This document shows positions 1 to 64,000 of a stretch of 64,000 nucleotides of DNA, piece after piece. The DNA comes from Halopelagius longus (GTDB lineage: Archaea; Halobacteriota; Halobacteria; Halobacteriales; Haloferacaceae). Under the pieces are notes generated by a model. The model made no database searches. It worked only from the letters and a program-made list of their open reading frames with translations, and was not told the origin of the DNA. The stretch is from the NCBI RefSeq assembly GCF_900100875.1, contig NZ_FNKQ01000004.1, forward strand, positions 1 through 64,000, in the 5' to 3' direction. The position numbers and the translations under genes were made by a program. Position 1 is the first letter of the stretch. Every line of letters begins with the position of its first letter.

Positions 1-93
1 CCTAGAGAGAACGTATCTACCATCTATTTCTCCGCAGGTACGGTGATCTATGTTCTTTATTTCGTCTATTACCGGTACATAAGTGACAGATGA
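1..93 (+). CDS. C-terminal end of a membrane protein (partial, starts before window)
   Basis: A reading frame is open from base 1 and ends at the TGA at 91-93. Its ~30 residues finish with a strongly hydrophobic, tyrosine-rich stretch (GTVIYVLYFVYYRYISDR), which looks like a last transmembrane helix. The TGA overlaps the ATG of the next gene as ATGA, so the two are probably translationally coupled. Small Xre-type regulators of this kind often follow a DUF2178-like membrane protein in archaea and firmicutes. That identity is inference because the body of the gene lies outside the window. Confidence 0.6.
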   Translation, partial: PRENVSTIYFSAGTVIYVLYFVYYRYISDR

Positions 94-281
94 ATAACGA
101 ATTGAAGGTATATCGTGCGAAGCGGGACCTCACACAGGGAGAGCTCGCCAAAGAGGTCGGAGTGACCCGGCAAACGATTAATGCAATCGAAACGGGACGT
201 TATGACCCTTCACTCGACCTTGCATTCAAGCTTGCAGAATACTTTGACTGTTCAGTAGAGGACCTTTTTACACGGGAATGA
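90..281 (+). CDS. Small Xre/Cro-CI family HTH transcriptional regulator
   Basis: This is a 63-residue protein that is essentially one helix-turn-helix domain. The recognition region reads LTQGELAKEVGVTRQTINAIETGRYDPSL (about residues 14-42), the hallmark of the YozG-like compact regulators. It probably binds DNA as a homodimer. The ATG overlaps the stop of the upstream membrane-protein frame, so the pair is likely one transcript, and the membrane partner may control the regulator. Length and motif are typical of the family. The target is unknown. Confidence 0.9.
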   Translation: MNNELKVYRAKRDLTQGELAKEVGVTRQTINAIETGRYDPSLDLAFKLAEYFDCSVEDLFTRE

Positions 282-350
282 CTGTCGATAGCTTTTCTCG
301 ATATGACGCTCTACGTTAGACCATCGTAAAGCCCGAACAAGTGAGAAGGG

Positions 351-1151
351 TCAAGCAGTCGCTTCGAGTTCCTCGTTCCACTCGGTTTCGAAGAGTTGTG
401 AGTCACACGCCGTGCATGATGCCGCGATGACATCGTATGATCGGCAGCACGACTCCACAACATCATCTTCAAGCCGTATATCACCTTCACAGGCAGGGCA
501 TTTCTCAAGGAAAACGCGGAGACTCATTAGTATTCTCGCCTTTTCGGCGAAGGTCATCTTCTTCCAACTCGGTGACCGCTGCACGAGTTCGTTCGCAGCA
601 GCAACGTCAGCAGTTATCGCTGCTGTAGAATCCCACTGACCGACCACTTCGCCATTTTTATGAGCGATAACCGAATCACCGCTCTGCTCAAAGTTCAAGT
701 GGTTATTGACGCCGCTTATCGTGCTTCTAATTTCATTGATACCAGGGTTTGTAACGGACTGCATTCCACTGCGCCATGATTGTTCGAAACTCGAAGAGAG
801 TTCGAGGTCTGTCCCGTCCTCGGTGGGTTCGACGGCATTGCACTCTAGTAATACAGCTTCTGGATTCACTCTGACCTCTGTGTCAGAGGATCGGTTCGGC
901 GCCTCCTTGTCGAACCAGCGAAGGACCCCGTCCGGAACGTATCGCTTGGTAAGTTTTGGAGTACCCGGAACGAGATACCCGCGCAGGTAGATAGTAAGCA
1001 TGGAAGCGAGAAACACGGTTGGCCCGAGGACCGGCGAAATGATTGATGCGAGAACACTTATGAATATTGCGATTGCGGTATTAACGATTGTGCAGGGAGT
1101 ACATCGGTTTTTTCCGGTGTACTCCGGTTGTCGAAGCCGTTGGACTGACAT
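351..1151 (-). CDS. Membrane-anchored protein with C-terminal zinc ribbon, divergent from halocin-like gene
   Basis: This 266-residue protein (start taken at MSVQRLRQPEY; the frame stays open 22 codons upstream to 1217) is not a family I recognise firmly. Two hydrophobic segments lie near the N terminus (about residues 22-55). The rest is soluble and acidic, and the C-terminal ~50 residues contain CPAC, a CC pair and CTAC, which looks like a zinc ribbon. The gene is divergent from the ten-cysteine halocin-like precursor with only ~130 bp between the starts. A membrane protein beside a bacteriocin gene invites an immunity or export role, but nothing in the sequence proves it. Base composition is AT-richer than the sugar clusters, like its neighbour. 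Confidence 0.65.
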   Translation of the reverse strand: MSVQRLRQPEYTGKNRCTPCTIVNTAIAIFISVLASIISPVLGPTVFLASMLTIYLRGYLVPGTPKLTKRYVPDGVLRWFDKEAPNRSSDTEVRVNPEAVLLECNAVEPTEDGTDLELSSSFEQSWRSGMQSVTNPGINEIRSTISGVNNHLNFEQSGDSVIAHKNGEVVGQWDSTAAITADVAAANELVQRSPSWKKMTFAEKARILMSLRVFLEKCPACEGDIRLEDDVVESCCRSYDVIAASCTACDSQLFETEWNEELEATA

Positions 1152-1283
1152 CGTACGTAGCAAAACGGTCAGGCGAATATTAATGCATGGTCTGCTCAGC
1201 GAGTGATATTCGCACATGCCTCAATGGTTGGTTTTACTCATGGAATACATTGATACTGAAACCGTCTAATTTTCAATTGCAGC

Positions 1284-2168
1284 ATGTCGAAAGAACACGA
1301 TAGAGACAAACCGCAGGAGACGAAGAGTTCGCTAAATAGACGTAGTTTCGTCAAGGCTGTTGGCACATCCAGTATCGCAGTTGGGGCACTGGGTTCGCAG
1401 GTCGCTGCAGCGGAGCAAGCGACTGATTCGGATCTGGAACGTGCTCTTCACTCGCCAGGCGTCCAATCCATTCTCGACGAACTCAACGACCCAGAACTAG
1501 GCGAAGCGAAGCATCAAGTCCAACAACTGGACGGATCCAACTCAGAGCTAGAACTGGTGACGATCTCTGTGGAGTTCGGGAAGATCATCTATGCAGAGGT
1601 CGACAATCAGGAGAGTGCACAGTTCCACTTCGGGAACGATCTCAAAGGTTCGGTTCAGAACGAGCTACCGGACAAATATCAGGACTTCCCGAGCGGAAGT
1701 GACCCTCTACTCCTCGGCAAAGAAGATGACGTGGTCTTTCGAAGGTCCGCGACGAGTCAAGAGCGTGAGATTGTCGGGCAAATAGCCGACATCGACGACG
1801 AAGCGATGGTTACTACTGGATCCGATATCGACGACTTCCTCATCACGAAGAGCGACGAGTCGGCTCATTCATTCAACCTGACCTTCGAGGAAGAATTCGA
1901 CAGTACCACCGATGAACTGGGAGTCGATGTCTCCATCAATCAAAAGAGCGCAACCCTGAGCCCGCAGATCAGAACGCAGGAGCAGAACTGTGGTCCGGCC
2001 CTTGGAGACTGTCTCGCCTCGGGGGCAGGGTGTGCAGCGTGTTCAGGAACGTGTGCTGGTGCTCCGACCGGTATTGGTGCAGTCGCTTGTGCTGCCTGTC
2101 TCCAAGGGGTCTGTGTTGGAGTCGCAGGTGTAGAGTGTGCACAAGCATTCGGCGTTTGTCTCTCCTAA
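1284..2168 (+). CDS. Halocin C8-like peptide antibiotic precursor (Tat-exported preproprotein)
   Basis: This 294-residue protein starts with a Tat signal (NRRSFVKAVG, Arg19-Arg20, then a hydrophobic stretch ending AAAEQ). A ~180-residue acidic middle has no motif I recognise. The last ~60 residues are a Gly/Ala/Val-rich peptide with ten cysteines (residues 236, 243, 250, 253, 257, 269, 272, 277, 285, 292). Halocin C8 (HalC8) has the same plan: a ~283-residue Tat-exported precursor whose N-terminal part acts as the immunity protein and whose C-terminal ~76 residues, with ten cysteines, are the mature peptide. Family assignment rests on architecture and cysteine count, since I cannot align sequences here. 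The cleavage site is probably near residue 230. A Cys-rich structural protein is the main alternative. Confidence 0.75.
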   Translation: MSKEHDRDKPQETKSSLNRRSFVKAVGTSSIAVGALGSQVAAAEQATDSDLERALHSPGVQSILDELNDPELGEAKHQVQQLDGSNSELELVTISVEFGKIIYAEVDNQESAQFHFGNDLKGSVQNELPDKYQDFPSGSDPLLLGKEDDVVFRRSATSQEREIVGQIADIDDEAMVTTGSDIDDFLITKSDESAHSFNLTFEEEFDSTTDELGVDVSINQKSATLSPQIRTQEQNCGPALGDCLASGAGCAACSGTCAGAPTGIGAVACAACLQGVCVGVAGVECAQAFGVCLS

Positions 2169-2517
2169 CTGGACCACCATCCCTCGGTCCCTTAATTTTA
2201 AGAATGGGTAGTAGTTCAAATTGTTGTAAGAGGTTAAGAGACATCTCCCACATGCGATCGGAGCGACAGCTTACAGGCGGACCGCACGCCGGTTTGTCGA
2301 CGAAGGATAGCGATCTCGGAGGTCGTTACTATCAAACTAGTCGTCTACTGTCTCAGAGAGCGGCATGATTCCTTCTACCTGGTGATCCGCCCTACTCAGT
2401 AGATAATTAATTTCCTGAGCACGGCCTTCTCTGGTGGTGAGAGTAGGACGGATATCCTTGTGCAGAATACCAGCGGTGAATTTATACTCTACGGGAAAGA
2501 GAATCATATAGGATCAG
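2169..2517 (+). other. Intergenic region with promoter of the winged-helix regulator
   Basis: No convincing gene lies here. Just after the halocin-like stop there is an AT-rich stretch (ttaattttaag, about 2191-2201) that could serve as an archaeal U-rich terminator. A TATA-like element (ttatactct, about 2480-2488) lies ~35 nt upstream of the regulator start at 2518 and is its likely promoter. Confidence 0.4.
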
Positions 2518-3330
2518 ATGACAAAAAGAGAATTGACACGCTCGTCGACACCGTCACAAAGAAAGGAACAGTACGATACACTCCAGTTCTTTACCAGCTC
2601 TCCGAACCGATATCGTATTCTTGCTGCGCTGGAGCAGTGTCCTCGTACAGCCGATGGATTACAAAACACCATCGACTCACATCGGACGACTCTCCGTCGA
2701 AATATCCGAGAATTAGTGAAACGGGGTTGGGTCGATGAAGAATCTACGTCGAACCAATACCGGATTACTCCTACTGGCAGTCGGTTGAAGCGATTGCTTG
2801 ATTCACTGTTTGAAGAAGTAGAAAAAGTGAGACAGGCGAAATCTGTCCTCTCAAGGCTTCCCGAGGATATCGATCTAACCCCTGAAGCAATAGAAAATAA
2901 CGAAATAAGAACCAGCAGCCAGAGCACTCCTTTTTTGCCTCTAAATACTCTTATTGGTATTATTGACGATTCGAATGTGGTTAAGATATATACACCGTCA
3001 TTGAATCCACGTCTGCTCTCGGCTCTCGACAATCGAGAGCCGCTGAAAGAACTTGAATTCATAGGTAGAAAAAGTGCGTTTAGAATCGTTGAACAATCAG
3101 TAGTCGATTCTCTCAAAGAACCAGAAAGCCATAGAGTGCTCAGTGCCACCGAATTACCGACGTACGGTATCTGCTTGACTTCGGACAATGCATCATTAAT
3201 CACGTATAATGAGGAGATGCGGATGAGCAGTATCGTAGTCTCAGATGGTACAAATCAGCTATCCAACTGGCTTAATCAGCGATACGAGTCGATCAAGGCA
3301 GTAGTCGAAAGGGACAACGCCCTTGTGTAG
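2518..3330 (+). CDS. Winged-helix transcriptional regulator, FilR1-like
   Basis: A 270-residue cytoplasmic regulator. Residues ~22-85 form a winged helix (SSPNRYRILAALEQCPRTADGL, then RTTLRRNIRELVKRGWV and a wing ending YRITPTGSRL). The C-terminal half, with SALDNREPLKELEFIGR and the LPTYGICLTSDNASLITYNEE region, matches the ligand-sensing domain of haloarchaeal and methanogen regulators related to FilR1 (formerly DUF1724). It sits between the halocin-like gene and a secreted subtilase and may control either; no operator is visible. Codon use is AT-rich like the rest of the first 5 kb. Confidence 0.8.
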   Translation: MTKRELTRSSTPSQRKEQYDTLQFFTSSPNRYRILAALEQCPRTADGLQNTIDSHRTTLRRNIRELVKRGWVDEESTSNQYRITPTGSRLKRLLDSLFEEVEKVRQAKSVLSRLPEDIDLTPEAIENNEIRTSSQSTPFLPLNTLIGIIDDSNVVKIYTPSLNPRLLSALDNREPLKELEFIGRKSAFRIVEQSVVDSLKEPESHRVLSATELPTYGICLTSDNASLITYNEEMRMSSIVVSDGTNQLSNWLNQRYESIKAVVERDNALV

Positions 3331-3462
3331 CTCAGTATGGTTCACGGGGAATAATCTCCTGCTCGGTACTCTGAATCCGCTTCGTATACGATATTCACAT
3401 CGAGGTTCAAGAGCGTCGGAAACGCTGCTTTCGAGCCAGATACGAAAAATACAATATATTCT

Positions 3463-4872
3463 TTAGTGGATCCTTTTCAGAAGTCGCTTAAGATTAAGAT
3501 GACCGGCTCCGTGATACTTTGAGCCCCCCGGCCCACTAACTGCTGTCTCTTTGAGATATTCAGTTACTTCGTCTGGAGTGCTTCGGGGACGAAGAGAACG
3601 TATCAGAGCTATAGCACCCGCTACTTGTGGAGCAGCCATCGACGTGCCCGCTTTCCATCCATAGGCCGGAACGATCTCATCCGACTGAGTTCGCTTGTAT
3701 ATCGTCGAATACACGTAATCGAGATGCGCTTTAGGATTCGTGTCTCGGGACCCGGGTACGTAATTACCACCGGATGCACTGAGATCAATACCGTCCCCGT
3801 AGTTCGTAAATTCACTCGGATACGTTGACGGTTTTTCTAATCGATCCCCTTTGAGCCACTTCTGCTCGTTGTTATCGTGCTTGTCTCCCCAACCAAATCC
3901 AATCGGGCCAGTCGAAGCGACACTAAATATCCCATCAACCTCCGATGGGAGACTCACAATGTCTTCTTTACCAATGTCTACGGCACTATTACCTGCGGAA
4001 GTCACGATCAACATCCCGTTTTGCTTCGCGTAGTCGGCCACTCGACGATACGATTCTCTGATGAACGATGCATAGTATCCGGGGTTGAAAGGAGAGAATC
4101 CAAGACTGATATTCGCTACGTCACATCCTTTGTCTGCTGCGGCCATAATTGCAGCAAGGGTATCTCCAGTTGTTCCCCAAGCGTTTGAAAAAACGCGGAG
4201 AGCAACGATTTCTGTATTTGGTGCCGTTCCGAGAACCCCACCGGTTGGTCCAGTATTGCTGTTTGTAGCTGCAATAGTACCGGCCACGTGAGTACCATGC
4301 GACCCTGCGCCATTGGGACGGAAGTCGTATTCGTCAGAAGTGAAGTTCTCAGATAAGTCTTCATTCACTACAGACGTGAGATCGGGATGTTGATCGAATA
4401 CACCATCGTCGATGACAGCAACTCGTGTCCCTTCTCCTTTTGTTACATCGTGAATGAACTTACCTCCACCGGGTTTATCGGTGAGATCACCAACATTCTG
4501 CACTCGTTTGTCCCACTGGAATTCAGTATTCTTCGCAGGTCCGTCGTGGTTGTGATTTTCCCACTTCGTCTCAGTCGAGGGACCAGCGTATTCCGCTGCG
4601 GGCCCAGCATTATCCTGGGTAACTTCAAGATCAGGGACCATAGCTGTGCCTCTCTCTAGCTTTGATCGGTCCCCACTCACAACTAGCAGATCTATCTCGG
4701 GGAGATCGTGAATAATCGTTGTTCTTGAGGGAAGGTCGTTGCGAGATACCTCCTGAAGGTCAACTAAGTACCGTGATCTATGACTTCGGGAGCTTACTGT
4801 ACGGTTGCCAAAGCCAATCACTCCGGTTGCTCCGATAACCTGGAGGAACGCTCGCCGACTATGTTGTGTCAC
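3463..4872 (-). CDS. Tat-exported subtilisin-like serine protease (peptidase family S8, halolysin-like)
   Basis: A 469-residue secreted protease. The N terminus has a Tat signal (SRRAFLQVIG) followed by a ~120-residue propeptide-like region. The full catalytic triad is present: Asp155 in VAVIDDGV, His192 in GSHGTHVAG and Ser411 in GTSMAAPQVAG, with the oxyanion Asn in VTSAGNSA. The domain ends near the C terminus, so the C-terminal extension found in some halolysins is missing. Subtilases of this type degrade extracellular protein at high salt. It is convergent with the winged-helix regulator and ~1.3 kb from the halocin-like precursor, so it could also mature that peptide; this is inference. 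Confidence 0.92.
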   Translation of the reverse strand: MTQHSRRAFLQVIGATGVIGFGNRTVSSRSHRSRYLVDLQEVSRNDLPSRTTIIHDLPEIDLLVVSGDRSKLERGTAMVPDLEVTQDNAGPAAEYAGPSTETKWENHNHDGPAKNTEFQWDKRVQNVGDLTDKPGGGKFIHDVTKGEGTRVAVIDDGVFDQHPDLTSVVNEDLSENFTSDEYDFRPNGAGSHGTHVAGTIAATNSNTGPTGGVLGTAPNTEIVALRVFSNAWGTTGDTLAAIMAAADKGCDVANISLGFSPFNPGYYASFIRESYRRVADYAKQNGMLIVTSAGNSAVDIGKEDIVSLPSEVDGIFSVASTGPIGFGWGDKHDNNEQKWLKGDRLEKPSTYPSEFTNYGDGIDLSASGGNYVPGSRDTNPKAHLDYVYSTIYKRTQSDEIVPAYGWKAGTSMAAPQVAGAIALIRSLRPRSTPDEVTEYLKETAVSGPGGSKYHGAGHLNLKRLLKRIH

Positions 4873-6033
4873 GTCTTCATATTCGATCTATCACTTTTAA
4901 ATTTTTGTCATTTGGTGAAAATAGAGAGGGAATATCCAACGTACTGCAAATTCCTTGAGACGTGTCCGACTACTAGCGGTGACGTCCGGGTAGGATTCGT
5001 ATCGCTTGCATGGCCTCGTGAGGCGATACAGGATTCGGATTAGCAGCAAATCCCTTCTGAACCTTGCAACGACTATGCGCTGTTAGGCTAGTGCAGGCAT
5101 TACAACCATAGTACTGTAACATTAAAATAATCCGCAAAACATGAAGACGTTCCAACTGAACTGGAATTAGTCAAATACTGATAATGAGGGTGATTAGAGA
5201 TCCTTGTCTCGACCAGTTTCCAGTATTAAATAAAATCACAAAATACCGTCCAGCACTCGCCTTCGTCAATGAATATTCTATTTCGAGTAAATTGAGTCCA
5301 ACTGCTAGGAGACTTTTGTCAGTATCCATATGAAATTGGTTCCTGTACACACCCATACAATTATTTCCATCGATACTGCAGCTGGGTACCTTCACCCAAC
5401 CTAGCTAATCATATTAAATTCATCCCTCATACCGTGATAGATACATCTTTCCTGCGTGTATCATTTCACACTGGGAATATATTCGCCTACGACACCAGTT
5501 TTCCTGAGATCATACGAATAGTATTTGAAAATGTGCTCAACCTAATATTCTATCTCGTACATCTCGTAGAGAGCTGTCGCAACTCTACGAACAGGGCTAA
5601 CCCCCATAGCTTGTCCGAGTATAGCCCGTATCGGTTTCGACTGTGGAAGAACTATCGTCTTTGAGTTGGAGCTAATCGAGTACAGTTTGCGCTTTCGGTC
5701 GCGTCGTATCGGGACGAAGGTACAATATCACGCATATTATTAATTGTATAGCCTATTCTAAATTCCCCGTTTATCACCCTCCTCTTCCAGTACATCGACA
5801 CAGTCACGGCCGACGAGTTCTATCCACCCATCGACCAAGCTACGGATGCGATAGGAGACACCGGCCCTGACGATGTTCTGTAGCTAGCGTGGGCTCTCGC
5901 TCTCGAATGCGACCGGGGCGGGTCGCGAACTCTCTCTCGTCGCTCGTGGATCGATGCACGTCCACACGCTCCAGTTGGGAAGCGTGGGTGTCGAAATACG
6001 AACCGGCGAGCGGTATCGGCCGCTCAGTTCCCG
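4873..6033. other. AT-rich gene-poor spacer with a possible coding remnant
   Basis: No convincing gene in ~1.16 kb. At 5782-5883 on the plus strand a short frame reads LFQYIDTVTADEFYPPIDQ and ends in a stop. It looks like the natural C terminus of a vanished gene, but I cannot name it and it has no start. The AT-rich composition changes abruptly to GC-rich near 5.8 kb, which marks a boundary between the bacteriocin-like segment and the sugar cluster. Confidence 0.4.
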
Positions 6034-9000
6034 TCAATCAGTGTTCTCCTCACGGTCCCCTTTCTGGAGTCGCCGGGTCGCGAGTTCCATCAGATCGGAG
6101 TCGTCTGTGACCGGTCGGAGGGTGACAGAGAACGAAATCGGCTCCGGCCGCACCCGATACTCCTCGAACGGAGGAACCGGCGTTCCGCCGACTCCCGTTA
6201 CCGCGTGGTCGAGGTTGAACGCGACCGACCCTCGGTCTTCGAGTTCGTACACGTAGTCGGCCTCGGCGAGGTTCGACCACTGGTTGAGACTCACGTTCAT
6301 CGGCTCCTCGTCCGCAAATGCGGCGAGTCCCGTAGATTCGCCCGTGAGCGCCGCCCAGCGAGTTTCGGTCTTGTTGCCGTTGTCCGTCGGGGGGACGTAC
6401 GGCACGAACTGGTCGTCGATCGATCCAGCGTGCCGACCGAGTTTCATCCCCGACTTCCGATCGGGGTACGTCTCCTCCGGACCACGGCCGTACCACTCGA
6501 ACGTGCTGAACCGGTCGGCTACCTCGATCTGGAGACCGACCTTCGGGAGCCACTCCGACTCCCCGATTCCATCGACGAGGGGATCGTTCGGTTCTGCCGC
6601 CACCTCGACGGTCACGGCCCCGTTTCCGAACACACGGTAGTGATACGTCGTTGCAAAGCCGGGGTCGGAGTCGGCGTCGCCGACGGCGCGGCCCTCGACG
6701 GTCACGTCGACGACGCAGTCGTTCGCACGCGTAATGTCGACCGACTCGACCGCGTACTGTATCTCGTCCAATCCGAGCTTGCGCCACGTCTCCGCCACGT
6801 TCCCGCCCCAACTCGTCGACTCGTTCATGATCGGGGCGCGCCAGAAATTGAACAGCGGGCCGCGCTCGATGAGTTCCGTCTCGTTCGCACGCATCGAAGC
6901 GAGCGTTCCCGCCTCGCGGTCGAACGTGTACTCGAATCCCTCGCCCGACACGACCACGGAGCCGTCTGTCTCGGCCACCGATACCGTCGGCATCTCCGCG
7001 ACGTCGACCGTCTTCGGTTCGGGCACGTCGACCGGCACTTCGAACTGCGAGAACGCCACCTCGTGACCGCGCTCTGCCCACGGGGTCGAAGTAGAGAGTG
7101 CGAAGGAGATGGTGAGCGTGTACTCGGCCCCGGGTTCGTCCGAAGACGGCGTCTCGAACCCGTCGAGAGTCACAGGACGCGTCGCACCCGGCGGGATATC
7201 GAGCGAGAGTTCGCCGGACTGCACCGTCTGATCGCCGCACGCGAGTTCCCACCGGGCGTCCAACTCACTCAGCGACGTGAACGCGTGGTGGTTCGTGACG
7301 TACACCTCACCCGCGGTCAGGTCTCGTGCGGCGACCTTCACTGGCTGGTGGCACTGCTTGAGTTCCCACAGTTCGGGTTGGACTCGCCGGTCCGCCCAAA
7401 CCATCCCGTTGAGACAGAAGCTCCCGGCCGGTCCCTCGCGGTGGTAAAACTGGTACTGTTGCCCGTTGTCGGTGGTCGCGTTCAGCGACTGGTTGCTCCA
7501 CTCCCAGATGAACCCGCCTTGTAGACTGGCGTCTCGGAGGAGCGACTCGAACGTGTACGCCAGTACGGGGGCCTCTGCGGCGGTCGGAGACGCCGCCGCC
7601 TCCTTCGAGAGCGCGCGGTCGAAGACGCTGACGGAGTCGTAGGCCACGGTTTCGTCGCCCGACGTCTCACCGCCGATGTGAAGTGGTGCGTCCCCACCAT
7701 CGACCGATGAGAGCGAATGCTCGCTTCGAGCCAACCGCGACCCGTCGAGGTAGAGGTCGAGCGAGTCTGCGCGGCAGACGGCGACGAGCGTATGCGATCT
7801 GTCGTCAGTGAACGACGATGGGACCCGCCCCGCGACAGATGCCGCGCCACCGCCGACAGAGAATACGAAGCGACCTTCCTTGGTGACCAAGCGGAATGCG
7901 CCGCGCTTCGAGGCGAGTTCGACCGCGGCGTCGGTGTCGAGTCCCGCAACAGAGACGGCCACCGAGAACTCGACATCGGACGACGTGAGGTCGGGCGGCG
8001 ACTCGACAGTCACCCGGTCGTCGGGTCCGAGAGTGAGCGACGCGCCGTCCGCGGCGTCGTGAACGGCCGGCGCACCGACGACCGTGCCCTCGTTCCCGTG
8101 ACCCGACGCGTCCCGGGCGAGTCGGACCGGCGGTTGAATGTACTCGTTCCAGAATCGGTCGACTAGCCCGAGACTGTTCCCGTACGCGTGGTTGTACTCG
8201 CCCATCACGATCGGTCGAGTCGGGTCACCGTAATCGTACGTGCCGAATCTGGGGCTGTCTTTTAACTGGCCGTCCGCCGCCAGACTCACCATCGATTCGA
8301 CGTCGATGTACCGCGGACCGAGCATGTCGCAGAACTCGACTTCCCACCCGCCGATGTTGGGTTGATGGTACAGGAGGCGGTCCCCGGCGAGACCCTCGAC
8401 GTCCTTCTCGAACGTCTCGACGCTGTCGGTCTTGGGGAGTCGCGTCTCCTCCGTGGTTGTCGGAACGTACTCGTCGTCGGACCCGACTCCGAGACCGGCC
8501 ATGTGGAGGTGTTCGGCGGCGGTGCCGGCCTCGTTCCCGGTCGACCACGCGAACACGGAGGCGTGATTGCGGTCGCGAAGCAGCATCCGGCGGAACCGCG
8601 CGACCGCCTGGTCGTGATACGCCGTCGTCGATGCGAGAACGGGCTGATTCCAGTGCGTCTCGCAGTTGGCCTCGTCGACGACGTAAAGCCCGTACTCGTC
8701 GGCGAGACGGAGGAACGTGGGGTCGTTCGGGTAATGGGACGTACGGACGGCGTTGAGGTTGAACTGCTTCATCAACTCGATGTCCGTCCGCATCAGGTCG
8801 GCAGAGACCGTGCGCCCCGTCTCCGGGTCGACCTCGTGTCGGTTGGCGCCTCTGACGTTGACGGGCCGTCCGTTGACCCGAACTTGCGCGCCGCGGCGGC
8901 CGCGGTCGACGCTGTACTCTCTGAACCCCACTTTCTCGAGAGAGGCCTCCATCACGGCGCCGTCGGCCTCGCGGACGAGTTCCAGGGTGAGCGTATAGAG

Positions 9001-10167
9001 AGTCGGATGCTCTGCGGTCCACTTCTTCGGATTCTCCACGGACGTCTCCATCGAGGTTACGAAGCCGTCGCCGTCGGCTTGTCCCGTCCCCGAGAGGGTC
9101 GTGACTCGCCCGCCGTCCGGATCGCGGAGGACGCCGCGAACCGTGTACGCGCCCGCCTCGTCGTCGCCGTAGTTCGCGACTTCGGCGTCGACGCAGAGCG
9201 TCGCGTCGCGGTACTCGTCGTCGAGTTCCTGCCGAACGTCGAAGTCCCGTAGGTGAACCTGTGGCGTTGCGTAGAGGTAGACGCTCCGGTAGATACCGGC
9301 GTACTTGTGCATGTCGATGCACTCTAGCGCCTCGGCGTCGGACCACCGGTACACCTGCACGGTGAGTTCGTGGTCGCGACCGGCGGTAACACAATCGGTG
9401 ATGTCGAACTCGCCGGGAGTCATCGACCCTTGTTGGAAGCCGACGTACCGATCGTCAATCCACACGAAAGCGGCCTGTTTGACGCCCTCGAACCGAACGA
9501 ACAGTTCGCGGCCGTCCCACTCGGCGGGAATCGAAATCGTTCGGTTGTAGACGCCGACCGGGTCGGGCCTCTCGTCTCCGACACCGGGGATGTTCAGTTT
9601 CCCGTCTCCTGCTTGTGGGTTCAACGCGTCGTTGAACTCGGACCACTCCATCGCGAGCGCATCGGAGTAGCCGATCCACGTCGGACGCCAGTTAGTGTAA
9701 ATGCGCTCGTCGTACCCCTGTGTCTGCCACGGTTCGGGAACGGCGACGGTGTCCCAGTTCCCGCTATCGTGGTCGAACGAGGGGGGCAACTGTCCCGGAT
9801 TGGTGAAAAACTGGAAGTTCCAGTCACCGTTTAGGAGGCGTACGTACGACGACTCGGCGAACCGTTCTTCGAACGGTGCGAACTTCACGTCGGCGTCGCG
9901 GGCCGCCTGCGCGGACTCGTACGGCATCGCCGCCGTAGCCGTGGTCGGTTCTCGGTTCTCCTCGAATCGCTCGGGGTTTTCCAAGTAGGCCGAGAGGTTC
10001 TCGATACGTCCCGGTCCGTTGGTGGTCGCGGGGACGGATGCGGCAGACGTCCCCTCCGAGGCGAGTGGGAGGGCGGCCGCCAACCCGGTGACCTGCAGGA
10101 ACCGTCTCCGCGTCGATCCGAACGGTGCACTATCGCTATCTGTCGACGAGGGTGATTGCTCGCTCAT
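6034..10167 (-). CDS. Tat-exported GH2 beta-galactosidase (LacZ type) with inserted LamG-like domain
   Basis: At 1377 residues it is far larger than E. coli LacZ (1024). A Tat signal (STRRRFLQVTG, residues ~18-28) directs it outside the cell. The LacZ signature FEENREPTTA near residue 69 is followed by the sugar-binding and Ig-like domains. The TIM barrel carries the acid/base Glu546 (STGNEAGTA) and the nucleophile Glu656 (GEYNHAYGNSLG), then LQGGFIWEWSNQSL near residue 882, and the family's terminal beta-sandwich domain follows. In ordinary LacZ only ~20 residues separate the nucleophile motif from QGGF. Here ~200 extra residues with LamG/concanavalin-like features (DASGHGNEGTVVG, LDLYLDGSRLA, DSVSVFDRALS) are inserted. 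It should hydrolyse beta-galactosides, perhaps polymeric ones. A 20-bp palindrome lies upstream. Confidence 0.93.
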   Translation of the reverse strand: MSEQSPSSTDSDSAPFGSTRRRFLQVTGLAAALPLASEGTSAASVPATTNGPGRIENLSAYLENPERFEENREPTTATAAMPYESAQAARDADVKFAPFEERFAESSYVRLLNGDWNFQFFTNPGQLPPSFDHDSGNWDTVAVPEPWQTQGYDERIYTNWRPTWIGYSDALAMEWSEFNDALNPQAGDGKLNIPGVGDERPDPVGVYNRTISIPAEWDGRELFVRFEGVKQAAFVWIDDRYVGFQQGSMTPGEFDITDCVTAGRDHELTVQVYRWSDAEALECIDMHKYAGIYRSVYLYATPQVHLRDFDVRQELDDEYRDATLCVDAEVANYGDDEAGAYTVRGVLRDPDGGRVTTLSGTGQADGDGFVTSMETSVENPKKWTAEHPTLYTLTLELVREADGAVMEASLEKVGFREYSVDRGRRGAQVRVNGRPVNVRGANRHEVDPETGRTVSADLMRTDIELMKQFNLNAVRTSHYPNDPTFLRLADEYGLYVVDEANCETHWNQPVLASTTAYHDQAVARFRRMLLRDRNHASVFAWSTGNEAGTAAEHLHMAGLGVGSDDEYVPTTTEETRLPKTDSVETFEKDVEGLAGDRLLYHQPNIGGWEVEFCDMLGPRYIDVESMVSLAADGQLKDSPRFGTYDYGDPTRPIVMGEYNHAYGNSLGLVDRFWNEYIQPPVRLARDASGHGNEGTVVGAPAVHDAADGASLTLGPDDRVTVESPPDLTSSDVEFSVAVSVAGLDTDAAVELASKRGAFRLVTKEGRFVFSVGGGAASVAGRVPSSFTDDRSHTLVAVCRADSLDLYLDGSRLARSEHSLSSVDGGDAPLHIGGETSGDETVAYDSVSVFDRALSKEAAASPTAAEAPVLAYTFESLLRDASLQGGFIWEWSNQSLNATTDNGQQYQFYHREGPAGSFCLNGMVWADRRVQPELWELKQCHQPVKVAARDLTAGEVYVTNHHAFTSLSELDARWELACGDQTVQSGELSLDIPPGATRPVTLDGFETPSSDEPGAEYTLTISFALSTSTPWAERGHEVAFSQFEVPVDVPEPKTVDVAEMPTVSVAETDGSVVVSGEGFEYTFDREAGTLASMRANETELIERGPLFNFWRAPIMNESTSWGGNVAETWRKLGLDEIQYAVESVDITRANDCVVDVTVEGRAVGDADSDPGFATTYHYRVFGNGAVTVEVAAEPNDPLVDGIGESEWLPKVGLQIEVADRFSTFEWYGRGPEETYPDRKSGMKLGRHAGSIDDQFVPYVPPTDNGNKTETRWAALTGESTGLAAFADEEPMNVSLNQWSNLAEADYVYELEDRGSVAFNLDHAVTGVGGTPVPPFEEYRVRPEPISFSVTLRPVTDDSDLMELATRRLQKGDREENTD

Positions 10168-10227
10168 GGGTAATTTCGCCCCCTCGTGGCGTTCTCGGGA
10201 GCGCTTCGATAATGTTAGTCCACTGTC

Positions 10228-10247
10228 TTAAATCTACGTAGATTTAA
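10228..10247. promoter_or_regulatory. Perfect 20-bp palindrome upstream of the beta-galactosidase gene (candidate operator)
   Basis: The sequence TTAAATCTACGTAGATTTAA equals its own reverse complement over all 20 bases. It ends ~60 bp upstream of the GH2 start codon (10167), just upstream of a weak TATA-like stretch (aacattatc on the minus strand). That is where an archaeal activator would bind. The IclR regulator encoded next door is the obvious candidate partner, but this is inference. Confidence 0.55.
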
Positions 10248-10818
10248 AGTGAACTTTCTTACTGGATCGCGGATGGCGCTTTACGGCGTACGAGAGAGCA
10301 GAGAGAAACCGAGAGATAGTCAGAGTCGAACAGTTCTTCGTCTCTCAGAAACAGCTTCACGGGGTAAGTAGATAGTACGGAAACTTCCACTCGTTCCATT
10401 ACAGCCTTAGATTCGTAACGGAACGCTTTCGCCTTCTTCTCACTACCCGTCTGTTTACAATAACCAGCTTGAGCGTTCTTCATAATGACAATTAGTTCGT
10501 CAGCAACGAACAGAAGGAGAAGGAACGGATTTGTAAAACTACAACCCAGATCAGATATGAGAATACATACAGACTACCATTCCGAGGAAAAAAGTAATAT
10601 TTCATATTATCTGAGATTTCTGATTGTTTTCATCGATACGGACAGTTCAGGAGTGCTGCACGTTACTCATAGATGAACAAAGGCGCCCAACTTCGACGTG
10701 CTGAACGCCGGGATCTGGTCTGTTCGTCCCTGGAAAACAGGGGCGTCAAGAGACGGACGATCGGCGGTAAATTTGCGATAGATAGAGAGCGGCCGTCGTC
10801 GAGTAATAGGCCCGGCGA
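10248..10818. other. Spacer between beta-galactosidase and IclR regulator
   Basis: About 570 bp with no supportable gene. Short frames on either strand (63-74 codons) have neither conserved motifs nor a typical acidic haloarchaeal composition. The segment is AT-richer than the genes on both sides. Confidence 0.4.
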
Positions 10819-11592
10819 TCACCGATAAGCGATGTTGAGTTCGATGATGTTCACCGCGTTCCGAAGCAGGGTCGGGATGTCCTCTCTGAACCGTTCGGTG
10901 GACATCCGACTCCGAGGGCCGGAAACGCTCACCGCACCGACGACTTCGTCCTCCTGGTCGAGAATGGGCGCGGCGACGCAGCGCAGTCCGTTCAGGCGTT
11001 CCTCCCGGTCGAACGCGACCCCTCGGTCTCGGATTTCGGCGAGTTCATCGAACAGGTTCTCGGGATCGGTGATGGTGTTCTCCGTCGTCGCTGGCATCCC
11101 GTGTCGGTCGAGTATCTCCTCGACGCGTTCGGGAGGGAGATGCGCGAGAATCGCTTTCCCGAGTCCGGTGTTGTGGAGGTGCACACGCTGGCCGGTGGTA
11201 GCGTCGACCTGCACCGCGTCTTCACCCACCTCACGGTGGATGTAAACCCCTTTCCCGTGTTCTTCGACGAGAAGATTCGAGAGTTCACCCGTCTGCTCTG
11301 CGAGCGACTGCATCTCGGGTTTCGCGATGTCGTGTATCGAGAGCCTGTTTCGGGCTTCAGTTCCGATATCGAGGAACTTGAGCCCGACGTAGTAGCGGTT
11401 GTCACACTTGACCACGTATTCCTCCTGTTCGAGCGTGCTCAGGTAGTTGTGGACGCTACTCTTGGGCAGATCGAGATCCTGCGCGAGATCCGTGACCCGC
11501 GCTCCTTCTCGGTCTTTGAGCGCTTCGACGATTCTGAGCGTCGTCAGCGCGGACTTCACCGGATTTTTCGCTCGGTTGACGTTTTTGCCCAT
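10819..11592 (-). CDS. IclR family transcriptional regulator
   Basis: A 257-residue regulator. Residues ~10-75 are the IclR winged helix (SALTTLRIVEALKDREGARV, LDLPKSSVHNYLSTLEQEEYV). The rest is the IclR effector domain (GLKFLDIGTEARNRL, LRCVAAPILDQEDEVVGAVSVSGP). I chose the start MGKNVNR at 11592 because a strong TATA box (tatataat on the minus strand, 11616-11623) is centred 27 nt upstream and gives a leaderless mRNA; an upstream ATG at 11634 would lie above the TATA box. It lies between the GH2 gene and the divergent enolase-superfamily operon, so it probably controls one or both. Confidence 0.92.
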   Translation of the reverse strand: MGKNVNRAKNPVKSALTTLRIVEALKDREGARVTDLAQDLDLPKSSVHNYLSTLEQEEYVVKCDNRYYVGLKFLDIGTEARNRLSIHDIAKPEMQSLAEQTGELSNLLVEEHGKGVYIHREVGEDAVQVDATTGQRVHLHNTGLGKAILAHLPPERVEEILDRHGMPATTENTITDPENLFDELAEIRDRGVAFDREERLNGLRCVAAPILDQEDEVVGAVSVSGPRSRMSTERFREDIPTLLRNAVNIIELNIAYR

Positions 11593-11615
11593 GCTACTTG
11601 TTGTGACGGTCGTCA

Positions 11616-11623
11616 TTATATAA
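11616..11623 (-). promoter_or_regulatory. TATA box of the IclR gene
   Basis: On the minus strand the stretch reads agttatataatg. Its centre is ~27 nt from the ATG at 11592, the standard haloarchaeal spacing for a transcript beginning at the start codon. It decides the start of the IclR gene. Confidence 0.6.
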
Positions 11624-11760
11624 CTTATGTTCATTACTGACGAACGAGTCGGGGTGCGGTGGTCTCAGGCAAGTCGGTGAGGTATCACGATTCGCCGTAT
11701 TCCTCCGATAGCACTCCGAGAGGTATACTTTTACCGTGACTATTCCAATTGGAGGGACAT

Positions 11761-12942
11761 ATGGGACCGACGATCACCCGGATCGAAAGCGTCGAGTTCG
11801 AATACCCACTCGAGGACATCGGAACGGATCAAGCCGGTTTCAACTTGGTGTACGAACCGGGAGAGACCACCGTCCGGAAACTGTTCGCGCTCAGGGTTCA
11901 CACTGACGAGGGAATCACGGGCGAGTACGTCGGAGGCAACTCGCCCGGCGCCGCCCAGTGGAACACGTTTGCGGACTACCTCATCGGCAAAAATCCGTTA
12001 AAACGCGAGAAGCACTGGTCAGAGATAAAGCGCGCCCTACGGAAGTACGACCGGATGGGTATCGGACCCATCGATATCGCCCTCTGGGACTTCGCCGGCA
12101 AGTACTACGGCGCTCCTATCCACGAACTACTCGGCACGTACCGCGAACGCCTGCCGGCGTACGCGTCAACCTACCACGGCGACGAGAACGGCGGACTGGA
12201 CTCCCCGGAGGCGTTTGCGGACTTCGCCGAAGAGTGCCGCGACTCCGGCTTCGACGGGTTCAAGATACACGGTTGGGGCGGCAGCGACGTCTCGCGCAAA
12301 CTGGACAGAGAGATCGCGGCGGTTCACGCGGTCGGAGAACGAGTCGGCGACGAGATGGATCTGATGTTGGACCCGGCCTGCGAGTACGAGACGTTCGCCG
12401 ACGCCCTCGCCGTCGGTCGCGCCTGCGACGAGGAGGGGTTCTTCTGGTACGAGGACCCGTTCCGCGACGCCGGCATCTCTCAACACGCCCACCGGAAACT
12501 CGCTGATAAACTCGCCACCCCCATCCTCCAGACCGAACACGTGCGAGGTCTCGAATCGCACTCCGACTTCGTCCAGAACGGCGCGACGGACTTCCTGCGC
12601 GCGGATCCGGAGTACGACGCGGGCATCACCGGTGCGATGAAGATCGCGCGGGTGGCGGAGGGGTTCGGGCTGGACGTCGAGTTCCACGCTCCCGGGCCCG
12701 CACAGCGCCACTGCATCGCCGCCATCCGCAACACGAACTACTACGAGATGGCATTGGTCCACCCCGACTGCGAGAACACGACACCGCCCGTCTACGATGG
12801 CGAGTACTCCGATACGATGGACGCGGTCGACGACGATGGAACGGTTCCGGTTCCGGACGGTCCCGGCCTCGGCGTCGAGTACGACTGGGACTACATCGAG
12901 CGGAACAAGACGGGGAGCGTCCACACCTACGAGGGGTCATGA
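11761..12942 (+). CDS. Enolase-superfamily sugar-acid dehydratase (mandelate racemase/MLE subgroup)
   Basis: A 393-residue cytoplasmic enzyme. The start is set at MGPTITRIES, preceded by GGAGG at 11752 with good spacing; another in-frame ATG lies four codons upstream. After an N-terminal capping domain, the barrel carries Lys168 and His170 (FKIHGWG), metal ligands Asp204 (LMLDPACEYE), Glu231 (WYEDPF) and Glu259 (ILQTEHVRG), and the catalytic His309 (EFHAPGP). These residues fit dehydration of an aldonate to a 2-keto-3-deoxy acid. A fuconate- or rhamnonate-type dehydratase fits the fucosidase and mutarotase nearby, but the substrate cannot be read from the sequence. The Gfo/Idh/MocA gene starts inside its stop codon (ATGA). 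Confidence 0.85.
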   Translation: MGPTITRIESVEFEYPLEDIGTDQAGFNLVYEPGETTVRKLFALRVHTDEGITGEYVGGNSPGAAQWNTFADYLIGKNPLKREKHWSEIKRALRKYDRMGIGPIDIALWDFAGKYYGAPIHELLGTYRERLPAYASTYHGDENGGLDSPEAFADFAEECRDSGFDGFKIHGWGGSDVSRKLDREIAAVHAVGERVGDEMDLMLDPACEYETFADALAVGRACDEEGFFWYEDPFRDAGISQHAHRKLADKLATPILQTEHVRGLESHSDFVQNGATDFLRADPEYDAGITGAMKIARVAEGFGLDVEFHAPGPAQRHCIAAIRNTNYYEMALVHPDCENTTPPVYDGEYSDTMDAVDDDGTVPVPDGPGLGVEYDWDYIERNKTGSVHTYEGS

Positions 12943-14036
12943 GTTACAAAGCTGGAATCATCGGTGCCGGCGGTATCGCGGGGATGGGTATCCTCGGCAT
13001 GCACGACGAGGAGAAGATAGGGCGCGAGAAGATACGCGCGAGTCACGCCGGCGGCTACGACGCCGCCGAGGGCGTCGAACTCGTCTCGATAGCCGACGTG
13101 GACGACGAGAAACTGCGACGGTTCGGTGAGGCGTGGGGGATTCCGCTAGACCGGCGATACGTCGGACACGAGGCGATGCTCGCGGCCGAAGATTTGGACG
13201 TCATCTCCGTCTGCACCCCGTCGTTTCTCCACCACCGACACGTGATCGACGCGGTGCGCTCTCAGTCGTCACCGTCGGTCGTCTGGTGTGAGAAGCCCCT
13301 CGCCTCGGAGGTGACGAACGCGAACGAGATGATCGAAGCGTGCGAAGAGACCGACACCGAACTGGTCGTCAACCACTCGTTCCGCTTCACCGACAAACTC
13401 CGGCGCCTCCGCGAACTCGTTCACGAGGAGAACCTGCTCGGCGAGGTACACTCCGTCTCGGCACAGTTCCGAATGGAACTCCTCCGGAACTCCACGCACC
13501 TGCTCGACACGCTGGTCTACCTGCTCGACGCGCGAGCGCGGACTATCGGCGGCTACGTCAACGGCGAGAACGAGGCGGTGGACTCCCTCGGCGCGGATCA
13601 GTCCGTCGACGACGCGGGCGGCGGCGGATTCGTGGTGATGGACGACGGGACGTTCGCTACCATCGACTGTACGGTCCCTCGGGAGTCCTCGTCGATGACG
13701 CTCAACTTCATCGGTTCGGAGGGCAAACTCTACATGAACAACGACGATGGCGAGTGGCGCTACTGGTCCTTGGAGGACGGCGAGCACGTCGAGCGGTCGC
13801 TCCCCGGTATCGAGGGGTCGTGGACGTGGGAGGACGACTACGCGAACTCGTTCACCAACGCGGCCGAACACGTCGTCGATCTCGTGGACGGCGGAACCGA
13901 GAACCATTCGACCGGCGTCGAGGCCACTCGCTCGCTTGAGATCATCGTGGGCATCTACCTTTCGCACTACACGGGTGGACAGGTGGAGATTCCGCTCGAA
14001 CGGCCGTTACAGGACGTGAGCGTCACCTCCTGGTGA
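12939..14036 (+). CDS. Gfo/Idh/MocA family sugar oxidoreductase
   Basis: A 365-residue NAD(P)-dependent dehydrogenase. The Rossmann motif is GIIGAGGIAGMGILG (residues ~6-20), the family motif is VWCEKPLASEV (~110-120) and the NHSFRFTDKLRR region follows. A substrate domain with an open beta sheet makes up the rest. The ATG overlaps the stop of the dehydratase gene, so the two are co-translated. In an oxidative pathway it would oxidise a free aldose to the lactone, or act on a cyclic sugar derivative. The neighbouring lactonase-like amidohydrolase supports the first reading, which is inference. Confidence 0.87.
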   Translation: MSYKAGIIGAGGIAGMGILGMHDEEKIGREKIRASHAGGYDAAEGVELVSIADVDDEKLRRFGEAWGIPLDRRYVGHEAMLAAEDLDVISVCTPSFLHHRHVIDAVRSQSSPSVVWCEKPLASEVTNANEMIEACEETDTELVVNHSFRFTDKLRRLRELVHEENLLGEVHSVSAQFRMELLRNSTHLLDTLVYLLDARARTIGGYVNGENEAVDSLGADQSVDDAGGGGFVVMDDGTFATIDCTVPRESSSMTLNFIGSEGKLYMNNDDGEWRYWSLEDGEHVERSLPGIEGSWTWEDDYANSFTNAAEHVVDLVDGGTENHSTGVEATRSLEIIVGIYLSHYTGGQVEIPLERPLQDVSVTSW

Positions 14037-14092
14037 CGCCGATAGACGCGCACCAACGTTTATGCGGTCGGTCCACGTCGCCGTCGCTAGGC

Positions 14093-14959
14093 ATGCGACT
14101 CATCGACGCACACACGCACGCGTGGGGAGCCGACACCGCCGAACTACCCTGGCGAGCGGACGTGCTGCCGCCGGGGTGGAACGGCGCGTACACCCACGCC
14201 GATCTGATAGCCGACATGGACCGAGTCGGAGTCGACCAGAGCGTGATAGTCACGACGCCGCTGTACGGTCGGGGGGAACGGGCCAACGAGTACACGATGC
14301 GGAGCATCGAGGCCCACCCCGATCGCCTCTACGGTGTCGGGCTGGTGGACTTCTTCGGCGACGAGGCGGCGGTCCGACGCCGACTGCGACGGGTAACCGG
14401 CCACCCGCGGATGCTCGGCGTCCGGATGCACGCTGCACTTGCGTACGAACCGATCCCTACAGATCTCGACCGGACCGGCGAGTGGATTCTCGACGACCGG
14501 CTCGAACCCGTCTGGGACGAGGTAGCGTCGCTCGACGCCCACGTTTACGTGTTCCCGAAGGGCGAACAGCTCTCGATGATCGAGCGACTTGCGGCCGACC
14601 GCCCCGACGTGACGTTCGTCGTCGACCACATGGCGTGGCCGGACGAGACGACGTCGCCCGACGAAGCACCGTGGACCGACTTCGCCGACATCGCCGAACA
14701 CGACAACGTGTGGGTCAAGGTGAGTTCGCTCCCGCGCTCTGCCGAGTCGGGCTGGCCGTACGAGGACCTCCACGAGTACGTTCGGCGTCTCCTCGAATGG
14801 TTCGGCGCGGAGCGACTGTTGGCGGGGTCCGACTATCCGTGGATGGACGACTGGGCGTCGTACGAGGACTGCCTCTCGTGGCTGGAGGCCGCACCGTTCC
14901 TCTCGGCCCGCGACCGGGCGTTCCTCTCGTACCGGACCTTCGAACGACTTCGTGGCTGA
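14093..14959 (+). CDS. Amidohydrolase-2 family protein, probable sugar-lactone hydrolase
   Basis: A 288-residue TIM-barrel protein. The start is placed at MRLIDAHTHAWG, which gives the usual first metal motif HxH at residues 7-9 and sits ~30 nt after a TATA-like element (gtttatgc, ~14056). Further motifs are VDHMAWPDET (~160) and LLAGSDYPWMDDW (~240), where the late Asp is the catalytic or metal residue. The family (COG3618) includes L-fuconolactone and L-rhamnono-lactone hydrolases. With a dehydrogenase and a dehydratase just upstream, a lactonase step fits well. Other members are decarboxylases, so the call is family-certain and substrate-uncertain. Confidence 0.8.
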   Translation: MRLIDAHTHAWGADTAELPWRADVLPPGWNGAYTHADLIADMDRVGVDQSVIVTTPLYGRGERANEYTMRSIEAHPDRLYGVGLVDFFGDEAAVRRRLRRVTGHPRMLGVRMHAALAYEPIPTDLDRTGEWILDDRLEPVWDEVASLDAHVYVFPKGEQLSMIERLAADRPDVTFVVDHMAWPDETTSPDEAPWTDFADIAEHDNVWVKVSSLPRSAESGWPYEDLHEYVRRLLEWFGAERLLAGSDYPWMDDWASYEDCLSWLEAAPFLSARDRAFLSYRTFERLRG

Positions 14960-15055
14960 TCGTCGACGACTCGTCCCTGGGTCTGTGGCCTCTGATGCCC
15001 GGAATATCCCAATCTATGCTAAAGATTTAAGATAGCAGGTCATCTTTCTTCGTGC

Positions 15056-16255
15056 ATGCGTTACAGTGACAGGCGTAGCTTCATCAAAATAGCCGGTGGA
15101 GCGGCGGTTTCGACAGCTCTCGCGGGCTGTTCCGGCGGACAAGGCGGAACAGGCGGAACCGATTCCGGTTCGACCGAGAGCGACGGGACCGGCGGAAGCG
15201 GGGGAGCGACCGGGGGCGACGACGGCGGCTCCGCCGACAGTAAACGGATCGGCATCTCTCAGCACCGGGCCGGTGGGTCGTGGATCACGGCGTTCTTCGA
15301 GGCCGGGAAACTCTACGCACGACAGCAGGGGTACCAACTGGAGACGTTCGTCCACGAACAGGACGCCGCCAAGCAGATCTCGCAGGTGCGGCAGATGGTC
15401 AACCAGGAGTACGACGGTATCGTGCTCGTCCCGTGGAACGAGTCGCTCAACGGCGTGATACAGGAGGCGACCGACGCAGGCATCCCCGTGTTCACCGCCA
15501 ACAACGACGCGCCGACGTCCGCCGTGAAATCGTTCACCGCGTTCGGCAACTACGGCGCAGGGAGGACCTGCGCCGAGAAGATGTACGAGGCGCTCGGAAA
15601 CCAGAAACCCGACGTCGACACGTACCGGATCCTCAACGTGCGAGGGGACTTCTTCGGCGCGTCCAACAGGCGGACGAACGGCTTTCTGGAGACCATCAAG
15701 CAACACGACGACGTCGAGATCGTCGACACGGTACAGACCGACTGGACGCGGAGCACCGCTCTGTCGAAAGTGCAGACGTGGCTCAACGGGAACGAGGTTC
15801 CTCACGGGATCTACTCTTCGAACATGACGTCCGGACTCGGCACCTACACCGCACTCGACCGACAGGGACTCGTCCGACCGAAAGGCGACGCCGACCACGT
15901 CGTCCTCACGCAGTTGGACGGCGGTCCGGAGGTCAACCCGAAGATCGGCTCCGGACAGATCGACGCCGCGGTCGACCAGCCCAACTACTTCTACATCCCG
16001 CTGGCAATCAAGCAGATGCAGAACTACTGGGAGAACGGCGACGATGCGATTCCGGAGCCCGGAACGGAACTCACCGCGGAGGATTACTCGTTCGAGCCGG
16101 TCGAGCACAAAGGCGTGCAGCTCTGGTCGGAACCCATCTGGGCTCCGGCGACGGTCGAGCAGAAAGACGGTCACCCCCACGTCAAAACGAACGGCATCGT
16201 CATTACGCAGGAGAACGCCGAAGCCCCGTACCTCTGGGGGAACATATGGAACTAG
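15056..16255 (+). CDS. Sugar ABC transporter substrate-binding lipoprotein (RbsB-like)
   Basis: A 399-residue exported binding protein. DRRSFIK is a Tat motif (Arg6-Arg7), and the lipobox LAGC (Cys25) marks lipid anchoring. A Gly/Ser/Thr linker of ~35 residues follows, typical of haloarchaeal binding proteins. The mature part has the periplasmic-binding-protein-like I fold: KRIGISQHRAGGSWITAFFE, then IVLVPWNESLNGVIQEATDAGIPV and TALSKVQTWLNG. It heads a three-gene importer with the permease and ATPase genes, lying between the lactonase and fucosidase. The ligand is probably a monosaccharide such as fucose or rhamnose, inferred from context. Confidence 0.9.
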   Translation: MRYSDRRSFIKIAGGAAVSTALAGCSGGQGGTGGTDSGSTESDGTGGSGGATGGDDGGSADSKRIGISQHRAGGSWITAFFEAGKLYARQQGYQLETFVHEQDAAKQISQVRQMVNQEYDGIVLVPWNESLNGVIQEATDAGIPVFTANNDAPTSAVKSFTAFGNYGAGRTCAEKMYEALGNQKPDVDTYRILNVRGDFFGASNRRTNGFLETIKQHDDVEIVDTVQTDWTRSTALSKVQTWLNGNEVPHGIYSSNMTSGLGTYTALDRQGLVRPKGDADHVVLTQLDGGPEVNPKIGSGQIDAAVDQPNYFYIPLAIKQMQNYWENGDDAIPEPGTELTAEDYSFEPVEHKGVQLWSEPIWAPATVEQKDGHPHVKTNGIVITQENAEAPYLWGNIWN

Positions 16256-16300
16256 TCCGACCGACAACCGACACGAAGGACATCAACACGACTCTGCACA

Positions 16301-17305
16301 ATGTCGCTCACCACGTCTCATAACTCGGATCGAACGAGCCGTATCGTGCCCGTGCTGTTAGAGCACATGATCTGGCCGATACTGGTCGTGGCCATCCTCG
16401 TCACGGCCGTCCTCGTGCCGGAACTGTTCGCTAACCTCCGGTCGTTCGAGTTGGTACTCTACTCGTCCGTACCGCTCGGCCTCCTCGTGCTCGCCGAGAG
16501 CATCTGCCTTCTCACGGGGCACTTCGACCTCTCTATCGGGGCCATCGCGGGATTCTCGGCGATGTTCACGGGGATGGTGATCGGTGACTGTGCGTCGTGT
16601 TGGGGCGTCGTCGCCAACCCCTACGCGGGTATCGTCCTCATCCTCGCAGTCGGGGGGCTCATCGGCGTCCTCAACGGCGTCATGATCGCCAAACTCGGCG
16701 TCAACCCGTTCCTGCAGACGCTGGCGTTCCTCATCATCTTCAGCGGGGCCAAGACGGCGATGAACACCCAGCCCGTAACGGGGCTTCCGAAGGCGTACCT
16801 GTACCTCGGTGGGCAGTCATTGCTCGCCATCGGCATCCTCGTGGTCGTGTTCGCGGCGTTCGCGTTCGTCATGCGGTACACTAACTTCGGACAGTCAGTG
16901 TACGCCGTCGGGAGCGACGAGGAATCGGCCCGCGCCGTCGGCATCAACACCGACCGCGTCATCATCACCGTCTACGCCATCAGCGGCATTCTCGCCGGAC
17001 TAGCGGGGCTGATACTCACGGGATACACCACCATCGTCGCTCCCGACATCGCGGAGAACATGGTCTTTCCCGCGTTCGCCGCGGCGGTTATTGGCGGAAT
17101 CAGCCTGTTCGGCGGCCGCGGGCTCATCTCCGGGGCGCTCGGGGGCCTGTTGCTCCTCGGTATCGTCCAGACCGCACTCAACCTCAGCGGAGTCGCCGCC
17201 GCACAGGTCGAGATGGCAAACGGCATCGTTCTGCTCGTCGCCATCCTCCTGTACAACATGAAAGAGAGCATTCGGACCCGCGTCCTCTCCGGGGGATCGA
17301 CGTGA
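16301..17305 (+). CDS. Sugar ABC transporter permease (RbsC/BPD_transp_2 family)
   Basis: A 334-residue integral membrane protein with about eight to ten hydrophobic segments. The family hallmark GHFDLSIGAIAGFSAM appears near residue 72, and YAVGSDEESARAVGINTDRV (residues ~205-224) is the EAA-like loop that contacts the ATPase. The C-terminal half has the GGISLFGGRG motif. The gene lies 45 bp after the binding protein and overlaps the ATPase start by 4 bp, so the three genes form one operon. Confidence 0.92.
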   Translation: MSLTTSHNSDRTSRIVPVLLEHMIWPILVVAILVTAVLVPELFANLRSFELVLYSSVPLGLLVLAESICLLTGHFDLSIGAIAGFSAMFTGMVIGDCASCWGVVANPYAGIVLILAVGGLIGVLNGVMIAKLGVNPFLQTLAFLIIFSGAKTAMNTQPVTGLPKAYLYLGGQSLLAIGILVVVFAAFAFVMRYTNFGQSVYAVGSDEESARAVGINTDRVIITVYAISGILAGLAGLILTGYTTIVAPDIAENMVFPAFAAAVIGGISLFGGRGLISGALGGLLLLGIVQTALNLSGVAAAQVEMANGIVLLVAILLYNMKESIRTRVLSGGST

Positions 17306-18099
17306 GCCACGCCGACGAAGTCACCGACACCGGGGCGGCAAGCGACACCGGGACATCCAAAGTCCGCATCGAAAACGTCGACAAGCACTTCGGCCGCATC
17401 GTCGCCCTCGAAGACATCACACTCGACATCGGCGACGGGGAAATTCTGGCGATGGTCGGCGACAACGGCGCGGGGAAATCGACGCTGATGAAGGTGCTCT
17501 GTGGCGTCCACGAACCTACCAACGGCACTATCTACGTCGATGGGCAGGCCGTCTCGTTCTCGAATCCGGACGACGCTCGCAGGTACGGTATCGAGACAGT
17601 GTACCAAGACCTCGCGCTCATGGACGACTTGGACGTGGCGACGAACATCTACATGGACCAGTTCCCCACCCGGGGGTTCGGACCGCTCTCGATCGTCGAC
17701 TGGGACGAAACGTACCGAAAGGCCGAACGGCTCCTAGACGAACGGCTGGACCGCGACGATATCGACGCCCACACCGAGGTGGAGTTCCTCTCGGGCGGCG
17801 AACGGCAACTCGTCGCCATCGCTCGTGCACTCGCGTTCGACCCCGATCTCGTCATCCTCGACGAACCCACGAGCGCGCTCTCCGTCGAGGCGACCGAACT
17901 CGTCCACGAGACGGTCCGACAGCTGAGGGCAGAGGGGATAACCGTCGTTATCGTCAGCCACAGTCTCGACGAGATATTCGGGCTGGCCGACCGTATCGCC
18001 GTCCTCTATCAGGGTCGTCTCGTCGACGTCGCGGATCCTACGAAGGTGGACCGCGACGCGTTGGTCCACATGATGTCCACCGGTACCCGCCCCGAGTGA
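17302..18099 (+). CDS. Sugar ABC transporter ATP-binding protein, single nucleotide-binding domain (half-size RbsA/XylG-like)
   Basis: A 265-residue ATPase starting at a GTG that overlaps the permease stop. Walker A is GDNGAGKST with Lys59, the signature is LSGGERQLVAIA, Walker B is LVILDEPTSAL, and the H-loop is VIVSHSLDEIFG. Bacterial ribose/xylose-type importers usually use a ~500-residue duplicated ATPase. This one has a single domain and must act as a homodimer. It energises uptake through the upstream permease. It is convergent with the alpha-L-fucosidase gene, with 15 bp between the stops. Confidence 0.92.
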   Translation: MSHADEVTDTGAASDTGTSKVRIENVDKHFGRIVALEDITLDIGDGEILAMVGDNGAGKSTLMKVLCGVHEPTNGTIYVDGQAVSFSNPDDARRYGIETVYQDLALMDDLDVATNIYMDQFPTRGFGPLSIVDWDETYRKAERLLDERLDRDDIDAHTEVEFLSGGERQLVAIARALAFDPDLVILDEPTSALSVEATELVHETVRQLRAEGITVVIVSHSLDEIFGLADRIAVLYQGRLVDVADPTKVDRDALVHMMSTGTRPE

Positions 18100-18114
18100 G
18101 TGACGGTCGCAGCG

Positions 18115-19848
18115 CTATCGGTGCGCGGCGTCCGTCGGCGAGAGGTCGAAACCGGAGAGTTCGAACGTCACCGCGATGTTGCTCGGTCGCTCCCCCGTCG
18201 AGAGGCCGGGGACGTCGATCGTCAGATGTCCGTCGTCGTCCACGCTATGGGAGACGCGTCCGTACCCGAGGAGCGTCACCTCACCCTCCTTCGGCTTCCC
18301 GGACGAATCCTCATCCTCCGACTGCGTCGACGACGCACCCGAGGCGTTCTCGACCGCCGTCCCGGCGAGCGTGAGCGTGCCCGCCCCGGGCCACCCCATC
18401 ACGATGGCGTAGACGGAGTTAGTGTCGGGATCGCACGTGTATCGAACGTCGTCGGCGGTGTACACGATGTCCGAGACGAAGTCGCCGCCCTCCTCCAGTC
18501 GAGTGGGGCCCTCGCCGAACGCCTCCCACGGGCGCGTCCCGTAGATAGCATCGCCGTTCGTTTCGAGCCACTCGCCCACCGAGAGCAGTCGCTCGCGTTC
18601 GGCCTCCTCTATCGTCCCGTCCGGCCGGGGTCCGATGCTCAGGAGGAGTTGTCCGTTCTTGCTCACGATGTCGATGAGCGTGTGGAGGATGAACTCGGCG
18701 GAGTAGAACGTGCGACCCTCCACGTACCCCCACCCGCCCGTCTCGGCGACCGGCAGTTCCGCGGTCCACGCCTGCTCCTGTGCCGTCTTCGGCCGTCCCA
18801 TCTCGAAGTCCTCGACGCTCGCATCGAGGGGCAGCGAGTCGTCCTTGTTCGTGACGACGACGTCTCGGTCCTCCGCCGCGGCCCTGTTGTAGTGGAACGC
18901 CAGGAAGCGCTTGCGGTACGCCTCGGGCATCCAGTGGAGTCCCCAGTCGAACCACACGAGGTCCGGATCGTACTGCCCGACAGCCTCCACCAGTTTCGCG
19001 AACCACGTCTCGTGACGCAGTTCTTCGGGGAGATTCCCGTACATGACTCGGTCGGGGTACTCTTCCATCACCGACGGGTAGTTCTCGTACGCGGTCGAGA
19101 AGTAGCCCTCCTCGCCGCGCAGGTTGTACGAGTGGTGGAACGTGGTGAGGAACCGGAGCCCTTTATCTCGAATCGCAGAGGAGAGTTCGCCGACCAAGTC
19201 GCGTTTCGGTCCCCTGTCGCCGGCGTTCCACGGCGTTACCTTCGAGTCCCAGAGCGACCACCCGTCGTGGTGTTCGGCCGCCGGCCCGGCAAAGCATGCT
19301 CCCGCACGCTCGAACAGGTCCGCCCACTCGTCGGCGTCGAAGTTCTCGGCCGTGAACTCGGGGACAAACTTCTGGTACGGGTACGCGTCCGGTCGCTCGT
19401 ACGTGTCAACGTGGTGGTCGTGAATCCAATGGCCGTCGTTGTACATCTGCCGTGGGTACCACTCGTGACCGTACGCCGGGACCGAGTAGGGCCCCCAGTG
19501 ACAAAAGATGCCGAACTTTCCGTCGCGGAACCACTCCGGCGTCGGGTCGACATCTCCGAGCGACGCCCACGTGGGTTCGTACGGGCCTTCCTCGACGACG
19601 TGTCGTCCCCGCTCCGTTGTCTCGGCGACCGCCTCCTCGAACCCTGTCATCGTCTCGGGTGCCGATTCTCTACCGTCTTCTTTCTCTTTCCCGCTCGTTG
19701 CTCCGGCCGCGTCGACGCCGAGCAGCGATCCGAGGGTCAGCGCACCGCCACTTGCGAGGATCCCCCTGCGGGACAGTCCGGTCACGAGATCAGTCGTCTG
19801 CTGTGCGTCTCCGTCGTTCGAGTGAGATACTTCTCTCTCATCAGCCAT
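18115..19848 (-). CDS. Tat-exported alpha-L-fucosidase (GH29)
   Basis: A 577-residue secreted glycosidase. The Tat motif SRRGILASGG (Arg27-Arg28) is followed by a hydrophobic stretch ending near VDAAGA. GH29 landmarks follow: WFRDGKFGIFCHWGPYSVPA, YPRQMYNDG, the HHDGWSLWDSK histidines, GLRFLTTFHHSYN, and the nucleophile Asp301 in LVWFDWGLHW. A C-terminal beta-sandwich closes the protein. It should release alpha-L-fucose from glycans outside the cell. It is the last gene of a minus-strand group with an LLM oxidoreductase and a mutarotase, and it faces the sugar importer. Confidence 0.9.
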   Translation of the reverse strand: MADEREVSHSNDGDAQQTTDLVTGLSRRGILASGGALTLGSLLGVDAAGATSGKEKEDGRESAPETMTGFEEAVAETTERGRHVVEEGPYEPTWASLGDVDPTPEWFRDGKFGIFCHWGPYSVPAYGHEWYPRQMYNDGHWIHDHHVDTYERPDAYPYQKFVPEFTAENFDADEWADLFERAGACFAGPAAEHHDGWSLWDSKVTPWNAGDRGPKRDLVGELSSAIRDKGLRFLTTFHHSYNLRGEEGYFSTAYENYPSVMEEYPDRVMYGNLPEELRHETWFAKLVEAVGQYDPDLVWFDWGLHWMPEAYRKRFLAFHYNRAAAEDRDVVVTNKDDSLPLDASVEDFEMGRPKTAQEQAWTAELPVAETGGWGYVEGRTFYSAEFILHTLIDIVSKNGQLLLSIGPRPDGTIEEAERERLLSVGEWLETNGDAIYGTRPWEAFGEGPTRLEEGGDFVSDIVYTADDVRYTCDPDTNSVYAIVMGWPGAGTLTLAGTAVENASGASSTQSEDEDSSGKPKEGEVTLLGYGRVSHSVDDDGHLTIDVPGLSTGERPSNIAVTFELSGFDLSPTDAAHR

Positions 19849-19965
19849 GGGCTACCACGAATGACACTCTCACACACGGGTCAAAAACCTAACGTAGAAG
19901 ACAGATGGAAGTTAAGCGGTGTGAGAACGAGTCAGCCGAATTCGACGATGGGACGAAACTGACCG

Positions 19966-20964
19966 TTAGAACTGGGGGAGCACTTCGTCGCCGAACAGTT
20001 CCATCCCCGTCGTCTCGGGGAAGTCGAGGAACAGAAGTTGAAGTTTGCCGAATCCGAGGTCGCGAATCTCCGTTATCTGTTCTGCCACCTGCGCGGGCGT
20101 GCCGATGAGGAACCCTCCTTTCTCTCGTGCGTCCGCGGCGTCTTCGAGTTGATCGTCCATGTCGGACTCTTCGCCCCACGGCAGAGGGAATATCCGCTCT
20201 TCGTACTCGGCGATCTCGTCTTCGGTCTCGCGGACGAGGACGTGTCCGAGCCACGACCGTTCGACGTCGTCGGGGTCACGCCCCTCGGTTTCGAGGTACT
20301 CCTCGAACTTCCGTACCTTGAACTCGATTGGCTTTCCCCGAGCGCGTGCGCTGATCTCGACGTTCCACTCGTCGGCGTATTTCGCGATGAGTCGCAGCAT
20401 GCGCGGTCCGGCACCGCCGACGACGATGGGCGGGTGAGGATCGCTGACCGGTTTGGGTTCGTTCAGTGCGTTCTCTATCTGGAAGTGGTCACCGTGGAAC
20501 GAGGGATGATCCTCGGTGAACATCGCCTTCACTATCTGGATGGTCTCTTCTAACCAGTCGATACGCGTCCCGACGTCGGGGTAGTCGAACCCGTAGGCCG
20601 CGTGCTCCTCGTCGTGCCATCCTGCCCCGAGTCCGAGACGGAGTCGTCCCTCCGAGAGGATATCGAGTGTCGTCGCCATCTTCGCAAGGAGCGCCGGATT
20701 GCGATACGTGACGGAATTCACGAGCGAACCGATATCCACCTCGTCAGTCCGTTCGGCGAGAACACTGAGGAGCGTCCACACCTCGTACTCCTGCGCGTGG
20801 GGGCCGAGCATGAAGTGGTCGGGCGCCCAGAGTCCGTCGAGTCCCGCTTCGACGGCAGTATCCGCCCCGTCGAGGACGTCTGATCGTTTCAGTGTCTCCA
20901 CCAGAGGCGTATCCCGATGGACACCGTCTCCTGCGTAACACTGGATCATCCAGTCGAACTGCAT
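19966..20964 (-). CDS. LLM class oxidoreductase (luciferase-like, FMN- or F420-dependent)
   Basis: A 332-residue barrel enzyme of the bacterial luciferase superfamily. Typical pieces are DGLWAPDHF near residue 44, RLRLGLGAGWHDEEHAAYG near 108, PPIVVGGAGPRMLRLIAKYADEWNV near 180, and GTPAQVAEQITEIRDLGFGKLQL near the end. Haloarchaea make coenzyme F420, and many such proteins use it. It lies between the mutarotase and fucosidase genes on the same strand (gaps 89 and 117 bp), so a sugar-oxidation role is possible, but the substrate is unknown. Confidence 0.85.
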   Translation of the reverse strand: MQFDWMIQCYAGDGVHRDTPLVETLKRSDVLDGADTAVEAGLDGLWAPDHFMLGPHAQEYEVWTLLSVLAERTDEVDIGSLVNSVTYRNPALLAKMATTLDILSEGRLRLGLGAGWHDEEHAAYGFDYPDVGTRIDWLEETIQIVKAMFTEDHPSFHGDHFQIENALNEPKPVSDPHPPIVVGGAGPRMLRLIAKYADEWNVEISARARGKPIEFKVRKFEEYLETEGRDPDDVERSWLGHVLVRETEDEIAEYEERIFPLPWGEESDMDDQLEDAADAREKGGFLIGTPAQVAEQITEIRDLGFGKLQLLFLDFPETTGMELFGDEVLPQF

Positions 20965-21053
20965 ACGACTCTTCTAGTACGCGGCTAGATAATGCTTAGG
21001 GACGACTACACACGGTGGTCGCTGTGCCTCTGTATCAGCGACTTCGTTCGAGG

Positions 21054-21398
21054 TTACTCCCCGGGGCGAAACGACCAGAGTCGGTCCATGAACGGTATCT
21101 GCTCGTCTTCGGGGGCGTCGACGTTGACACCCTCTCGCTTGAATTGAGCGACGTGACGCTCCCACGCTTCGACATCAGAATCGTCCGTAACTGCGTCGAG
21201 ATACGTATCTAAATCCTCTGCTTCGAGAACGCAAACGGCCAAGTCGTCCCGAACGTACAGTTCGAACTCCGTGACGGTACCACGTTCCATCGCATCGGTC
21301 ACGCCGGCAGGTACGTCGTCGTGTGCGTCGATGTATTCCTGCTTGCGGTCGGGGTCGATGCGCTGGACGTAGACAGCGCGTTCGGTATCGCGTGCCAT
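21054..21398 (-). CDS. L-rhamnose mutarotase (RhaM) family protein
   Basis: A 114-residue protein of the length typical of RhaM (~104). It has the RIDPDRKQEYIDAHDDVPAG helix with the conserved Tyr and His, the GTVTEFELYVRDDLAVCVLEAED strands, and a C-terminal region ending FMDRLWSFRPGE, a variant of the family's ML.EVF.L. It should speed up interconversion of the alpha and beta anomers of a 6-deoxyhexose. Next to alpha-L-fucosidase it may act on L-fucose rather than rhamnose. It is the first gene of the minus-strand group. Confidence 0.82.
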   Translation of the reverse strand: MARDTERAVYVQRIDPDRKQEYIDAHDDVPAGVTDAMERGTVTEFELYVRDDLAVCVLEAEDLDTYLDAVTDDSDVEAWERHVAQFKREGVNVDAPEDEQIPFMDRLWSFRPGE

Positions 21399-21423
21399 AA
21401 TCCGGTCCTCTCGCTCCGCTCGG

Positions 21424-21729
21424 TTGAGCCTTTTCCCTGTTTACGTACAAGAGAACAAAGAGATAGTAGGTGAGTTAGACAGTATGGGGGTGAGATCAGT
21501 CAGTTCGTACCATGACTTCGAGCAGACCCCTAGGAACGAGGGATTACGGCGAATTATCACAGACTGTGACAGTTACGGCGATCTTGTGAAGGTAGTCGTC
21601 TTTGCAGAGAATGAGCAAGATACCCTCTCATTTCTTCACTGTCTGAATACGGCTTCGCACCGAGGGGTCGTGATCGCAGGCGACTCCTGCGGAGATGTTG
21701 GCAAACACAGGCGAGTGATCAATCTCTAA
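21424..21729 (+). pseudogene. Fragment of 3-dehydroquinate dehydratase type I (aroD), C-terminal half
   Basis: The frame reads VRSVSSYHDFEQTPRNEG, then YGDLVKVVVFAENEQDTLSF and NTASHRGVVIAGDSCGDVGK. This is the pattern of type I 3-dehydroquinate dehydratase (SSHDF.TP, the GDIVK Schiff-base lysine, and the AG.SMGE.GR.TR motif). The N-terminal half of the barrel is missing, the normally conserved SMGE has become SCGD, and the frame stops where the PLYGS...Y tail should follow. I take it as a decayed fragment of a shikimate-pathway gene. Composition is AT-rich compared with the sugar genes next to it. Confidence 0.65.
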
Positions 21730-21927
21730 ATAGAATCCGACCGAATAGATATCACATCTAATCGAAAAATGTTCGGGTAATATTTTATACTACCCTACGA
21801 TTTCGCAATCGTCCGAATAAGGTTATTTTCGGCGATATGCCGGCTAGGGCTGGGACTTCTCCACTACCATCCTCCTCGATATATTTCTCCCAGGTTCGAA
21901 ATTTATATGGCGAATTTAAACACTAGC

Positions 21928-22071
21928 ATGAAAATTACAAAGTTCGTCCTTGCCGCGACTACAGATAATCTCACGCGGGGGAAGACGCTCGAAGCCTCGT
22001 GGACCTCACCGAATCGCTCGGCAGAGGGAAACTACGAATCGTTTGACGATATGACGATTCTCCCTCTCTGA
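21928..22071 (+). pseudogene. Possible aroD N-terminal remnant (47 codons)
   Basis: A start codon 20-25 nt after a good TATA box (tttatatgg, about 21902-21910) opens a 47-codon frame beginning MKITKFVLAATTDNLTRGK. The LAATTDNL part resembles the LAASTDDL N terminus of haloarchaeal 3-dehydroquinate dehydratase. Soon after, the match continues better in another frame (VDLTESLGRGKLRIV), suggesting a frameshift. It lies downstream of the C-terminal fragment, so the two are not one simple broken gene. The call is tentative. Confidence 0.35.
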
Positions 22072-22135
22072 AGTCAGGCGCGTCGAGACCGATCGGGAGG
22101 ATTGGTCTCCAGATTGCAAGATGGTAGAGGAACAA

Positions 22136-22147
22136 AATCTATAAGAG
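22136..22147 (+). promoter_or_regulatory. TATA box for a leaderless transcript starting at the Trp leader peptide
   Basis: The stretch aaaatctataag is an archaeal TATA/BRE-like element centred near 22141. The ATG at 22170 lies ~28 nt downstream, exactly where transcription should begin. No comparable TATA box is seen closer to the TrpRS start at 22336, so the synthetase mRNA probably starts ~165 nt upstream with the leader peptide. Confidence 0.55.
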
Positions 22148-22169
22148 GTACAGCCCCATCGATGTCAAC

Positions 22170-22241
22170 ATGGTGTCCACTTCCCACGCCAATTGCTGGC
22201 GTTGGCACGCGTCTCGGGAAGTGGACAGTATCGCGGTTTAG
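22170..22241 (+). CDS. Putative 23-residue leader peptide with Trp-Arg-Trp upstream of TrpRS
   Basis: An ATG positioned for leaderless translation opens a 23-codon frame ending in TAG (22239-22241). Its centre reads ANCWRWHAS, with Trp codons at 22197-22199 and 22203-22205. Trp is the rarest amino acid, so two in 23 residues directly upstream of a tryptophanyl-tRNA synthetase gene are unlikely by chance. The frame overlaps a 12-bp perfect inverted repeat, and its tail (atc gcg gtt tag) is one arm of a second hairpin. This is the layout of a ribosome-mediated attenuator. Such control is known for an auxiliary TrpRS in Streptomyces; I know of no archaeal case. Confidence 0.6.
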   Translation: MVSTSHANCWRWHASREVDSIAV

Positions 22242-22305
22242 AGTCGGACGGGCTTAACCCGGCGGATTCGACCGCGATGCTCACTCGCTTTCTCGATCGC
22301 ATCGC
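22174..22305 (+). promoter_or_regulatory. Candidate attenuator: nested and mutually exclusive inverted repeats in the trpS leader
   Basis: Four pairings are visible. TGTCCACTTCCC (22174-22185) pairs perfectly with GGGAAGTGGACA (22216-22227). Inside it ACGCCA (22186-22191) pairs with TGGCGT (22197-22202), covering the first Trp codon. ATCGCGGT (22230-22237, end of the leader frame) pairs with ACCGCGAT (22271-22278). GCGATGC (22274-22280) pairs with GCATCGC (22299-22305). The last two share bases 22274-22278, so only one can form at a time. A ribosome reaching the leader stop would cover 22230-22237 and favour the last hairpin; one stalled at the Trp codons would leave the third free. No U-tract follows, so the output could be translational. 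Confidence 0.5.
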
Positions 22306-22335
22306 CTCCAAAGTGACTACGACCACCAAACGCAC

Positions 22336-23517
22336 ATGCCAGCAGAAGACGACTTCACCGTAACACCGTATGCCGTCGAAGGCGACATCGACTATGACCG
22401 ACTCCTCGACAAGTTCGGGGCTGATGCCCTCACTGACGAGCAGAAGGCGAAATTCCCCGACCCCGGCCATCCGCTCGTACGCCGTAACATATTCTATGCA
22501 GAGCGAGACGTAGACCCGTTCCTCGACGCCGCCAACGACGGTAAAACGCATTCCATCGTGACGGGGCGTGGTCCTTCAGGGCCGATGCACATCGGTCACA
22601 TCTTCCCGTTTTACTTCGCTAAGTATCTGCAAGACCAGACTGGAACGCTCGTCTACATCCCGTTCTCCGACGACGAGAAGTACTTCCTCAAAGACGAGTC
22701 GCTGGGCGAAATTAGCGACTACACCCGCGAGAACCTCTTTGATATTCTCGCAGTCGGGTTCGACCCCGAACGAACCCGAATCATCGTAGACACAGCCGAC
22801 GCTGACGTTGTGTACCCGTTAGCAGTAGCATTTGCCAAAGAGGTGACTCAATCGACGGTGGACTCAACGTACGGAGAACCCGAGAATATCGGCCTCTCGT
22901 TCTACCCCGCTGTCCAAGCCGCACACCTCCTCTTACCCCAACTTGTGGAGGGTCGCCATCCGACGCTCGTACCGATTGCGGTCGACCAAGACCCCCACGT
23001 TCGAGTCTGTCGGGACATCGCCGCCAAGGAACGGTACGATGTGGCCAAGCCCGGTGCCTTGCTCTCGAAGTTTCTCCCGAGTCTCGAAGGGCCGGGGAAG
23101 ATGAGTACGTCCGACGATGCACCGAGTATCCATCTCTCAGACGACCGGGAAGCGGTCTTCGACAAAATCCGCACCCACGCTTATTCCGGTGGCCAAACTA
23201 GTCGAGAAGAACATCGAGAACAGGGAGGGAACCCAGAGGTAGACGTCTCGTATCAGTTCTTGTATTACTTCTTTGAAGAACGTGATGAGCGGGTAGAACA
23301 ACTTGCACGCGAGTATCGAACGGGGTCGCTCCTAAGTGGAGAACTCAAGGAGATGGCGGCGGAGAATATTGCGACCTTCCTCGAAGCACATCAAGAGCGT
23401 CGTCGGGCACTCGGTTCGCTCGAAGACGAGTTGGAACAGTTCCGCTTGACAGAGAGTGAGCGACAGGCTGCGCGGCGGCGCACAGGCTACCTCGAGAGTT
23501 CTCTGGTTCAAAGATAG
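22336..23517 (+). CDS. trpS: Tryptophanyl-tRNA synthetase (archaeal/eukaryal type)
   Basis: A 393-residue class I aminoacyl-tRNA synthetase that charges tRNA-Trp. The HIGH motif appears as GPMHIGHIFPFYFAKYLQ (His85-His88), followed by YIPFSDDEKYF, YPAVQAAHLLLPQL and VDQDPHVRVCRDIA, and the KMSKS-type loop is KMSTS (Lys255-Ser259). Many haloarchaea carry two TrpRS genes. Location in an accessory region beside aroD debris and the Trp-containing leader suggests this is an auxiliary, regulated copy. No Shine-Dalgarno precedes the ATG, so reinitiation or coupling after the leader is possible. The next gene follows after 137 bp and is unrelated. Confidence 0.92.
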   Translation: MPAEDDFTVTPYAVEGDIDYDRLLDKFGADALTDEQKAKFPDPGHPLVRRNIFYAERDVDPFLDAANDGKTHSIVTGRGPSGPMHIGHIFPFYFAKYLQDQTGTLVYIPFSDDEKYFLKDESLGEISDYTRENLFDILAVGFDPERTRIIVDTADADVVYPLAVAFAKEVTQSTVDSTYGEPENIGLSFYPAVQAAHLLLPQLVEGRHPTLVPIAVDQDPHVRVCRDIAAKERYDVAKPGALLSKFLPSLEGPGKMSTSDDAPSIHLSDDREAVFDKIRTHAYSGGQTSREEHREQGGNPEVDVSYQFLYYFFEERDERVEQLAREYRTGSLLSGELKEMAAENIATFLEAHQERRRALGSLEDELEQFRLTESERQAARRRTGYLESSLVQR

Positions 23518-23654
23518 AGAAACTCACTCGACGATCAACGTACAACGTTCGCACGCGCTACTCTCGTCTCGCCATCGGAACAGTATCGAGGGCGTTGTCG
23601 GCGAAACGCTCGCCAGACCAAAGAGTGAACCCCATAGGTATCTTCAGTCTAATT

Positions 23655-24677
23655 GTGAAAGCTTACGGAGTTCAGGAGTCCTCGAGTGACTACTCTGGAA
23701 TCGTCGAAGTAGAACGCGAACGCCCCGAACCGGCGGCTGACGAAGCGCTCGTCGAAATTCGAGCTACCTCTTTGAACTACCGCGACCTGGCGATTGCCGA
23801 CGAGGACCTCACATACCCCGGTACCGAACTGCCAGTCGTCCCACTTTCTGACGGGGCCGGCGAGGTTACTGCAGTCGGCGAGAACGTACAGCGCCTTTCG
23901 AAGGGCGACCGGGTTGCGACTCCTTTTGCGCCTGACTGGGTCGACGGCCCGGTCGCGTCCGAGAAGATCGCACGGACAACCGGCGGCAACGTCGATGGGG
24001 CCTTAGCGGAGTACGTGACGTTCCCGGCCGATAGTCTAGCAGTGCTTCCTGACAACCTCTCGTACGAACAGGGAGCAACGCTGTCTTGCGCTGGATTAAC
24101 TGCGTGGCGCGAGCTCCACGAAGAGGGCGATTTAACTGCCGACGAGACGGTTTTAGTCCTGGGTACCGGCGGCGTCTCCATGTTCGCGCTGCAGTTCGCG
24201 ACGATGCAAGGCGCTGATGTTTTTGTCACCTCCTCGAGCGACGAGAAATTAGAACGTGCCCGCGAACTTGGCGCGACGTGGACACTCAATTACGAGGAGA
24301 CGCCCGAGTGGGGCGAGGCCGTTCAAGAAGAGACCGGCGGCGTCGATCACGTCGTCGAGGTTGGTGGCCCCGGAACCCTTCAGAAGTCGCTGGAAGCGAC
24401 CGGTTTCGACGGCCACGTCCACCTCATTGGCGTCCTCTCCGGCCCGGAGGGGCAGGTCCATCCCAGCCAGATTCTGCTGAATGGCCTCACCGTCGAGGGC
24501 TCGATGGGCGTTGGCAGTCGCGCGATGTTCGACCGTATGAACAGTGCGATCGAAGCTGCGGATCTCGAGCCGGTTGTCGACCGGACTTTCGGCTTCGAGC
24601 CAGAAGATGTCCGCGAGGCCTATCGATACGTTGAAGATGGCAAACACCAGGGCAAGGTCGTCATTTCGGTCGAGTGA
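23655..24677 (+). CDS. MDR superfamily NAD(P)H oxidoreductase, quinone-reductase-like, without zinc ligands
   Basis: A 340-residue medium-chain dehydrogenase/reductase. I place the start at the GTG of VKAYGVQESS (23655), because the frame upstream lacks family character. The substrate domain includes TSLNYRDLAIADEDL and PLSDGAGEVTAVGENVQRLSKGDRV. The Rossmann motif is VLVLGTGGVSMFALQFATMQGA. The catalytic Cys and the structural four-Cys lobe of zinc alcohol dehydrogenases are absent, which places it with QOR/NAD(P)-dependent enzymes. The substrate is unknown and neighbours give no clue. Confidence 0.85.
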   Translation: MKAYGVQESSSDYSGIVEVERERPEPAADEALVEIRATSLNYRDLAIADEDLTYPGTELPVVPLSDGAGEVTAVGENVQRLSKGDRVATPFAPDWVDGPVASEKIARTTGGNVDGALAEYVTFPADSLAVLPDNLSYEQGATLSCAGLTAWRELHEEGDLTADETVLVLGTGGVSMFALQFATMQGADVFVTSSSDEKLERARELGATWTLNYEETPEWGEAVQEETGGVDHVVEVGGPGTLQKSLEATGFDGHVHLIGVLSGPEGQVHPSQILLNGLTVEGSMGVGSRAMFDRMNSAIEAADLEPVVDRTFGFEPEDVREAYRYVEDGKHQGKVVISVE

Positions 24678-25206
24678 GCTGAATAGAGAGCGTCTATTCA
24701 GCAATCGAAGTTGCGGGTGAATCCAACGCGTCCAAGGCCTCGACGATTACGTCGGTGATTTCAGGAGATGATATTGGTGAGGAGTCAGCCACGGACCAAG
24801 TCAGCTAACCAACACGGATGCTCGGGCCGTAGCGGTGTTGACGGCGTCCATCCGGCCAACGTACTCGTGCGTATTTCGGGTGTAGGTTGTAGTTGAACGA
24901 CTGGGATCTGTGTTAACTGAGTCGTTTGAGCGGCTGCTAACCTAAAACCGGTCCGATGGAGTTCCAGTTCTCAGTTACGATACTAAACGTGCGCTACATA
25001 CTTCATATTCAGATACACGTTCACCGTGACGCTGACCCAGGTGCGGTTCCAGTAGTGAGTGTATCATTCCGTTCCATTGTAACAGCCAGGGTTCCGTCCC
25101 CGCTTTCGGAGAACAAGCTAGTTGGGAGCGGATGAACCATCGGCCCCGATTCTGTGTTTTGATAATATCGCCGAAGGTATTTATTCTATAGCGCGACACT
25201 TAGCAC
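24678..25206. other. Spacer with a possible minus-strand coding remnant and kinase promoter
   Basis: About 530 bp without a gene. On the minus strand, 24689-24808 reads like the C terminus of a protein (ISSPEITDVIVEALDALDS, then a stop) but has no start and an in-frame stop upstream. A TATA-like stretch (tatttattctatagc, about 25168-25182) sits ~27 nt before the histidine kinase start. Confidence 0.35.
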
Positions 25207-26385
25207 ATGGACTTGGCGTCTCGGCTATCGGCTGCCTTTCCCCCAGACAAAATACCGCTGCTGATATCGAGGGTTGGTGTCCTGTTCTTTCTCGCGTTCG
25301 TCGTCGAGTGGATAGCGTTCTACGGTCTCCACGTGGAACCGCTCCTCACAGCGAACTTCCTCCTGACTCTCCTCTTCACCGTCGTCTTCTCGGTCGGCAT
25401 CGTCTATGGCGGACATCACATAGAGAGTAAGGACCTCTCTCCCAAGCGATACCCTCGTATCGCCAAGTGGTTTGTCGGCGGGATCACGCTTTTCTTCGGA
25501 GTTAATGCACCGATGATGGTGGTCTGGTATCCGGGTACCCTCCATGGCGTCGTCGGATGGGCCCGGATCTCGATGGCCATGGGCGGAGTCGGTGGACTCG
25601 TCTTCGGAATTATCGAGGCGCGTGCCATCGAGCGTGAACTCAGTGCTGAGCGCGCGGCCATTCGCGCTGACGAGGCCGAATCTCAGCGGCAGTGGTTCGA
25701 TTACCTGAACAGCCTTCTCCGTCACGAAGTACTGAACACCGCCAACGTCATCACGGGGTACGCGTCCGTCCACATGGACGACGACGACTTAGACGATGAA
25801 CTTCGGCGTAATCTCGAACGGATTCATCGACAGGGCCGGGACATGGCGGAGGTCATTCGAGACGTTCAGGTGCTGATGCAGGCTAGCCAAGGAAACATCG
25901 AACGAGAGGCTGTGGACCTCAGCGAAGTTCTCGCCACGACGCTCGACGACCCCAGAGGTGACACGGAGGCCGTCGAGGTAACTACGTCTATCCCTGATGG
26001 CGTCTACGTGATGGCCGACGACCTTCTCCCCCGGGTGTTTGCGAACCTCTTCGCTAACGCGGTGCAACACAACGATAGTGAGACGCCTCGGGTGGACGTG
26101 ACCGTCGAGGTAGGCGCCGATGCGGCGACGGTGTCTATCGCGGACAACGGTCCCGGAATCTCAGACAGCGTCCGCGAAACACTGTTCGAACGGAGCGATA
26201 ACACTGGTGGGAGTCACGGAATCGGACTCTATCTCGTACGGACCTTGGTCGAACGGTACGGCGGTACGGTTCAACTGTCCGAGACTGGCCCCGACGGGAG
26301 CGTGTTTACCGTCGAGCTTCCACTGGCCGATGAGGCGACTCGGTCAGGACAGTTCTCCAACGGTACGTCTCTCGGTGCCGCATAA
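25207..26385 (+). CDS. Membrane sensor histidine kinase
   Basis: A 392-residue kinase. About four hydrophobic segments occupy residues ~18-140 (for example GVLFFLAFVVEWIAFYGLHV and WFVGGITLFFGVNAPMMVVW). The phosphoacceptor box is NSLLRHEVLNTANVITGYAS, followed by the ATPase domain with N box ANLFANAVQHND, G1 box IADNGPGIS and G2 box HGIGLYLVRTL. The N-terminal membrane domain is of the kind seen in haloarchaeal orphan kinases. No response regulator gene is adjacent. The signal is unknown. Confidence 0.9.
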   Translation: MDLASRLSAAFPPDKIPLLISRVGVLFFLAFVVEWIAFYGLHVEPLLTANFLLTLLFTVVFSVGIVYGGHHIESKDLSPKRYPRIAKWFVGGITLFFGVNAPMMVVWYPGTLHGVVGWARISMAMGGVGGLVFGIIEARAIERELSAERAAIRADEAESQRQWFDYLNSLLRHEVLNTANVITGYASVHMDDDDLDDELRRNLERIHRQGRDMAEVIRDVQVLMQASQGNIEREAVDLSEVLATTLDDPRGDTEAVEVTTSIPDGVYVMADDLLPRVFANLFANAVQHNDSETPRVDVTVEVGADAATVSIADNGPGISDSVRETLFERSDNTGGSHGIGLYLVRTLVERYGGTVQLSETGPDGSVFTVELPLADEATRSGQFSNGTSLGAA

Positions 26386-26466
26386 CGACCGATATAGACT
26401 CGGTTTTCTACTGGTGGGTGATACCGGACATACAGTGGCTTTAGATGGTGAATATCGTGAATCGCC

Positions 26467-26616
26467 TTAGGAAAGATCATGGCGTCCGATTTCGCGAGAA
26501 TCACACACCGGACACACATCTGTAGTTGAAGAAACGGTCGTTCCGCAGTGACGACACTCGTAGAGTTGATCTTCAGTTCGTGAACGCCGGAGGAGTTGCC
26601 TGAGGGTCTGAAGCAT
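26467..26616 (-). CDS. Small double-CxxC zinc-finger protein (49 residues)
   Basis: An ATG at 26616 opens a 49-codon frame to TAA at 26467. The protein has a basic N terminus (MLQTLRQLLRRSRTEDQ), then YECRHCGTTV and VCPVCDSREI, giving four zinc-binding cysteines at residues 21, 24, 35 and 38. Tiny zinc-ribbon proteins of this layout are very common in haloarchaea and mostly uncharacterised. It is convergent with the histidine kinase, with ~80 bp between the stops. Confidence 0.75.
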   Translation of the reverse strand: MLQTLRQLLRRSRTEDQLYECRHCGTTVSSTTDVCPVCDSREIGRHDLS

Positions 26617-27234
26617 GGGTTAGCTTACGTTGATGAAATCCGCCGAATCTGGATACTCACCCACAGTCCGTTCGTAGCCTGTACACAGGATTTCGCAAGA
26701 AGACGCGAGGGATAGGCCCCGATACCACGGTGCGAGCGGTCGTTCTGGATGTGGTGAGATGGATGCATTATTGTACGCGAAAGAGGGGGTCGACAGTTGG
26801 GGTGATCTCCTCTCGTGTGAACAGAGGCCCCCAGCGAAATATAGGTCAGCCAAGCACAGTGGAAGTGGAGATACTTGGAGGGTCCGCTGAGATGTCACAG
26901 AAATGCCCGAGGGGTGGGGATGGGGAGGCTCGAATCCGGTTCGGGCGATGCCAGAAACGAGCAGTCGTGATAGGACCTCGACGGAGATATCTCCTCGTAA
27001 AGCGGTAGGGAGGACACGCTTCGAGGGGTCCAGTCCTGCAAGTGAAGGTGTAGACACGATATCCCTGAGGCGCACCCCCGTGAACGCCTCACCTCACCCG
27101 GGGAGATAGGCTAAACTGCCACAAGAGCACTACACGCCTAGTTCTCTTCTTGCCAGTCTCTTCAGCAGGGGATACAGTAAGGGAATAGACAGAATAAGAT
27201 ATAGTTATAGTGCCAGAGTAATCAGGTTCGATGA
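26617..27234. other. Spacer upstream of PadR-like gene
   Basis: About 620 bp with no supportable gene. A TATA-like stretch (tatagttatagtg, about 27201-27213) lies ~27 nt before the PadR gene start and is its likely promoter. Confidence 0.35.
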
Positions 27235-27510
27235 ATGTACGATCTCACTGGATTTCAACGTGATCTGCTCCTCGTCGTCGCGGGTCTCGAAGAGCCACAC
27301 GGCCTCGCGATCAAAGAGAAGATGGAGGACTATTACGAGAAAGAGGTTCATCACGGGCGCCTGTATCCGAATCTCGACACCCTCGTAGAGAAAGGGCTGA
27401 TCGAGAAAGGTGAGCGCGACAAGCGAACGAACTACTACACACTGACTGCGAGGGGTGACCGCGAGATTACTGATCGTCAGGAGTGGGAAGGAGCGTATCT
27501 CAGCGAGTAA
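27235..27510 (+). CDS. PadR-like winged-helix regulator (paralogue A)
   Basis: A 91-residue one-domain regulator. It opens YDLTGFQRDLLLVVAGLEEPHGLAIKEKME and has the PadR pattern GRLYPNLDTLVEKGLIEKGERDKRTNYYTLTARG, where the wing carries RTNYY. It probably dimerises and represses. The next gene on the opposite strand encodes a close paralogue, and the two are convergent with ~100 bp between. Start chosen because a TATA element lies ~27 nt upstream. Confidence 0.88.
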   Translation: MYDLTGFQRDLLLVVAGLEEPHGLAIKEKMEDYYEKEVHHGRLYPNLDTLVEKGLIEKGERDKRTNYYTLTARGDREITDRQEWEGAYLSE

Positions 27511-27607
27511 GTAGTTCTAGCTACTAGTTACGCAGGGAGGAGTGCAGTACGAGTAGTTTTCCGTCCGCAAGGAACAAACAGTACTGCTCGAAGGCAGTAC
27601 CGTTGAA

Positions 27608-27907
27608 TTACGAGTTCGTGCTGAGTTCGGGGACGACCGAGTTCGCCCACTGGCGTCGGTTGAGAAGGGCTTGCTCGCCTCGGTCGGAGAGTTCGTAGTA
27701 GTTCGTCCGCCGATCAATCTGCCCTTTCTCTACGTAGCCTTCCTCGACGAGTGCATCGAGATTCGGGTAGAGACGACCGTGGTTGACATCGTCGTGTTGC
27801 TTCTCTATTTCCTCTTTCACTTCCTGCCCTGACGGTTCATCGAGGCCAGCGATCACGGTCAGAAGGTCACGCTGGAAACCAGTGAGGTCGAACACCTGCT
27901 CCGACAT
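27608..27907 (-). CDS. PadR-like winged-helix regulator (paralogue B)
   Basis: A 99-residue regulator starting at MSEQVFDLTG (27907); an in-frame ATG five codons upstream is less likely because a TATA element (tgattatg on the minus strand, about 27926-27933) favours initiation here. It shares DLTGFQRDLL, VNHGRLYPNLDALVE and DRRTNYYELSDRG with the convergent paralogue A. Such proteins respond to small molecules or stress in other microbes. The target is unknown. Confidence 0.88.
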   Translation of the reverse strand: MSEQVFDLTGFQRDLLTVIAGLDEPSGQEVKEEIEKQHDDVNHGRLYPNLDALVEEGYVEKGQIDRRTNYYELSDRGEQALLNRRQWANSVVPELSTNS

Positions 27908-28598
27908 ACAGAGGTAAGTCAATGGACATAATCAAAAATCATCTGCCCAATATTCCTTACTTTCACGTATAGGATAGAGTTCGGAACGTCGTTAAGAGGG
28001 GATAGAAACCCCTGCAAGGGGATTGGATCGAGCTCCAGGGAGGGGGTATCGCTTCGGCCCTTACGCGCAGAGAGAGCAGACACGGAGCCAGTCTCCGCCT
28101 TCGGATGCCGTGAGGACGCCATCTCCCTGTAGACGGTTCGGTCCTCATGTCCCCGTGACCGTGCCTCGTCGTCTCTCCCGTTCAAGACGCGTTTACGAAG
28201 AGCAGGTGAGCAGCTCAAATCCGATCCTGACGCGTCAGTACGATCCGTTCCGGAACACGGGCCTATGTTCGGAACCGTTGGCATCTCGACGATCCCGTGG
28301 CGAATCATGAAACTGGTCCCGCCGTGCCTGCTCGAGATTACCGTCGACACGTTCTTTTCTGCCGACCGCGCACCGCTATCGATTCCGTCTGTCCCTCACG
28401 CGTGGATTCCGCTATCGACGAAAGGGGGCAGATTGCATTCATCGTCGGCCTGTTCGTCGTTGTGATGCTAAGCGCGCGGATTTATTTCATCTGCGGGTTC
28501 CGCACAGAGACCCATAATGGGTCCGCTAGGACGAACGTACCACACACATCAACAGAGTAAGCAAACAAGTCCTCGACATGGAACAGAATGTGAAGTCC
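27908..28598. other. Spacer between PadR paralogue B and the multi-PAS kinase
   Basis: About 690 bp. A plus-strand frame (28297-28560) contains a hydrophobic run (IAFIVGLFVVVMLSARIYF) but its surroundings are arginine- and proline-rich and unlike a haloarchaeal protein, so I do not call it a gene. Nothing else is supportable. Confidence 0.35.
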
Positions 28599-31500
28599 TT
28601 ACGTCTCGAAATCGCTCGCTACAGGTAGCGCAAACGAGAACGTCGAGCCCTGGCCAGGGGACGACTCGACCCAGACATCGCCGTTGTGGCGCTCGATGAT
28701 GCGCTCAACCAGCGCCAGACCGATACCAGTGCCTGCGTGTTCGTCCCGGGTGTGCAGGCGCTGGAAGACCTCGAAGACTCGGTCAGTGTCCTCCGGATCG
28801 ATACCGATGCCGTTGTCCTCGACGGACACGAGCCACCGGTCGCCGTCGCGTTCGGCGCCGATGTGAATCCGCGGGGGTTCGTCGCCGCTGTACTCGATGG
28901 CGTTGTCCAACAGATTCTGGAAGACCTGCCGCAACTGCCCGCGATCGCCCTCCACGCGAGGGAGGTCTTCGGCGGTGATTTCTGCGTTGCTCTCTTGGAT
29001 CATCACTTGCAGGTCGTCACAGACCTCCGCGAGGACGTCGTCGAGGTCGACGACCTCGAACGGATCGCCACGCGTCTCCACGCGGGAGTACTCTAGCAGA
29101 CCGTCGATCATCTCCCGCATCCTGTCAGCCCCGTCGACGGCAAAATCGAGGAACTCCCGTGCGTCCTCGTCGAGGTCGTCGGCGTAGCGCCGTTCGAGCA
29201 ACCGCAGATAGCTCGAGACCATTCGGAGCGGCTCTTGGAGGTCGTGGGACGCGGCGTAGGCGAACTGTTCGAGGCGCTCGTTGGACACCTCCAGCATACG
29301 CTCGTATTCCCGTCGCTCGGTCACGTCTTGGATCACGATCATGCCCGCGTACACCTCGTCGTCGGCGTCTCTGACGGGGAGTGTATTGGCGTGCAGGTGT
29401 CGGCCGCGGTATTCGATTTCGAAGGAGCCCGCCTCACCGTCGAGTGCGGCCCGGAAGTGCGGTTCTAACTCCTCAACCAGATCCGATGTATGGATTTCAG
29501 TAAAGCGGTGTCCGATTCGATCCTCCGGGCCGTAGTCGAGCCTGTCGAAGAGCTGACCGCCAACAGCGGTGTACTGCAGGTCCTCATCGAACAGGCCCAC
29601 TGCGCCGTTCGGGAAGTTTTCGACCAGCGTTCGGTAACGGCGCTCGGACTCTTCAAGCGCGCGTTGGGCCTCACGGCGGTCAGTAATGTCAGTGAGGGTA
29701 GCTACGCCGCGGGTCACCTCGCCGTGCTCGTTGCGGACGGGCATCCCCTCCAGTCGGACGACCCGTCGTTCGCCGTCGACCGCCTCGATCTCGTAAATGT
29801 CCGGGTCGAGCACCTCCTCGCCGTGGATGACCCTCGCGAGCGTCATCTCGTCCGGCTGGACGCGCTCGCCGGAATCAGCGTCCCAGACCGGGTACTGCTC
29901 GTACTCCTCGACGGACTCGACGTCGAAGACGTCGCCGCCCCAGATCTCGTGTGCGATGTCGTTGGCTTGGACGATCTGTCCGTCGGCCTCCGCGACCACG
30001 ACGCCCACGGGAAGGACTTCGAAGAGAGTCTCCAGTTGTTCGTTGTTCTGCTGGAGTTCTAATTCGGCGCGTTTGCGTTCGGTGATGTCGGTGAGCGCCC
30101 CCGGGAAGCGGATCGGCTCGCCGTCGTCGCACTCGACGTGCCCGCGAGCGACAACCCAGCGGAGATCGTCGTCTGCGTTCCACACGCGGTACTCTTCCTC
30201 GTAGTCGCCGCCCGTCTCGACGGCCTCCTCGATCGCCGCCGTGACTCGCTCGCGGTCGTCCTCGTGGATGGCTTCGATAAACTGATCGAGCGACACGCCC
30301 TCGCGGGCGACGTCGGGGTCGATGCCGAACGTCCGAGCGAACGTCTTCCCGACGACCATCTCGTCCTCGGGGATGTTCCATTCCCAGGTCCCGACCGCGC
30401 CGGCATCTGTCGCCGCCTCTAACCGTGATTTGGCGTCCTCGAGGTACCGTTCGTACTCCCGGCGCTCGGTAACGTCGCGAGCGATGGCGAGGACGTACTC
30501 CTGATCGAGGTCGACGTAGGACGCGTTGACCTCGACCGGGTACGTCGTACCGTCCTTGCGGCGGTGGTGTCCGTCGAAGGTCAGTTGCCCCTCGGCACGT
30601 AGGCCTTCGACGAACGACCGCCACGCCTCGTGGTCGGGAATCTCGGTTTCGAGATCCGTGACCCTGAGTTCGAGGAACTCCTCACGCGAGTACCCCCGCC
30701 GCGTACAGGCGGTGTCGTTGACGTCGAGGTAGCGGCCCGTCTCCGGATCCACCACCAGTACGCTGTCGTTCGAGTGATTGAGCAGGGTGCGGAACAACTC
30801 GAGTTCGCGCTCGTGCTGCTTCCGCTCGGTGATATCGCGGTCGGAAACGATGATGGACACGACCTCACCGTCGTTGTCGGTGACAGGTCGGTAGTAGCCG
30901 CTGATGGTGTACGGTTCGCCGTCTGCGCGGGTGAGGTCAGCCTCGAACTCGACGTACTCGCCCGCCGCCGCCCGCTCGACCCACTCTTTCACCTCAGGCT
31001 GGACGCCGTCGCCCTCGCCCCACCAGGGAGTCTCCCAGAACGGCTCGCCCCGTACGTCCTCCAGATCGGCGTCGACGTACTCCATGGCCGTCTGGTTGAT
31101 GTCTCGGACGGTCCCGTCGGGGTCGAGCAGGCCGACGAGGATGTTGGGATCCTCGAAGATGGCCTCGTACCGCCGCTCTTTCCGCCGGAGTTCGCGCTCG
31201 CGTTCGTGGAGTTCCTGTTCCGTCTGTTTCCGGTCTGTGATGTCGCGCACGACCCCGATAGTGCCCTGGAAGGTCCCCTCCTCAGCGAGCAGGTGAAGCT
31301 CCAGTTCGCACGGGAGGGTCTCGCCGTCGGCCAGTTGGGCGGTGAGCTCGAGCGGCTCTCCCTCGCGGTCGCCGTCCATATATCGCCGGTAGATCTCGCG
31401 CTGGATGCGATTGGCGTCCTCGTCGTCGAGGATGATCGAAGCGTGCTCGCCGAGGAGTTCCTTCCGGGCGTAGCCGGTCAAGCTGACTATGGTTTCGTTG

Positions 31501-31643
31501 ACCGCGACGAACCGCCCCTCGGCGTCGAGCTGGTAGATGCCATCGTCGACCATATTGACGAGCGTGGAGTACCGATCGACCGCCTGCTCGCCGGTAGCGT
31601 CCGCCCAAAACCCACCCTCCGGAGTCCCGGCTTGATCGCTCAT
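28599..31643 (-). CDS. Soluble sensor histidine kinase with six PAS domains
   Basis: A 1014-residue kinase without membrane segments. Six PAS units follow each other (about residues 20-140, 150-275, 275-400, 400-525, 525-655, 655-780), most closing with a DITDRK or DVTERRE linker. The kinase core begins with AYAASHDLQEPLRMVSSYLR (His in SHDLQEP), then N box FQNLLDNAIEYSG, G1 VEDNGIGID, F/G2 VFEVFQRLH and GTGIGLALVERII. The core closely resembles the shorter kinase at 33911. The PAS array implies redox, light or ligand sensing in the cytoplasm. No response regulator is adjacent. Confidence 0.93.
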   Translation of the reverse strand: MSDQAGTPEGGFWADATGEQAVDRYSTLVNMVDDGIYQLDAEGRFVAVNETIVSLTGYARKELLGEHASIILDDEDANRIQREIYRRYMDGDREGEPLELTAQLADGETLPCELELHLLAEEGTFQGTIGVVRDITDRKQTEQELHERERELRRKERRYEAIFEDPNILVGLLDPDGTVRDINQTAMEYVDADLEDVRGEPFWETPWWGEGDGVQPEVKEWVERAAAGEYVEFEADLTRADGEPYTISGYYRPVTDNDGEVVSIIVSDRDITERKQHERELELFRTLLNHSNDSVLVVDPETGRYLDVNDTACTRRGYSREEFLELRVTDLETEIPDHEAWRSFVEGLRAEGQLTFDGHHRRKDGTTYPVEVNASYVDLDQEYVLAIARDVTERREYERYLEDAKSRLEAATDAGAVGTWEWNIPEDEMVVGKTFARTFGIDPDVAREGVSLDQFIEAIHEDDRERVTAAIEEAVETGGDYEEEYRVWNADDDLRWVVARGHVECDDGEPIRFPGALTDITERKRAELELQQNNEQLETLFEVLPVGVVVAEADGQIVQANDIAHEIWGGDVFDVESVEEYEQYPVWDADSGERVQPDEMTLARVIHGEEVLDPDIYEIEAVDGERRVVRLEGMPVRNEHGEVTRGVATLTDITDRREAQRALEESERRYRTLVENFPNGAVGLFDEDLQYTAVGGQLFDRLDYGPEDRIGHRFTEIHTSDLVEELEPHFRAALDGEAGSFEIEYRGRHLHANTLPVRDADDEVYAGMIVIQDVTERREYERMLEVSNERLEQFAYAASHDLQEPLRMVSSYLRLLERRYADDLDEDAREFLDFAVDGADRMREMIDGLLEYSRVETRGDPFEVVDLDDVLAEVCDDLQVMIQESNAEITAEDLPRVEGDRGQLRQVFQNLLDNAIEYSGDEPPRIHIGAERDGDRWLVSVEDNGIGIDPEDTDRVFEVFQRLHTRDEHAGTGIGLALVERIIERHNGDVWVESSPGQGSTFSFALPVASDFET

Positions 31644-31832
31644 ACGAGCGATAATGAATCCGGGGAGGAAAAGGTCGTCGCGTACTGACTAGGTCCGGAA
31701 CCACTCGCGGGTTGAATATGAATAGAGAATCCGGCATCCACGTCGGCAGTACGATCACGTCAGCACCGACCCGAAACGGACTTCGGAGGATTATATATGG
31801 AGGCAGAATAACGATGGCGCAGATACGACACG

Positions 31833-33077
31833 ATGGTATCACTGCTAACCGTCGCCGGTATCGTCGTCGCCGTGTTCGTCGGGTTCAACATCGGAGGCTC
31901 GTCGACGGGTGTGGCGTTCGGCCCCGCAGTCGGCTCGCGCCTCGTTCGGAAGGCGACCGCGGGGGCTTTGTTCGTCGGCTTCGGGTTTCTCGGCGCGTGG
32001 ACCGTCGGCCGGAACGTCATCGCGACGATGAGCAGCAGTATCGTGCCGGCGGCCCAGTTCACGCCCATCGCAAGTGTCGCAGTCCTGTTTTTCACGGGCG
32101 CGTCGCTGTTGATATCGAATCTCTACGGCGTTCCGGCCTCGACGTCGATGACTGCCGTCGGCGCCATCGTCGGGTTGGGTCTCGCGTCGGACACGCTCAA
32201 TCAGGCGCTGATGTTCGTCATCGTCTCGGCGTGGATCGTCGCGCCGCTGGTGTGTTTCACCATCGGGTTCGTGGTCGGGCGCTACGTCTACCCGTATCTC
32301 GACCGCTACGTCGCGTTCACGACGTTCGATCTCCACTTCGTCCAACTCGACCGCTCGGGAGCGATTCCACGGCCGTACCTAAACCCGAACGCGTCACCGC
32401 AAGATATCGTCGGGTCACTCTCGGTGGTCGCCATCGCCTGCTACATGGCGTTCTCGGCGGGGGCGTCGAACGCGGCGAACGCTGTGGCCCCCCTCGTCGG
32501 CGAGGGTGGGGCGCTCACCGTCGATCAGGGCGTCCTGCTCGCGGTGGGAGCCTTCGCGTTGGGAAGTTTCACGATCGCCCGTCGCACGCTGGAGACGGTC
32601 GGAGACGACATCACGGAACTCCCGATTCTCGCGTCGCTGATCGTCTCCATCGTCGGTGGCACGGTCATCACGATCCTCTCGTACTTGGGGATTCCCGCGA
32701 GTCTCGCGGTCAGTACGACGTCGACCATCATCGGACTCGGATGGGGGCGGGCAAGTCGGGCCGCGACGCTCGCGGAGTTAGCGACGCCGACGCCCGAGCG
32801 GCCGGAGTTTGACGTCGCGACGGGAGCGTTGGTCACCTCACGCGTCGAGGAGGCGCCTGCGAGTCCGACCATCGGCGACATCGCCCGCCACGAGGAACCC
32901 GCGGACGAACCGGAGGAGATTCCGGACGTTCCGGACATCGGCGCGGAGGGACCGGCAGACCTCGACGAGCGGAGCCTCTTCGATCCGAAGGCGGCCAAGC
33001 GGATCGTTACGATGTGGGTGGTAACGCCCTCGCTGGCGGTCGCGGCCTCCTACCCGGTGTTCGCGGTCCTGCTGTGA
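31833..33077 (+). CDS. Inorganic phosphate permease, PiT family
   Basis: A 414-residue membrane transporter with the inverted duplicated signature of PiT proteins: GFNIGGSSTGVAFGPAVGSR in the first half and FSAGASNAANAVAPLVGEGG in the second, the latter close to the GANDVANA consensus. An acidic cytoplasmic loop (residues ~320-375, with ADEPEEIPDVPD) precedes the last helix. It should import phosphate with H+ or Na+. A TATA box (ttatatat, about 31791-31798) precedes it. It is divergent from the multi-PAS kinase. Confidence 0.9.
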   Translation: MVSLLTVAGIVVAVFVGFNIGGSSTGVAFGPAVGSRLVRKATAGALFVGFGFLGAWTVGRNVIATMSSSIVPAAQFTPIASVAVLFFTGASLLISNLYGVPASTSMTAVGAIVGLGLASDTLNQALMFVIVSAWIVAPLVCFTIGFVVGRYVYPYLDRYVAFTTFDLHFVQLDRSGAIPRPYLNPNASPQDIVGSLSVVAIACYMAFSAGASNAANAVAPLVGEGGALTVDQGVLLAVGAFALGSFTIARRTLETVGDDITELPILASLIVSIVGGTVITILSYLGIPASLAVSTTSTIIGLGWGRASRAATLAELATPTPERPEFDVATGALVTSRVEEAPASPTIGDIARHEEPADEPEEIPDVPDIGAEGPADLDERSLFDPKAAKRIVTMWVVTPSLAVAASYPVFAVLL

Positions 33078-33129
33078 GTTCCGTCCGGACGAGGTACTTC
33101 CGCATCCGGAATGGTCGGTCGCAGGCGAG

Positions 33130-33456
33130 TTAATTCAGCGACGCCGTTTTGGGCGGCACGACCGTTCGCAGGCTCTTCGCCGGACTGACACGGCGATCCT
33201 CGGAACAGTACTCGAGAAGGCCCGCCGCGTCTAACTTCGGAAGGTGGTAGTGGTGAAGTTTCATCTCCACTCGTCTCACGTCCCGCTTATCGTCTGCGAG
33301 GACAGCGGCAACCTCCGCTGCGAGGAGTGAGAGTTCGACCGAACGGTCTTTCTCGGCGAGGATGCTCGCTACAGCCTGTTGCTGTTTTCCGCTGAGGACG
33401 GCGAAGTAGTCATCAGGTGAATACCCGGAAAGAGTGCCGTCTCGGTTGACTGCCAT
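33130..33456 (-). CDS. Haloarchaeal winged-helix domain protein (DUF7344-like)
   Basis: A 108-residue protein: GYSPDDYFAVLSGKQQQAVASIL, then VELSLLAAEVAA, then RRVEMKLHHYHLPKLDAAGLLEYCSEDRRV. The HHYHLPKLDAAGL recognition-helix pattern is shared by a very large haloarchaeal family of putative DNA-binding proteins. It is convergent with the phosphate permease gene (53 bp apart). No specific role can be assigned. Confidence 0.82.
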   Translation of the reverse strand: MAVNRDGTLSGYSPDDYFAVLSGKQQQAVASILAEKDRSVELSLLAAEVAAVLADDKRDVRRVEMKLHHYHLPKLDAAGLLEYCSEDRRVSPAKSLRTVVPPKTASLN

Positions 33457-33910
33457 TCTATCTCTACAACCGTTCTCTCCCCCCGAAAGGTAAGCGCCTA
33501 AAGTAATTGGTCGTGTAGCGATTATCTATCATGAGAACGTGTTCCTACATTTTATGAGCACGAACCGGAGATTCCCACCGGAACACATCATTTTTTGATA
33601 ATGTGTGTCTGTGGTGAAAGCGCTGTCAGAGGCACCCGTTCCCTCCTTCGGAAATTCGGTGACGCCGGGCACGTGACGTCGTCGTCGACAGGAGGACGAC
33701 ACAGTTCCGTGCCCCACTCAGTGGGACTGCAACGATCCCGTCTCGTCGGCGCTGAACTCACATCGAAGTAGCGCGTGCAAACAGGTTCGGTGATTAAAGT
33801 CGAACGAACTACCGAGAGGGTGGGAGAATATCCGTACTGACTGCAGAGAACGCTCCGTCCGCAACCAGACCGGGAACAGCCTTATCTCTGTCAGTCAACT
33901 AAAAGCGGAT
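33457..33910. other. Spacer upstream of PAS kinase
   Basis: About 450 bp with no supportable gene or repeat. The short frames present lack any protein-like character. Confidence 0.35.
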
Positions 33911-34996
33911 ATGGATGGCCGTGAGCCAGAGGCTCTTATTCCAGCGGCCGTGGACACGCTCCCGATAAACTTTGCAATCCTGGATGACGAAGGGACGATC
34001 CTGTATACGAATCGCGCATGGCGGGAGTTCGGCGAAGCGAACGACATCGAACTGAGACCGGATACGGTCGGAACGAACTATCTTTCGATCACCAGACAAG
34101 CGGAGACGGAGACGGCACAAGCGGCCGCAGCCGGGTTATCCGAGATTCTAACGGGCGAGCGAGAACTCTTCGAGTTCGAGTATCCGTGCCACTCGCCCGA
34201 CAAGCAACGTTGGTTTCTCATGCGGGCAGCATCGTTCGCTACCAGCGACCAGAGATACGTCGCTGTCGCCCATTTCGACATCACCGACCGGTACACGTAT
34301 CAGCGTCAGTTGGAAGAGTCCAACGAGCGCCTCCAGCAGTTCGCCCACGTTGCCTCTCACGACTTGCAAGAGCCGTTACGGATGGTCACGAGCTACCTCC
34401 AACTGCTCGAACGTCGGTACAGCGATGACCTCGACGAAGACGCAAAAGAGTTCATCGAGTTCGCAGTTGACGGTGCCGAGCGGATGAAGGCGATGATCCA
34501 GGGGCTGCTTACGTACTCCAGAGTCGAAACAGAGGGACAGTCCTTCGATTCGGTCGATCTCGAGGCAGTGCTGGACGACGTGCTGAGGGATCTCGGTATC
34601 CGAATCGACGAAACTGGTGCCGAAATCACCGCCGAATCGCTCCCGACTGTCAGAGGCGACGCCAGCCAACTCCGCCAACTCTTCCAGAACCTGCTGGAAA
34701 ACGCTCTCCAGTACAGCGGTGAGCAGAAACCCCGAGTGTCGATCTCTGCGGTGCGTGACGGAAACGAGTGGATAATTTCGGTCACTGACGAGGGGATCGG
34801 TATCGATCAAGAAGACGTAGACCGGGTTTTCGAGGTGTTCCAGCGACTCCACAGCCACGAGGAGTACGAAGGGACAGGAATCGGCCTCGCACTCTGCCGG
34901 CGCATCGTCAAACGCCACGGGGGAGAGATTTGGGTAGACTCCGAACCCGAAGAGGGATCGACGTTTTCGTTTACGCTTCCGGCACCCGATACGTGA
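33911..34996 (+). CDS. Soluble PAS sensor histidine kinase
   Basis: A 361-residue kinase with one PAS domain (LPINFAILDDEGTILYTNRAWREFG, ending HFDITDRY, residues ~17-125). The kinase core has AHVASHDLQEPLRMVTSYLQ, N box FQNLLENALQYSG, G1 VTDEGIGID and GTGIGLALCRRIV. The core is nearly the same as that of the six-PAS kinase at 28599, which suggests a duplication with different sensor input. Substrate response regulators are not in the window. Confidence 0.92.
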   Translation: MDGREPEALIPAAVDTLPINFAILDDEGTILYTNRAWREFGEANDIELRPDTVGTNYLSITRQAETETAQAAAAGLSEILTGERELFEFEYPCHSPDKQRWFLMRAASFATSDQRYVAVAHFDITDRYTYQRQLEESNERLQQFAHVASHDLQEPLRMVTSYLQLLERRYSDDLDEDAKEFIEFAVDGAERMKAMIQGLLTYSRVETEGQSFDSVDLEAVLDDVLRDLGIRIDETGAEITAESLPTVRGDASQLRQLFQNLLENALQYSGEQKPRVSISAVRDGNEWIISVTDEGIGIDQEDVDRVFEVFQRLHSHEEYEGTGIGLALCRRIVKRHGGEIWVDSEPEEGSTFSFTLPAPDT

Positions 34997-35125
34997 ACGG
35001 TGTTCGAGAATCATCCCGGCAATATTGCGCGTTCTATTCAACGTTGTTTCCGGTTCCTATCACAAATTTTTAATTTTCAACAGGGTCGTCGAAATCAGTT
35101 TCTCTCTGCCCCGTCTCTGTAGACT

Positions 35126-35743
35126 GTGCTTCCAATCATCGGGCATCGAGGCCGACTGCGGGCGGCGGCCGAGAACACGGTACGGTCCTTCGAGGCGGCA
35201 GCAAAGTGGGGGGTCGACGGCGTCGAGTTCGACGTTCGACGGACGGGCGACGACGAGTTGGTCGTCATCCACGACGCAACGGTCGACAGAACGACGACTG
35301 GTAACGGCCGCGTTGACCGCCTCTCACTCGCGGAGATACAGTCTTTCACCACGGGCGACGGTGAAACCGTGCCCACCCTCGAGCAGTCGCTCTCGGTGAT
35401 CAGCGAGACGACGCTCGAAGCCTGGATCGATCTGAAGGACCCCGGTCTCGTCGACGACGTCGTAAGGGCAGTCAGACGTCACGGACTAGTGGAACGAACC
35501 GTTCTCTTCGCCGGTCAGGGGTTCGTCGACGACATCCCGGAGCGTGCGCACGACGCAGGGATTCGAGCTGGAATCACTATCGGACCCGCACTGGCTGGAC
35601 GATACGGGCCCACCGACCCCTTCGCCGTCATCGATACTCTGGACGCCGACGCTCTCTTGCTAACCACCGAGTCGATCACGGACGCGCTGCTCCGGAAGGC
35701 AGTGGACAGAAGTGTTCGCGCCGGTCTCCTCGTCGACTGCTGA
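35126..35743 (+). CDS. Glycerophosphodiester phosphodiesterase (GDPD), C-terminally shortened
   Basis: A 205-residue enzyme starting at GTG. It has the GDPD motif set: IIGHRG (catalytic His), AENTVRSFEAA, DGVEFDVRRTGDDELVVIHDATVDRTT (metal Glu/Asp and second His) and EAWIDLKDPG. The usual C terminus (V..WTVND......GVDGIITD) is missing: after LLVDC the next codon is TGA where families normally have TGG, followed by ISER. A TGG to TGA change could have removed ~20 residues including the last barrel helix. Activity is therefore uncertain. Confidence 0.82.
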   Translation: MLPIIGHRGRLRAAAENTVRSFEAAAKWGVDGVEFDVRRTGDDELVVIHDATVDRTTTGNGRVDRLSLAEIQSFTTGDGETVPTLEQSLSVISETTLEAWIDLKDPGLVDDVVRAVRRHGLVERTVLFAGQGFVDDIPERAHDAGIRAGITIGPALAGRYGPTDPFAVIDTLDADALLLTTESITDALLRKAVDRSVRAGLLVDC

Positions 35744-35857
35744 ATCAGCGAACGTCTCGCAGTCGGGTCCTTTCAGTTCTGTCTGAAACGGACGACAAAA
35801 CAGGTGCCCTCGTCGGGGTGCGTGAAGGACACGCAGTACGAACGTTCAAATCCGCTC

Positions 35858-36259
35858 TTACCCTTCGGCGGGGGCGGTGTGCTGGGTCTGATCGTACTTG
35901 TCCTCGAACTCTTGGATGAGTTGGCCCATCTTGGCGTACCAATCGTTGAGCATCCGCTGCATATCTCTCGCGACCTTCGATGGGTCACTCGGTGAGTAGA
36001 CGTGGTAGTAGCCGCCCTGCTCGTAGTTGACCTGCTCTTTCTGGATGAATCCCGCCTGAAGTAGACGTTGGACGGAGCGGTAGGCGGTCGACCGCTCTCG
36101 ATCGACTGTATCTGCGATTTCGTCCACTGTGAGCGGTTCCGTCGCGTCTACGAGGGTTTGGAAGCACTCCTTGTCGAGCTGTTTGAGACCGTGGAAGCAC
36201 TCAAGGAGACCCTCACACTCCATGTCCTGCTGGAGTTGTTCGGCCATAGAATCCGGCAT
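35858..36259 (-). CDS. TrmB/MarR-type winged-helix regulator
   Basis: A 133-residue protein, start set at MPDSMAEQLQQ (36259) because the TATA-like cttttattg on the minus strand is ~27 nt upstream. The DNA-binding part reads GLKQLDKECFQTLVDATEPLTVDEIADTVD then RSTAYRSVQRLLQAGFIQKE, followed by a coiled region (YAKMGQLIQEFEDKYD). This is the TrmB-like HTH common in haloarchaea. No linked target can be identified. Confidence 0.82.
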   Translation of the reverse strand: MPDSMAEQLQQDMECEGLLECFHGLKQLDKECFQTLVDATEPLTVDEIADTVDRERSTAYRSVQRLLQAGFIQKEQVNYEQGGYYHVYSPSDPSKVARDMQRMLNDWYAKMGQLIQEFEDKYDQTQHTAPAEG

Positions 36260-36927
36260 CGTTATCACCACCATGTAGGAGGTACGTCAATAAAAGATTT
36301 GAGTATGAGACATGCAATTCTGCTCGGCTCCTATAGAACCCGGGATCAGACGTTCGACCCGACTCTGTGGACAGTACGCCGCTGAACGTTCGCGTCTCCG
36401 TCGATTCCAACGGAGGCTAGCTGGCTCGGATTTCCGAGTATAGTGCAACATCGGTACAGTCGTCTGGGCCCGAAACCGGTGCGAACCGTTACGACCGATC
36501 CGATAGCATCCACGCGAGTACGTTCGTGGTCCGAGCGGAGCGAAGTGTCGCCCGGCGGCGCAGCGGACGCACACACCTCGTCCGCCGGCGGACCATCGAG
36601 ATACCCCTCGAAAGTAGTCGTTCTCACCGGGCTCTACCGCTCTTTGTATTCTTCCTTTCGGCTGGCGTCGAAGACCGTGACTCTTCAGTGCCGTCTTGCA
36701 CTCGCCGTGCAACTCCGGACGAGACGTAACTAGTATTGTTCATTATATGCAATTCTATTGGCGATATTACGTTCCTCCGATGGCGTCGGTCCCCTGGTCG
36801 AATCCGCTATCGAACGGTTCTACGCCTTCATAATCGACGTCCTCCGTCGGCGTTACGCCGAAACGGAAGCTCGAAAACGGATCAGCGACCGCTACATATT
36901 TTGCAGTCGTTCGACAAGCAAGAACGC
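36260..36927. other. Spacer between HTH regulator and methyltransferase
   Basis: About 670 bp without a supportable gene. Open frames extending into the methyltransferase upstream region are basic and low in acidic residues, unlike real genes here. The TATA-like element acatatttt (36894-36902) fits the methyltransferase start. Confidence 0.35.
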
Positions 36928-37488
36928 ATGGGCCACCACACGTTCGACGCGTCGAAGGCCGATAAACTCGAGAGCGCGTCCGATCGGTATCGGTACGTTT
37001 CTCGTGAGGAACTCCTGTGGGGGCTCTCCCTCGACGGTGAGGAGACCGTCGCCGACCTCGGAAGCGGCACGGGGTTCTACACCGACGATATCGCTCCGCA
37101 CAGCAACCGCGTCTACGCCGTCGACGTTCAAGACGAGATGCACGACTACTACCGACAGAAAGGGGTCCCCGAGAACGTCGACCTCGTTACGGCCGACGTC
37201 GCCGACCTTCCGTTCGAGGACTCCCAGGTCGATGCGGCGTTCTCGACCATGACCTACCACGAGTTCGCCAGTGAGGAGGCATTCGACGAACTCGCTCGCG
37301 TCGTCGCACCCGGCGGCCGGTTCGTCGTCGCAGACTGGGCCGCGACCGGCACCGGCGAGAGCGGACCACCCCTCGACGAACGCTACACCGCGGACGAGGT
37401 CGTTGACGCCCTCGGCGACCACGGGTTCACGGACGTATTCAGGGCGGCGCGTCCGGAGACGTATCTCATCGTCGTCGAGAACGCGTAG
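36928..37488 (+). CDS. Class I SAM-dependent methyltransferase
   Basis: A 186-residue enzyme, start at MGHHTFDASKADKLE because the 64 codons upstream are not protein-like. Motif I is VADLGSGTGFYTDDIA (residues ~45-60), the acidic post-I is VYAVDVQDEM, motif II region is ADVADLPFEDSQVDAAFSTM, and motif III is ARVVAPGGRFVVADW. It resembles the UbiE/Methyltransf_11 group. The substrate is unknown. Confidence 0.88.
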   Translation: MGHHTFDASKADKLESASDRYRYVSREELLWGLSLDGEETVADLGSGTGFYTDDIAPHSNRVYAVDVQDEMHDYYRQKGVPENVDLVTADVADLPFEDSQVDAAFSTMTYHEFASEEAFDELARVVAPGGRFVVADWAATGTGESGPPLDERYTADEVVDALGDHGFTDVFRAARPETYLIVVENA

Positions 37489-37560
37489 AACCGAGAGTCG
37501 AGGACTCGGGCGGATTTCGGACCGAGAGCCACTTCGTGTGTGCGGAAGGCGGGGCAGAGT

Positions 37561-37865
37561 ATTCACCGCAGTAGCACAGTGAACCGGGCGAAGACCAGCC
37601 GGATCGAGGGCGACGAACAGGTTCGTGACCGTCAACCGGATCGACCGCTCGTCGTCCGCGAGAAACGGCGTCAGCGAAGGGCAAAGCGAGGAGACGGCGG
37701 CCGGGCGGTCGTCCGCGAGGCGGCGCAACTCCCGTAACGCGTTCTTCCGGTCCGCAGCGTCTCCCGTGTCGAGGTGGGCAGAGACGTACGCACGGCCTCG
37801 TATTCGCTGTCTCGAATCGACCTAGCGAGGCCCTCTATCGGCAGTGTGTCTCCTGATTCCTCCAT
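37561..37865 (-). pseudogene. Frameshifted, truncated HEAT-repeat protein
   Basis: From 37865 the frame reads MEESGDTLPIEGLARSIRDS, EYEAV, then continues in a different frame as RAYVSAHLDTGDAADRKNAL, RELRRLADDRPAAVSSLCPS and LTPFLADDERSIRLTVTNLF. The two pieces together look like the N terminus of a haloarchaeal HEAT-repeat protein with a one-base frameshift near codon 25. After about LFVALDPAG the similarity fades into arginine-rich text. The rest of the gene is gone. Confidence 0.6.
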
Positions 37866-38858
37866 CGACTATCTCTCCGTTGCGGCGAGTTACCACCGCG
37901 CGACACGGATAATAGTGAGATCTAACGGTTATATCAGTAATATTTCAGCGTTTGAGTCTGTGGGTGGTGGACCCCCCAGGCTGAAAATTCAGGTCGTTCA
38001 ATACAACGTCCAACCAGATATGACCGCAGAGCACGCTACGTAGAAGAGTAGAGCCGTGTCTATAGGCAGGTAGCATCGGGCGTCGTGGATGTCCAAGTGA
38101 TGAGCAAGATGACACACATTTTCCCGACGTTAGCTCGGGGCGTACGGCCATGATTTTCTTTGGGTGAACAACCGCTGTTCGACCGAACAGCAAGAGCACA
38201 GTGGAGGACTCAAAGAAGCGCAGATGAACCCCACCTCGGCGTTCACCCTCGAAGCTGTGCTGACCACTGCAAGGGGTGACGTGTTTCGACTGCCGTTCAG
38301 ATCAAGATGGAGGGCGGTGATCGCTCTAGGCGGGGGTGTTACGAGTCGTCTAGTAGGGGGCGTGCAGAGCGATCGAAGCGCAGGAAGAATCTGATCAATT
38401 AGCCCTACTCCAGGGATGTACATAATTGATTGTACTCACCGAGTGCGCTCATTCGAGGAAGATTCGGTCCTCGTCGGTTTCACCGAGGAACATATTAAAA
38501 GGATCGTCGGAGGGGTTCAGAGGAGACACGTCTGATAAACCGACCGCACATCGTTCTCCTCAACGGCGCGATAGTCCTATTTCCTCCGACTCCTAGTCGA
38601 TCTGTCCCTACTCCAACATCGTCCGTAAGAAGCACCGTCGGCCCACTCAACGGCATTCATCCTCCTGTCCGGCCCGCGCGACGCCTCCCCGCCACGTAGA
38701 AATAGTAGTGTTTTCGAGTCCGTCGGCCGGAGAAGTAGCGTCTCCGGCATATTCCGGCGAAAGCGTATTCATTGGCTGCAACCGTGTTTCGTTGGCGGCA
38801 CGGTTTAGCTCCATACCTACCCAAAAGATAACAATGATTGTCGTCTAACATTTCGTCC
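37866..38858. other. Gene-poor spacer with an 18-bp inverted repeat
   Basis: About 1 kb with no supportable gene. It contains one clean inverted repeat, GCTGTTCG-AC-CGAACAGC (38174-38191). Composition is mixed and the segment follows a decayed gene, so it is probably remnant DNA. Confidence 0.4.
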
Positions 38859-40064
38859 ATGGAGCTCCCGACAGAAGGTTCCGATGGAGAAGAGAGCAGT
38901 ACGAAACGGCGGACGTTCCTCGGTCTTACGGGGGCACTCACGGTTGGCGGCTATTCGGGGAGCGTCGCCGCCACCGATGAGTCAACGGAGACGAGCGAGC
39001 CCGACGAGTCGAGCGATGAATCGACGGAGACGAACGACTCCGAGGAGTCCGATTCCGTCACCGTCCACGAGGGCGTCACGTACGCCGAACGTGACGTAGG
39101 CGAGATGAAACTGGACCTGTACGTTCCGGCCGTAGACGACCCGCCGCTGATCGTCTACTACCACGGCGGGGCCTGGGTGTTCAACACCCGAGACAACGCC
39201 CCCGAACTGGCGCGGTACGCCGAGAAGTGGGGAATGGCGATTGCGAGCGTCAGCTATCGGCTCTCGGAGGTTCCCGAGGATGTCGAGTTACCGAGTATCG
39301 ATCCCGAGAACCCGACGCCGCGCGGCGTGTTTCCCGATCACTTCGTCGACGCGAAGGCGGCGGTTCGGTGGTTACGGGCGAACGCAGGCGAGTACGGGTA
39401 CGACGCCGAACGCGTCGCGGCGTGGGGTGCGTCGGCAGGCGGCCACCTAGCCAGTCTCGTCGGCGTTCTCGACGACGTGACGGACCTCGCGGGAGAGGCT
39501 TATTCGGAGGACGAACTCCGGAAGGAGGTCGCACCCGACGAGTCGGGCGCCGTTCAAGCAGTCGTCAACTGGTATGGGGTCTCGGATCTCACGCTAACGC
39601 CGGGCGAGACGGGCAATCCCGAGACGCTGCTCATCGGCGGCCCGAAGTCCGAGAACCGGGCTCGGTTCGAACAGGCGAGTCCGGTGACGCACGTCTCCGC
39701 GAACGACCCGCCGTTCCTCATCATGCACGGACGCGCAGACCAAGTGGTTCCGATCAAACACAGTCGCGTTCTGTACGACGCGCTAGATAAAGCCGGCGTC
39801 GATGCGATCAAATACGAACTCCACGAGTTGAACCACGTGTTCGCTCACGGAGGAATCGAAACGATTCAGTCAGAACGAGTGGCGATGGACCTCTTAGCGG
39901 CGAGCCCGACCCCCGCGCAGTCGGTTTCGGAAACCGTTCACATCGAGAAAGGCGGGGCCGCGAGGGTTCTCACGCAGGGGAAACCGCCGGCGGGACCGAT
40001 AACGATTGGACAGTTCTTGACACGAACGATCGGCGATCTGGCCTGCTGCGACACCGAAGCGTGA
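38859..40064 (+). CDS. Tat-exported alpha/beta hydrolase (carboxylesterase/acetylesterase-like)
   Basis: A 401-residue secreted hydrolase; the ATG at 38859 is preferred to an in-frame TTG upstream. The Tat motif TKRRTFLGLTG lies ~17 residues in, followed by a Ser/Glu/Thr-rich linker. The fold has the oxyanion HGGAW near residue 103, the nucleophile in GASAGGH (~195), IMHGRADQVVP with the acid (~288) and ELNHVFAHGG with the catalytic His (~328). The type fits BD-FAE/acetylxylan-esterase-like enzymes that deacylate glycans. A ~55-residue C-terminal extension of unknown role ends in CCDTEA. It precedes a sugar dehydrogenase gene. Confidence 0.87.
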   Translation: MELPTEGSDGEESSTKRRTFLGLTGALTVGGYSGSVAATDESTETSEPDESSDESTETNDSEESDSVTVHEGVTYAERDVGEMKLDLYVPAVDDPPLIVYYHGGAWVFNTRDNAPELARYAEKWGMAIASVSYRLSEVPEDVELPSIDPENPTPRGVFPDHFVDAKAAVRWLRANAGEYGYDAERVAAWGASAGGHLASLVGVLDDVTDLAGEAYSEDELRKEVAPDESGAVQAVVNWYGVSDLTLTPGETGNPETLLIGGPKSENRARFEQASPVTHVSANDPPFLIMHGRADQVVPIKHSRVLYDALDKAGVDAIKYELHELNHVFAHGGIETIQSERVAMDLLAASPTPAQSVSETVHIEKGGAARVLTQGKPPAGPITIGQFLTRTIGDLACCDTEA

Positions 40065-40152
40065 CGCTTCGAACCGACGCCAGTACGTGTCGTTCCGACG
40101 ATACGGTACCGGCACCAAAAAACGTATACGTCTGTTCGTCGGCAGTTCTCCT

Positions 40153-41190
40153 ATGCGAACCTGCGCACTGACAGCTGTCGGTGAACTTTCGCTCGTCGAG
40201 CGGGACCGGCCGCAGATAGAGTCGGACGAGGTGCTCGTCCGAATCGACCGAGTCGGAATCTGCGGGTCGGACCTCCACTACTACCAGCACGGAGAGAACA
40301 GCGGCAACGTCGTCGACTTCCCGCACGTCCTCGGGCACGAATCTGCGGGCACCGTCGTCGACGTCGGGAGCGACGTTGACTCCGTCTCGGAGTCCGACCG
40401 GGTGGCCGTCGAACCCGGAATTCCGTGCGGCGACTGCTCGTACTGTACGGACGGCGAGTACCACCTCTGTAAGCGGATGGAGTACATGTCCTCGCCGCCC
40501 GTCGACGGCGCACTCACGGAGTACGTCGCGTGGCCGGCAGAACTCGTCTACCCGCTTCCGGACGACGTCTCCCTGCGGGAGGGCGCCCTCGTCGAACCGC
40601 TGAGCGTCGCGATGCACGCCTGCGAACGGGGCGGCGTCTCCGAGGGCGATACGGTCCTCGTCACCGGCGGCGGTCCCATCGGACAACTCGTCTCGGAGGT
40701 TGCCATGGCCCGCGGGGCGGCAGACGTCGTCCTGACCGACGTGGTGGACGAGAAACTCCGATTGGCCGACCGCCGCGGCGTGGACCACACGGTCGACGTG
40801 ACGTCCGAGGACCCCGTCAGCGTGGTTCGCGAACGCGTCGACGAGGACGGCGTCGACGTCGTCTTCGAGAGTTCCGGGGCCGAGAGCGCCATCGAACTGA
40901 CGACGGAGGCCGTCAAGCGCGGCGGCACCGTCGTCTTCGTCGGCATCCCCCTCGACGCCGGACTCCCGGCGGACGTGGTCGAGTTGATCGGCGGCGAGTA
41001 CGACCTGAAGGGGTCGTTCAGGTTCAGAGACACCTACGAGGAAGCCATCGAGGGAATCCGAACCGGGCGGTTCGACGTCGACGGAATCGTGAGCTTCGAG
41101 TCCCCGTTCGCGGAAACGCAGGCGGCGTTCGACCGCGCTATCGAACCGGAGAGCGTGAAAGGCGTCGTCCGAGTCAGCGACGACTCATAG
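40153..41190 (+). CDS. Zinc-dependent polyol/sugar dehydrogenase (sorbitol-dehydrogenase-like MDR)
   Basis: A 345-residue MDR enzyme. The start MRTCALTAVGE is placed ~27 nt after a TATA-like cgtatacg. Catalytic zinc ligands are in GICGSDLHYYQHG (Cys) and LGHESAGTV (His/Glu). The structural zinc lobe CGDCSYCTDGEYHLC is complete, and the Rossmann motif is VLVTGGGPIGQLV. Its closest relative in the window is the gene at 59176. It would oxidise a polyol or sugar with NAD(P). Its last 6 bp overlap the end of the convergent SDR gene. Confidence 0.88.
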   Translation: MRTCALTAVGELSLVERDRPQIESDEVLVRIDRVGICGSDLHYYQHGENSGNVVDFPHVLGHESAGTVVDVGSDVDSVSESDRVAVEPGIPCGDCSYCTDGEYHLCKRMEYMSSPPVDGALTEYVAWPAELVYPLPDDVSLREGALVEPLSVAMHACERGGVSEGDTVLVTGGGPIGQLVSEVAMARGAADVVLTDVVDEKLRLADRRGVDHTVDVTSEDPVSVVRERVDEDGVDVVFESSGAESAIELTTEAVKRGGTVVFVGIPLDAGLPADVVELIGGEYDLKGSFRFRDTYEEAIEGIRTGRFDVDGIVSFESPFAETQAAFDRAIEPESVKGVVRVSDDS

Positions 41191-41955
41191 CGAACTGTCG
41201 TCGTACCCGCCGTCGATTTTGAGCGTCTCGCCGGTCGTGAACGACGCGGCGTCGCTGGCGAGGTACACCGCCGCACCCGCGATTTCCGTCGGTTGTGCGA
41301 CCCGTTCGAGGGGCGTCCGGTCGTCTATCTGCTCGCGGAGGTCGGTACCCTGAGCGAACGCGTCGCCGGCCAACGGCGTCTCGACGAATCCGGGCTCTAT
41401 CGCGTTGACCCGCACCTCCGGCCCCAGGTCGGCCGCCGCGGCGCGGGTGAGACCGTTGACGCCGCTCTTTGCGGCGCAGTACGCCGGACGTTGCTCCCGC
41501 GCCTGTCCCGCGGACATAGAGGAGATGTTGACGATACTCCCCTCGTCCATCTCCCGGCCGAACACCTGACACGCGCGGAAGACGCCGGTGAGGTTGGTGT
41601 CGATGTCTCGCTCCCAGTCTTCGGCGTCCATCTCGGTGACGGGCGCTTTCGCCACCGATCCGGCGGAGTTGACTAACACGTCCACCTCCCCGAGTTCGGA
41701 CGACACTCGCTCGTAAAGGTTCTCGACGGAGTCCATCTCGCGAACGTCGCAGGTGACCTCGACCGTCTCCGCGCCCCGCGAGCGGAGTTCCTCCGCGGCC
41801 TCCGCGACGGCGCGTTCGTCTCGGCTCGTCGCGACGACGTCCGCGCCGTCGTCCGCGAACGCCAGCGCGATTGCGCGCCCGATACCGCTCGTTCCGCCGA
41901 TGACGACCGCCGTCTTGTTCGAGACGCTCACAGTCTGCGTCGGTGAGTCAGACAT
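41185..41955 (-). CDS. Short-chain dehydrogenase/reductase (SDR)
   Basis: A 256-residue classical SDR: VVIGGTSGIGRAIALAFADDGA (cofactor), VLVNSAGSVAKAP, NISSMSAGQ (Ser), YCAAKSG (Tyr-x-x-x-Lys) and the C-terminal DGGYDD. It follows the TRAP permease gene on the same strand (84 bp gap with a TATA-like aagaataag), next to mannonate dehydratase. A fructuronate reductase or 2-keto-3-deoxy-acid dehydrogenase role would fit, but sequence alone cannot separate these. Confidence 0.87.
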   Translation of the reverse strand: MSDSPTQTVSVSNKTAVVIGGTSGIGRAIALAFADDGADVVATSRDERAVAEAAEELRSRGAETVEVTCDVREMDSVENLYERVSSELGEVDVLVNSAGSVAKAPVTEMDAEDWERDIDTNLTGVFRACQVFGREMDEGSIVNISSMSAGQAREQRPAYCAAKSGVNGLTRAAAADLGPEVRVNAIEPGFVETPLAGDAFAQGTDLREQIDDRTPLERVAQPTEIAGAAVYLASDAASFTTGETLKIDGGYDDSSL

Positions 41956-42039
41956 ACGGTACCGATAACCACCCGTCGTTCCCTTATTCTTTCGATTGTC
42001 TCGAAAACGGCCCGAAGTCGGCGTCCGCCGGAGGTTCGG

Positions 42040-43338
42040 TCAGGCGAGTCCCATCGTCCGGGGGAGCCACATCACGACTTCGGGGAAGACGATGGCGAGT
42101 ACGAGTGCGACGAGGAGCGGAACGTAGAACGGAACCATGTTCCGCGTGATTCGTTCGAGAGAGACGCCGGTGACGGCGTTGAGGACGAACAGAATCACGC
42201 CGAACGGCGGCGTCAACAGTCCGATCATCAGCGTGATTATCATTATCACGCCGAAGTGGATCGGGCTGATTGCCGTCTGCTCGATGACGGGGAGGAACAC
42301 CGGCGTGAGGATGGTGATGGCCGCTATCGTCTCCAGCATCAGCCCCACGATGAACAGCACGCCCGCTATCAGCAGCAGAACGACGACGGGGTCGGTGGAG
42401 ACGGTCGTGACCGCCTCGGCGAGCAACTCCGGCAGTTGGGCGCGCCGGATGAGGAAGCCGTACAGCGAGGCGGCGGCGACGATGAACGTCAGCGACGCCG
42501 TCCTCGTCATCCCGTCCTCGAAGCTCTCTATCAGCTCTTCTAACGTGAGCGCGTCGTAGAACAGGGTTCCGATGAGTATCGTGTAGAACAGGGCTATCGC
42601 GCCCGCCTCCGTCGCGGTGAACAGACCGCCCAAGATGCCGCCGATGATGAGAATCGGCGTCCCGAGCGCCGGAAGCGCCCTGAGGAACGTCCGGCCGATT
42701 CGGTCGAGCGACCACCAGTCGCCGCGGCCGTAGCCGTGTTTGTTGGCGTAGAACGTACAGAGTATCATCAGCCCGAGTCCCATGATGAGTCCCGGGACGA
42801 GTCCCGCGATGAACAGCGTCCCGATGGACACCTGCGCGATGACGCCGTAGATGATGAGCGGGACGCTCGGCGGGATTATCGGTCCGATGATGGACGAGGA
42901 CCCGGTGACCGCGACGCTGAATCCCTCCTCGTACCCCTCGTCGCGCATCGCCCGGTACTCTATCGCGCCGAGTCCGGCGGCGTCGGCCGCGGCCGTCCCG
43001 GTCATCCCCGAGAAGATGATGCTGGCGACGATGTTCACGTGGGCGAGGCCGCCACGAATCGGCCCGACGATGGCCGTCGCGAAGTCGAAGATGACGTCCG
43101 TCAGGCCGAGTGCGTTCATCAGGAGCCCCGTCTGAAGGAACAGCGGGATAGCCAGCAGGACGAACGAGTTGCTCCCGCTGACCATCGTCTGGGCGACGAG
43201 CAGCGGTTCGAAGGGTATCGACGTCGTCCACATGAGGATGAGGCTCGTCAGTCCGAGCGCGTAGACGACCGGCACCTCGAACAGGTAGAGCGCGAGCAGT
43301 ACCCCGACGAACAGGACGAGGAGGCCGACGTCCCCCAT
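42040..43338 (-). CDS. TRAP transporter large permease (DctM family)
   Basis: A 432-residue membrane protein with about twelve hydrophobic segments. Typical parts are VYALGLTSLILMW at the start, GPIRGGLAHVNIVASIIFSGMTGTAAADAAGLG (residues ~93-125), and GPIIPPSVPLIIYGV near 150. It forms the ion-coupled transport channel together with the small subunit. Operon order on the minus strand is binding protein, small permease, large permease. TRAP systems usually carry organic or sugar acids, and here uxuA-type catabolism is adjacent. Confidence 0.92.
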   Translation of the reverse strand: MGDVGLLVLFVGVLLALYLFEVPVVYALGLTSLILMWTTSIPFEPLLVAQTMVSGSNSFVLLAIPLFLQTGLLMNALGLTDVIFDFATAIVGPIRGGLAHVNIVASIIFSGMTGTAAADAAGLGAIEYRAMRDEGYEEGFSVAVTGSSSIIGPIIPPSVPLIIYGVIAQVSIGTLFIAGLVPGLIMGLGLMILCTFYANKHGYGRGDWWSLDRIGRTFLRALPALGTPILIIGGILGGLFTATEAGAIALFYTILIGTLFYDALTLEELIESFEDGMTRTASLTFIVAAASLYGFLIRRAQLPELLAEAVTTVSTDPVVVLLLIAGVLFIVGLMLETIAAITILTPVFLPVIEQTAISPIHFGVIMIITLMIGLLTPPFGVILFVLNAVTGVSLERITRNMVPFYVPLLVALVLAIVFPEVVMWLPRTMGLA

Positions 43339-43389
43339 CAGACCGTCGCCTCCCCGAGACGGATGGTGCGAGTTCGACCGAGTCGTGCG

Positions 43390-43941
43390 TCAGTTCTCAT
43401 CGTCGTCTCCTCGTTTCATATCTTCCAGTATCGTCTCCGGCGACGCGACTACCGCCCACAGGTCGCGGACGCCGTAGACGGCGATGACGACGCCGCCGAC
43501 GACGACCGGAACGTACAGCCACGCCTGCGTGAACGGGGCGTGAGCCGGCAACGCACCGATGACGGAGCCTCTGTTCTGCTGGTAGAGCGGGTACGCGCCG
43601 CTGACCATGACCCCGACGAACGCCAACACGAGTATCGTCCGCAGGGCCGTCAACGCCCGTATCGTGTCGTCCGAGAGGCGCGACACCAGCAGGTCGAGCG
43701 AGATGTGTTCGCGCTTCCCGCTGGCCACCGCGGCGCCGATGAACGTGACGGCGACGAGTAGCATCTGCGAGAGGTTGACGGTCCACGGTAAGCTACTGCC
43801 GATGAACGAACCGATCACCCACCGAGTGAGTATCTGTAACCCGACGACGAGTATCATCAGCACGTACAGGGACAACGCGACTGCCCTGACCGCGCCGTCG
43901 AAGTATCGGCCGGGGGACGTGTTCTCGTTGGTCTCGACCAT
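43390..43941 (-). CDS. TRAP transporter small permease (DctQ family)
   Basis: A 183-residue membrane protein with four hydrophobic helices, including LPWTVNLSQMLLVAVTFIGAAVASGKREHISLDLL, the characteristic DctQ region. It lies 25 bp after the binding-protein gene and 51 bp before the large permease, in one operon. Confidence 0.9.
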   Translation of the reverse strand: MVETNENTSPGRYFDGAVRAVALSLYVLMILVVGLQILTRWVIGSFIGSSLPWTVNLSQMLLVAVTFIGAAVASGKREHISLDLLVSRLSDDTIRALTALRTILVLAFVGVMVSGAYPLYQQNRGSVIGALPAHAPFTQAWLYVPVVVGGVVIAVYGVRDLWAVVASPETILEDMKRGDDDEN

Positions 43942-43966
43942 GCGTGTCGTGTGTTAGGGGGCGTTC

Positions 43967-45019
43967 TCAAATGTTTCGTACTTCTTCGAGCGACGGCTCC
44001 CACTTCTTCTCGAACTGGGCTTTCAGCGGTTCTTCCGCCGCCGCCAACCACGCGTCGCGGTCCGGTTCGACGATCGTCATCCCCTTGTTCTTCAGTTCGT
44101 CGATGGCTTTCGACTCCGACTCCGCGATCTTGGTGCTGAGGTCTTTGATGCTCTGCGTGAGGGTGTCGGTGACCACCGTCTGGTCGTCGTCCGACAGCGA
44201 AGAGAACGTGTCGGTGTTGAGAGTGAACCACCCGGTCGAGGCCAGGTGTTGAGTCAGCGTGTAGTGGCTCTGCACCTCGTGGAGCGACGCCGAGAGAACC
44301 GTCTCCGCCGGGTTCTCCTGCGCTTTCACGACGCCCTGTTGGAGCGCGCTGTACAGTTCGTCGAAGGCGACGGTCGTCGGACTCGCGCCGATTCCCTCCC
44401 AGATGTTCACCCACGGGGAGAGGTCCGGCACGCGGAGGTTCGTCCCTTGGATGTCTTCCGGCGTCTCGAAGGCGCTCTTTCCGGAGGTGTGTCGGTACCC
44501 TCGGTACACCGGCTGTTCGACGAGTCGCTGGTTGCCCTCCTCGCGGAGTCGCTTCTTTCCGTCGTCGAGGTAGTCCGCCTCGAACGCTCGCTTCTGTTGC
44601 TCCCAGTTCTCGAAGACGAACGGGGACTCGACCCAGAAGTTCTTCGGGTCGTAATCGATGACCCACCGGGTCCCGATGATGGTCCCGTCGATGGAGCCGA
44701 TTCGCGTCTGCTCCATCACCTCCTGTTCGCCGCCGAACGCCGGTTCGATGGTTATCGAGACGCGGTCGTCCGTCTCCTTCGCGACGGTGTCGGCCCACGA
44801 GTTCGCCATCTCGTTTATGACGTGACCGCTGGGGAAGACGCTCCCGATGAGCATCGAGTGGCTTTCGCTGCCGGAGTCGCCGCCCCCGGAGGAACCCGTG
44901 GTTCCGGTGTTCCCCGAACCGCCGCCGGCGCCGGAACAGCCCGCGAGCGACGTGACTGCGCCGGTTCCGCCGAGCAAACTAGCCCGTTTGATGAAGCTTC
45001 TTCGGCTCTGCTGTGACAT
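43967..45019 (-). CDS. TRAP transporter substrate-binding lipoprotein (DctP family)
   Basis: A 350-residue exported protein. It has the Tat motif SRRSFIKRAS and lipobox LAGC (Cys28). DctP hallmarks are FGGEQEVMEQTRIGSIDGTI, LRVPDLSPWVNIWEGIGASPTTVAFDELYSALQQGVVKAQENPAETV and the conserved Arg in that block, which binds the substrate carboxylate. A TATA box (agatataag, minus strand, ~45045) sits ~27 nt upstream. The ligand is probably a uronate or another sugar acid, judged from mannonate dehydratase next door. Confidence 0.92.
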   Translation of the reverse strand: MSQQSRRSFIKRASLLGGTGAVTSLAGCSGAGGGSGNTGTTGSSGGGDSGSESHSMLIGSVFPSGHVINEMANSWADTVAKETDDRVSITIEPAFGGEQEVMEQTRIGSIDGTIIGTRWVIDYDPKNFWVESPFVFENWEQQKRAFEADYLDDGKKRLREEGNQRLVEQPVYRGYRHTSGKSAFETPEDIQGTNLRVPDLSPWVNIWEGIGASPTTVAFDELYSALQQGVVKAQENPAETVLSASLHEVQSHYTLTQHLASTGWFTLNTDTFSSLSDDDQTVVTDTLTQSIKDLSTKIAESESKAIDELKNKGMTIVEPDRDAWLAAAEEPLKAQFEKKWEPSLEEVRNI

Positions 45020-45148
45020 ACATTACCCAACTTACGATACTACCACTTATATCTTTCCCGATAGTACATTTTAATCATCGTCCGGCGAGGACGAGACGCC
45101 GACACTGGCGGCCTCACCGTTAGGGAGCGTCGCACGAGTAAGATGCGG

Positions 45149-46102
45149 CTAAGCGGTCTGTTCGAGCAGTCCTTTCATGTAGCCGATGGCGAACAGTCGG
45201 CCCATGTCCGTGTAACCGGCGTGCGCCCCGTCTCGGTCCTCCTCCCCGAGCATCTTCGGAACGTGGTCCGGTCGAATGGGGCCGTCGTATCCGACGTCCC
45301 GATAGGCTTCGATGCAGGCGCGCATGTCCGTCGGGCCGTCGTCGTGCCACGTCTCGACGAACGACTCCGCGGAGCCCTCGACGTCGCGGAAGTGGACGAA
45401 GTGGATGCGGTCCCCGAGGCGGCGGATGGCCGACCGAACGTCGGTTTCCATCGCCGCGAAGTTCCCCTGGCAGAACGTCACCCCGTGGTTCGGGCTCTCG
45501 TGGAGGTCGAGGATTCGTTCGTAGTTGTCGACCGACGTGACGAGGCGAGGGACGCCGCGTACGGACGGTAACGGAGGGTCGTCCGGGTGGAGGGCCATCT
45601 TCACGCCCGCTTCCTCCGCCACAGGTACGACTTCGTCGAGGAAGTATTCGAGATTCTCCCAGAGTTCCTCCTCGGTGATTCCGGACTCGGGATGGTCGTC
45701 CGCCCGACGACTCCACTCGTGGTCGTAACCGGACTTCAGCGACCCCCCTCGGTCGGGTATCGAATCCGAGGTGCGGAGCACTCCGACCGGGTTCTCGGTC
45801 CAGACCCAACAGTAGGTCTCGATTCCGAGTTTTCCCATGTTCTTGAGCAACCGCTTCACCGTCGCTATCTCCTCGTTGCGGCCCTCCTTCCCGAGGACGG
45901 TCCGAGTCATCGGCGGTCGGTCCTCGACCACCTGCAGCCGTATTCCGTTGTCCTCGAACCGATTTCGCGTGCGGAGGAGCGTATCGTACTCCCACCAGTC
46001 GTCGACTCCCCAGAACCGGACGACGCCGCGGTCCACGCCCATCTGCTTTGCGAGCGTCCATCGTCTGTCCGGAGACGGCGGCAGCATCAATGCTGGATCC
46101 AT
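45149..46102 (-). CDS. uxuA: D-mannonate dehydratase (UxuA family)
   Basis: A 317-residue enzyme that dehydrates D-mannonate to 2-keto-3-deoxygluconate. Family features are GVVRFWGVDDWW, the metal-site stretch MALHPDDPP (His/Asp), TFCQGNFAAM (Cys), IHFVHFRDVEG (His), RPDHVPKM (Asp/His) and the typical ending HAGYTDMGRLFAIGYMKGLLE. It is shorter than E. coli UxuA (394), as in many archaea. TATA-like aaagtttacg lies ~27 nt upstream. Together with the TRAP importer and SDR it suggests a hexuronate (glucuronate type) pathway. Confidence 0.9.
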   Translation of the reverse strand: MDPALMLPPSPDRRWTLAKQMGVDRGVVRFWGVDDWWEYDTLLRTRNRFEDNGIRLQVVEDRPPMTRTVLGKEGRNEEIATVKRLLKNMGKLGIETYCWVWTENPVGVLRTSDSIPDRGGSLKSGYDHEWSRRADDHPESGITEEELWENLEYFLDEVVPVAEEAGVKMALHPDDPPLPSVRGVPRLVTSVDNYERILDLHESPNHGVTFCQGNFAAMETDVRSAIRRLGDRIHFVHFRDVEGSAESFVETWHDDGPTDMRACIEAYRDVGYDGPIRPDHVPKMLGEEDRDGAHAGYTDMGRLFAIGYMKGLLEQTA

Positions 46103-46323
46103 ACGAAAGAATCGAGAGGGTTCCTCGCACGTAAACTTTGCTCACGCTACGTGTTTTCCGACGGCTCCGAGCGCCCGAAGTCGGGTTCTGACGCGTCGTA
46201 TCGGGACGGTAGCGGCCTCACGGGGGAGAGGACCCACCAGAGGTTCGTTCCCGTATCGCACGGATGTCCACTCATAGTGTATTCGTCGCCGCCGTCTCAC
46301 CGGAAAGAGGCCGAGTTCGCACG

Positions 46324-47097
46324 CTATTCGTACGCGGTTTTGACCTCCACGACGTTTCTGCAGTCCTTGAGCGCCGGCAACAGTTCCTCGTCGATTCGGT
46401 CGGCGTCGAACCGTTCCTTCGGGCCCGAGAGCGAGACCGCTCCGATGACGCCGCCGTCCACCAGTATTGGAATCGCTATCGAACGGATTCCGGCGCGTCG
46501 CTCCTCGTCTTCGAGCGCGTACCCTCGGTTTCGAACGTCCGTCAACTCCGCGAAGAGCGTCTCTGCGTCGTCGATGGTGTTCTCCGTGGCCGCCGGAAGG
46601 CCGTAGTGCTCGACGATCTGCGTCACGTACTCCTCCGGTAACTCGGCGAGGATAGCCTTTCCCAAGGCGGTCCAGTGCATGTTCGTGAACTCGCCGACGA
46701 GCGCGTTGTCGTACACCGCCTCGCTGCCCTCCGACTGGTAGACGATGACGCGCTGGCCGTTCTCCTCGACGCCGAGGTTCGCGACTTCGCCGGTGCTGTC
46801 GGCGACGCCGTCTACCTCGGATTTCGCCGTCGAGTAGACGCGCCGGCCGTTTCTGGCGACCGAACCGTCCCGGAGGAATCGAAGCCCCAGTCTGTAGCCG
46901 TCCTCGTCGCGGACGACGTACCCCACGGACTCCAGCGTCTTCAGGTGGACGTGCGCCGTACTCGTCGGAATGTCGAGTTCCGCCGCGACGTCCTTGATGC
47001 GGACCGTACCCGACTCCCGCAACACGCCGATGACTTCGAACGCTCGCTGAACGGCGCTGACCCGCTTTCCGTCGTCGCCCGGTATGTCGAGGTTCAT
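46324..47097 (-). CDS. IclR family transcriptional regulator
   Basis: A 257-residue regulator starting at MNLDIPGDDG, ~27 nt after a TATA-like acttatgtg. The winged helix reads SAVQRAFEVIGVLRESGTVR and LDIPTSTAHVHLKTLESVGYVV. The effector domain has GLRFLRDGSVARNG and RRAGIRSIAIPILVDGGVIGAVSLSGP. It lies upstream of uxuA and the TRAP operon on the same strand and is the likely regulator of uronate use. A 22-bp inverted repeat lies ~160 bp upstream. Confidence 0.92.
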   Translation of the reverse strand: MNLDIPGDDGKRVSAVQRAFEVIGVLRESGTVRIKDVAAELDIPTSTAHVHLKTLESVGYVVRDEDGYRLGLRFLRDGSVARNGRRVYSTAKSEVDGVADSTGEVANLGVEENGQRVIVYQSEGSEAVYDNALVGEFTNMHWTALGKAILAELPEEYVTQIVEHYGLPAATENTIDDAETLFAELTDVRNRGYALEDEERRAGIRSIAIPILVDGGVIGAVSLSGPKERFDADRIDEELLPALKDCRNVVEVKTAYE

Positions 47098-47259
47098 GGA
47101 AGTCCTACGGTAATCGCGCACATAAGTTCTACCATGAGTGGAATTGCACGTCGCTCGCCGGACGGGCGGCGCACCGAGGAGGAAGAGGCGGGAAAATCGG
47201 GAGATAACGGGAGGTGAGCGCGTTCGAGACGTACGTCTCCGGAGTGCATGGACGTGTCC

Positions 47260-47281
47260 GTTACAAATCTATGTTTGTAAC
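47260..47281. promoter_or_regulatory. Perfect 8-6-8 inverted repeat between MFS and IclR genes
   Basis: GTTACAAA-TCTATG-TTTGTAAC is perfectly symmetrical in its 8-bp arms. It lies 163 bp upstream of the IclR start (47097) and ~90 bp after the MFS stop (47369). It could be an operator or a weak terminator. The AAATCTA core also occurs in the palindrome upstream of the beta-galactosidase, which may be chance. Confidence 0.4.
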
Positions 47282-47368
47282 GACACAGCGGAGTTCCCTC
47301 GACGTTACGGCGGGGAGGCGATTTCCGACGCGCCTTTCATAGTCGGCGGCGGTAAGACGGCGGCCGTC

Positions 47369-48622
47369 TCAACTGGGTCCGGTCACCGTTCGTCCGTCCC
47401 CGCCGACGAGGAGGAGTCCGGTCGCGATTGCCGCCGCGCCGAGTAGCGACGCCGAGAGCAGGGCGAACGCGATTCGGAACCCGAATCCGTCCGCGACGAA
47501 CCCTACGACTGTCGGCGACGCCGCGCCGGCGCCCATCAGGAGGGTCCGGACGATGCCGAACCCGCCGGCGGCGATTCGGTCGGGGAGTAGTTCGACGAGG
47601 TAGACGCCGCGGACCGGCCGGAAGCCGTGACTCCCGAGGGCGAAGGTGACGACGGCGACGCCGAGAACGACCGCCCCCGCGTTCGCGAAGACGATAACCC
47701 CGAGAAGCGCCGTCGCCGCCATGGCGACGGTGACGACGACGATGGGGAGTCGGCCCGTCCGGTCGCTCACGTCGCCGGTGAGCACTTGAACGACGCTCAC
47801 CGCGAACAGCGCCGAGTACAGGAGGTTCGCCGTCGTCGTCTCCAACCCGGCCACCTCCGAGAGGTACAACGGGAGGAACGCCACCGCGCCGTTGTACGAA
47901 AACGAGAAGAGCACCGTCACGAGGATGAACGCGGAGAAGGCGGGGTTTGCGAACTGGCGGAGATACGCCGAGGCGGGAGGGGCCTCCTCGGAGTCGGACG
48001 CCGCCTCGGACGACGCCGGTAACTGTCGGGGGACGTACCGCGCGAACGCCGCCGCGAGGGCGACGCCGACGACGCCGGACAGGAGGAAGACTCCCCGCCA
48101 CGTCGCACCCGGTAACAGCGAGAACAGGCCGTCCAACGCCGGCGGGGCGACGAGAAACAGCGTCACTACCGCGGACGCGCCGACGCCGCCGTACGCTCCG
48201 AACGTGTCGTACGTTCCCAGCACGCGTCCCGTTCGGGCCGGGTACACCCGAGAGAGAATCCCCACGGTGACCGTCTTGTGCGCGCCAGTCCCCGCGCCGA
48301 TGAGGACGGCCGCCGCCGCAAGCACCGCGGCGGGCGAGTCGAACACGAGGACGAACGACCCGAGAGAGGCCAACAGAGCGCCGCCGGCGACGACGCGGAC
48401 GGACCCGAACCGGTCCGAGAGCATCCCCGAGGGGAACTGCAACGACGCGTACACGACCATGAGACCGGTGTATATCGTCCCGACTTCCGCGTTCGAGACG
48501 CCGTAACTCGCCTGCATCGTCTCGAAGAGGGGCGGAAACGCGTACCGGAGGAACTTGCTCAGGAACCAGATACCCGCGGCCAACACCAGCGTGGCGTACC
48601 TGGCCGCGTTCCGAGCGTGCAT
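47369..48622 (-). CDS. Major facilitator superfamily (MFS) transporter
   Basis: A 417-residue membrane protein with twelve predicted helices. The start MHARNAARY is used because a TATA-like gcttatgtt is ~27 nt upstream. The loop 2-3 motif reads PSGMLSDRFGSVRVVAGG, and the second half has GDVSDRTGRLPIVVV. The first helices (GIWFLSKFLRYAFPPLFETMQASYG) resemble organic-acid/sugar-acid MFS proteins. Its position between two IclR genes in a sugar-acid cluster fits uptake of a small carboxylate or sugar. Confidence 0.88.
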   Translation of the reverse strand: MHARNAARYATLVLAAGIWFLSKFLRYAFPPLFETMQASYGVSNAEVGTIYTGLMVVYASLQFPSGMLSDRFGSVRVVAGGALLASLGSFVLVFDSPAAVLAAAAVLIGAGTGAHKTVTVGILSRVYPARTGRVLGTYDTFGAYGGVGASAVVTLFLVAPPALDGLFSLLPGATWRGVFLLSGVVGVALAAAFARYVPRQLPASSEAASDSEEAPPASAYLRQFANPAFSAFILVTVLFSFSYNGAVAFLPLYLSEVAGLETTTANLLYSALFAVSVVQVLTGDVSDRTGRLPIVVVTVAMAATALLGVIVFANAGAVVLGVAVVTFALGSHGFRPVRGVYLVELLPDRIAAGGFGIVRTLLMGAGAASPTVVGFVADGFGFRIAFALLSASLLGAAAIATGLLLVGGDGRTVTGPS

Positions 48623-48876
48623 CGCGTGTGGGTGTTCCCTCCGGAACATAAGCCGTGTGGCAAGGGGCAGAATCTTCGCCTAGTTGCGCTCCCGACTCGC
48701 CGACGCGCGGTTCGATACGAGTAGGTGAGACGAGGAGAGGCGTTCGAGCGTCCCGTTACAGTCATAGTGCTGTCACATATTTCGGAGAGAGCGGATTCCC
48801 GAGTCGTAGGGCCGTCCTCCCCCGGTTGGCGTCTCCGTCCGCGGCCGCACGGACGGAGCCACACTCCGCGAGGCGG

Positions 48877-49635
48877 TCACTCCCCTGTCAGGTCCACTTG
48901 GATGGACTTCGTGGTACTCAGCACCTGCCCGGTGATGTCCTCTTCGAGGTACCGACCGTTCAACCGGTCGGCCGGGCCGCAGACGCCGACTGCGGCCGTC
49001 CGGTCGCCGCCCGCGTTCGGAACCGCCGCGGCGACGCCGACTATGCCCTCGAACTGTTCACCTCTGCAGAACGAGAAGCCGTTGTCGCGGATGCGGCGGA
49101 GTTCCGCTTCGAGTTCGTCTCGGTCGGTGATAGTCGCCTGCGTCCGCGCGGTCAGGTCGCTTCGGTCGAGTATCTCCGTCAGTCGATCCTCGGAGAGCGA
49201 CGCCAAGAGGGACTTTCCCGGCGCGTTGAGGTGAAGCGGCATCCGTTCGCCCGCCCGGAACTCCGGCGACCACCCGTCAGCGACTTCGGAGACGTAAGCG
49301 GGGACGCCTCGGTCGGCCTCGAGTACGAACAGCGTCGCCGTCTCCCCCGTCGCCTCCGCGAGGGCGTCCACCTTCTCTCTGGCGCCGTCGTAGACGGTCG
49401 TCCGGGCGCGCGTCCGGACGCCGAGGTTGAGCGTTCGGAGCGAGGGTTCGTACGTCCCGTCTTTCTCGACGACGTATCCGCACGCCCGAAGCGTCGAGAG
49501 GTGATTGTGAGCGACGCTCTTTGCGACGCCGACCCGTTCGGAAAGCGCCGTGACGCCGAGGGCGTCGTCGGACTCGACGAGCGTTTCGAGGATTCGCAAC
49601 GACGTTCGGGTGGCCGCCACCGTGTATTCGGACAT
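48877..49635 (-). CDS. IclR family transcriptional regulator
   Basis: A 252-residue regulator. The winged helix has TRTSLRILETLVESDDALGV and VGVAKSVAHNHLSTLRACGYV. The effector domain includes VRTRARTTVYDG and GIVGVAAAVPNAGGDRTAAVGVCGP. A TATA-like agatattta lies ~27 nt upstream. It is followed on the same strand by the MFS gene (254 bp gap) and preceded by the aldolase/dehydrogenase/kinase group, either of which could be its target. Confidence 0.9.
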   Translation of the reverse strand: MSEYTVAATRTSLRILETLVESDDALGVTALSERVGVAKSVAHNHLSTLRACGYVVEKDGTYEPSLRTLNLGVRTRARTTVYDGAREKVDALAEATGETATLFVLEADRGVPAYVSEVADGWSPEFRAGERMPLHLNAPGKSLLASLSEDRLTEILDRSDLTARTQATITDRDELEAELRRIRDNGFSFCRGEQFEGIVGVAAAVPNAGGDRTAAVGVCGPADRLNGRYLEEDITGQVLSTTKSIQVDLTGE

Positions 49636-49886
49636 CGTGTCTGCGCGTACCCTCCCTCGGGGTAAATATCTTGTTCAGCACAGGTGAACGAAGCGGCGTT
49701 CGGAGGCGGTTAGTCTGCGTAGATTACATAATGAACAATAACTCAGGAGAGTCGTTTCAGTCTCCGTCGGGTTCGAATTTAGTTCGTTCATCTCTGAAGA
49801 ACGAAGCGGTTGCTCTGAAGACGGCCGGTACAGCCTACTAGCCGGAACGCAGAGAAGCAAAAGAAAGGGAGTCGGTACCGCCGATT

Positions 49887-50690
49887 TCAGGCCGGCCAGA
49901 CGCTCTCGACGGACCGTCCGTCGTGGACGATGTCGCCGAGGGCGCGGGTGACAGCGGTCGGGTCGTCGGTCTGCCAGACGCTGCGGCCGATGACGAGTCC
50001 GCGCGCGCCGGCCGCCATCGCTCCCTCGACGTCTTCGAGCATCGCACGTACCGACCCGGAGGAGGGGCCGCCGAGTATCATCACGGGAACCGGCGCGTTC
50101 CGGACGATGGACGCGAACGAATCGGCGTCCCCCGTGTACGGCGCTTTGAGGATATCGGCGCCCAGTTCCCACCCGATGCGGCAGGCGTTTGCGACGTACT
50201 CCGTCTCCGTCTCGAACCGCGCGGGGACGCCGTCGCCCCACATCACCGTCTCGACGATGTGCGGGACGCCCGTTCCGCGGAGTTCCTCGGTCAGTTCGGT
50301 GATGTACTCGACGTTTCGCTCCATCGCGCGGGTGTCCTGCCGCCCGAACGCGAGGACGGATTTGACGCCGACCGGGTCGCAGTCGAGGAGGCGTTCCGCG
50401 TCGAACGCGCGTTGCTGGACCCAGGGGCCGACCTGTTCGCCGGGGTGACTCGACGGGGAGACGAAGTCGGCCGTCACCAAAACGTCGGCGCTCGACGCCG
50501 CGAGTACGTCGGCGAACCGTTCCGCGAAGAACGGCCCGACGAGGACGCCGTCGGGGCCGCCGTCGAGGACGGCTTCGAGGGTGGCGCGGGGGTCCTCGAA
50601 CCCGTCTACCGCGCCCATGCCGATGCCGTGGTCGAGAGCGACGACGACGGCGTTGCCGGAGTCGGTGTCGAGGAGTTCGTACTCGCTCAT
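49887..50690 (-). CDS. Class I aldolase of the DhnA/FbaB type (COG1830)
   Basis: A 267-residue barrel aldolase: AVVVALDHGIGMGAVDGFEDP near the start, MWGDGV near residue 150, the Schiff-base Lys in LGADILKAPYTGD (~183), and VPVMILGGPSSG followed by ARGLVIGRSVWQ, the phosphate-binding region. Archaeal members cleave fructose-1,6-bisphosphate or related keto-sugar phosphates. Its start overlaps the stop of the dehydrogenase gene by 4 bp, and a PfkB kinase precedes both, so the three probably turn a keto sugar or keto-deoxy acid into trioses. Confidence 0.87.
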   Translation of the reverse strand: MSEYELLDTDSGNAVVVALDHGIGMGAVDGFEDPRATLEAVLDGGPDGVLVGPFFAERFADVLAASSADVLVTADFVSPSSHPGEQVGPWVQQRAFDAERLLDCDPVGVKSVLAFGRQDTRAMERNVEYITELTEELRGTGVPHIVETVMWGDGVPARFETETEYVANACRIGWELGADILKAPYTGDADSFASIVRNAPVPVMILGGPSSGSVRAMLEDVEGAMAAGARGLVIGRSVWQTDDPTAVTRALGDIVHDGRSVESVWPA

Positions 50691-51718
50691 TGCCCTCTCC
50701 CGGGAACGACTATCTTCTTCAGACCCTGCGCGTCGGCCATCCGGTCGAACGCCGCGGGGATGTCGTCGAGTCCGATTTCCTCGGAGACGAGGGCGTCGGC
50801 GTCGATGCGCCCGCGCCGGAGGAGCGAGACGGCGCGTTCGAACGACTCCTGATTCAGCGCGTACGTCCCGCGGAGGTCGACTTCCTCGAAGTAGATGTCG
50901 AACGGGTTGACCTCGAGCGTGGCGTCCTGCGGCGGAACGCCGAAAATCAGCGTGTTTCCGCCCTTGGCGGTGATTTCGTGGGCTTGCTCGATGGTCGGCA
51001 CCTTGCCGACGACTTCGATGCCGGCGTCCACCTCGCCGATTTCGTCGCGGATGGCCTCGACCGGGTCGCCCTCGGCGGGGTCGACCACCACGTCCGCGCC
51101 GAGTTCCGCCGCGAGTTCGCGCCGGTCGGGGTCGAGTTCCGAAACCGCGATGGGGCTCGCGCCGCGGTTCGAAAGCGTCTGAAGCAACATCAGTCCGATC
51201 GGTCCGGCCCCGATGATGGCCACGCTGTCACCCTGTCGGACGCCGCTTCGGTCCGCGCCGTGGACGCAACACGCGAGCGGTTCGGCCAACGCAGCCTCCC
51301 GAAACGGCAGGTCGCCGACGCTCTCGACGTTGGTCGCCGGGACCCGGACGTACTCGGCGAACGCGCCGTCGATTATCGTCTCGCCCGCCCCGCCGATGGA
51401 CGTGTTGTTCTCGCAGAGGTGCGTGTCGCCCCGCTTGCAGGCCGAGCAGGCGTTACAGGGGACGACCGGGTTCATCGCGACTCGGTCCCCGCGTTCGAAG
51501 CCGCGGACGTCGTCGCCGACGTCGACGACGGTGCCGGCGCTCTCGTGGCCGAGCACCAACGGCGTCTCGACGTCGAAGGAACCGTGGTACATGTGGTAGT
51601 CGGTCATGCAGACCCCGCAGGCGCCGACTTCGACGAGGACTTCGTCGGGGTTCGGGGTCGGTCGATCTCGCGTCTGTACTTCCATCTCGCCAACGTCCGT
51701 GAGTGCTGCTGCGCGCAT
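50687..51718 (-). CDS. Zinc-dependent alcohol/sugar dehydrogenase (MDR)
   Basis: A 343-residue MDR dehydrogenase. GACGVCMTDYHMYHG holds the catalytic Cys, LGHESAGTVVDVG the His/Glu, and CNACSACKRGDTHLC the structural zinc site. The Rossmann motif is VAIIGAGPIGLMLLQ. It resembles threonine/sorbitol dehydrogenases. It is coupled to the aldolase gene by a 4-bp overlap and sits 184 bp after the kinase gene. Confidence 0.88.
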   Translation of the reverse strand: MRAAALTDVGEMEVQTRDRPTPNPDEVLVEVGACGVCMTDYHMYHGSFDVETPLVLGHESAGTVVDVGDDVRGFERGDRVAMNPVVPCNACSACKRGDTHLCENNTSIGGAGETIIDGAFAEYVRVPATNVESVGDLPFREAALAEPLACCVHGADRSGVRQGDSVAIIGAGPIGLMLLQTLSNRGASPIAVSELDPDRRELAAELGADVVVDPAEGDPVEAIRDEIGEVDAGIEVVGKVPTIEQAHEITAKGGNTLIFGVPPQDATLEVNPFDIYFEEVDLRGTYALNQESFERAVSLLRRGRIDADALVSEEIGLDDIPAAFDRMADAQGLKKIVVPGRGQ

Positions 51719-51787
51719 AGTTACTGAGTCTTCCGTGGGGTGCGTTCTGCGGGCGGTGCGTCGTCTCGGGTTCTCGTCTCGGTCATC

Positions 51788-51867
51788 GTTCGTCTCGGTC
51801 GTGTTTCGGCGTGTTCGTTTTCAGCCGGTTCGTCTCGGTCGTCTTTCGGTCGATCCGTTTTCGGCCG
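51788..51867 (+). repeat. Two-copy 40-bp imperfect tandem repeat in the kinase-dehydrogenase gap
   Basis: Units at 51788-51827 and 51828-51867 both begin gttcgtctcggtcgt and end in a gttttc(a/g)gccg segment, agreeing at roughly 32 of 40 positions. The flanks carry further TCTCGGTC(G/A) copies, so the whole 51.77-51.90 kb gap looks like slippage-derived low-complexity DNA. It lies between the stop of the kinase gene and the start of the dehydrogenase gene. Confidence 0.6.
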
Positions 51868-51902
51868 GTTCGCCTCTCGTCTCGGCCGGTCGTCCCGTTC
51901 GG

Positions 51903-53081
51903 CTACTCGAACGCCTGCTCGTACTCGGCGACGAATCCGAGCAAATCGTCGTACGTCGGCGGTTCGCCGTTTCGGACGAAGTAACCGGCGACGGCGTTGC
52001 CGACGACGAGCGAAGCGCCGGCCGTGAGGCCGGCTATCTCCGCGAACAGCAGTCCCGCGTTGAAGTGGTCGCCGGCGCTCGTCGTCAGCACCGGGTCGTC
52101 CGTCCGCGGGACGGCCGCCCGGTGGACGCCCTCCGGCGTCGCCGCGGCCACCTCCGTGGGCGAGTGGACCGCGTACCGCGTCACGCCGAGCACGTCGCGG
52201 GCGGTTTCGGCCGCGGTCCAAATCGACTCCACCTCCTCGTCGCCGTCGCGGAGGCCGGCGACAACGGCCGTCTCGGAGCGGTTCGCGCTCACGGTGACGG
52301 GGACGACGTCGTCGAGGGCCGAAAGCGACTCTGCGCCGGCCCTGATTCGGTCCGTCGAGAGGTGTCTGAGGTCGGCGGGATCCACGAACACCGTCTCGGG
52401 CGGGTCAGAGAGGAGCGGCCACAGTTCGGACCGGAGTCCGTCCCAGATGGTGGCCATCTCGGGGACGTTCGCCCAGTAGCCGACGCCGAGGGCCGCCGAC
52501 CCGTCCACGGCGTCGGCGAGCGTCTCCACCCCGACTCGGTCGGCGAGCGTCGTCCAGTCGAGTCGCGGTTGGCTCCCCGCCTCCTGCAGCATGAGTTTGC
52601 CGTCGCGGAACTCCACCGCGTCCGTGATGGTCGGGTCGCCGACGCTGTGCATCTCGTAGTCGCCGAACTCCGCCTCGAACGCGTCTCTCGGGGGCTCTCC
52701 GAACGTGCCGATGAGCGTCGGGTCGAATCCTAGTCGGCCGAAGGCGCGCGAGAGGTGGGCGGCGTGGCCGCCGGCCCGCGTTCCGAGGTGGCACCACTCG
52801 ACGGTCAGCGAACTGTCCGCCGCCACGGAGTCGCCGATTCGCGTTCCCAACTCGCCGAGCGTCTCCAACTCCGCGTACTCCTCCGCGCTCCGACGTTCGT
52901 CGACCATCTCGCGGACGTTGTCGACGAACCCGTCGAACCCGAAGGTGACCGCCGTCGCGGGCGGACGTTCCGGCAACTCGTCGCGGCAGGCCGCGAGATG
53001 CGCCGCCGTCTCGTCGTCGAGCAGTGACCGGTCGTCGCTTGTTCGTCTCACGGTTCGTCTCCGCCTCTCGGTCGAGGACAC
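51903..53081 (-). CDS. PfkB family carbohydrate kinase
   Basis: A 392-residue ribokinase-fold kinase starting at GTG. The N-terminal part has VTFGFDGFVDNV and HLGTRAGGHAAHLSRAFGRLGFDPTLIGTFG. The C-terminal catalytic motif is TTSAGDHFNAG with Asp338 as base. It is longer than typical 2-keto-3-deoxygluconate kinases (~310-320). Substrate is undetermined; a keto-deoxy-sugar acid or fructose-like sugar is likely, given the aldolase downstream. It is divergent from the CUT1 importer, with a ttttatt TATA-like element on the minus strand in the gap. Confidence 0.82.
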   Translation of the reverse strand: MSSTERRRRTVRRTSDDRSLLDDETAAHLAACRDELPERPPATAVTFGFDGFVDNVREMVDERRSAEEYAELETLGELGTRIGDSVAADSSLTVEWCHLGTRAGGHAAHLSRAFGRLGFDPTLIGTFGEPPRDAFEAEFGDYEMHSVGDPTITDAVEFRDGKLMLQEAGSQPRLDWTTLADRVGVETLADAVDGSAALGVGYWANVPEMATIWDGLRSELWPLLSDPPETVFVDPADLRHLSTDRIRAGAESLSALDDVVPVTVSANRSETAVVAGLRDGDEEVESIWTAAETARDVLGVTRYAVHSPTEVAAATPEGVHRAAVPRTDDPVLTTSAGDHFNAGLLFAEIAGLTAGASLVVGNAVAGYFVRNGEPPTYDDLLGFVAEYEQAFE

Positions 53082-53344
53082 CGCCGGCGGTCGCGCCGCC
53101 GATGGTTGGAACTTTGGTTCACGCTACCACGTCAGCGTACTCGACGTATCCCGGCGGTTTAATAAAACTTGGTACGAGGCGGTTCGTTCGATCGAACCTG
53201 CGGTATCAGCGCTCTCGCTGCGGTTTAGTCTCGTGACGACCGCGCCCACCGACCCGTCCCGCCATAGTGACAAATGGTAACGAGTGTGTCTAATGAATAA
53301 TTTTATACTATGCGGCTCACTGTCTTGGACAGAGGTCTACGACG

Positions 53345-54763
53345 ATGACCGACAGCAACAGACGGAGTTTCATCAAGAGAGCGGCGAGTGCGGGAGTCCT
53401 CGCCGGTCTCGCAGGGTGTACCAGAGGCGGAACCAACAGCGCCGGTACCGGGGGCTCCGGCGACGGAACCGGGACCGGGGGCGGCGGGTCCGACGAGTTG
53501 GCAATCCCGCTCAGCGAGTACGACGCCGACATCGACTGGCGGCAGTTCGAGGGGTCTTCGATAAACATCGGCGCGGTCAACCACACGTGGGTGTCCGCTA
53601 TCAAGCCCGCCATCCCCGTCTTCGAGGAACTGACCGGCATCGACGTGGTGTGGAACGTCCTCCCCGAACAGCAGTTCCGGACGAAGCGGTTGACCGACGT
53701 GAGCACCGGCGCGGGGAAGTTCGACGTGTTCTTCCTCGACCAGGTCGTCAACCAGTTCCGCGAGTCCGGGTGGCTCCAACCCCTCGACCCGTACTTCGAA
53801 GACGAGAGCCTGTACGACGAGGACTGGTTCAAGCCGGACGACCTGTTCGAGGCGACGAAGTGGCAGGCCCACGGCGGCGGGTACAGCGACACGTGGACCG
53901 GCATGCCGATAACCGTCGAGGTGCAGACCCAGTTCTACCGGACGGACCTCTACGAAAAGCACGGACTGGAGGTCGCAGAGACCTTAGAGGAGTTCGTCGC
54001 CAACGCCCAGGCGATACAGGAAGCCGAGTCCGGCGTGGTCGGCACCGCCGGCCGCGGACAGAAGGGCTACGGGATGAACATCTACATCCTCAACACGTTC
54101 ATCCGCCAGTTCGGCGCGAAGCTGTGGGACAGCTACCCCGACGATTCGGGCCTCGACAGCGAGGGTGCCATCTCGGCCGGGAAGTGGTACGTCGACCTGC
54201 TACGGAACTACGGCCCGGAGGGCGCGTCGAGTCAGACGTGGTCGGACGTCCTCTCGACGATGCAGTCCGGGAACGCCGGTCACATCGTCGCCGACGCTAA
54301 CCTCTTTTGGCCCGGCCTGACGGACCCCGAGTCCTCGGACGTCGCCGACAAGATCGGTATCGGCAAGGTTCCCTCCCCCGCCGAGGGGAGCTTCACGACC
54401 AACTCCTACGCGTGGCAGATTTCGACGTCGAAGAACGCCAAGAACTCGAAGCAGGCGTTCCTGTTCATGCTGTGGGCGTCTTCGAAGCCGACCACAGACT
54501 GGATGCACGTCGAGAACGACGCGGCGTTCGCCGTCCGGAAGTCGGTGTGGGAGAACGACGAGTTCCGCTCTCGGGTGGGCGAGAACTTCGCGCAGGTCAC
54601 GCTCGAATCGCTCAAGAAGTCGAAGCCCGACCCGTTCGACAGGAAGTACCCCGAGTGGGGACAGAAGTACTCCGAGGAACTCCAGACCGCCATCGCGGGC
54701 GACCAGTCGGCGGAGGAAGCCCTCAAGAACGCGGCCGAGAGCGCCGAATCGGCGGTCAACTGA
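53345..54763 (+). CDS. Sugar ABC transporter substrate-binding lipoprotein (CUT1 family)
   Basis: A 472-residue exported binding protein. It has the Tat motif NRRSFIKRAA, lipobox LAGC (Cys25) and a Gly/Ser/Thr linker. The mature part resembles family-1 solute-binding proteins (IPVFEELTGIDVVWNVLPEQ, FDVFFLDQVVNQF, GVVGTAGRGQKGYGMN, AGHIVADANLFWPG, TNSYAWQISTSKNAKNSKQA). A TATA box (ttttatact) lies at ~53301. It heads a four-gene importer followed by dgoD, so the ligand is probably galactose, galactonate or an oligosaccharide. Confidence 0.92.
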   Translation: MTDSNRRSFIKRAASAGVLAGLAGCTRGGTNSAGTGGSGDGTGTGGGGSDELAIPLSEYDADIDWRQFEGSSINIGAVNHTWVSAIKPAIPVFEELTGIDVVWNVLPEQQFRTKRLTDVSTGAGKFDVFFLDQVVNQFRESGWLQPLDPYFEDESLYDEDWFKPDDLFEATKWQAHGGGYSDTWTGMPITVEVQTQFYRTDLYEKHGLEVAETLEEFVANAQAIQEAESGVVGTAGRGQKGYGMNIYILNTFIRQFGAKLWDSYPDDSGLDSEGAISAGKWYVDLLRNYGPEGASSQTWSDVLSTMQSGNAGHIVADANLFWPGLTDPESSDVADKIGIGKVPSPAEGSFTTNSYAWQISTSKNAKNSKQAFLFMLWASSKPTTDWMHVENDAAFAVRKSVWENDEFRSRVGENFAQVTLESLKKSKPDPFDRKYPEWGQKYSEELQTAIAGDQSAEEALKNAAESAESAVN

Positions 54764-54812
54764 TGCCCGCCGCGGAACCGGGCGAGAGCGACCGAAACCC
54801 CGACAGCAACCA

Positions 54813-55748
54813 ATGAGCACCCAAACGAAAACCGAGACGCAGAACGGATTCACGCTGACGAGGGTCCGAGAACTGTGGAACGAGTACCTCCCGTACTGGT
54901 TCATGACGCCGATGGTGTTGGTGATGCTCCTCATCACCGTCTTCCCCGGCGTCTACGACCTCTATCTCAGCTTCGTCCAGTACGACTTGGCGAGTCCGGA
55001 CACGATGGGCGCGTTCGCGGGGCTGAGTAACTTCCAGACGGCGTTCGCGGAGGCCGGCGCGGCCCACTCGTTCGCAATCACGCTGGCGTTCGTCGCCGGA
55101 GCGCTGACGTTAGAGACGAGTATCGGGTTCGTCTTGGCCGCACTCGTCACCGGCGTGCGTTCGGACCGGATGCGGAAGTTCTACCGGGTGGCGTTCATCC
55201 TCCCGATGGCCGTCGCGCCGGTGTCGTTGGCGACGATATTCCGCATCATGCTGAATACGGAAGTCGGCGTGGTTCCGTACCTCATCGCCACGTACACGCC
55301 GTTCGCCGCGCCGAACTTCCTCAGCGACGTGCCGCTTCTGACGGTCATCCTCGTCGACACGTGGAACTGGACGCCGTTCATGTTCATCATCTTCTACGCC
55401 GGCCTCTCGTCGGTGCCGGACACCCTCGTCGAGGCGGCGCGGGTGGACGGCGCGCCCCTGTGGCGGCGGTACGTCCACGTCGTCGTCCCCTACCTCAAAC
55501 CGGTGCTGTTCGTCGCCGTCCTCATCAGACTCATCGACCTCTTCCGGACGTTCGGGCTGGTGTTCAGCCTCACGCGCGGCGGCCCGGGGTCGGCGACGCA
55601 GCTCGTGAGCATCAACATCTTCGAGCAGGGGTTCAAGTTCGTGGACCTCGGCGTCGCCAGCGCCATCGCCATCGTCTACCTCGTCGGCATCGTCGCGCTC
55701 TGTAACGTCCTCATCTCGAAGGTGGGCTTCGAGGGGGTGTGGAACTGA
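54813..55748 (+). CDS. Sugar ABC transporter permease (MalF/UgpA type)
   Basis: A 311-residue membrane protein with six helices. The EAA loop reads VEAARVDGAPLWRRYVHVVVPYLKPV, the ATPase contact site. It starts 49 bp after the binding protein gene and overlaps the next permease start (ATGA). Confidence 0.93.
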   Translation: MSTQTKTETQNGFTLTRVRELWNEYLPYWFMTPMVLVMLLITVFPGVYDLYLSFVQYDLASPDTMGAFAGLSNFQTAFAEAGAAHSFAITLAFVAGALTLETSIGFVLAALVTGVRSDRMRKFYRVAFILPMAVAPVSLATIFRIMLNTEVGVVPYLIATYTPFAAPNFLSDVPLLTVILVDTWNWTPFMFIIFYAGLSSVPDTLVEAARVDGAPLWRRYVHVVVPYLKPVLFVAVLIRLIDLFRTFGLVFSLTRGGPGSATQLVSINIFEQGFKFVDLGVASAIAIVYLVGIVALCNVLISKVGFEGVWN

Positions 55749-56620
55749 TGGCGACGAACGAACCGACGAAACCGTCCCGCCGGTTCTCCCAGACCACCAG
55801 AGAGCGACTCGCGTCCGTCGGTCGTCACGCGGTCCTCCTGACGTGGTCGTTCGTAGTGCTGTTCCCCCTCTACTGGATCGTCTCGATGTCGCTGAAACCC
55901 CCGCGGGAGGCCATCTCGCTGCCGCCGGACTGGATATTCCTCCCGACGGTCTACAACTACATGCAGCTCGCACAGGAGTCGAGTTTCATCGCGGCGTTCG
56001 CCAACAGTCTCGTCATGGTGACGGCGTCGGTGATAATCGTCCTCCTCATCGGCGTCCCGGCGGCGTACGTCCTCTCTCGCTACGACGTGCCCAAACAGCG
56101 GGACGTGCTGGTGTGGATCCTCTCCTCGCGGATGCTCCCGCCCATCGCGGTGGTCATCCCCTTCTTCGTCATCTTCAGGGCGTTGAACCTGTACGACACC
56201 CGCATGGGGATGGTGTTCATGTACGTCACCATCAACATCTCGCTCGTCGTCTGGGTGATGAAGGCGTTCTTCGACGGCATCCCCGAGAGCCTCGAAGAGG
56301 CCGCGAAGGTGGACGGCGCGACGCAGTTTCAGGCGTTCCGGCGCGTCGTCCTCCCGTCGGCCAAGCCCGGCATCTTCTCGGTGGCCATCATCAGCTTCAT
56401 CTTCGCGTGGATAGAACTGCTGTTCTCGCTCGTGTTGACGAACAACCGGGCGGTGACGGTGTCGATGCAGGTGTACCAGTTCATCGGCGTCCGCCAGATA
56501 GAGTGGGGACTGCTCGCCGCCGCTTCGACGGCGATAATCGTTCCCGTGCTGGTGTTCGTCGTGGCGGTCAACGAGTACCTCGCGGCCGGACTCAGCTTCG
56601 GCGTGGTGCTCAAAGAATGA
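55748..56620 (+). CDS. Sugar ABC transporter permease (MalG/UgpE type)
   Basis: A 290-residue membrane protein. The ATG at 55748 overlaps the upstream stop; a GTG three codons upstream is less likely. It begins with a soluble tail, then WSFVVLFPLYWIVSMSLKPPRE. The EAA loop is LEEAAKVDGATQFQAFRRVVLPSAKPG. It pairs with the upstream permease to form the channel. Confidence 0.93.
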   Translation: MATNEPTKPSRRFSQTTRERLASVGRHAVLLTWSFVVLFPLYWIVSMSLKPPREAISLPPDWIFLPTVYNYMQLAQESSFIAAFANSLVMVTASVIIVLLIGVPAAYVLSRYDVPKQRDVLVWILSSRMLPPIAVVIPFFVIFRALNLYDTRMGMVFMYVTINISLVVWVMKAFFDGIPESLEEAAKVDGATQFQAFRRVVLPSAKPGIFSVAIISFIFAWIELLFSLVLTNNRAVTVSMQVYQFIGVRQIEWGLLAAASTAIIVPVLVFVVAVNEYLAAGLSFGVVLKE

Positions 56621-56705
56621 CCGCGAGACGGAACGGTCGGTCGGTATCGCTCGCAAATCGCGCCCGGACGGCGGGGCTACACAGCCGTGTGCGGAACGCA
56701 GGACA

Positions 56706-57875
56706 ATGGCAAGCATCAACATCGACGACGTGACGAAGCGATTCGGAGAGGGAACGAACGAAGTCGTCGCCGTGGACGACATCTCGATGGAGATACGGGA
56801 CGGCGAGTTCGTCGTCTTCGTCGGCCCCTCCGGGAGCGGAAAGTCCACGCTCCTCCGGATGGTCGCCGGCCTCGAACGGCAGAGCGAGGGCGACATCGTC
56901 ATCGGCGATACCATCGTCAACGAACTCGGCCCGCGTGCGAGGGACATCGCGATGGTGTTCCAGAACTACGCGCTGTACCCGAACATGACGGTCCGAGAGA
57001 ACATGTCCTTCGGGCTGAAGATGTCCACGGGGCTCTCCGAGGAGGAGATAGCCGAACGCGTCGAGAGCACGGCGGAGATGATGGGCATCCACTCGCTCCT
57101 CGACAACACCCCGGGGGAGATGTCCGGCGGACAACAGCAACGGGTCGCACTCGGGCGCGCCATCGTCCGCGACCCGAACGTCTTCCTGATGGACGAACCC
57201 CTCTCGAACTTAGACGCGAAGCTGCGCGCCGAGATGCGGACGGAGATAAACCGCCTGCAGAACGACCTCGGCGTCACGACGCTGTACGTCACGCACGACC
57301 AGACGGAGGCGATGACGATGGGCGACCGACTCGTCGTCCTCGACCACGGCGAACTCCAGCAGATAGGGACGCCGTTGGAGTGTTTCTACCGGCCGGCGAA
57401 CCGGTTCGTCGCGGGCTTCATCGGCGAACCCTCGATGAACTTCTTCGAGGGCCACACCGAGGGCGGGACGCTCCGCCTCGACGGCTTCGACTACGACCTG
57501 ACCGAGCGGATGCAGTCGTCCGTCGAACCCTCGACGGACGTCGCCCTCGGAGTTCGGCCGGAGGACCTGTCGCTGAACGACCAGCCTGCGGGCGGCAACG
57601 AGTTCGAAGCCGTCGTGGACGTCGTCGAACCGATGGGGAGCGTCTCCTACGTCTACCTGCGCCCCGAGAACGGGGCGAAGACGGACGAGCCGTTCATCGT
57701 CGAAACCGACGGACAGCGCCCCATCAGCGAGGACGAACGCGTGTACGTCGAAGTGCCGAACCGGGACGTGCACCTCTTCGACGGCGACACCGGGGAGACG
57801 GTCCACCAGCGCCGACTGGACGACCGGGCGCAGGTCGCTCTCCAAGAGCACGTGCAGGCGATACGCACGCAGTAG
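56706..57875 (+). CDS. Sugar ABC transporter ATP-binding protein (MsmX/UgpC type)
   Basis: A 389-residue ATPase. Walker A is GPSGSGKST (Lys46), the signature is MSGGQQQRVALGRA, Walker B is VFLMDEPLSNLD and the H-loop is LYVTHDQTEAM. The C-terminal ~140 residues form the TOBE/OB regulatory domain (LGVRPEDLSL). It completes the CUT1 importer and is 85 bp after the second permease. Confidence 0.94.
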   Translation: MASINIDDVTKRFGEGTNEVVAVDDISMEIRDGEFVVFVGPSGSGKSTLLRMVAGLERQSEGDIVIGDTIVNELGPRARDIAMVFQNYALYPNMTVRENMSFGLKMSTGLSEEEIAERVESTAEMMGIHSLLDNTPGEMSGGQQQRVALGRAIVRDPNVFLMDEPLSNLDAKLRAEMRTEINRLQNDLGVTTLYVTHDQTEAMTMGDRLVVLDHGELQQIGTPLECFYRPANRFVAGFIGEPSMNFFEGHTEGGTLRLDGFDYDLTERMQSSVEPSTDVALGVRPEDLSLNDQPAGGNEFEAVVDVVEPMGSVSYVYLRPENGAKTDEPFIVETDGQRPISEDERVYVEVPNRDVHLFDGDTGETVHQRRLDDRAQVALQEHVQAIRTQ

Positions 57876-57971
57876 GGCGACGCCGACGGCGGCGCATCAG
57901 TACTCCTCGCCGCCGAGTGCGCTCCGCCGGCGTCCCGCCCTTTCAAGTGGTTACTCGCGAATAGGCCGCCC

Positions 57972-59123
57972 ATGCAAATCACGGACTACGAACTGTACGC
58001 GGTGCCGCCGCGGTGGTTACTGCTGAAACTGGAGACGGACGACGGGACAGTGGGGTGGGGAGAGCCGATAGTCCAAGGGCGGCTCGAGACGGTCCGATCG
58101 GCGGTCACCGAACTCGTCGAGGGGTACCTGTTGGGTGCGGACCCCCTTCGGACCGAGTACCACTGGCGGAAGCTCTACCAAGGCGGGTACTTTCGCGGCG
58201 GCCCCGTCCTGATGAGCGCGCTCTCCGGCATCGACCAAGCGCTGTGGGACCTCAAAGGGCGGCACTACGGCGCGCCGGTGCACGAACTGCTCGGCGGCCA
58301 CGTCCGCGACCGGATGCTCGTCCACCAGTGGATCGGCGGCAGCTCCTGCGCGGGCATCGCCGAGTCGGCGTCCGAGTACGTCGAGGAGGGGTTCCGCGCG
58401 CTCAAGTTGAACCTCGTCGGGGAGTTCAGACCGTTGGAGACCCAACGCGTCGCCGACCGGGCGATAGAGCGGATAGCGGCGGTTCGAGACGCCGTCGGCG
58501 AGGACGTGTTCCTCGGCGTGGACTTCCACGGCCGCGTCTCGAAGCCCATGACCGCAGACCTCCTTAGACGGCTCGAACCGTTCGACCCCATGTTCGTCGA
58601 CCAACCGCTCTCTCCGGAGCACGACGACTCCTTCGCCGAACTCGCGGCGCGCACCTCGGTTCCCGTCTCGACCGGCGAGCGACTCTACTCTCGGTACGAC
58701 TTCAAGCCCCTGTTCGTCGAGGACGCCGTCTCGGTCATCCAACCGGACGTCACGCACGTCGGCGGAATCACCGAACTCCGCAAGGTAGCCTCGATGGCCG
58801 AGTCGTTCGACGTCGCGGTCGTCCCCCACTGTCCGCTCAGTCCGGTCGCCTTCGCCGCCTGCCTGCAGGTGGGGTTCTGCTCGCAGAACGTCGTCATGCA
58901 GGAACAGGATTTGGGCCTCGAAGACCCCGGGTCGAGTCCGGCGCTCGCGTACTTGGAAGACCCCGGCGTCTTCACCTTCGAGGACGGGTACGTCGAACGG
59001 CCGGAGGGGCCGGGACTCGGAATCGAGGTGGACGAATCGTACGTTCGCGAACAGGCGCAGACGCACGTCAACTGGTACAATCCGGTCTGGCACCACGAGG
59101 ACGGCAGCGTCGCCGAGTGGTGA
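57972..59123 (+). CDS. dgoD: D-galactonate dehydratase (enolase superfamily)
   Basis: A 383-residue enzyme converting D-galactonate to 2-keto-3-deoxygalactonate. Matches to DgoD run through VGWGEPIVQGR, FRGGPVLMSALSGIDQALWD, VDFHGRVSKPM (Asp ligand and His), TGERLYSRYDF (Glu ligand), IQPDVTHVGGITE, VPHCPLSP (catalytic His), and the diagnostic ending WYNPVWHHEDGSVAEW. The second ligand, normally Glu in IEEP, appears as Asp in VDQP. It follows the CUT1 importer by 96 bp. In Haloferax volcanii galactose is degraded through galactonate by the De Ley-Doudoroff route, which fits here. Confidence 0.88.
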   Translation: MQITDYELYAVPPRWLLLKLETDDGTVGWGEPIVQGRLETVRSAVTELVEGYLLGADPLRTEYHWRKLYQGGYFRGGPVLMSALSGIDQALWDLKGRHYGAPVHELLGGHVRDRMLVHQWIGGSSCAGIAESASEYVEEGFRALKLNLVGEFRPLETQRVADRAIERIAAVRDAVGEDVFLGVDFHGRVSKPMTADLLRRLEPFDPMFVDQPLSPEHDDSFAELAARTSVPVSTGERLYSRYDFKPLFVEDAVSVIQPDVTHVGGITELRKVASMAESFDVAVVPHCPLSPVAFAACLQVGFCSQNVVMQEQDLGLEDPGSSPALAYLEDPGVFTFEDGYVERPEGPGLGIEVDESYVREQAQTHVNWYNPVWHHEDGSVAEW

Positions 59124-59175
59124 CGAACGCCCGGTCACCCCCACGTTTTTGATAGTTCCACCCGTCGAAGCGGGT

Positions 59176-60207
59176 ATGAAGGCCGCAGTTTTGGTCGAAC
59201 CGAACGAGTTCGAGATTCGGCAACGCCCCGACCCCTCGCCCGGCCCCGACGACGTCCTCGTCGCGGTTCGGGACGTCGGCATCTGCGGGTCGGACGTGCA
59301 CTACTACGAGCACGGGCGAATCGGCGACTACGTCGTCGAGGACCCCCTCGTCCTCGGCCACGAGAGCGCGGGCGAAGTCGTCGACGTCGGCGAGAACGTC
59401 GAGGGCCTCGCGCCCGGCGACCGGGTGGCGCTCGAACCGGGCGTCCCCTGTCGCCGGTGCGCCCACTGCAAGCGCGGGGACTACCACCTCTGCGAGGACG
59501 TCGAGTTCATGGCGACGCCGCCGCACGACGGCGCGTTCGCGGAGTACGTCTCCTGGCCCGCCGACTTCGCGTACGAACTTCCGGAGAACGTCTCGACCAC
59601 CGAAGGCGCACTCTGCGAACCGCTCTCGGTGGGTATCCACGCGTGTCGCCGGGGGAACGTCGGAACCGGAGACACCGTACTCGTCGCCGGTGCGGGTCCC
59701 ATCGGACTACTGACGATGGAGGCGGCGTTCGCCGCGGGCGCGACGGACGTCCTCGTCACCGACGTGGTTCCGGAGAAACTCGACTTCGCCGAGGAACGCG
59801 GCGCGGACCTGACCATCGACGTCTCGGAGACGGACGCGGCGACGGCCGTCGCGAAGTACACCGACGGCGCGGGTGCCGACGTCGTCGTCGAGGCGTCCGG
59901 GGCGGAACCGTCCATCCGTTCGACCATCGACGCCGTCCGCCGCGGCGGCACCGTCGTGTTGGTGGGCCTCGCCGACGAGGCGGAGGTTCCCTTCGACGTC
60001 CTCGACGTCATCGACAACGAACTCGACGTCCACGGGTCGTTCCGCTACAAGAACACGTACGACGCGGCTATCGGCCTCCTCGAAGACGACGCCGTGGACG
60101 TGGACGGCATCGTGGAGTTCGAGTCGTCGCTCGACGATATCGACGACGCCTTCCGCAACGCGGTGGACCCCGCCGTCGTCAAGGGGATGATAACCGTCTC
60201 CGAGTGA
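59176..60207 (+). CDS. Zinc-dependent sugar/polyol dehydrogenase (MDR)
   Basis: A 343-residue MDR enzyme. Start MKAAVLVEPNEFE lies ~27 nt after tttttgata. It has GICGSDVHYYEHG, LGHESAGEVVDVG, the structural zinc site CRRCAHCKRGDYHLC and the Rossmann motif VLVAGAGPIGLL. It is a close paralogue of the gene at 40153 (both have SDxHYY.HG and the EPLSVGIHAC-like region). After dgoD, a galactose- or polyol-oxidising step is plausible. Confidence 0.88.
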   Translation: MKAAVLVEPNEFEIRQRPDPSPGPDDVLVAVRDVGICGSDVHYYEHGRIGDYVVEDPLVLGHESAGEVVDVGENVEGLAPGDRVALEPGVPCRRCAHCKRGDYHLCEDVEFMATPPHDGAFAEYVSWPADFAYELPENVSTTEGALCEPLSVGIHACRRGNVGTGDTVLVAGAGPIGLLTMEAAFAAGATDVLVTDVVPEKLDFAEERGADLTIDVSETDAATAVAKYTDGAGADVVVEASGAEPSIRSTIDAVRRGGTVVLVGLADEAEVPFDVLDVIDNELDVHGSFRYKNTYDAAIGLLEDDAVDVDGIVEFESSLDDIDDAFRNAVDPAVVKGMITVSE

Positions 60208-60811
60208 TTCGACTCGTCGGCCGTCGGCCGCAATCGTTCCGCGGTCGGACCGCCGCTATCGTCGTCCGCGCTACCGTCGAGACGACCCCATACGACGAGC
60301 GGTCTACGGCCCGCGCGACGAACATCGCGGACTCGTTCCGCCGGTTTTACGGGAGAGGAACGGCCGTCGCGCCGGTGTGACGATACGGAACGACGGAGGC
60401 GTCCCGTTCGACGGGAGCGACCCGCGGACGAGTCGGGAGGCGGAGGCGGACTATCCTGTCTCGTCCCGACGGGTACTCGACCGGTAAGCGGCGCGGAAAT
60501 CCACCGGCGGCGAGGCCGTCTCGATGTCGGCGGCCGGCGGGTTGGACGAACGGCCCGCGGACGGTCCCGTTCGCTCGGCCGGCGTTACAGTCGTCCCTCG
60601 GTCACGGATTCCGATGACGGACGGGCGTTCGGCTTCGTCGCACGGAGGAGAATCCGGCTTCCGCGGAGTCTCTCGTGCGGGACGCGGTGAGACAGTCGCT
60701 CTGACCGGCAGTGTCCGCAGTTCGAGCGACTCCGTTCCCGTGTCCTCATGGTACTGTCTCGTGCGACGACAGTAAACGGGGAGCGCGCGCCGCCTCCGAC
60801 TCGGAGGGGCC
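60208..60811. other. GC-rich spacer without a supportable gene
   Basis: About 600 bp. Open frames exist because of high GC, but they are arginine-rich and lack protein-like composition. No repeat or promoter stands out. Confidence 0.4.
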
Positions 60812-61681
60812 TCAGACGACCGTGACGGTGTTTTCGAGGACGCCGATGTCGTCCACTTCGATGCGGACGTCGTCGCCCTCCTGCAGGGTGAAGTCGTCGC
60901 TCGGGACGAGTGCCGTGCCCGTCAGGAGAACCGCCGTCTCGGGGACGGTGTTGTGACGCGCGTAGTAGGAGACGAGTTCCTCGCAGGATTTGACCATCTC
61001 GGCGGTGGAGGCGGACTCCTCGTACAGTACCTCGCCGTCGCGTTCGATGGTCATCGTCATGCCGAGGTTCTGCGCGTCGCCGATGTCGGCGGCGGAGGTG
61101 ATGCAGGGGCCGATAGAACAGCAGCGGTCGTACACCTTCGCCTGCGGGAGGTAGAGGGGGTTTTCGCCCTCGATGGACCGACTGCTCACGTCGTTGCCGA
61201 CGGTGTAGCCCACGATGTCGCCGCGGTAGAGGACGACGCCCAACTCCGGTTCCGGAACGTCCCACGAGGAGTCCCCGCGGATTCCGACCGCCTCGTTCGG
61301 GCCGACGGTCCGACTCGCCGTCGCCTTGAAGAATATCTCGGGGCGCTCCCCCTCGTAGACGTCCAGATACACGTCGGGCATCCCGCTTTCGGCCTCTCGG
61401 GCCTGTTCGCTGATGTGGTACGTCACGCCCGCCGCCCACACCTCGTCCGGAACGACCGGCCGCCGGGCCCGTTCGGACAGGTCGTCCGCCGGGAACGAAT
61501 CCGCCTCGTCGAGCAGTCCACGCGCGACGTCGTCGACGCTCTGATTCGTTATGTCCGCGGCCCGCGCGAGGTCGGAGAACGTCTCCACCTTCGGATTCGA
61601 ACTCGTCAAGTCGAAGGCGTCGTCCTCGTCTCGTGCGACGAGTGCCGGTCGCTCCGCACCCGCTAATGCGTAGTACTGCAT
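60812..61681 (-). CDS. 2-keto-3-deoxy-D-pentonate (arabinonate/xylonate) dehydratase, FAH family (XacE/KdaD type)
   Basis: A 289-residue enzyme of the fumarylacetoacetate hydrolase superfamily. The start MQYYALAGAE (61681) follows a TATA-like caattatgtg by ~27 nt; the open frame further upstream is arginine-rich and not coding. The block GPNEAVGIRGDSSWDVPEPELG carries the metal-binding Glu pair, and YTVGNDVSSRSIEGENPLYLPQAKVYD is typical of archaeal 2-keto-3-deoxyarabinonate dehydratase. It is divergent from the aldehyde dehydrogenase gene that would take the product. A hydrolase for 2,4-diketo-3-deoxy-rhamnonate/fuconate is the main alternative. Confidence 0.8.
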   Translation of the reverse strand: MQYYALAGAERPALVARDEDDAFDLTSSNPKVETFSDLARAADITNQSVDDVARGLLDEADSFPADDLSERARRPVVPDEVWAAGVTYHISEQAREAESGMPDVYLDVYEGERPEIFFKATASRTVGPNEAVGIRGDSSWDVPEPELGVVLYRGDIVGYTVGNDVSSRSIEGENPLYLPQAKVYDRCCSIGPCITSAADIGDAQNLGMTMTIERDGEVLYEESASTAEMVKSCEELVSYYARHNTVPETAVLLTGTALVPSDDFTLQEGDDVRIEVDDIGVLENTVTVV

Positions 61682-61881
61682 GCGTTCAGTTACCGGATAC
61701 TGCCACATAATTGTTAGCAAATGTCGACGTATCGGCCGGTGGGGCTCGCCTCGCCGTGGGCGGGTCCGCGTTCGGACGGGAGTTAGAAGAGCACGCCGCC
61801 CGAAGTGTCGCATTTCCCGGAGTTCCAGCATCACATTCACCGAAAAATCCCTAAGGCATGCGGGCGTACGTCCCGGTGCCC

Positions 61882-63324
61882 ATGGCAGCCACGAACTACG
61901 TAGACGGCGAGTGGACGGAGGCAGAGTCGGGAGAGACGTTCGAGGTGACCAATCCGGCGAACACCGAGGAGGTAGTCGCGGAGTACGCGATGGGGTCCAC
62001 CGAAGACGCGGAGAGGGCAATCGAGGCCGCCGCCGCGGCGTCCGACGAGTGGGCCTCTACGCCCGGCCCGGAACGCGGCGCGATTCTCACGCAGGCCGCG
62101 CGGTTGCTCGAAGACCGCACGGAGGAACTGACGGAGACGCTCACCCGCGAGGAGGGGAAGACGCCCGCGGAGGCCGAACCAGAGGTCCAACGCGCCGTCG
62201 ACATCTTCTACTACTACGCCCAGAAGGCGGGGGACTACGGCGGCACCGTCAAGGCCGCAAGCGGCCGCGAGTCGAACCTCTACACGCAGAAAGAGCCGTT
62301 AGGCGTCGCCGGCCTCATCACGCCGTGGAACTACCCCATCGCCATCCCGGCGTGGAAGATAGCGCCCGCCCTCGCGACGGGTAACGCGGTCGTCATCAAA
62401 CCGGCGCGACTCGCCCCCGGCGTCGCCAAGGGTATCGTCGAGTGTCTCGACGAAGCGGGAATCCCCGACGGCGTCGTGAACCTCGTCATCGGGTCCGGGA
62501 GCGACGTCGGCGGCGCAATCACGGACCACGACGCCGTGGACGCCGTCTCCTTCACCGGGAGTTCCAAGGTGGGACACCACGTGTACGACGCCGCGACGGA
62601 CGACCAAAAGCGCGTCCAGTGCGAGATGGGCGGGAAGAACCCGACCATCGTCTCCGACACGGCGGACGTCGACGAGGCGGTCGATATCGTCGCCTCCGGG
62701 GCGTTCGGCGTCACCGGGCAGGCGTGTACCGCCACCTCCCGCGCCATCGTCTACGACGACGTGTACGACGAGTTCGTCGACGGCGTCGTCGCCGCCGCCG
62801 AGGACATCGACGTCGGCCCGGGCCTCGACGGCCACGATATGGGGCCGCAGGTGAGCGAGAGCGAACTCGAATCGACGCTGGAGTACGTCGAAATCGGACA
62901 GGACGAAGGCGCGACCCTCGAAACCGGCGGCGAGGAGGTGGACGTCGAGGGCGCGGACGGCTACTTCGTCTCGCCCGCAGTCTTCTCCGACGTGGACGAG
63001 AACATGCGAATCGCGCAGGACGAGATATTCGGTCCCGTGCTCTCGGTCATCCGCGTCGAGAGTTACGAGGAGGCCGTCGAAGTGGCGAACGGCGTCGATT
63101 ACGGCCTCGCGGCGAGCGTCGTCACGGACGACCACTCCGAGGCGAACCGCTTCGTGGACGACATCGAAGCCGGCGTCGTCAAGATAAACGAGAAGACGAC
63201 GGGACTCGAACTGCACGTCCCCTTCGGCGGGATGAAGGACTCCTCCAGTAACACGTACCGCGAACAGGGCGAGGCCGCCCTCGACTTCTTCACGACGACG
63301 AAGACGGTCTACGACAACTACTGA
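61882..63324 (+). CDS. Aldehyde dehydrogenase, probable 2-oxoglutarate semialdehyde dehydrogenase (XacF type)
   Basis: A 480-residue NAD(P)-dependent dehydrogenase, start MAATNYVDGEW. The cofactor region is ITPWNYPIAIPAWKIAPALA and FTGSSKVGHHVYD. The catalytic residues are Glu248 (CEMGGKN) and Cys282 (GQACTATSR). The C-terminal EIFGPVLSVI and VPFGGMKDSSSNTYREQG motifs complete it. Divergence from the FAH-family dehydratase reproduces the end of the oxidative pentose pathway of Haloferax (product 2-oxoglutarate). Lactaldehyde or other semialdehyde substrates are possible. Confidence 0.88.
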   Translation: MAATNYVDGEWTEAESGETFEVTNPANTEEVVAEYAMGSTEDAERAIEAAAAASDEWASTPGPERGAILTQAARLLEDRTEELTETLTREEGKTPAEAEPEVQRAVDIFYYYAQKAGDYGGTVKAASGRESNLYTQKEPLGVAGLITPWNYPIAIPAWKIAPALATGNAVVIKPARLAPGVAKGIVECLDEAGIPDGVVNLVIGSGSDVGGAITDHDAVDAVSFTGSSKVGHHVYDAATDDQKRVQCEMGGKNPTIVSDTADVDEAVDIVASGAFGVTGQACTATSRAIVYDDVYDEFVDGVVAAAEDIDVGPGLDGHDMGPQVSESELESTLEYVEIGQDEGATLETGGEEVDVEGADGYFVSPAVFSDVDENMRIAQDEIFGPVLSVIRVESYEEAVEVANGVDYGLAASVVTDDHSEANRFVDDIEAGVVKINEKTTGLELHVPFGGMKDSSSNTYREQGEAALDFFTTTKTVYDNY

Positions 63325-63600
63325 GCCTGCGCTCTCGGACCTTATTTTTCGCGTCGGACGCGAACGGTCGCTCCGACCGCAGAACGGCGTGCGGGACGGA
63401 GGGGATGACGGCAGTGGGCTGGTTGAACTGATAGTGGCACGCGGCTCTCGGACTACGCGCGAGTCCCCTCCGACCGCGCCGCGGACTATGTCAGCAATGA
63501 ACATGAATCTTCGGGCCTCCCTCTCGGAGGCGGTCGCACCGCCACTCCGTCCGTTCGGCGCACACGACGATGTCGGGCCGTCCACCACCATAGTCGGAAA
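63325..63600. other. Spacer upstream of the IclR promoter
   Basis: About 275 bp after the dehydrogenase stop. No gene or repeat is supportable here. Confidence 0.4.
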
Positions 63601-63635
63601 CACGTTCTGGGAACGTGAACAAACGTTATATATAT
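63601..63635 (+). promoter_or_regulatory. IclR promoter with 7-3-7 inverted repeat just upstream of the TATA box
   Basis: CACGTTC-TGG-GAACGTG (63601-63617) is a perfect inverted repeat. Eight bases later comes a strong TATA box, ttatatatat (63626-63635), whose centre is ~27 nt from the ATG at 63658. A symmetrical site immediately upstream of the TATA box is the expected place for an activator, or for autoregulation by the IclR protein encoded here. Confidence 0.6.
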
Positions 63636-63657
63636 CGGACGGTAATCGGTGTGTGTC

Positions 63658-64000
63658 ATGGGAACTAACACCACGAACACGATCGGGGCGCTGGGAACCT
63701 CGCTTCGGATCCTCGAAGCGTTGAAGGAGAAGGGGAACGCCGGTGTGACGGAGTTAGCGAACGAACTCGGACTTCCCAAGAGCACGGTGTACAGTCACCT
63801 TCGAACGCTCCGGGAACACGAGTACGTCGATTGGCACGACGAGACGTACTGCATCGGCCTGAAGTTCCTCGACTTCGGCGAACACACGCGCGACCGGATG
63901 CGCATCTACGACGTCGCCAAACCGGAGGTGGAGTCCCTCGCCGACGAGACGGGCGAGTTGGCGAATCTGCTGGTCGAAGAGCACGGGCGGGGAGTGTACC
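63658..64000 (+). CDS. IclR family transcriptional regulator (partial, runs off the window)
   Basis: The first 114 codons are present. The winged helix is GALGTSLRILEALKEKGNAG and LGLPKSTVYSHLRTLREHEYV, followed by the start of the effector domain (CIGLKFLDFGEHTRDR, SLADETGELANLLVEEHG). It is clearly related to the IclR protein at 10819 (both have GELSNLL/GELANLLVEEHG). In Haloferax the pentose regulator XacR is an IclR protein, and this gene follows the XacE/XacF-like pair, so it may be its counterpart. Confidence 0.9.
   Translation, partial: MGTNTTNTIGALGTSLRILEALKEKGNAGVTELANELGLPKSTVYSHLRTLREHEYVDWHDETYCIGLKFLDFGEHTRDRMRIYDVAKPEVESLADETGELANLLVEEHGRGVY

Follow-up and report, generated by a model that had tools for sequence, protein, structure and literature searches.

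The trpS gene of Halopelagius longus is quite probably controlled by ribosome-mediated attenuation that responds to the charging of tRNA-Trp. Attenuation by a Trp leader had been proposed in a preliminary description of the window (the whole stretch of DNA analysed, 64,000 nucleotides). This reading is supported by the in-frame Trp clusters found in 79 of 80 scorable upstream regions, by the location of the promoter at trpS itself in orthologues devoid of leader and by alternative RNA pairings. At the level of sequence comparison, the presence of the codons in frame, the two exclusive helices, the spacing and the position of the promoter are established.

The trpS locus and its leader ORF

The proposed regulated gene, trpS (22336 to 23517, forward strand), encodes a tryptophanyl-tRNA synthetase (TrpRS) of 393 amino acids. 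Its product is identified as a tryptophan--tRNA ligase by NCBIfam NF008927 (570.6 bits, cut-off 478); it also matches Pfam PF00579, and relatives with solved structures support the same identity. The signatures HIGH (MHIGH) and KMSTS were recognized by eye. No such leader was seen upstream of the other TrpRS gene of the H. longus genome (L003, C3:847434), whose ORF begins directly after another gene, probably endA according to gene order and published linkage. The attenuator-bearing trpS is therefore the accessory copy in this genome. No Trp leader was found before trpC or trpD of H. longus, both of which look leaderless; the genome-wide search for other short Trp leaders relied on a covariance model.

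The leader ORF (22170 to 22241, forward strand; MVSTSHANCWRWHASREVDSIAV, then stop) has 23 codons, from the ATG at 22170 to the TAG stop at 22239 to 22241, and is predicted to be translated leaderless. The two Trp codons of its Trp-Arg-Trp motif (22197 to 22199 and 22203 to 22205, forward strand) lie exactly where they had first been placed. They belong to a conserved in-frame cluster and have a predicted regulatory role. The leader was given as about 165 bp ahead of trpS; the distance measured from the leader ATG to the trpS start is 166 nt. The TATA box that had been assigned to a transcript starting at the leader ATG was likewise found: CTATAAG (22139 to 22145, forward strand) is located 25 to 31 nt 5' of this ATG.

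Among 79 leaders, AT content peaks at -36 to -34, -30 to -25 and -12 to -10 from the leader start. Such peaks are expected when transcription starts at the start codon or within a few bases of it, and those at -30 to -25 and -12 to -10 back the predicted start at the leader ATG. Where the attenuator is present, the region in front of trpS shows no clear AT peak at the distance expected of a promoter. In orthologues devoid of leader (L036, L105, L109 and L121), a TATA-like box directly precedes trpS.

Only six ATG-started ORFs of 12 to 45 amino acids carrying WxW or WW are found in the window (both strands), which corresponds to a chance rate of roughly 0.016 for 350 nt on a single strand. Of the boxes at promoter distance from these six, that of the trpS leader is by far the most TATA-like. 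The decisive evidence that the leader ORF is real is its conservation, as read from the sequences.

The trpS orthologue is encoded at 72 named genome loci and in 135 of the 391 genomes of the class. A W-rich leader is kept upstream of orthologues that are 58 to 92% identical, and a Trp-Arg-Trp-type leader precedes a TrpRS gene in far more than a hundred further haloarchaeal genomes. Almost every upstream region examined has a short ORF with WRW or one of its variants (WQWRW, WRWRW, WHW, WCW, WPW and WWRWW). The reading frame was tested on 90 non-redundant upstream regions, 80 of which could be scored. The start codon was defined as the one adjoining arm1 (the 5' arm of a hairpin, see below), and arm1 was picked solely by its complementarity to arm2, which avoids any selection of the frame. 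The Trp cluster is in frame with this start codon in 79 of the 80 scorable regions, the distance from the start to the first Trp ranging from 5 to 19 codons and differing in whole codons. The comparison of haloarchaeal trpS upstream regions had been suggested as a test, a lack of conservation of the ATG, the Trp codons or the frame being the refuting outcome; the result was the opposite, with a start-to-Trp distance that differs.

Two Trp codons are found in 61 of the 79 leaders, three in 16 and four in 2. The middle codon of WxW differs among leaders (CGC, CGT, CAG, CAC, CCG or TGC). A single Trp is found in the leaders of L016, L019, L091-L094, L150 and L155 and in many leaders of a second TrpRS family (see below). 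In L016, L019 and L091-L094, a lineage partly carried by plasmids, the single Trp lies one codon before the stop (ERRWR, then stop) and the start is apparently GTG. In L136, one TGG is replaced by TGA, which cuts the ORF between the Trp codons (real change or sequencing error). This leader, like the single-Trp ones, weighs against the proposed attenuator.

The frame in which arm2 is read differs among the 79 leaders (+2 in 73, +1 in 4, 0 in 2), and in three of them the stop precedes arm2. In L028, L086 and L087, the stop directly follows the Trp codons. Since arm2 is read in all three frames and the Trp codons are kept in frame, arm2 is constrained as RNA and the Trp codons are constrained as codons.

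Two exclusive helices in the leader RNA

A perfect 11-bp inverted repeat, absent from the preliminary description, flanks the leader Trp codons and places them in the loop of a hairpin, P1. Its 5' arm, arm1 (GTCCACTTCCC, 22175 to 22185), forms 11 bp with arm2 (GGGAAGTGGAC, 22216 to 22226), with compensatory changes. A second hairpin, P2, includes a 5' strand (AGTATCGCGGT, 22227 to 22237) and a 3' strand (ACCGCGATGCT, 22271 to 22281) in which GCT is nearly invariant. The alternative partner of arm2 is a U-enriched pyrimidine tract (CTCGCTTTCTCG, 22284 to 22295), which is the proposed termination region. All these features are on the forward strand.

The RNA fold of 22165 to 22340 has an energy of -71.9 kcal/mol (z = -4.67 versus shuffles). 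Covariation was analysed in an alignment (A1) of 81 sequences, related ones included. In A1, 90.3% of the cells of P1 and the P2 base are paired, and both sides are changed in 14 pairs, a count that includes related sequences. The covariation of P1 and the P2 base is 0.312, versus 0.155 in shuffles (0 of 500); when they are slid by 1 to 3 columns, just 34 to 46% are paired. Several P1 pairs changed 4 to 7 times on the TrpRS tree (68 rows), which shows that the compensations do not stem from a single inherited change. One clade has GCCAGCGGA as its arm2, and its arm1 itself contains a Trp codon (L051, L067).

The end of arm2 is separated from a nearly invariant GCTC by about 48 nt (46 to 51 nt in all but 3 of 174 sequences). 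Folding without arm1 and the loop makes arm2 pair with the tract, at +6 to +14 of GCTC; the probability averages about 0.8 per base (174 sequences). In the alignment, 83.7% of the cells of the arm2:tract helix are paired and 5 pairs covary. The pairing score of arm2 is 14.10 with its own tract. It falls to 13.69 when the tracts are exchanged among genomes (sd 0.07; highest of 500 values, 13.86) and to 12.71 when they are scrambled; the exchange ignores relatedness and gives support, not proof. In the clade whose arm2 is GCCAGCGGA, pairing amounts to -9.2 kcal/mol with own tracts versus -6.8 kcal/mol with those of others.

Duplex strength is -18.2 kcal/mol for arm2:arm1, -10.9 for arm2:tract and -7.8 for a control located 18 nt downstream. 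As arm2:arm1 is stronger than arm2:tract, the switch needs blocking of arm1. In most leaders, 8 to 14 nt separate the last Trp codon from the arm2 core, 11 nt being the value for 46 of the 79. From this spacing and the size of the ribosome footprint, a ribosome whose A site holds the last Trp codon would cover arm1, arm2 being at or just outside its leading edge.

Proposed mechanism and rival explanations

Transcription would start at the leader ATG or beside it, which would allow a ribosome to load onto the 5' end of the transcript immediately upon its emergence. When tRNA-Trp is charged, the ribosome would pass the WRW codons and leave, and P1 (arm1:arm2) and P2 would form. The U-enriched tract 3' of P2 would then be free and transcription would end there, either intrinsically or through the archaeal factor aCPSF1/FttA. 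When tRNA-Trp is uncharged, the ribosome would stall on a Trp codon and cover arm1, leaving arm2 just past its leading edge. Arm2 would then pair with the tract, extend P2 and hide the tract, and RNA polymerase would read into trpS. Translation of the leader, stalling, the polarity (stall giving the ON state) and an OFF state due to transcription termination are what we infer from the arrangement.

Termination is the weakest step of this mechanism. Runs of T4 or longer are found in only 13 of the 79 tracts. The T fraction of the tract is 0.38, versus a background of 0.18, and the tract adjoins the 3' side of the P2 hairpin. In M. maripaludis, aCPSF1 needs U4 runs (PMC8716108). In Haloferax, T stretches terminate transcription in vivo and so does a hairpin, at 59% (PMC7237163), which leaves room for P2 and the tract as a terminator.

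Unlikely, yet the most serious of the rival explanations, is a post-transcriptional output of an otherwise real leader ribosome and RNA switch: the free tract would be a site of cleavage or decay, or the fold would control the translation of trpS. The composition of the tract, which is enriched in pyrimidines and U and rarely a true U run, agrees with this, as does the lack of any Shine-Dalgarno-like motif at the trpS starts (0 of 16 checked), because of which translation depends on another leadered mode. However, direct occlusion of the start codon is unlikely, since about 40 nt separate the tract from the trpS start in H. longus and this distance varies elsewhere; moreover, a hairpin beside a stretch rich in U looks like a terminator, and hairpins are able to terminate transcription in Haloferax (PMC7237163). 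The strong conserved RNA structure would also be expected if TrpRS or another protein bound the leader RNA and repressed its own gene, the Trp codons being incidental. This is improbable given the constraint at the codon level (in frame in 79 of 80 regions, though the nucleotide spacing differs), the occurrence of the structure without Trp codons before a GNAT gene and the sharing of one element by two TrpRS families that are only 31 to 34% identical. Neither is there a tRNA-like gene: a search with ARAGORN for a tRNA-like fold in the leader detected no tRNA anywhere in the window.

That the leader encodes a functional small protein is very improbable: the C-terminal sequence RADS/VDS does recur, but this stretch corresponds to the arm2/P2 RNA, for which all three reading frames are in use, and the leaders of L028, L086 and L087 end before it, directly after the Trp codons. 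Hardly credible, finally, is a chance ORF preceding a trpS gene with its own promoter near 22336; apart from the shortness of the ORF, nothing speaks for it, and it is at odds with the conservation, the covariation and the lack of a clear AT peak upstream of trpS in attenuator-bearing genes.

Distribution, related systems and significance

The spread of the putative attenuator was examined with a covariance model (R1) built for the element and run on the 391 genomes of the class. R1 matches 180 of them at E<=0.01, including 22 genomes that have weak, near-threshold and chance-like matches alone. Inspected matches with E from 1e-5 to 1e-2 look like chance and are mostly located inside genes. 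Outside the haloarchaeal order, no R1 match was found at E<=1e-6 in 295 genomes of the phylum. The element is also associated with a second TrpRS family (about 530 amino acids), 31 to 34% identical to the TrpRS of the window. It precedes the gene of this family in 16 of 20 further loci, mostly in genomes that lack a close trpS; a seventeenth, L230, was recognized by reading its ORF (the whole set being L213-L216, L218-L223 and L225-L231).

A block including the promoter, the attenuator and trpS (approximately 22064 to 23527, forward strand; start between 22064 and 22113, end between 23518 and 23554) is shared by H. longus with species of other genera, Natrinema zhouii, Halogeometricum pallidum and Haloferax mucosum (87 to 90% identity), and its flanks differ. 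This suggests that the gene travels with its attenuator, promoter, attenuator and trpS apparently forming a mobile unit. In Natrinema zhouii, the chromosome carries one copy (L005) and a plasmid carries another, divergent copy (L016). In L224 (G226:C6), the attenuator is followed by a truncated remnant of trpS, which appears to be a second copy that has decayed.

Some elements precede genes that do not encode TrpRS. In two related genomes (G221 and G010), the element (L262:245-392 and L263) is located before a GNAT acetyltransferase gene and has a leader without Trp (MSAPNASAGRSRERTVRSAA and MSALSTFAVTSRERTVRSAA); its signal may be a different amino acid or a ribosome-stalling compound. As these elements are devoid of Trp codons and those of TrpRS genes have them, the Trp codons track the TrpRS genes, which provides a natural control. 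A one-Trp leader with the element is found before another GNAT gene (L217, G160) and before an ABC exporter gene (L232, G275), contexts that may point to protection against a compound that targets TrpRS or resembles Trp.

Of the features that characterize attenuators, a short upstream ORF with cognate codons is conserved in frame (79 of 80), and computed P1 and arm2:tract are mutually exclusive helices, arm1 being blockable by a ribosome stalled on the Trp codons. In E. coli trpL, tandem Trp codons are present in the leader and the position of the ribosome chooses between two mutually exclusive RNA folds. Trp codons in the leader and two exclusive folds are common to both systems. Unlike the haloarchaeal element, trpL controls biosynthesis, relies on Shine-Dalgarno initiation and has a 1:2/3:4 versus 2:3 arrangement; in the haloarchaeal element, arm2 chooses arm1 or the tract, and P2 is present in both folds. 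T-box riboswitches resemble the element in controlling aminoacyl-tRNA synthetase genes by tRNA charging and differ from it in binding the tRNA directly. No Rfam T-box match was found; Rfam at E<=5 gives just a chance snoRNA hit inside trpS.

The closest known system is the trpRS1 attenuator of Streptomyces coelicolor, described by the title of its report as ribosome-mediated transcription attenuation (Vecchione and Sello 2010, PMC2897330, cited in PMC4787780). A leader peptide precedes a second, accessory TrpRS gene there too. The S. coelicolor system involves a bacterial RNA polymerase and terminator, whereas the haloarchaeal leader is predicted to be leaderless and stands at the very 5' end, and what its alternative helix conceals is the U-enriched tract itself; the two are likened by description, not by sequence. 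In Archaea, TrpY and Tar also control Trp metabolism genes, but they are DNA-binding proteins acting at promoters, without leader peptide (PMC6737238). According to the same 2019 paper, little is known of Trp control in Archaea beyond TrpY.

An archaeal leaderless leader peptide sensing charged tRNA-Trp had been presented as seemingly new. In the open-access literature, which was the scope of the search (subscription papers being outside it), no earlier report of an archaeal leader-peptide attenuator was found, in agreement with this claim, and the text of a review on archaeal coupling mentions neither attenuation nor leader peptides (PMC8116511). For Archaea, the element may well be the first attenuator that works through a leader peptide and a translating ribosome, with leaderless loading and with antitermination by pairing away the tract, not by breaking a terminator hairpin. 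Its RNA chassis has been re-used in front of acetyltransferase and ABC-exporter genes, where the leader codons are different, so it may sense translation stress more generally in haloarchaea. Ribosome attenuation needs tight transcription-translation coupling. If the mechanism is true, an attenuator in culturable model haloarchaea (e.g. Halobacterium salinarum, L065) would give a direct in vivo readout of this coupling and of regulated termination by a eukaryotic-type RNA polymerase, and would mean that amino acid control in Archaea also operates at the level of RNA.
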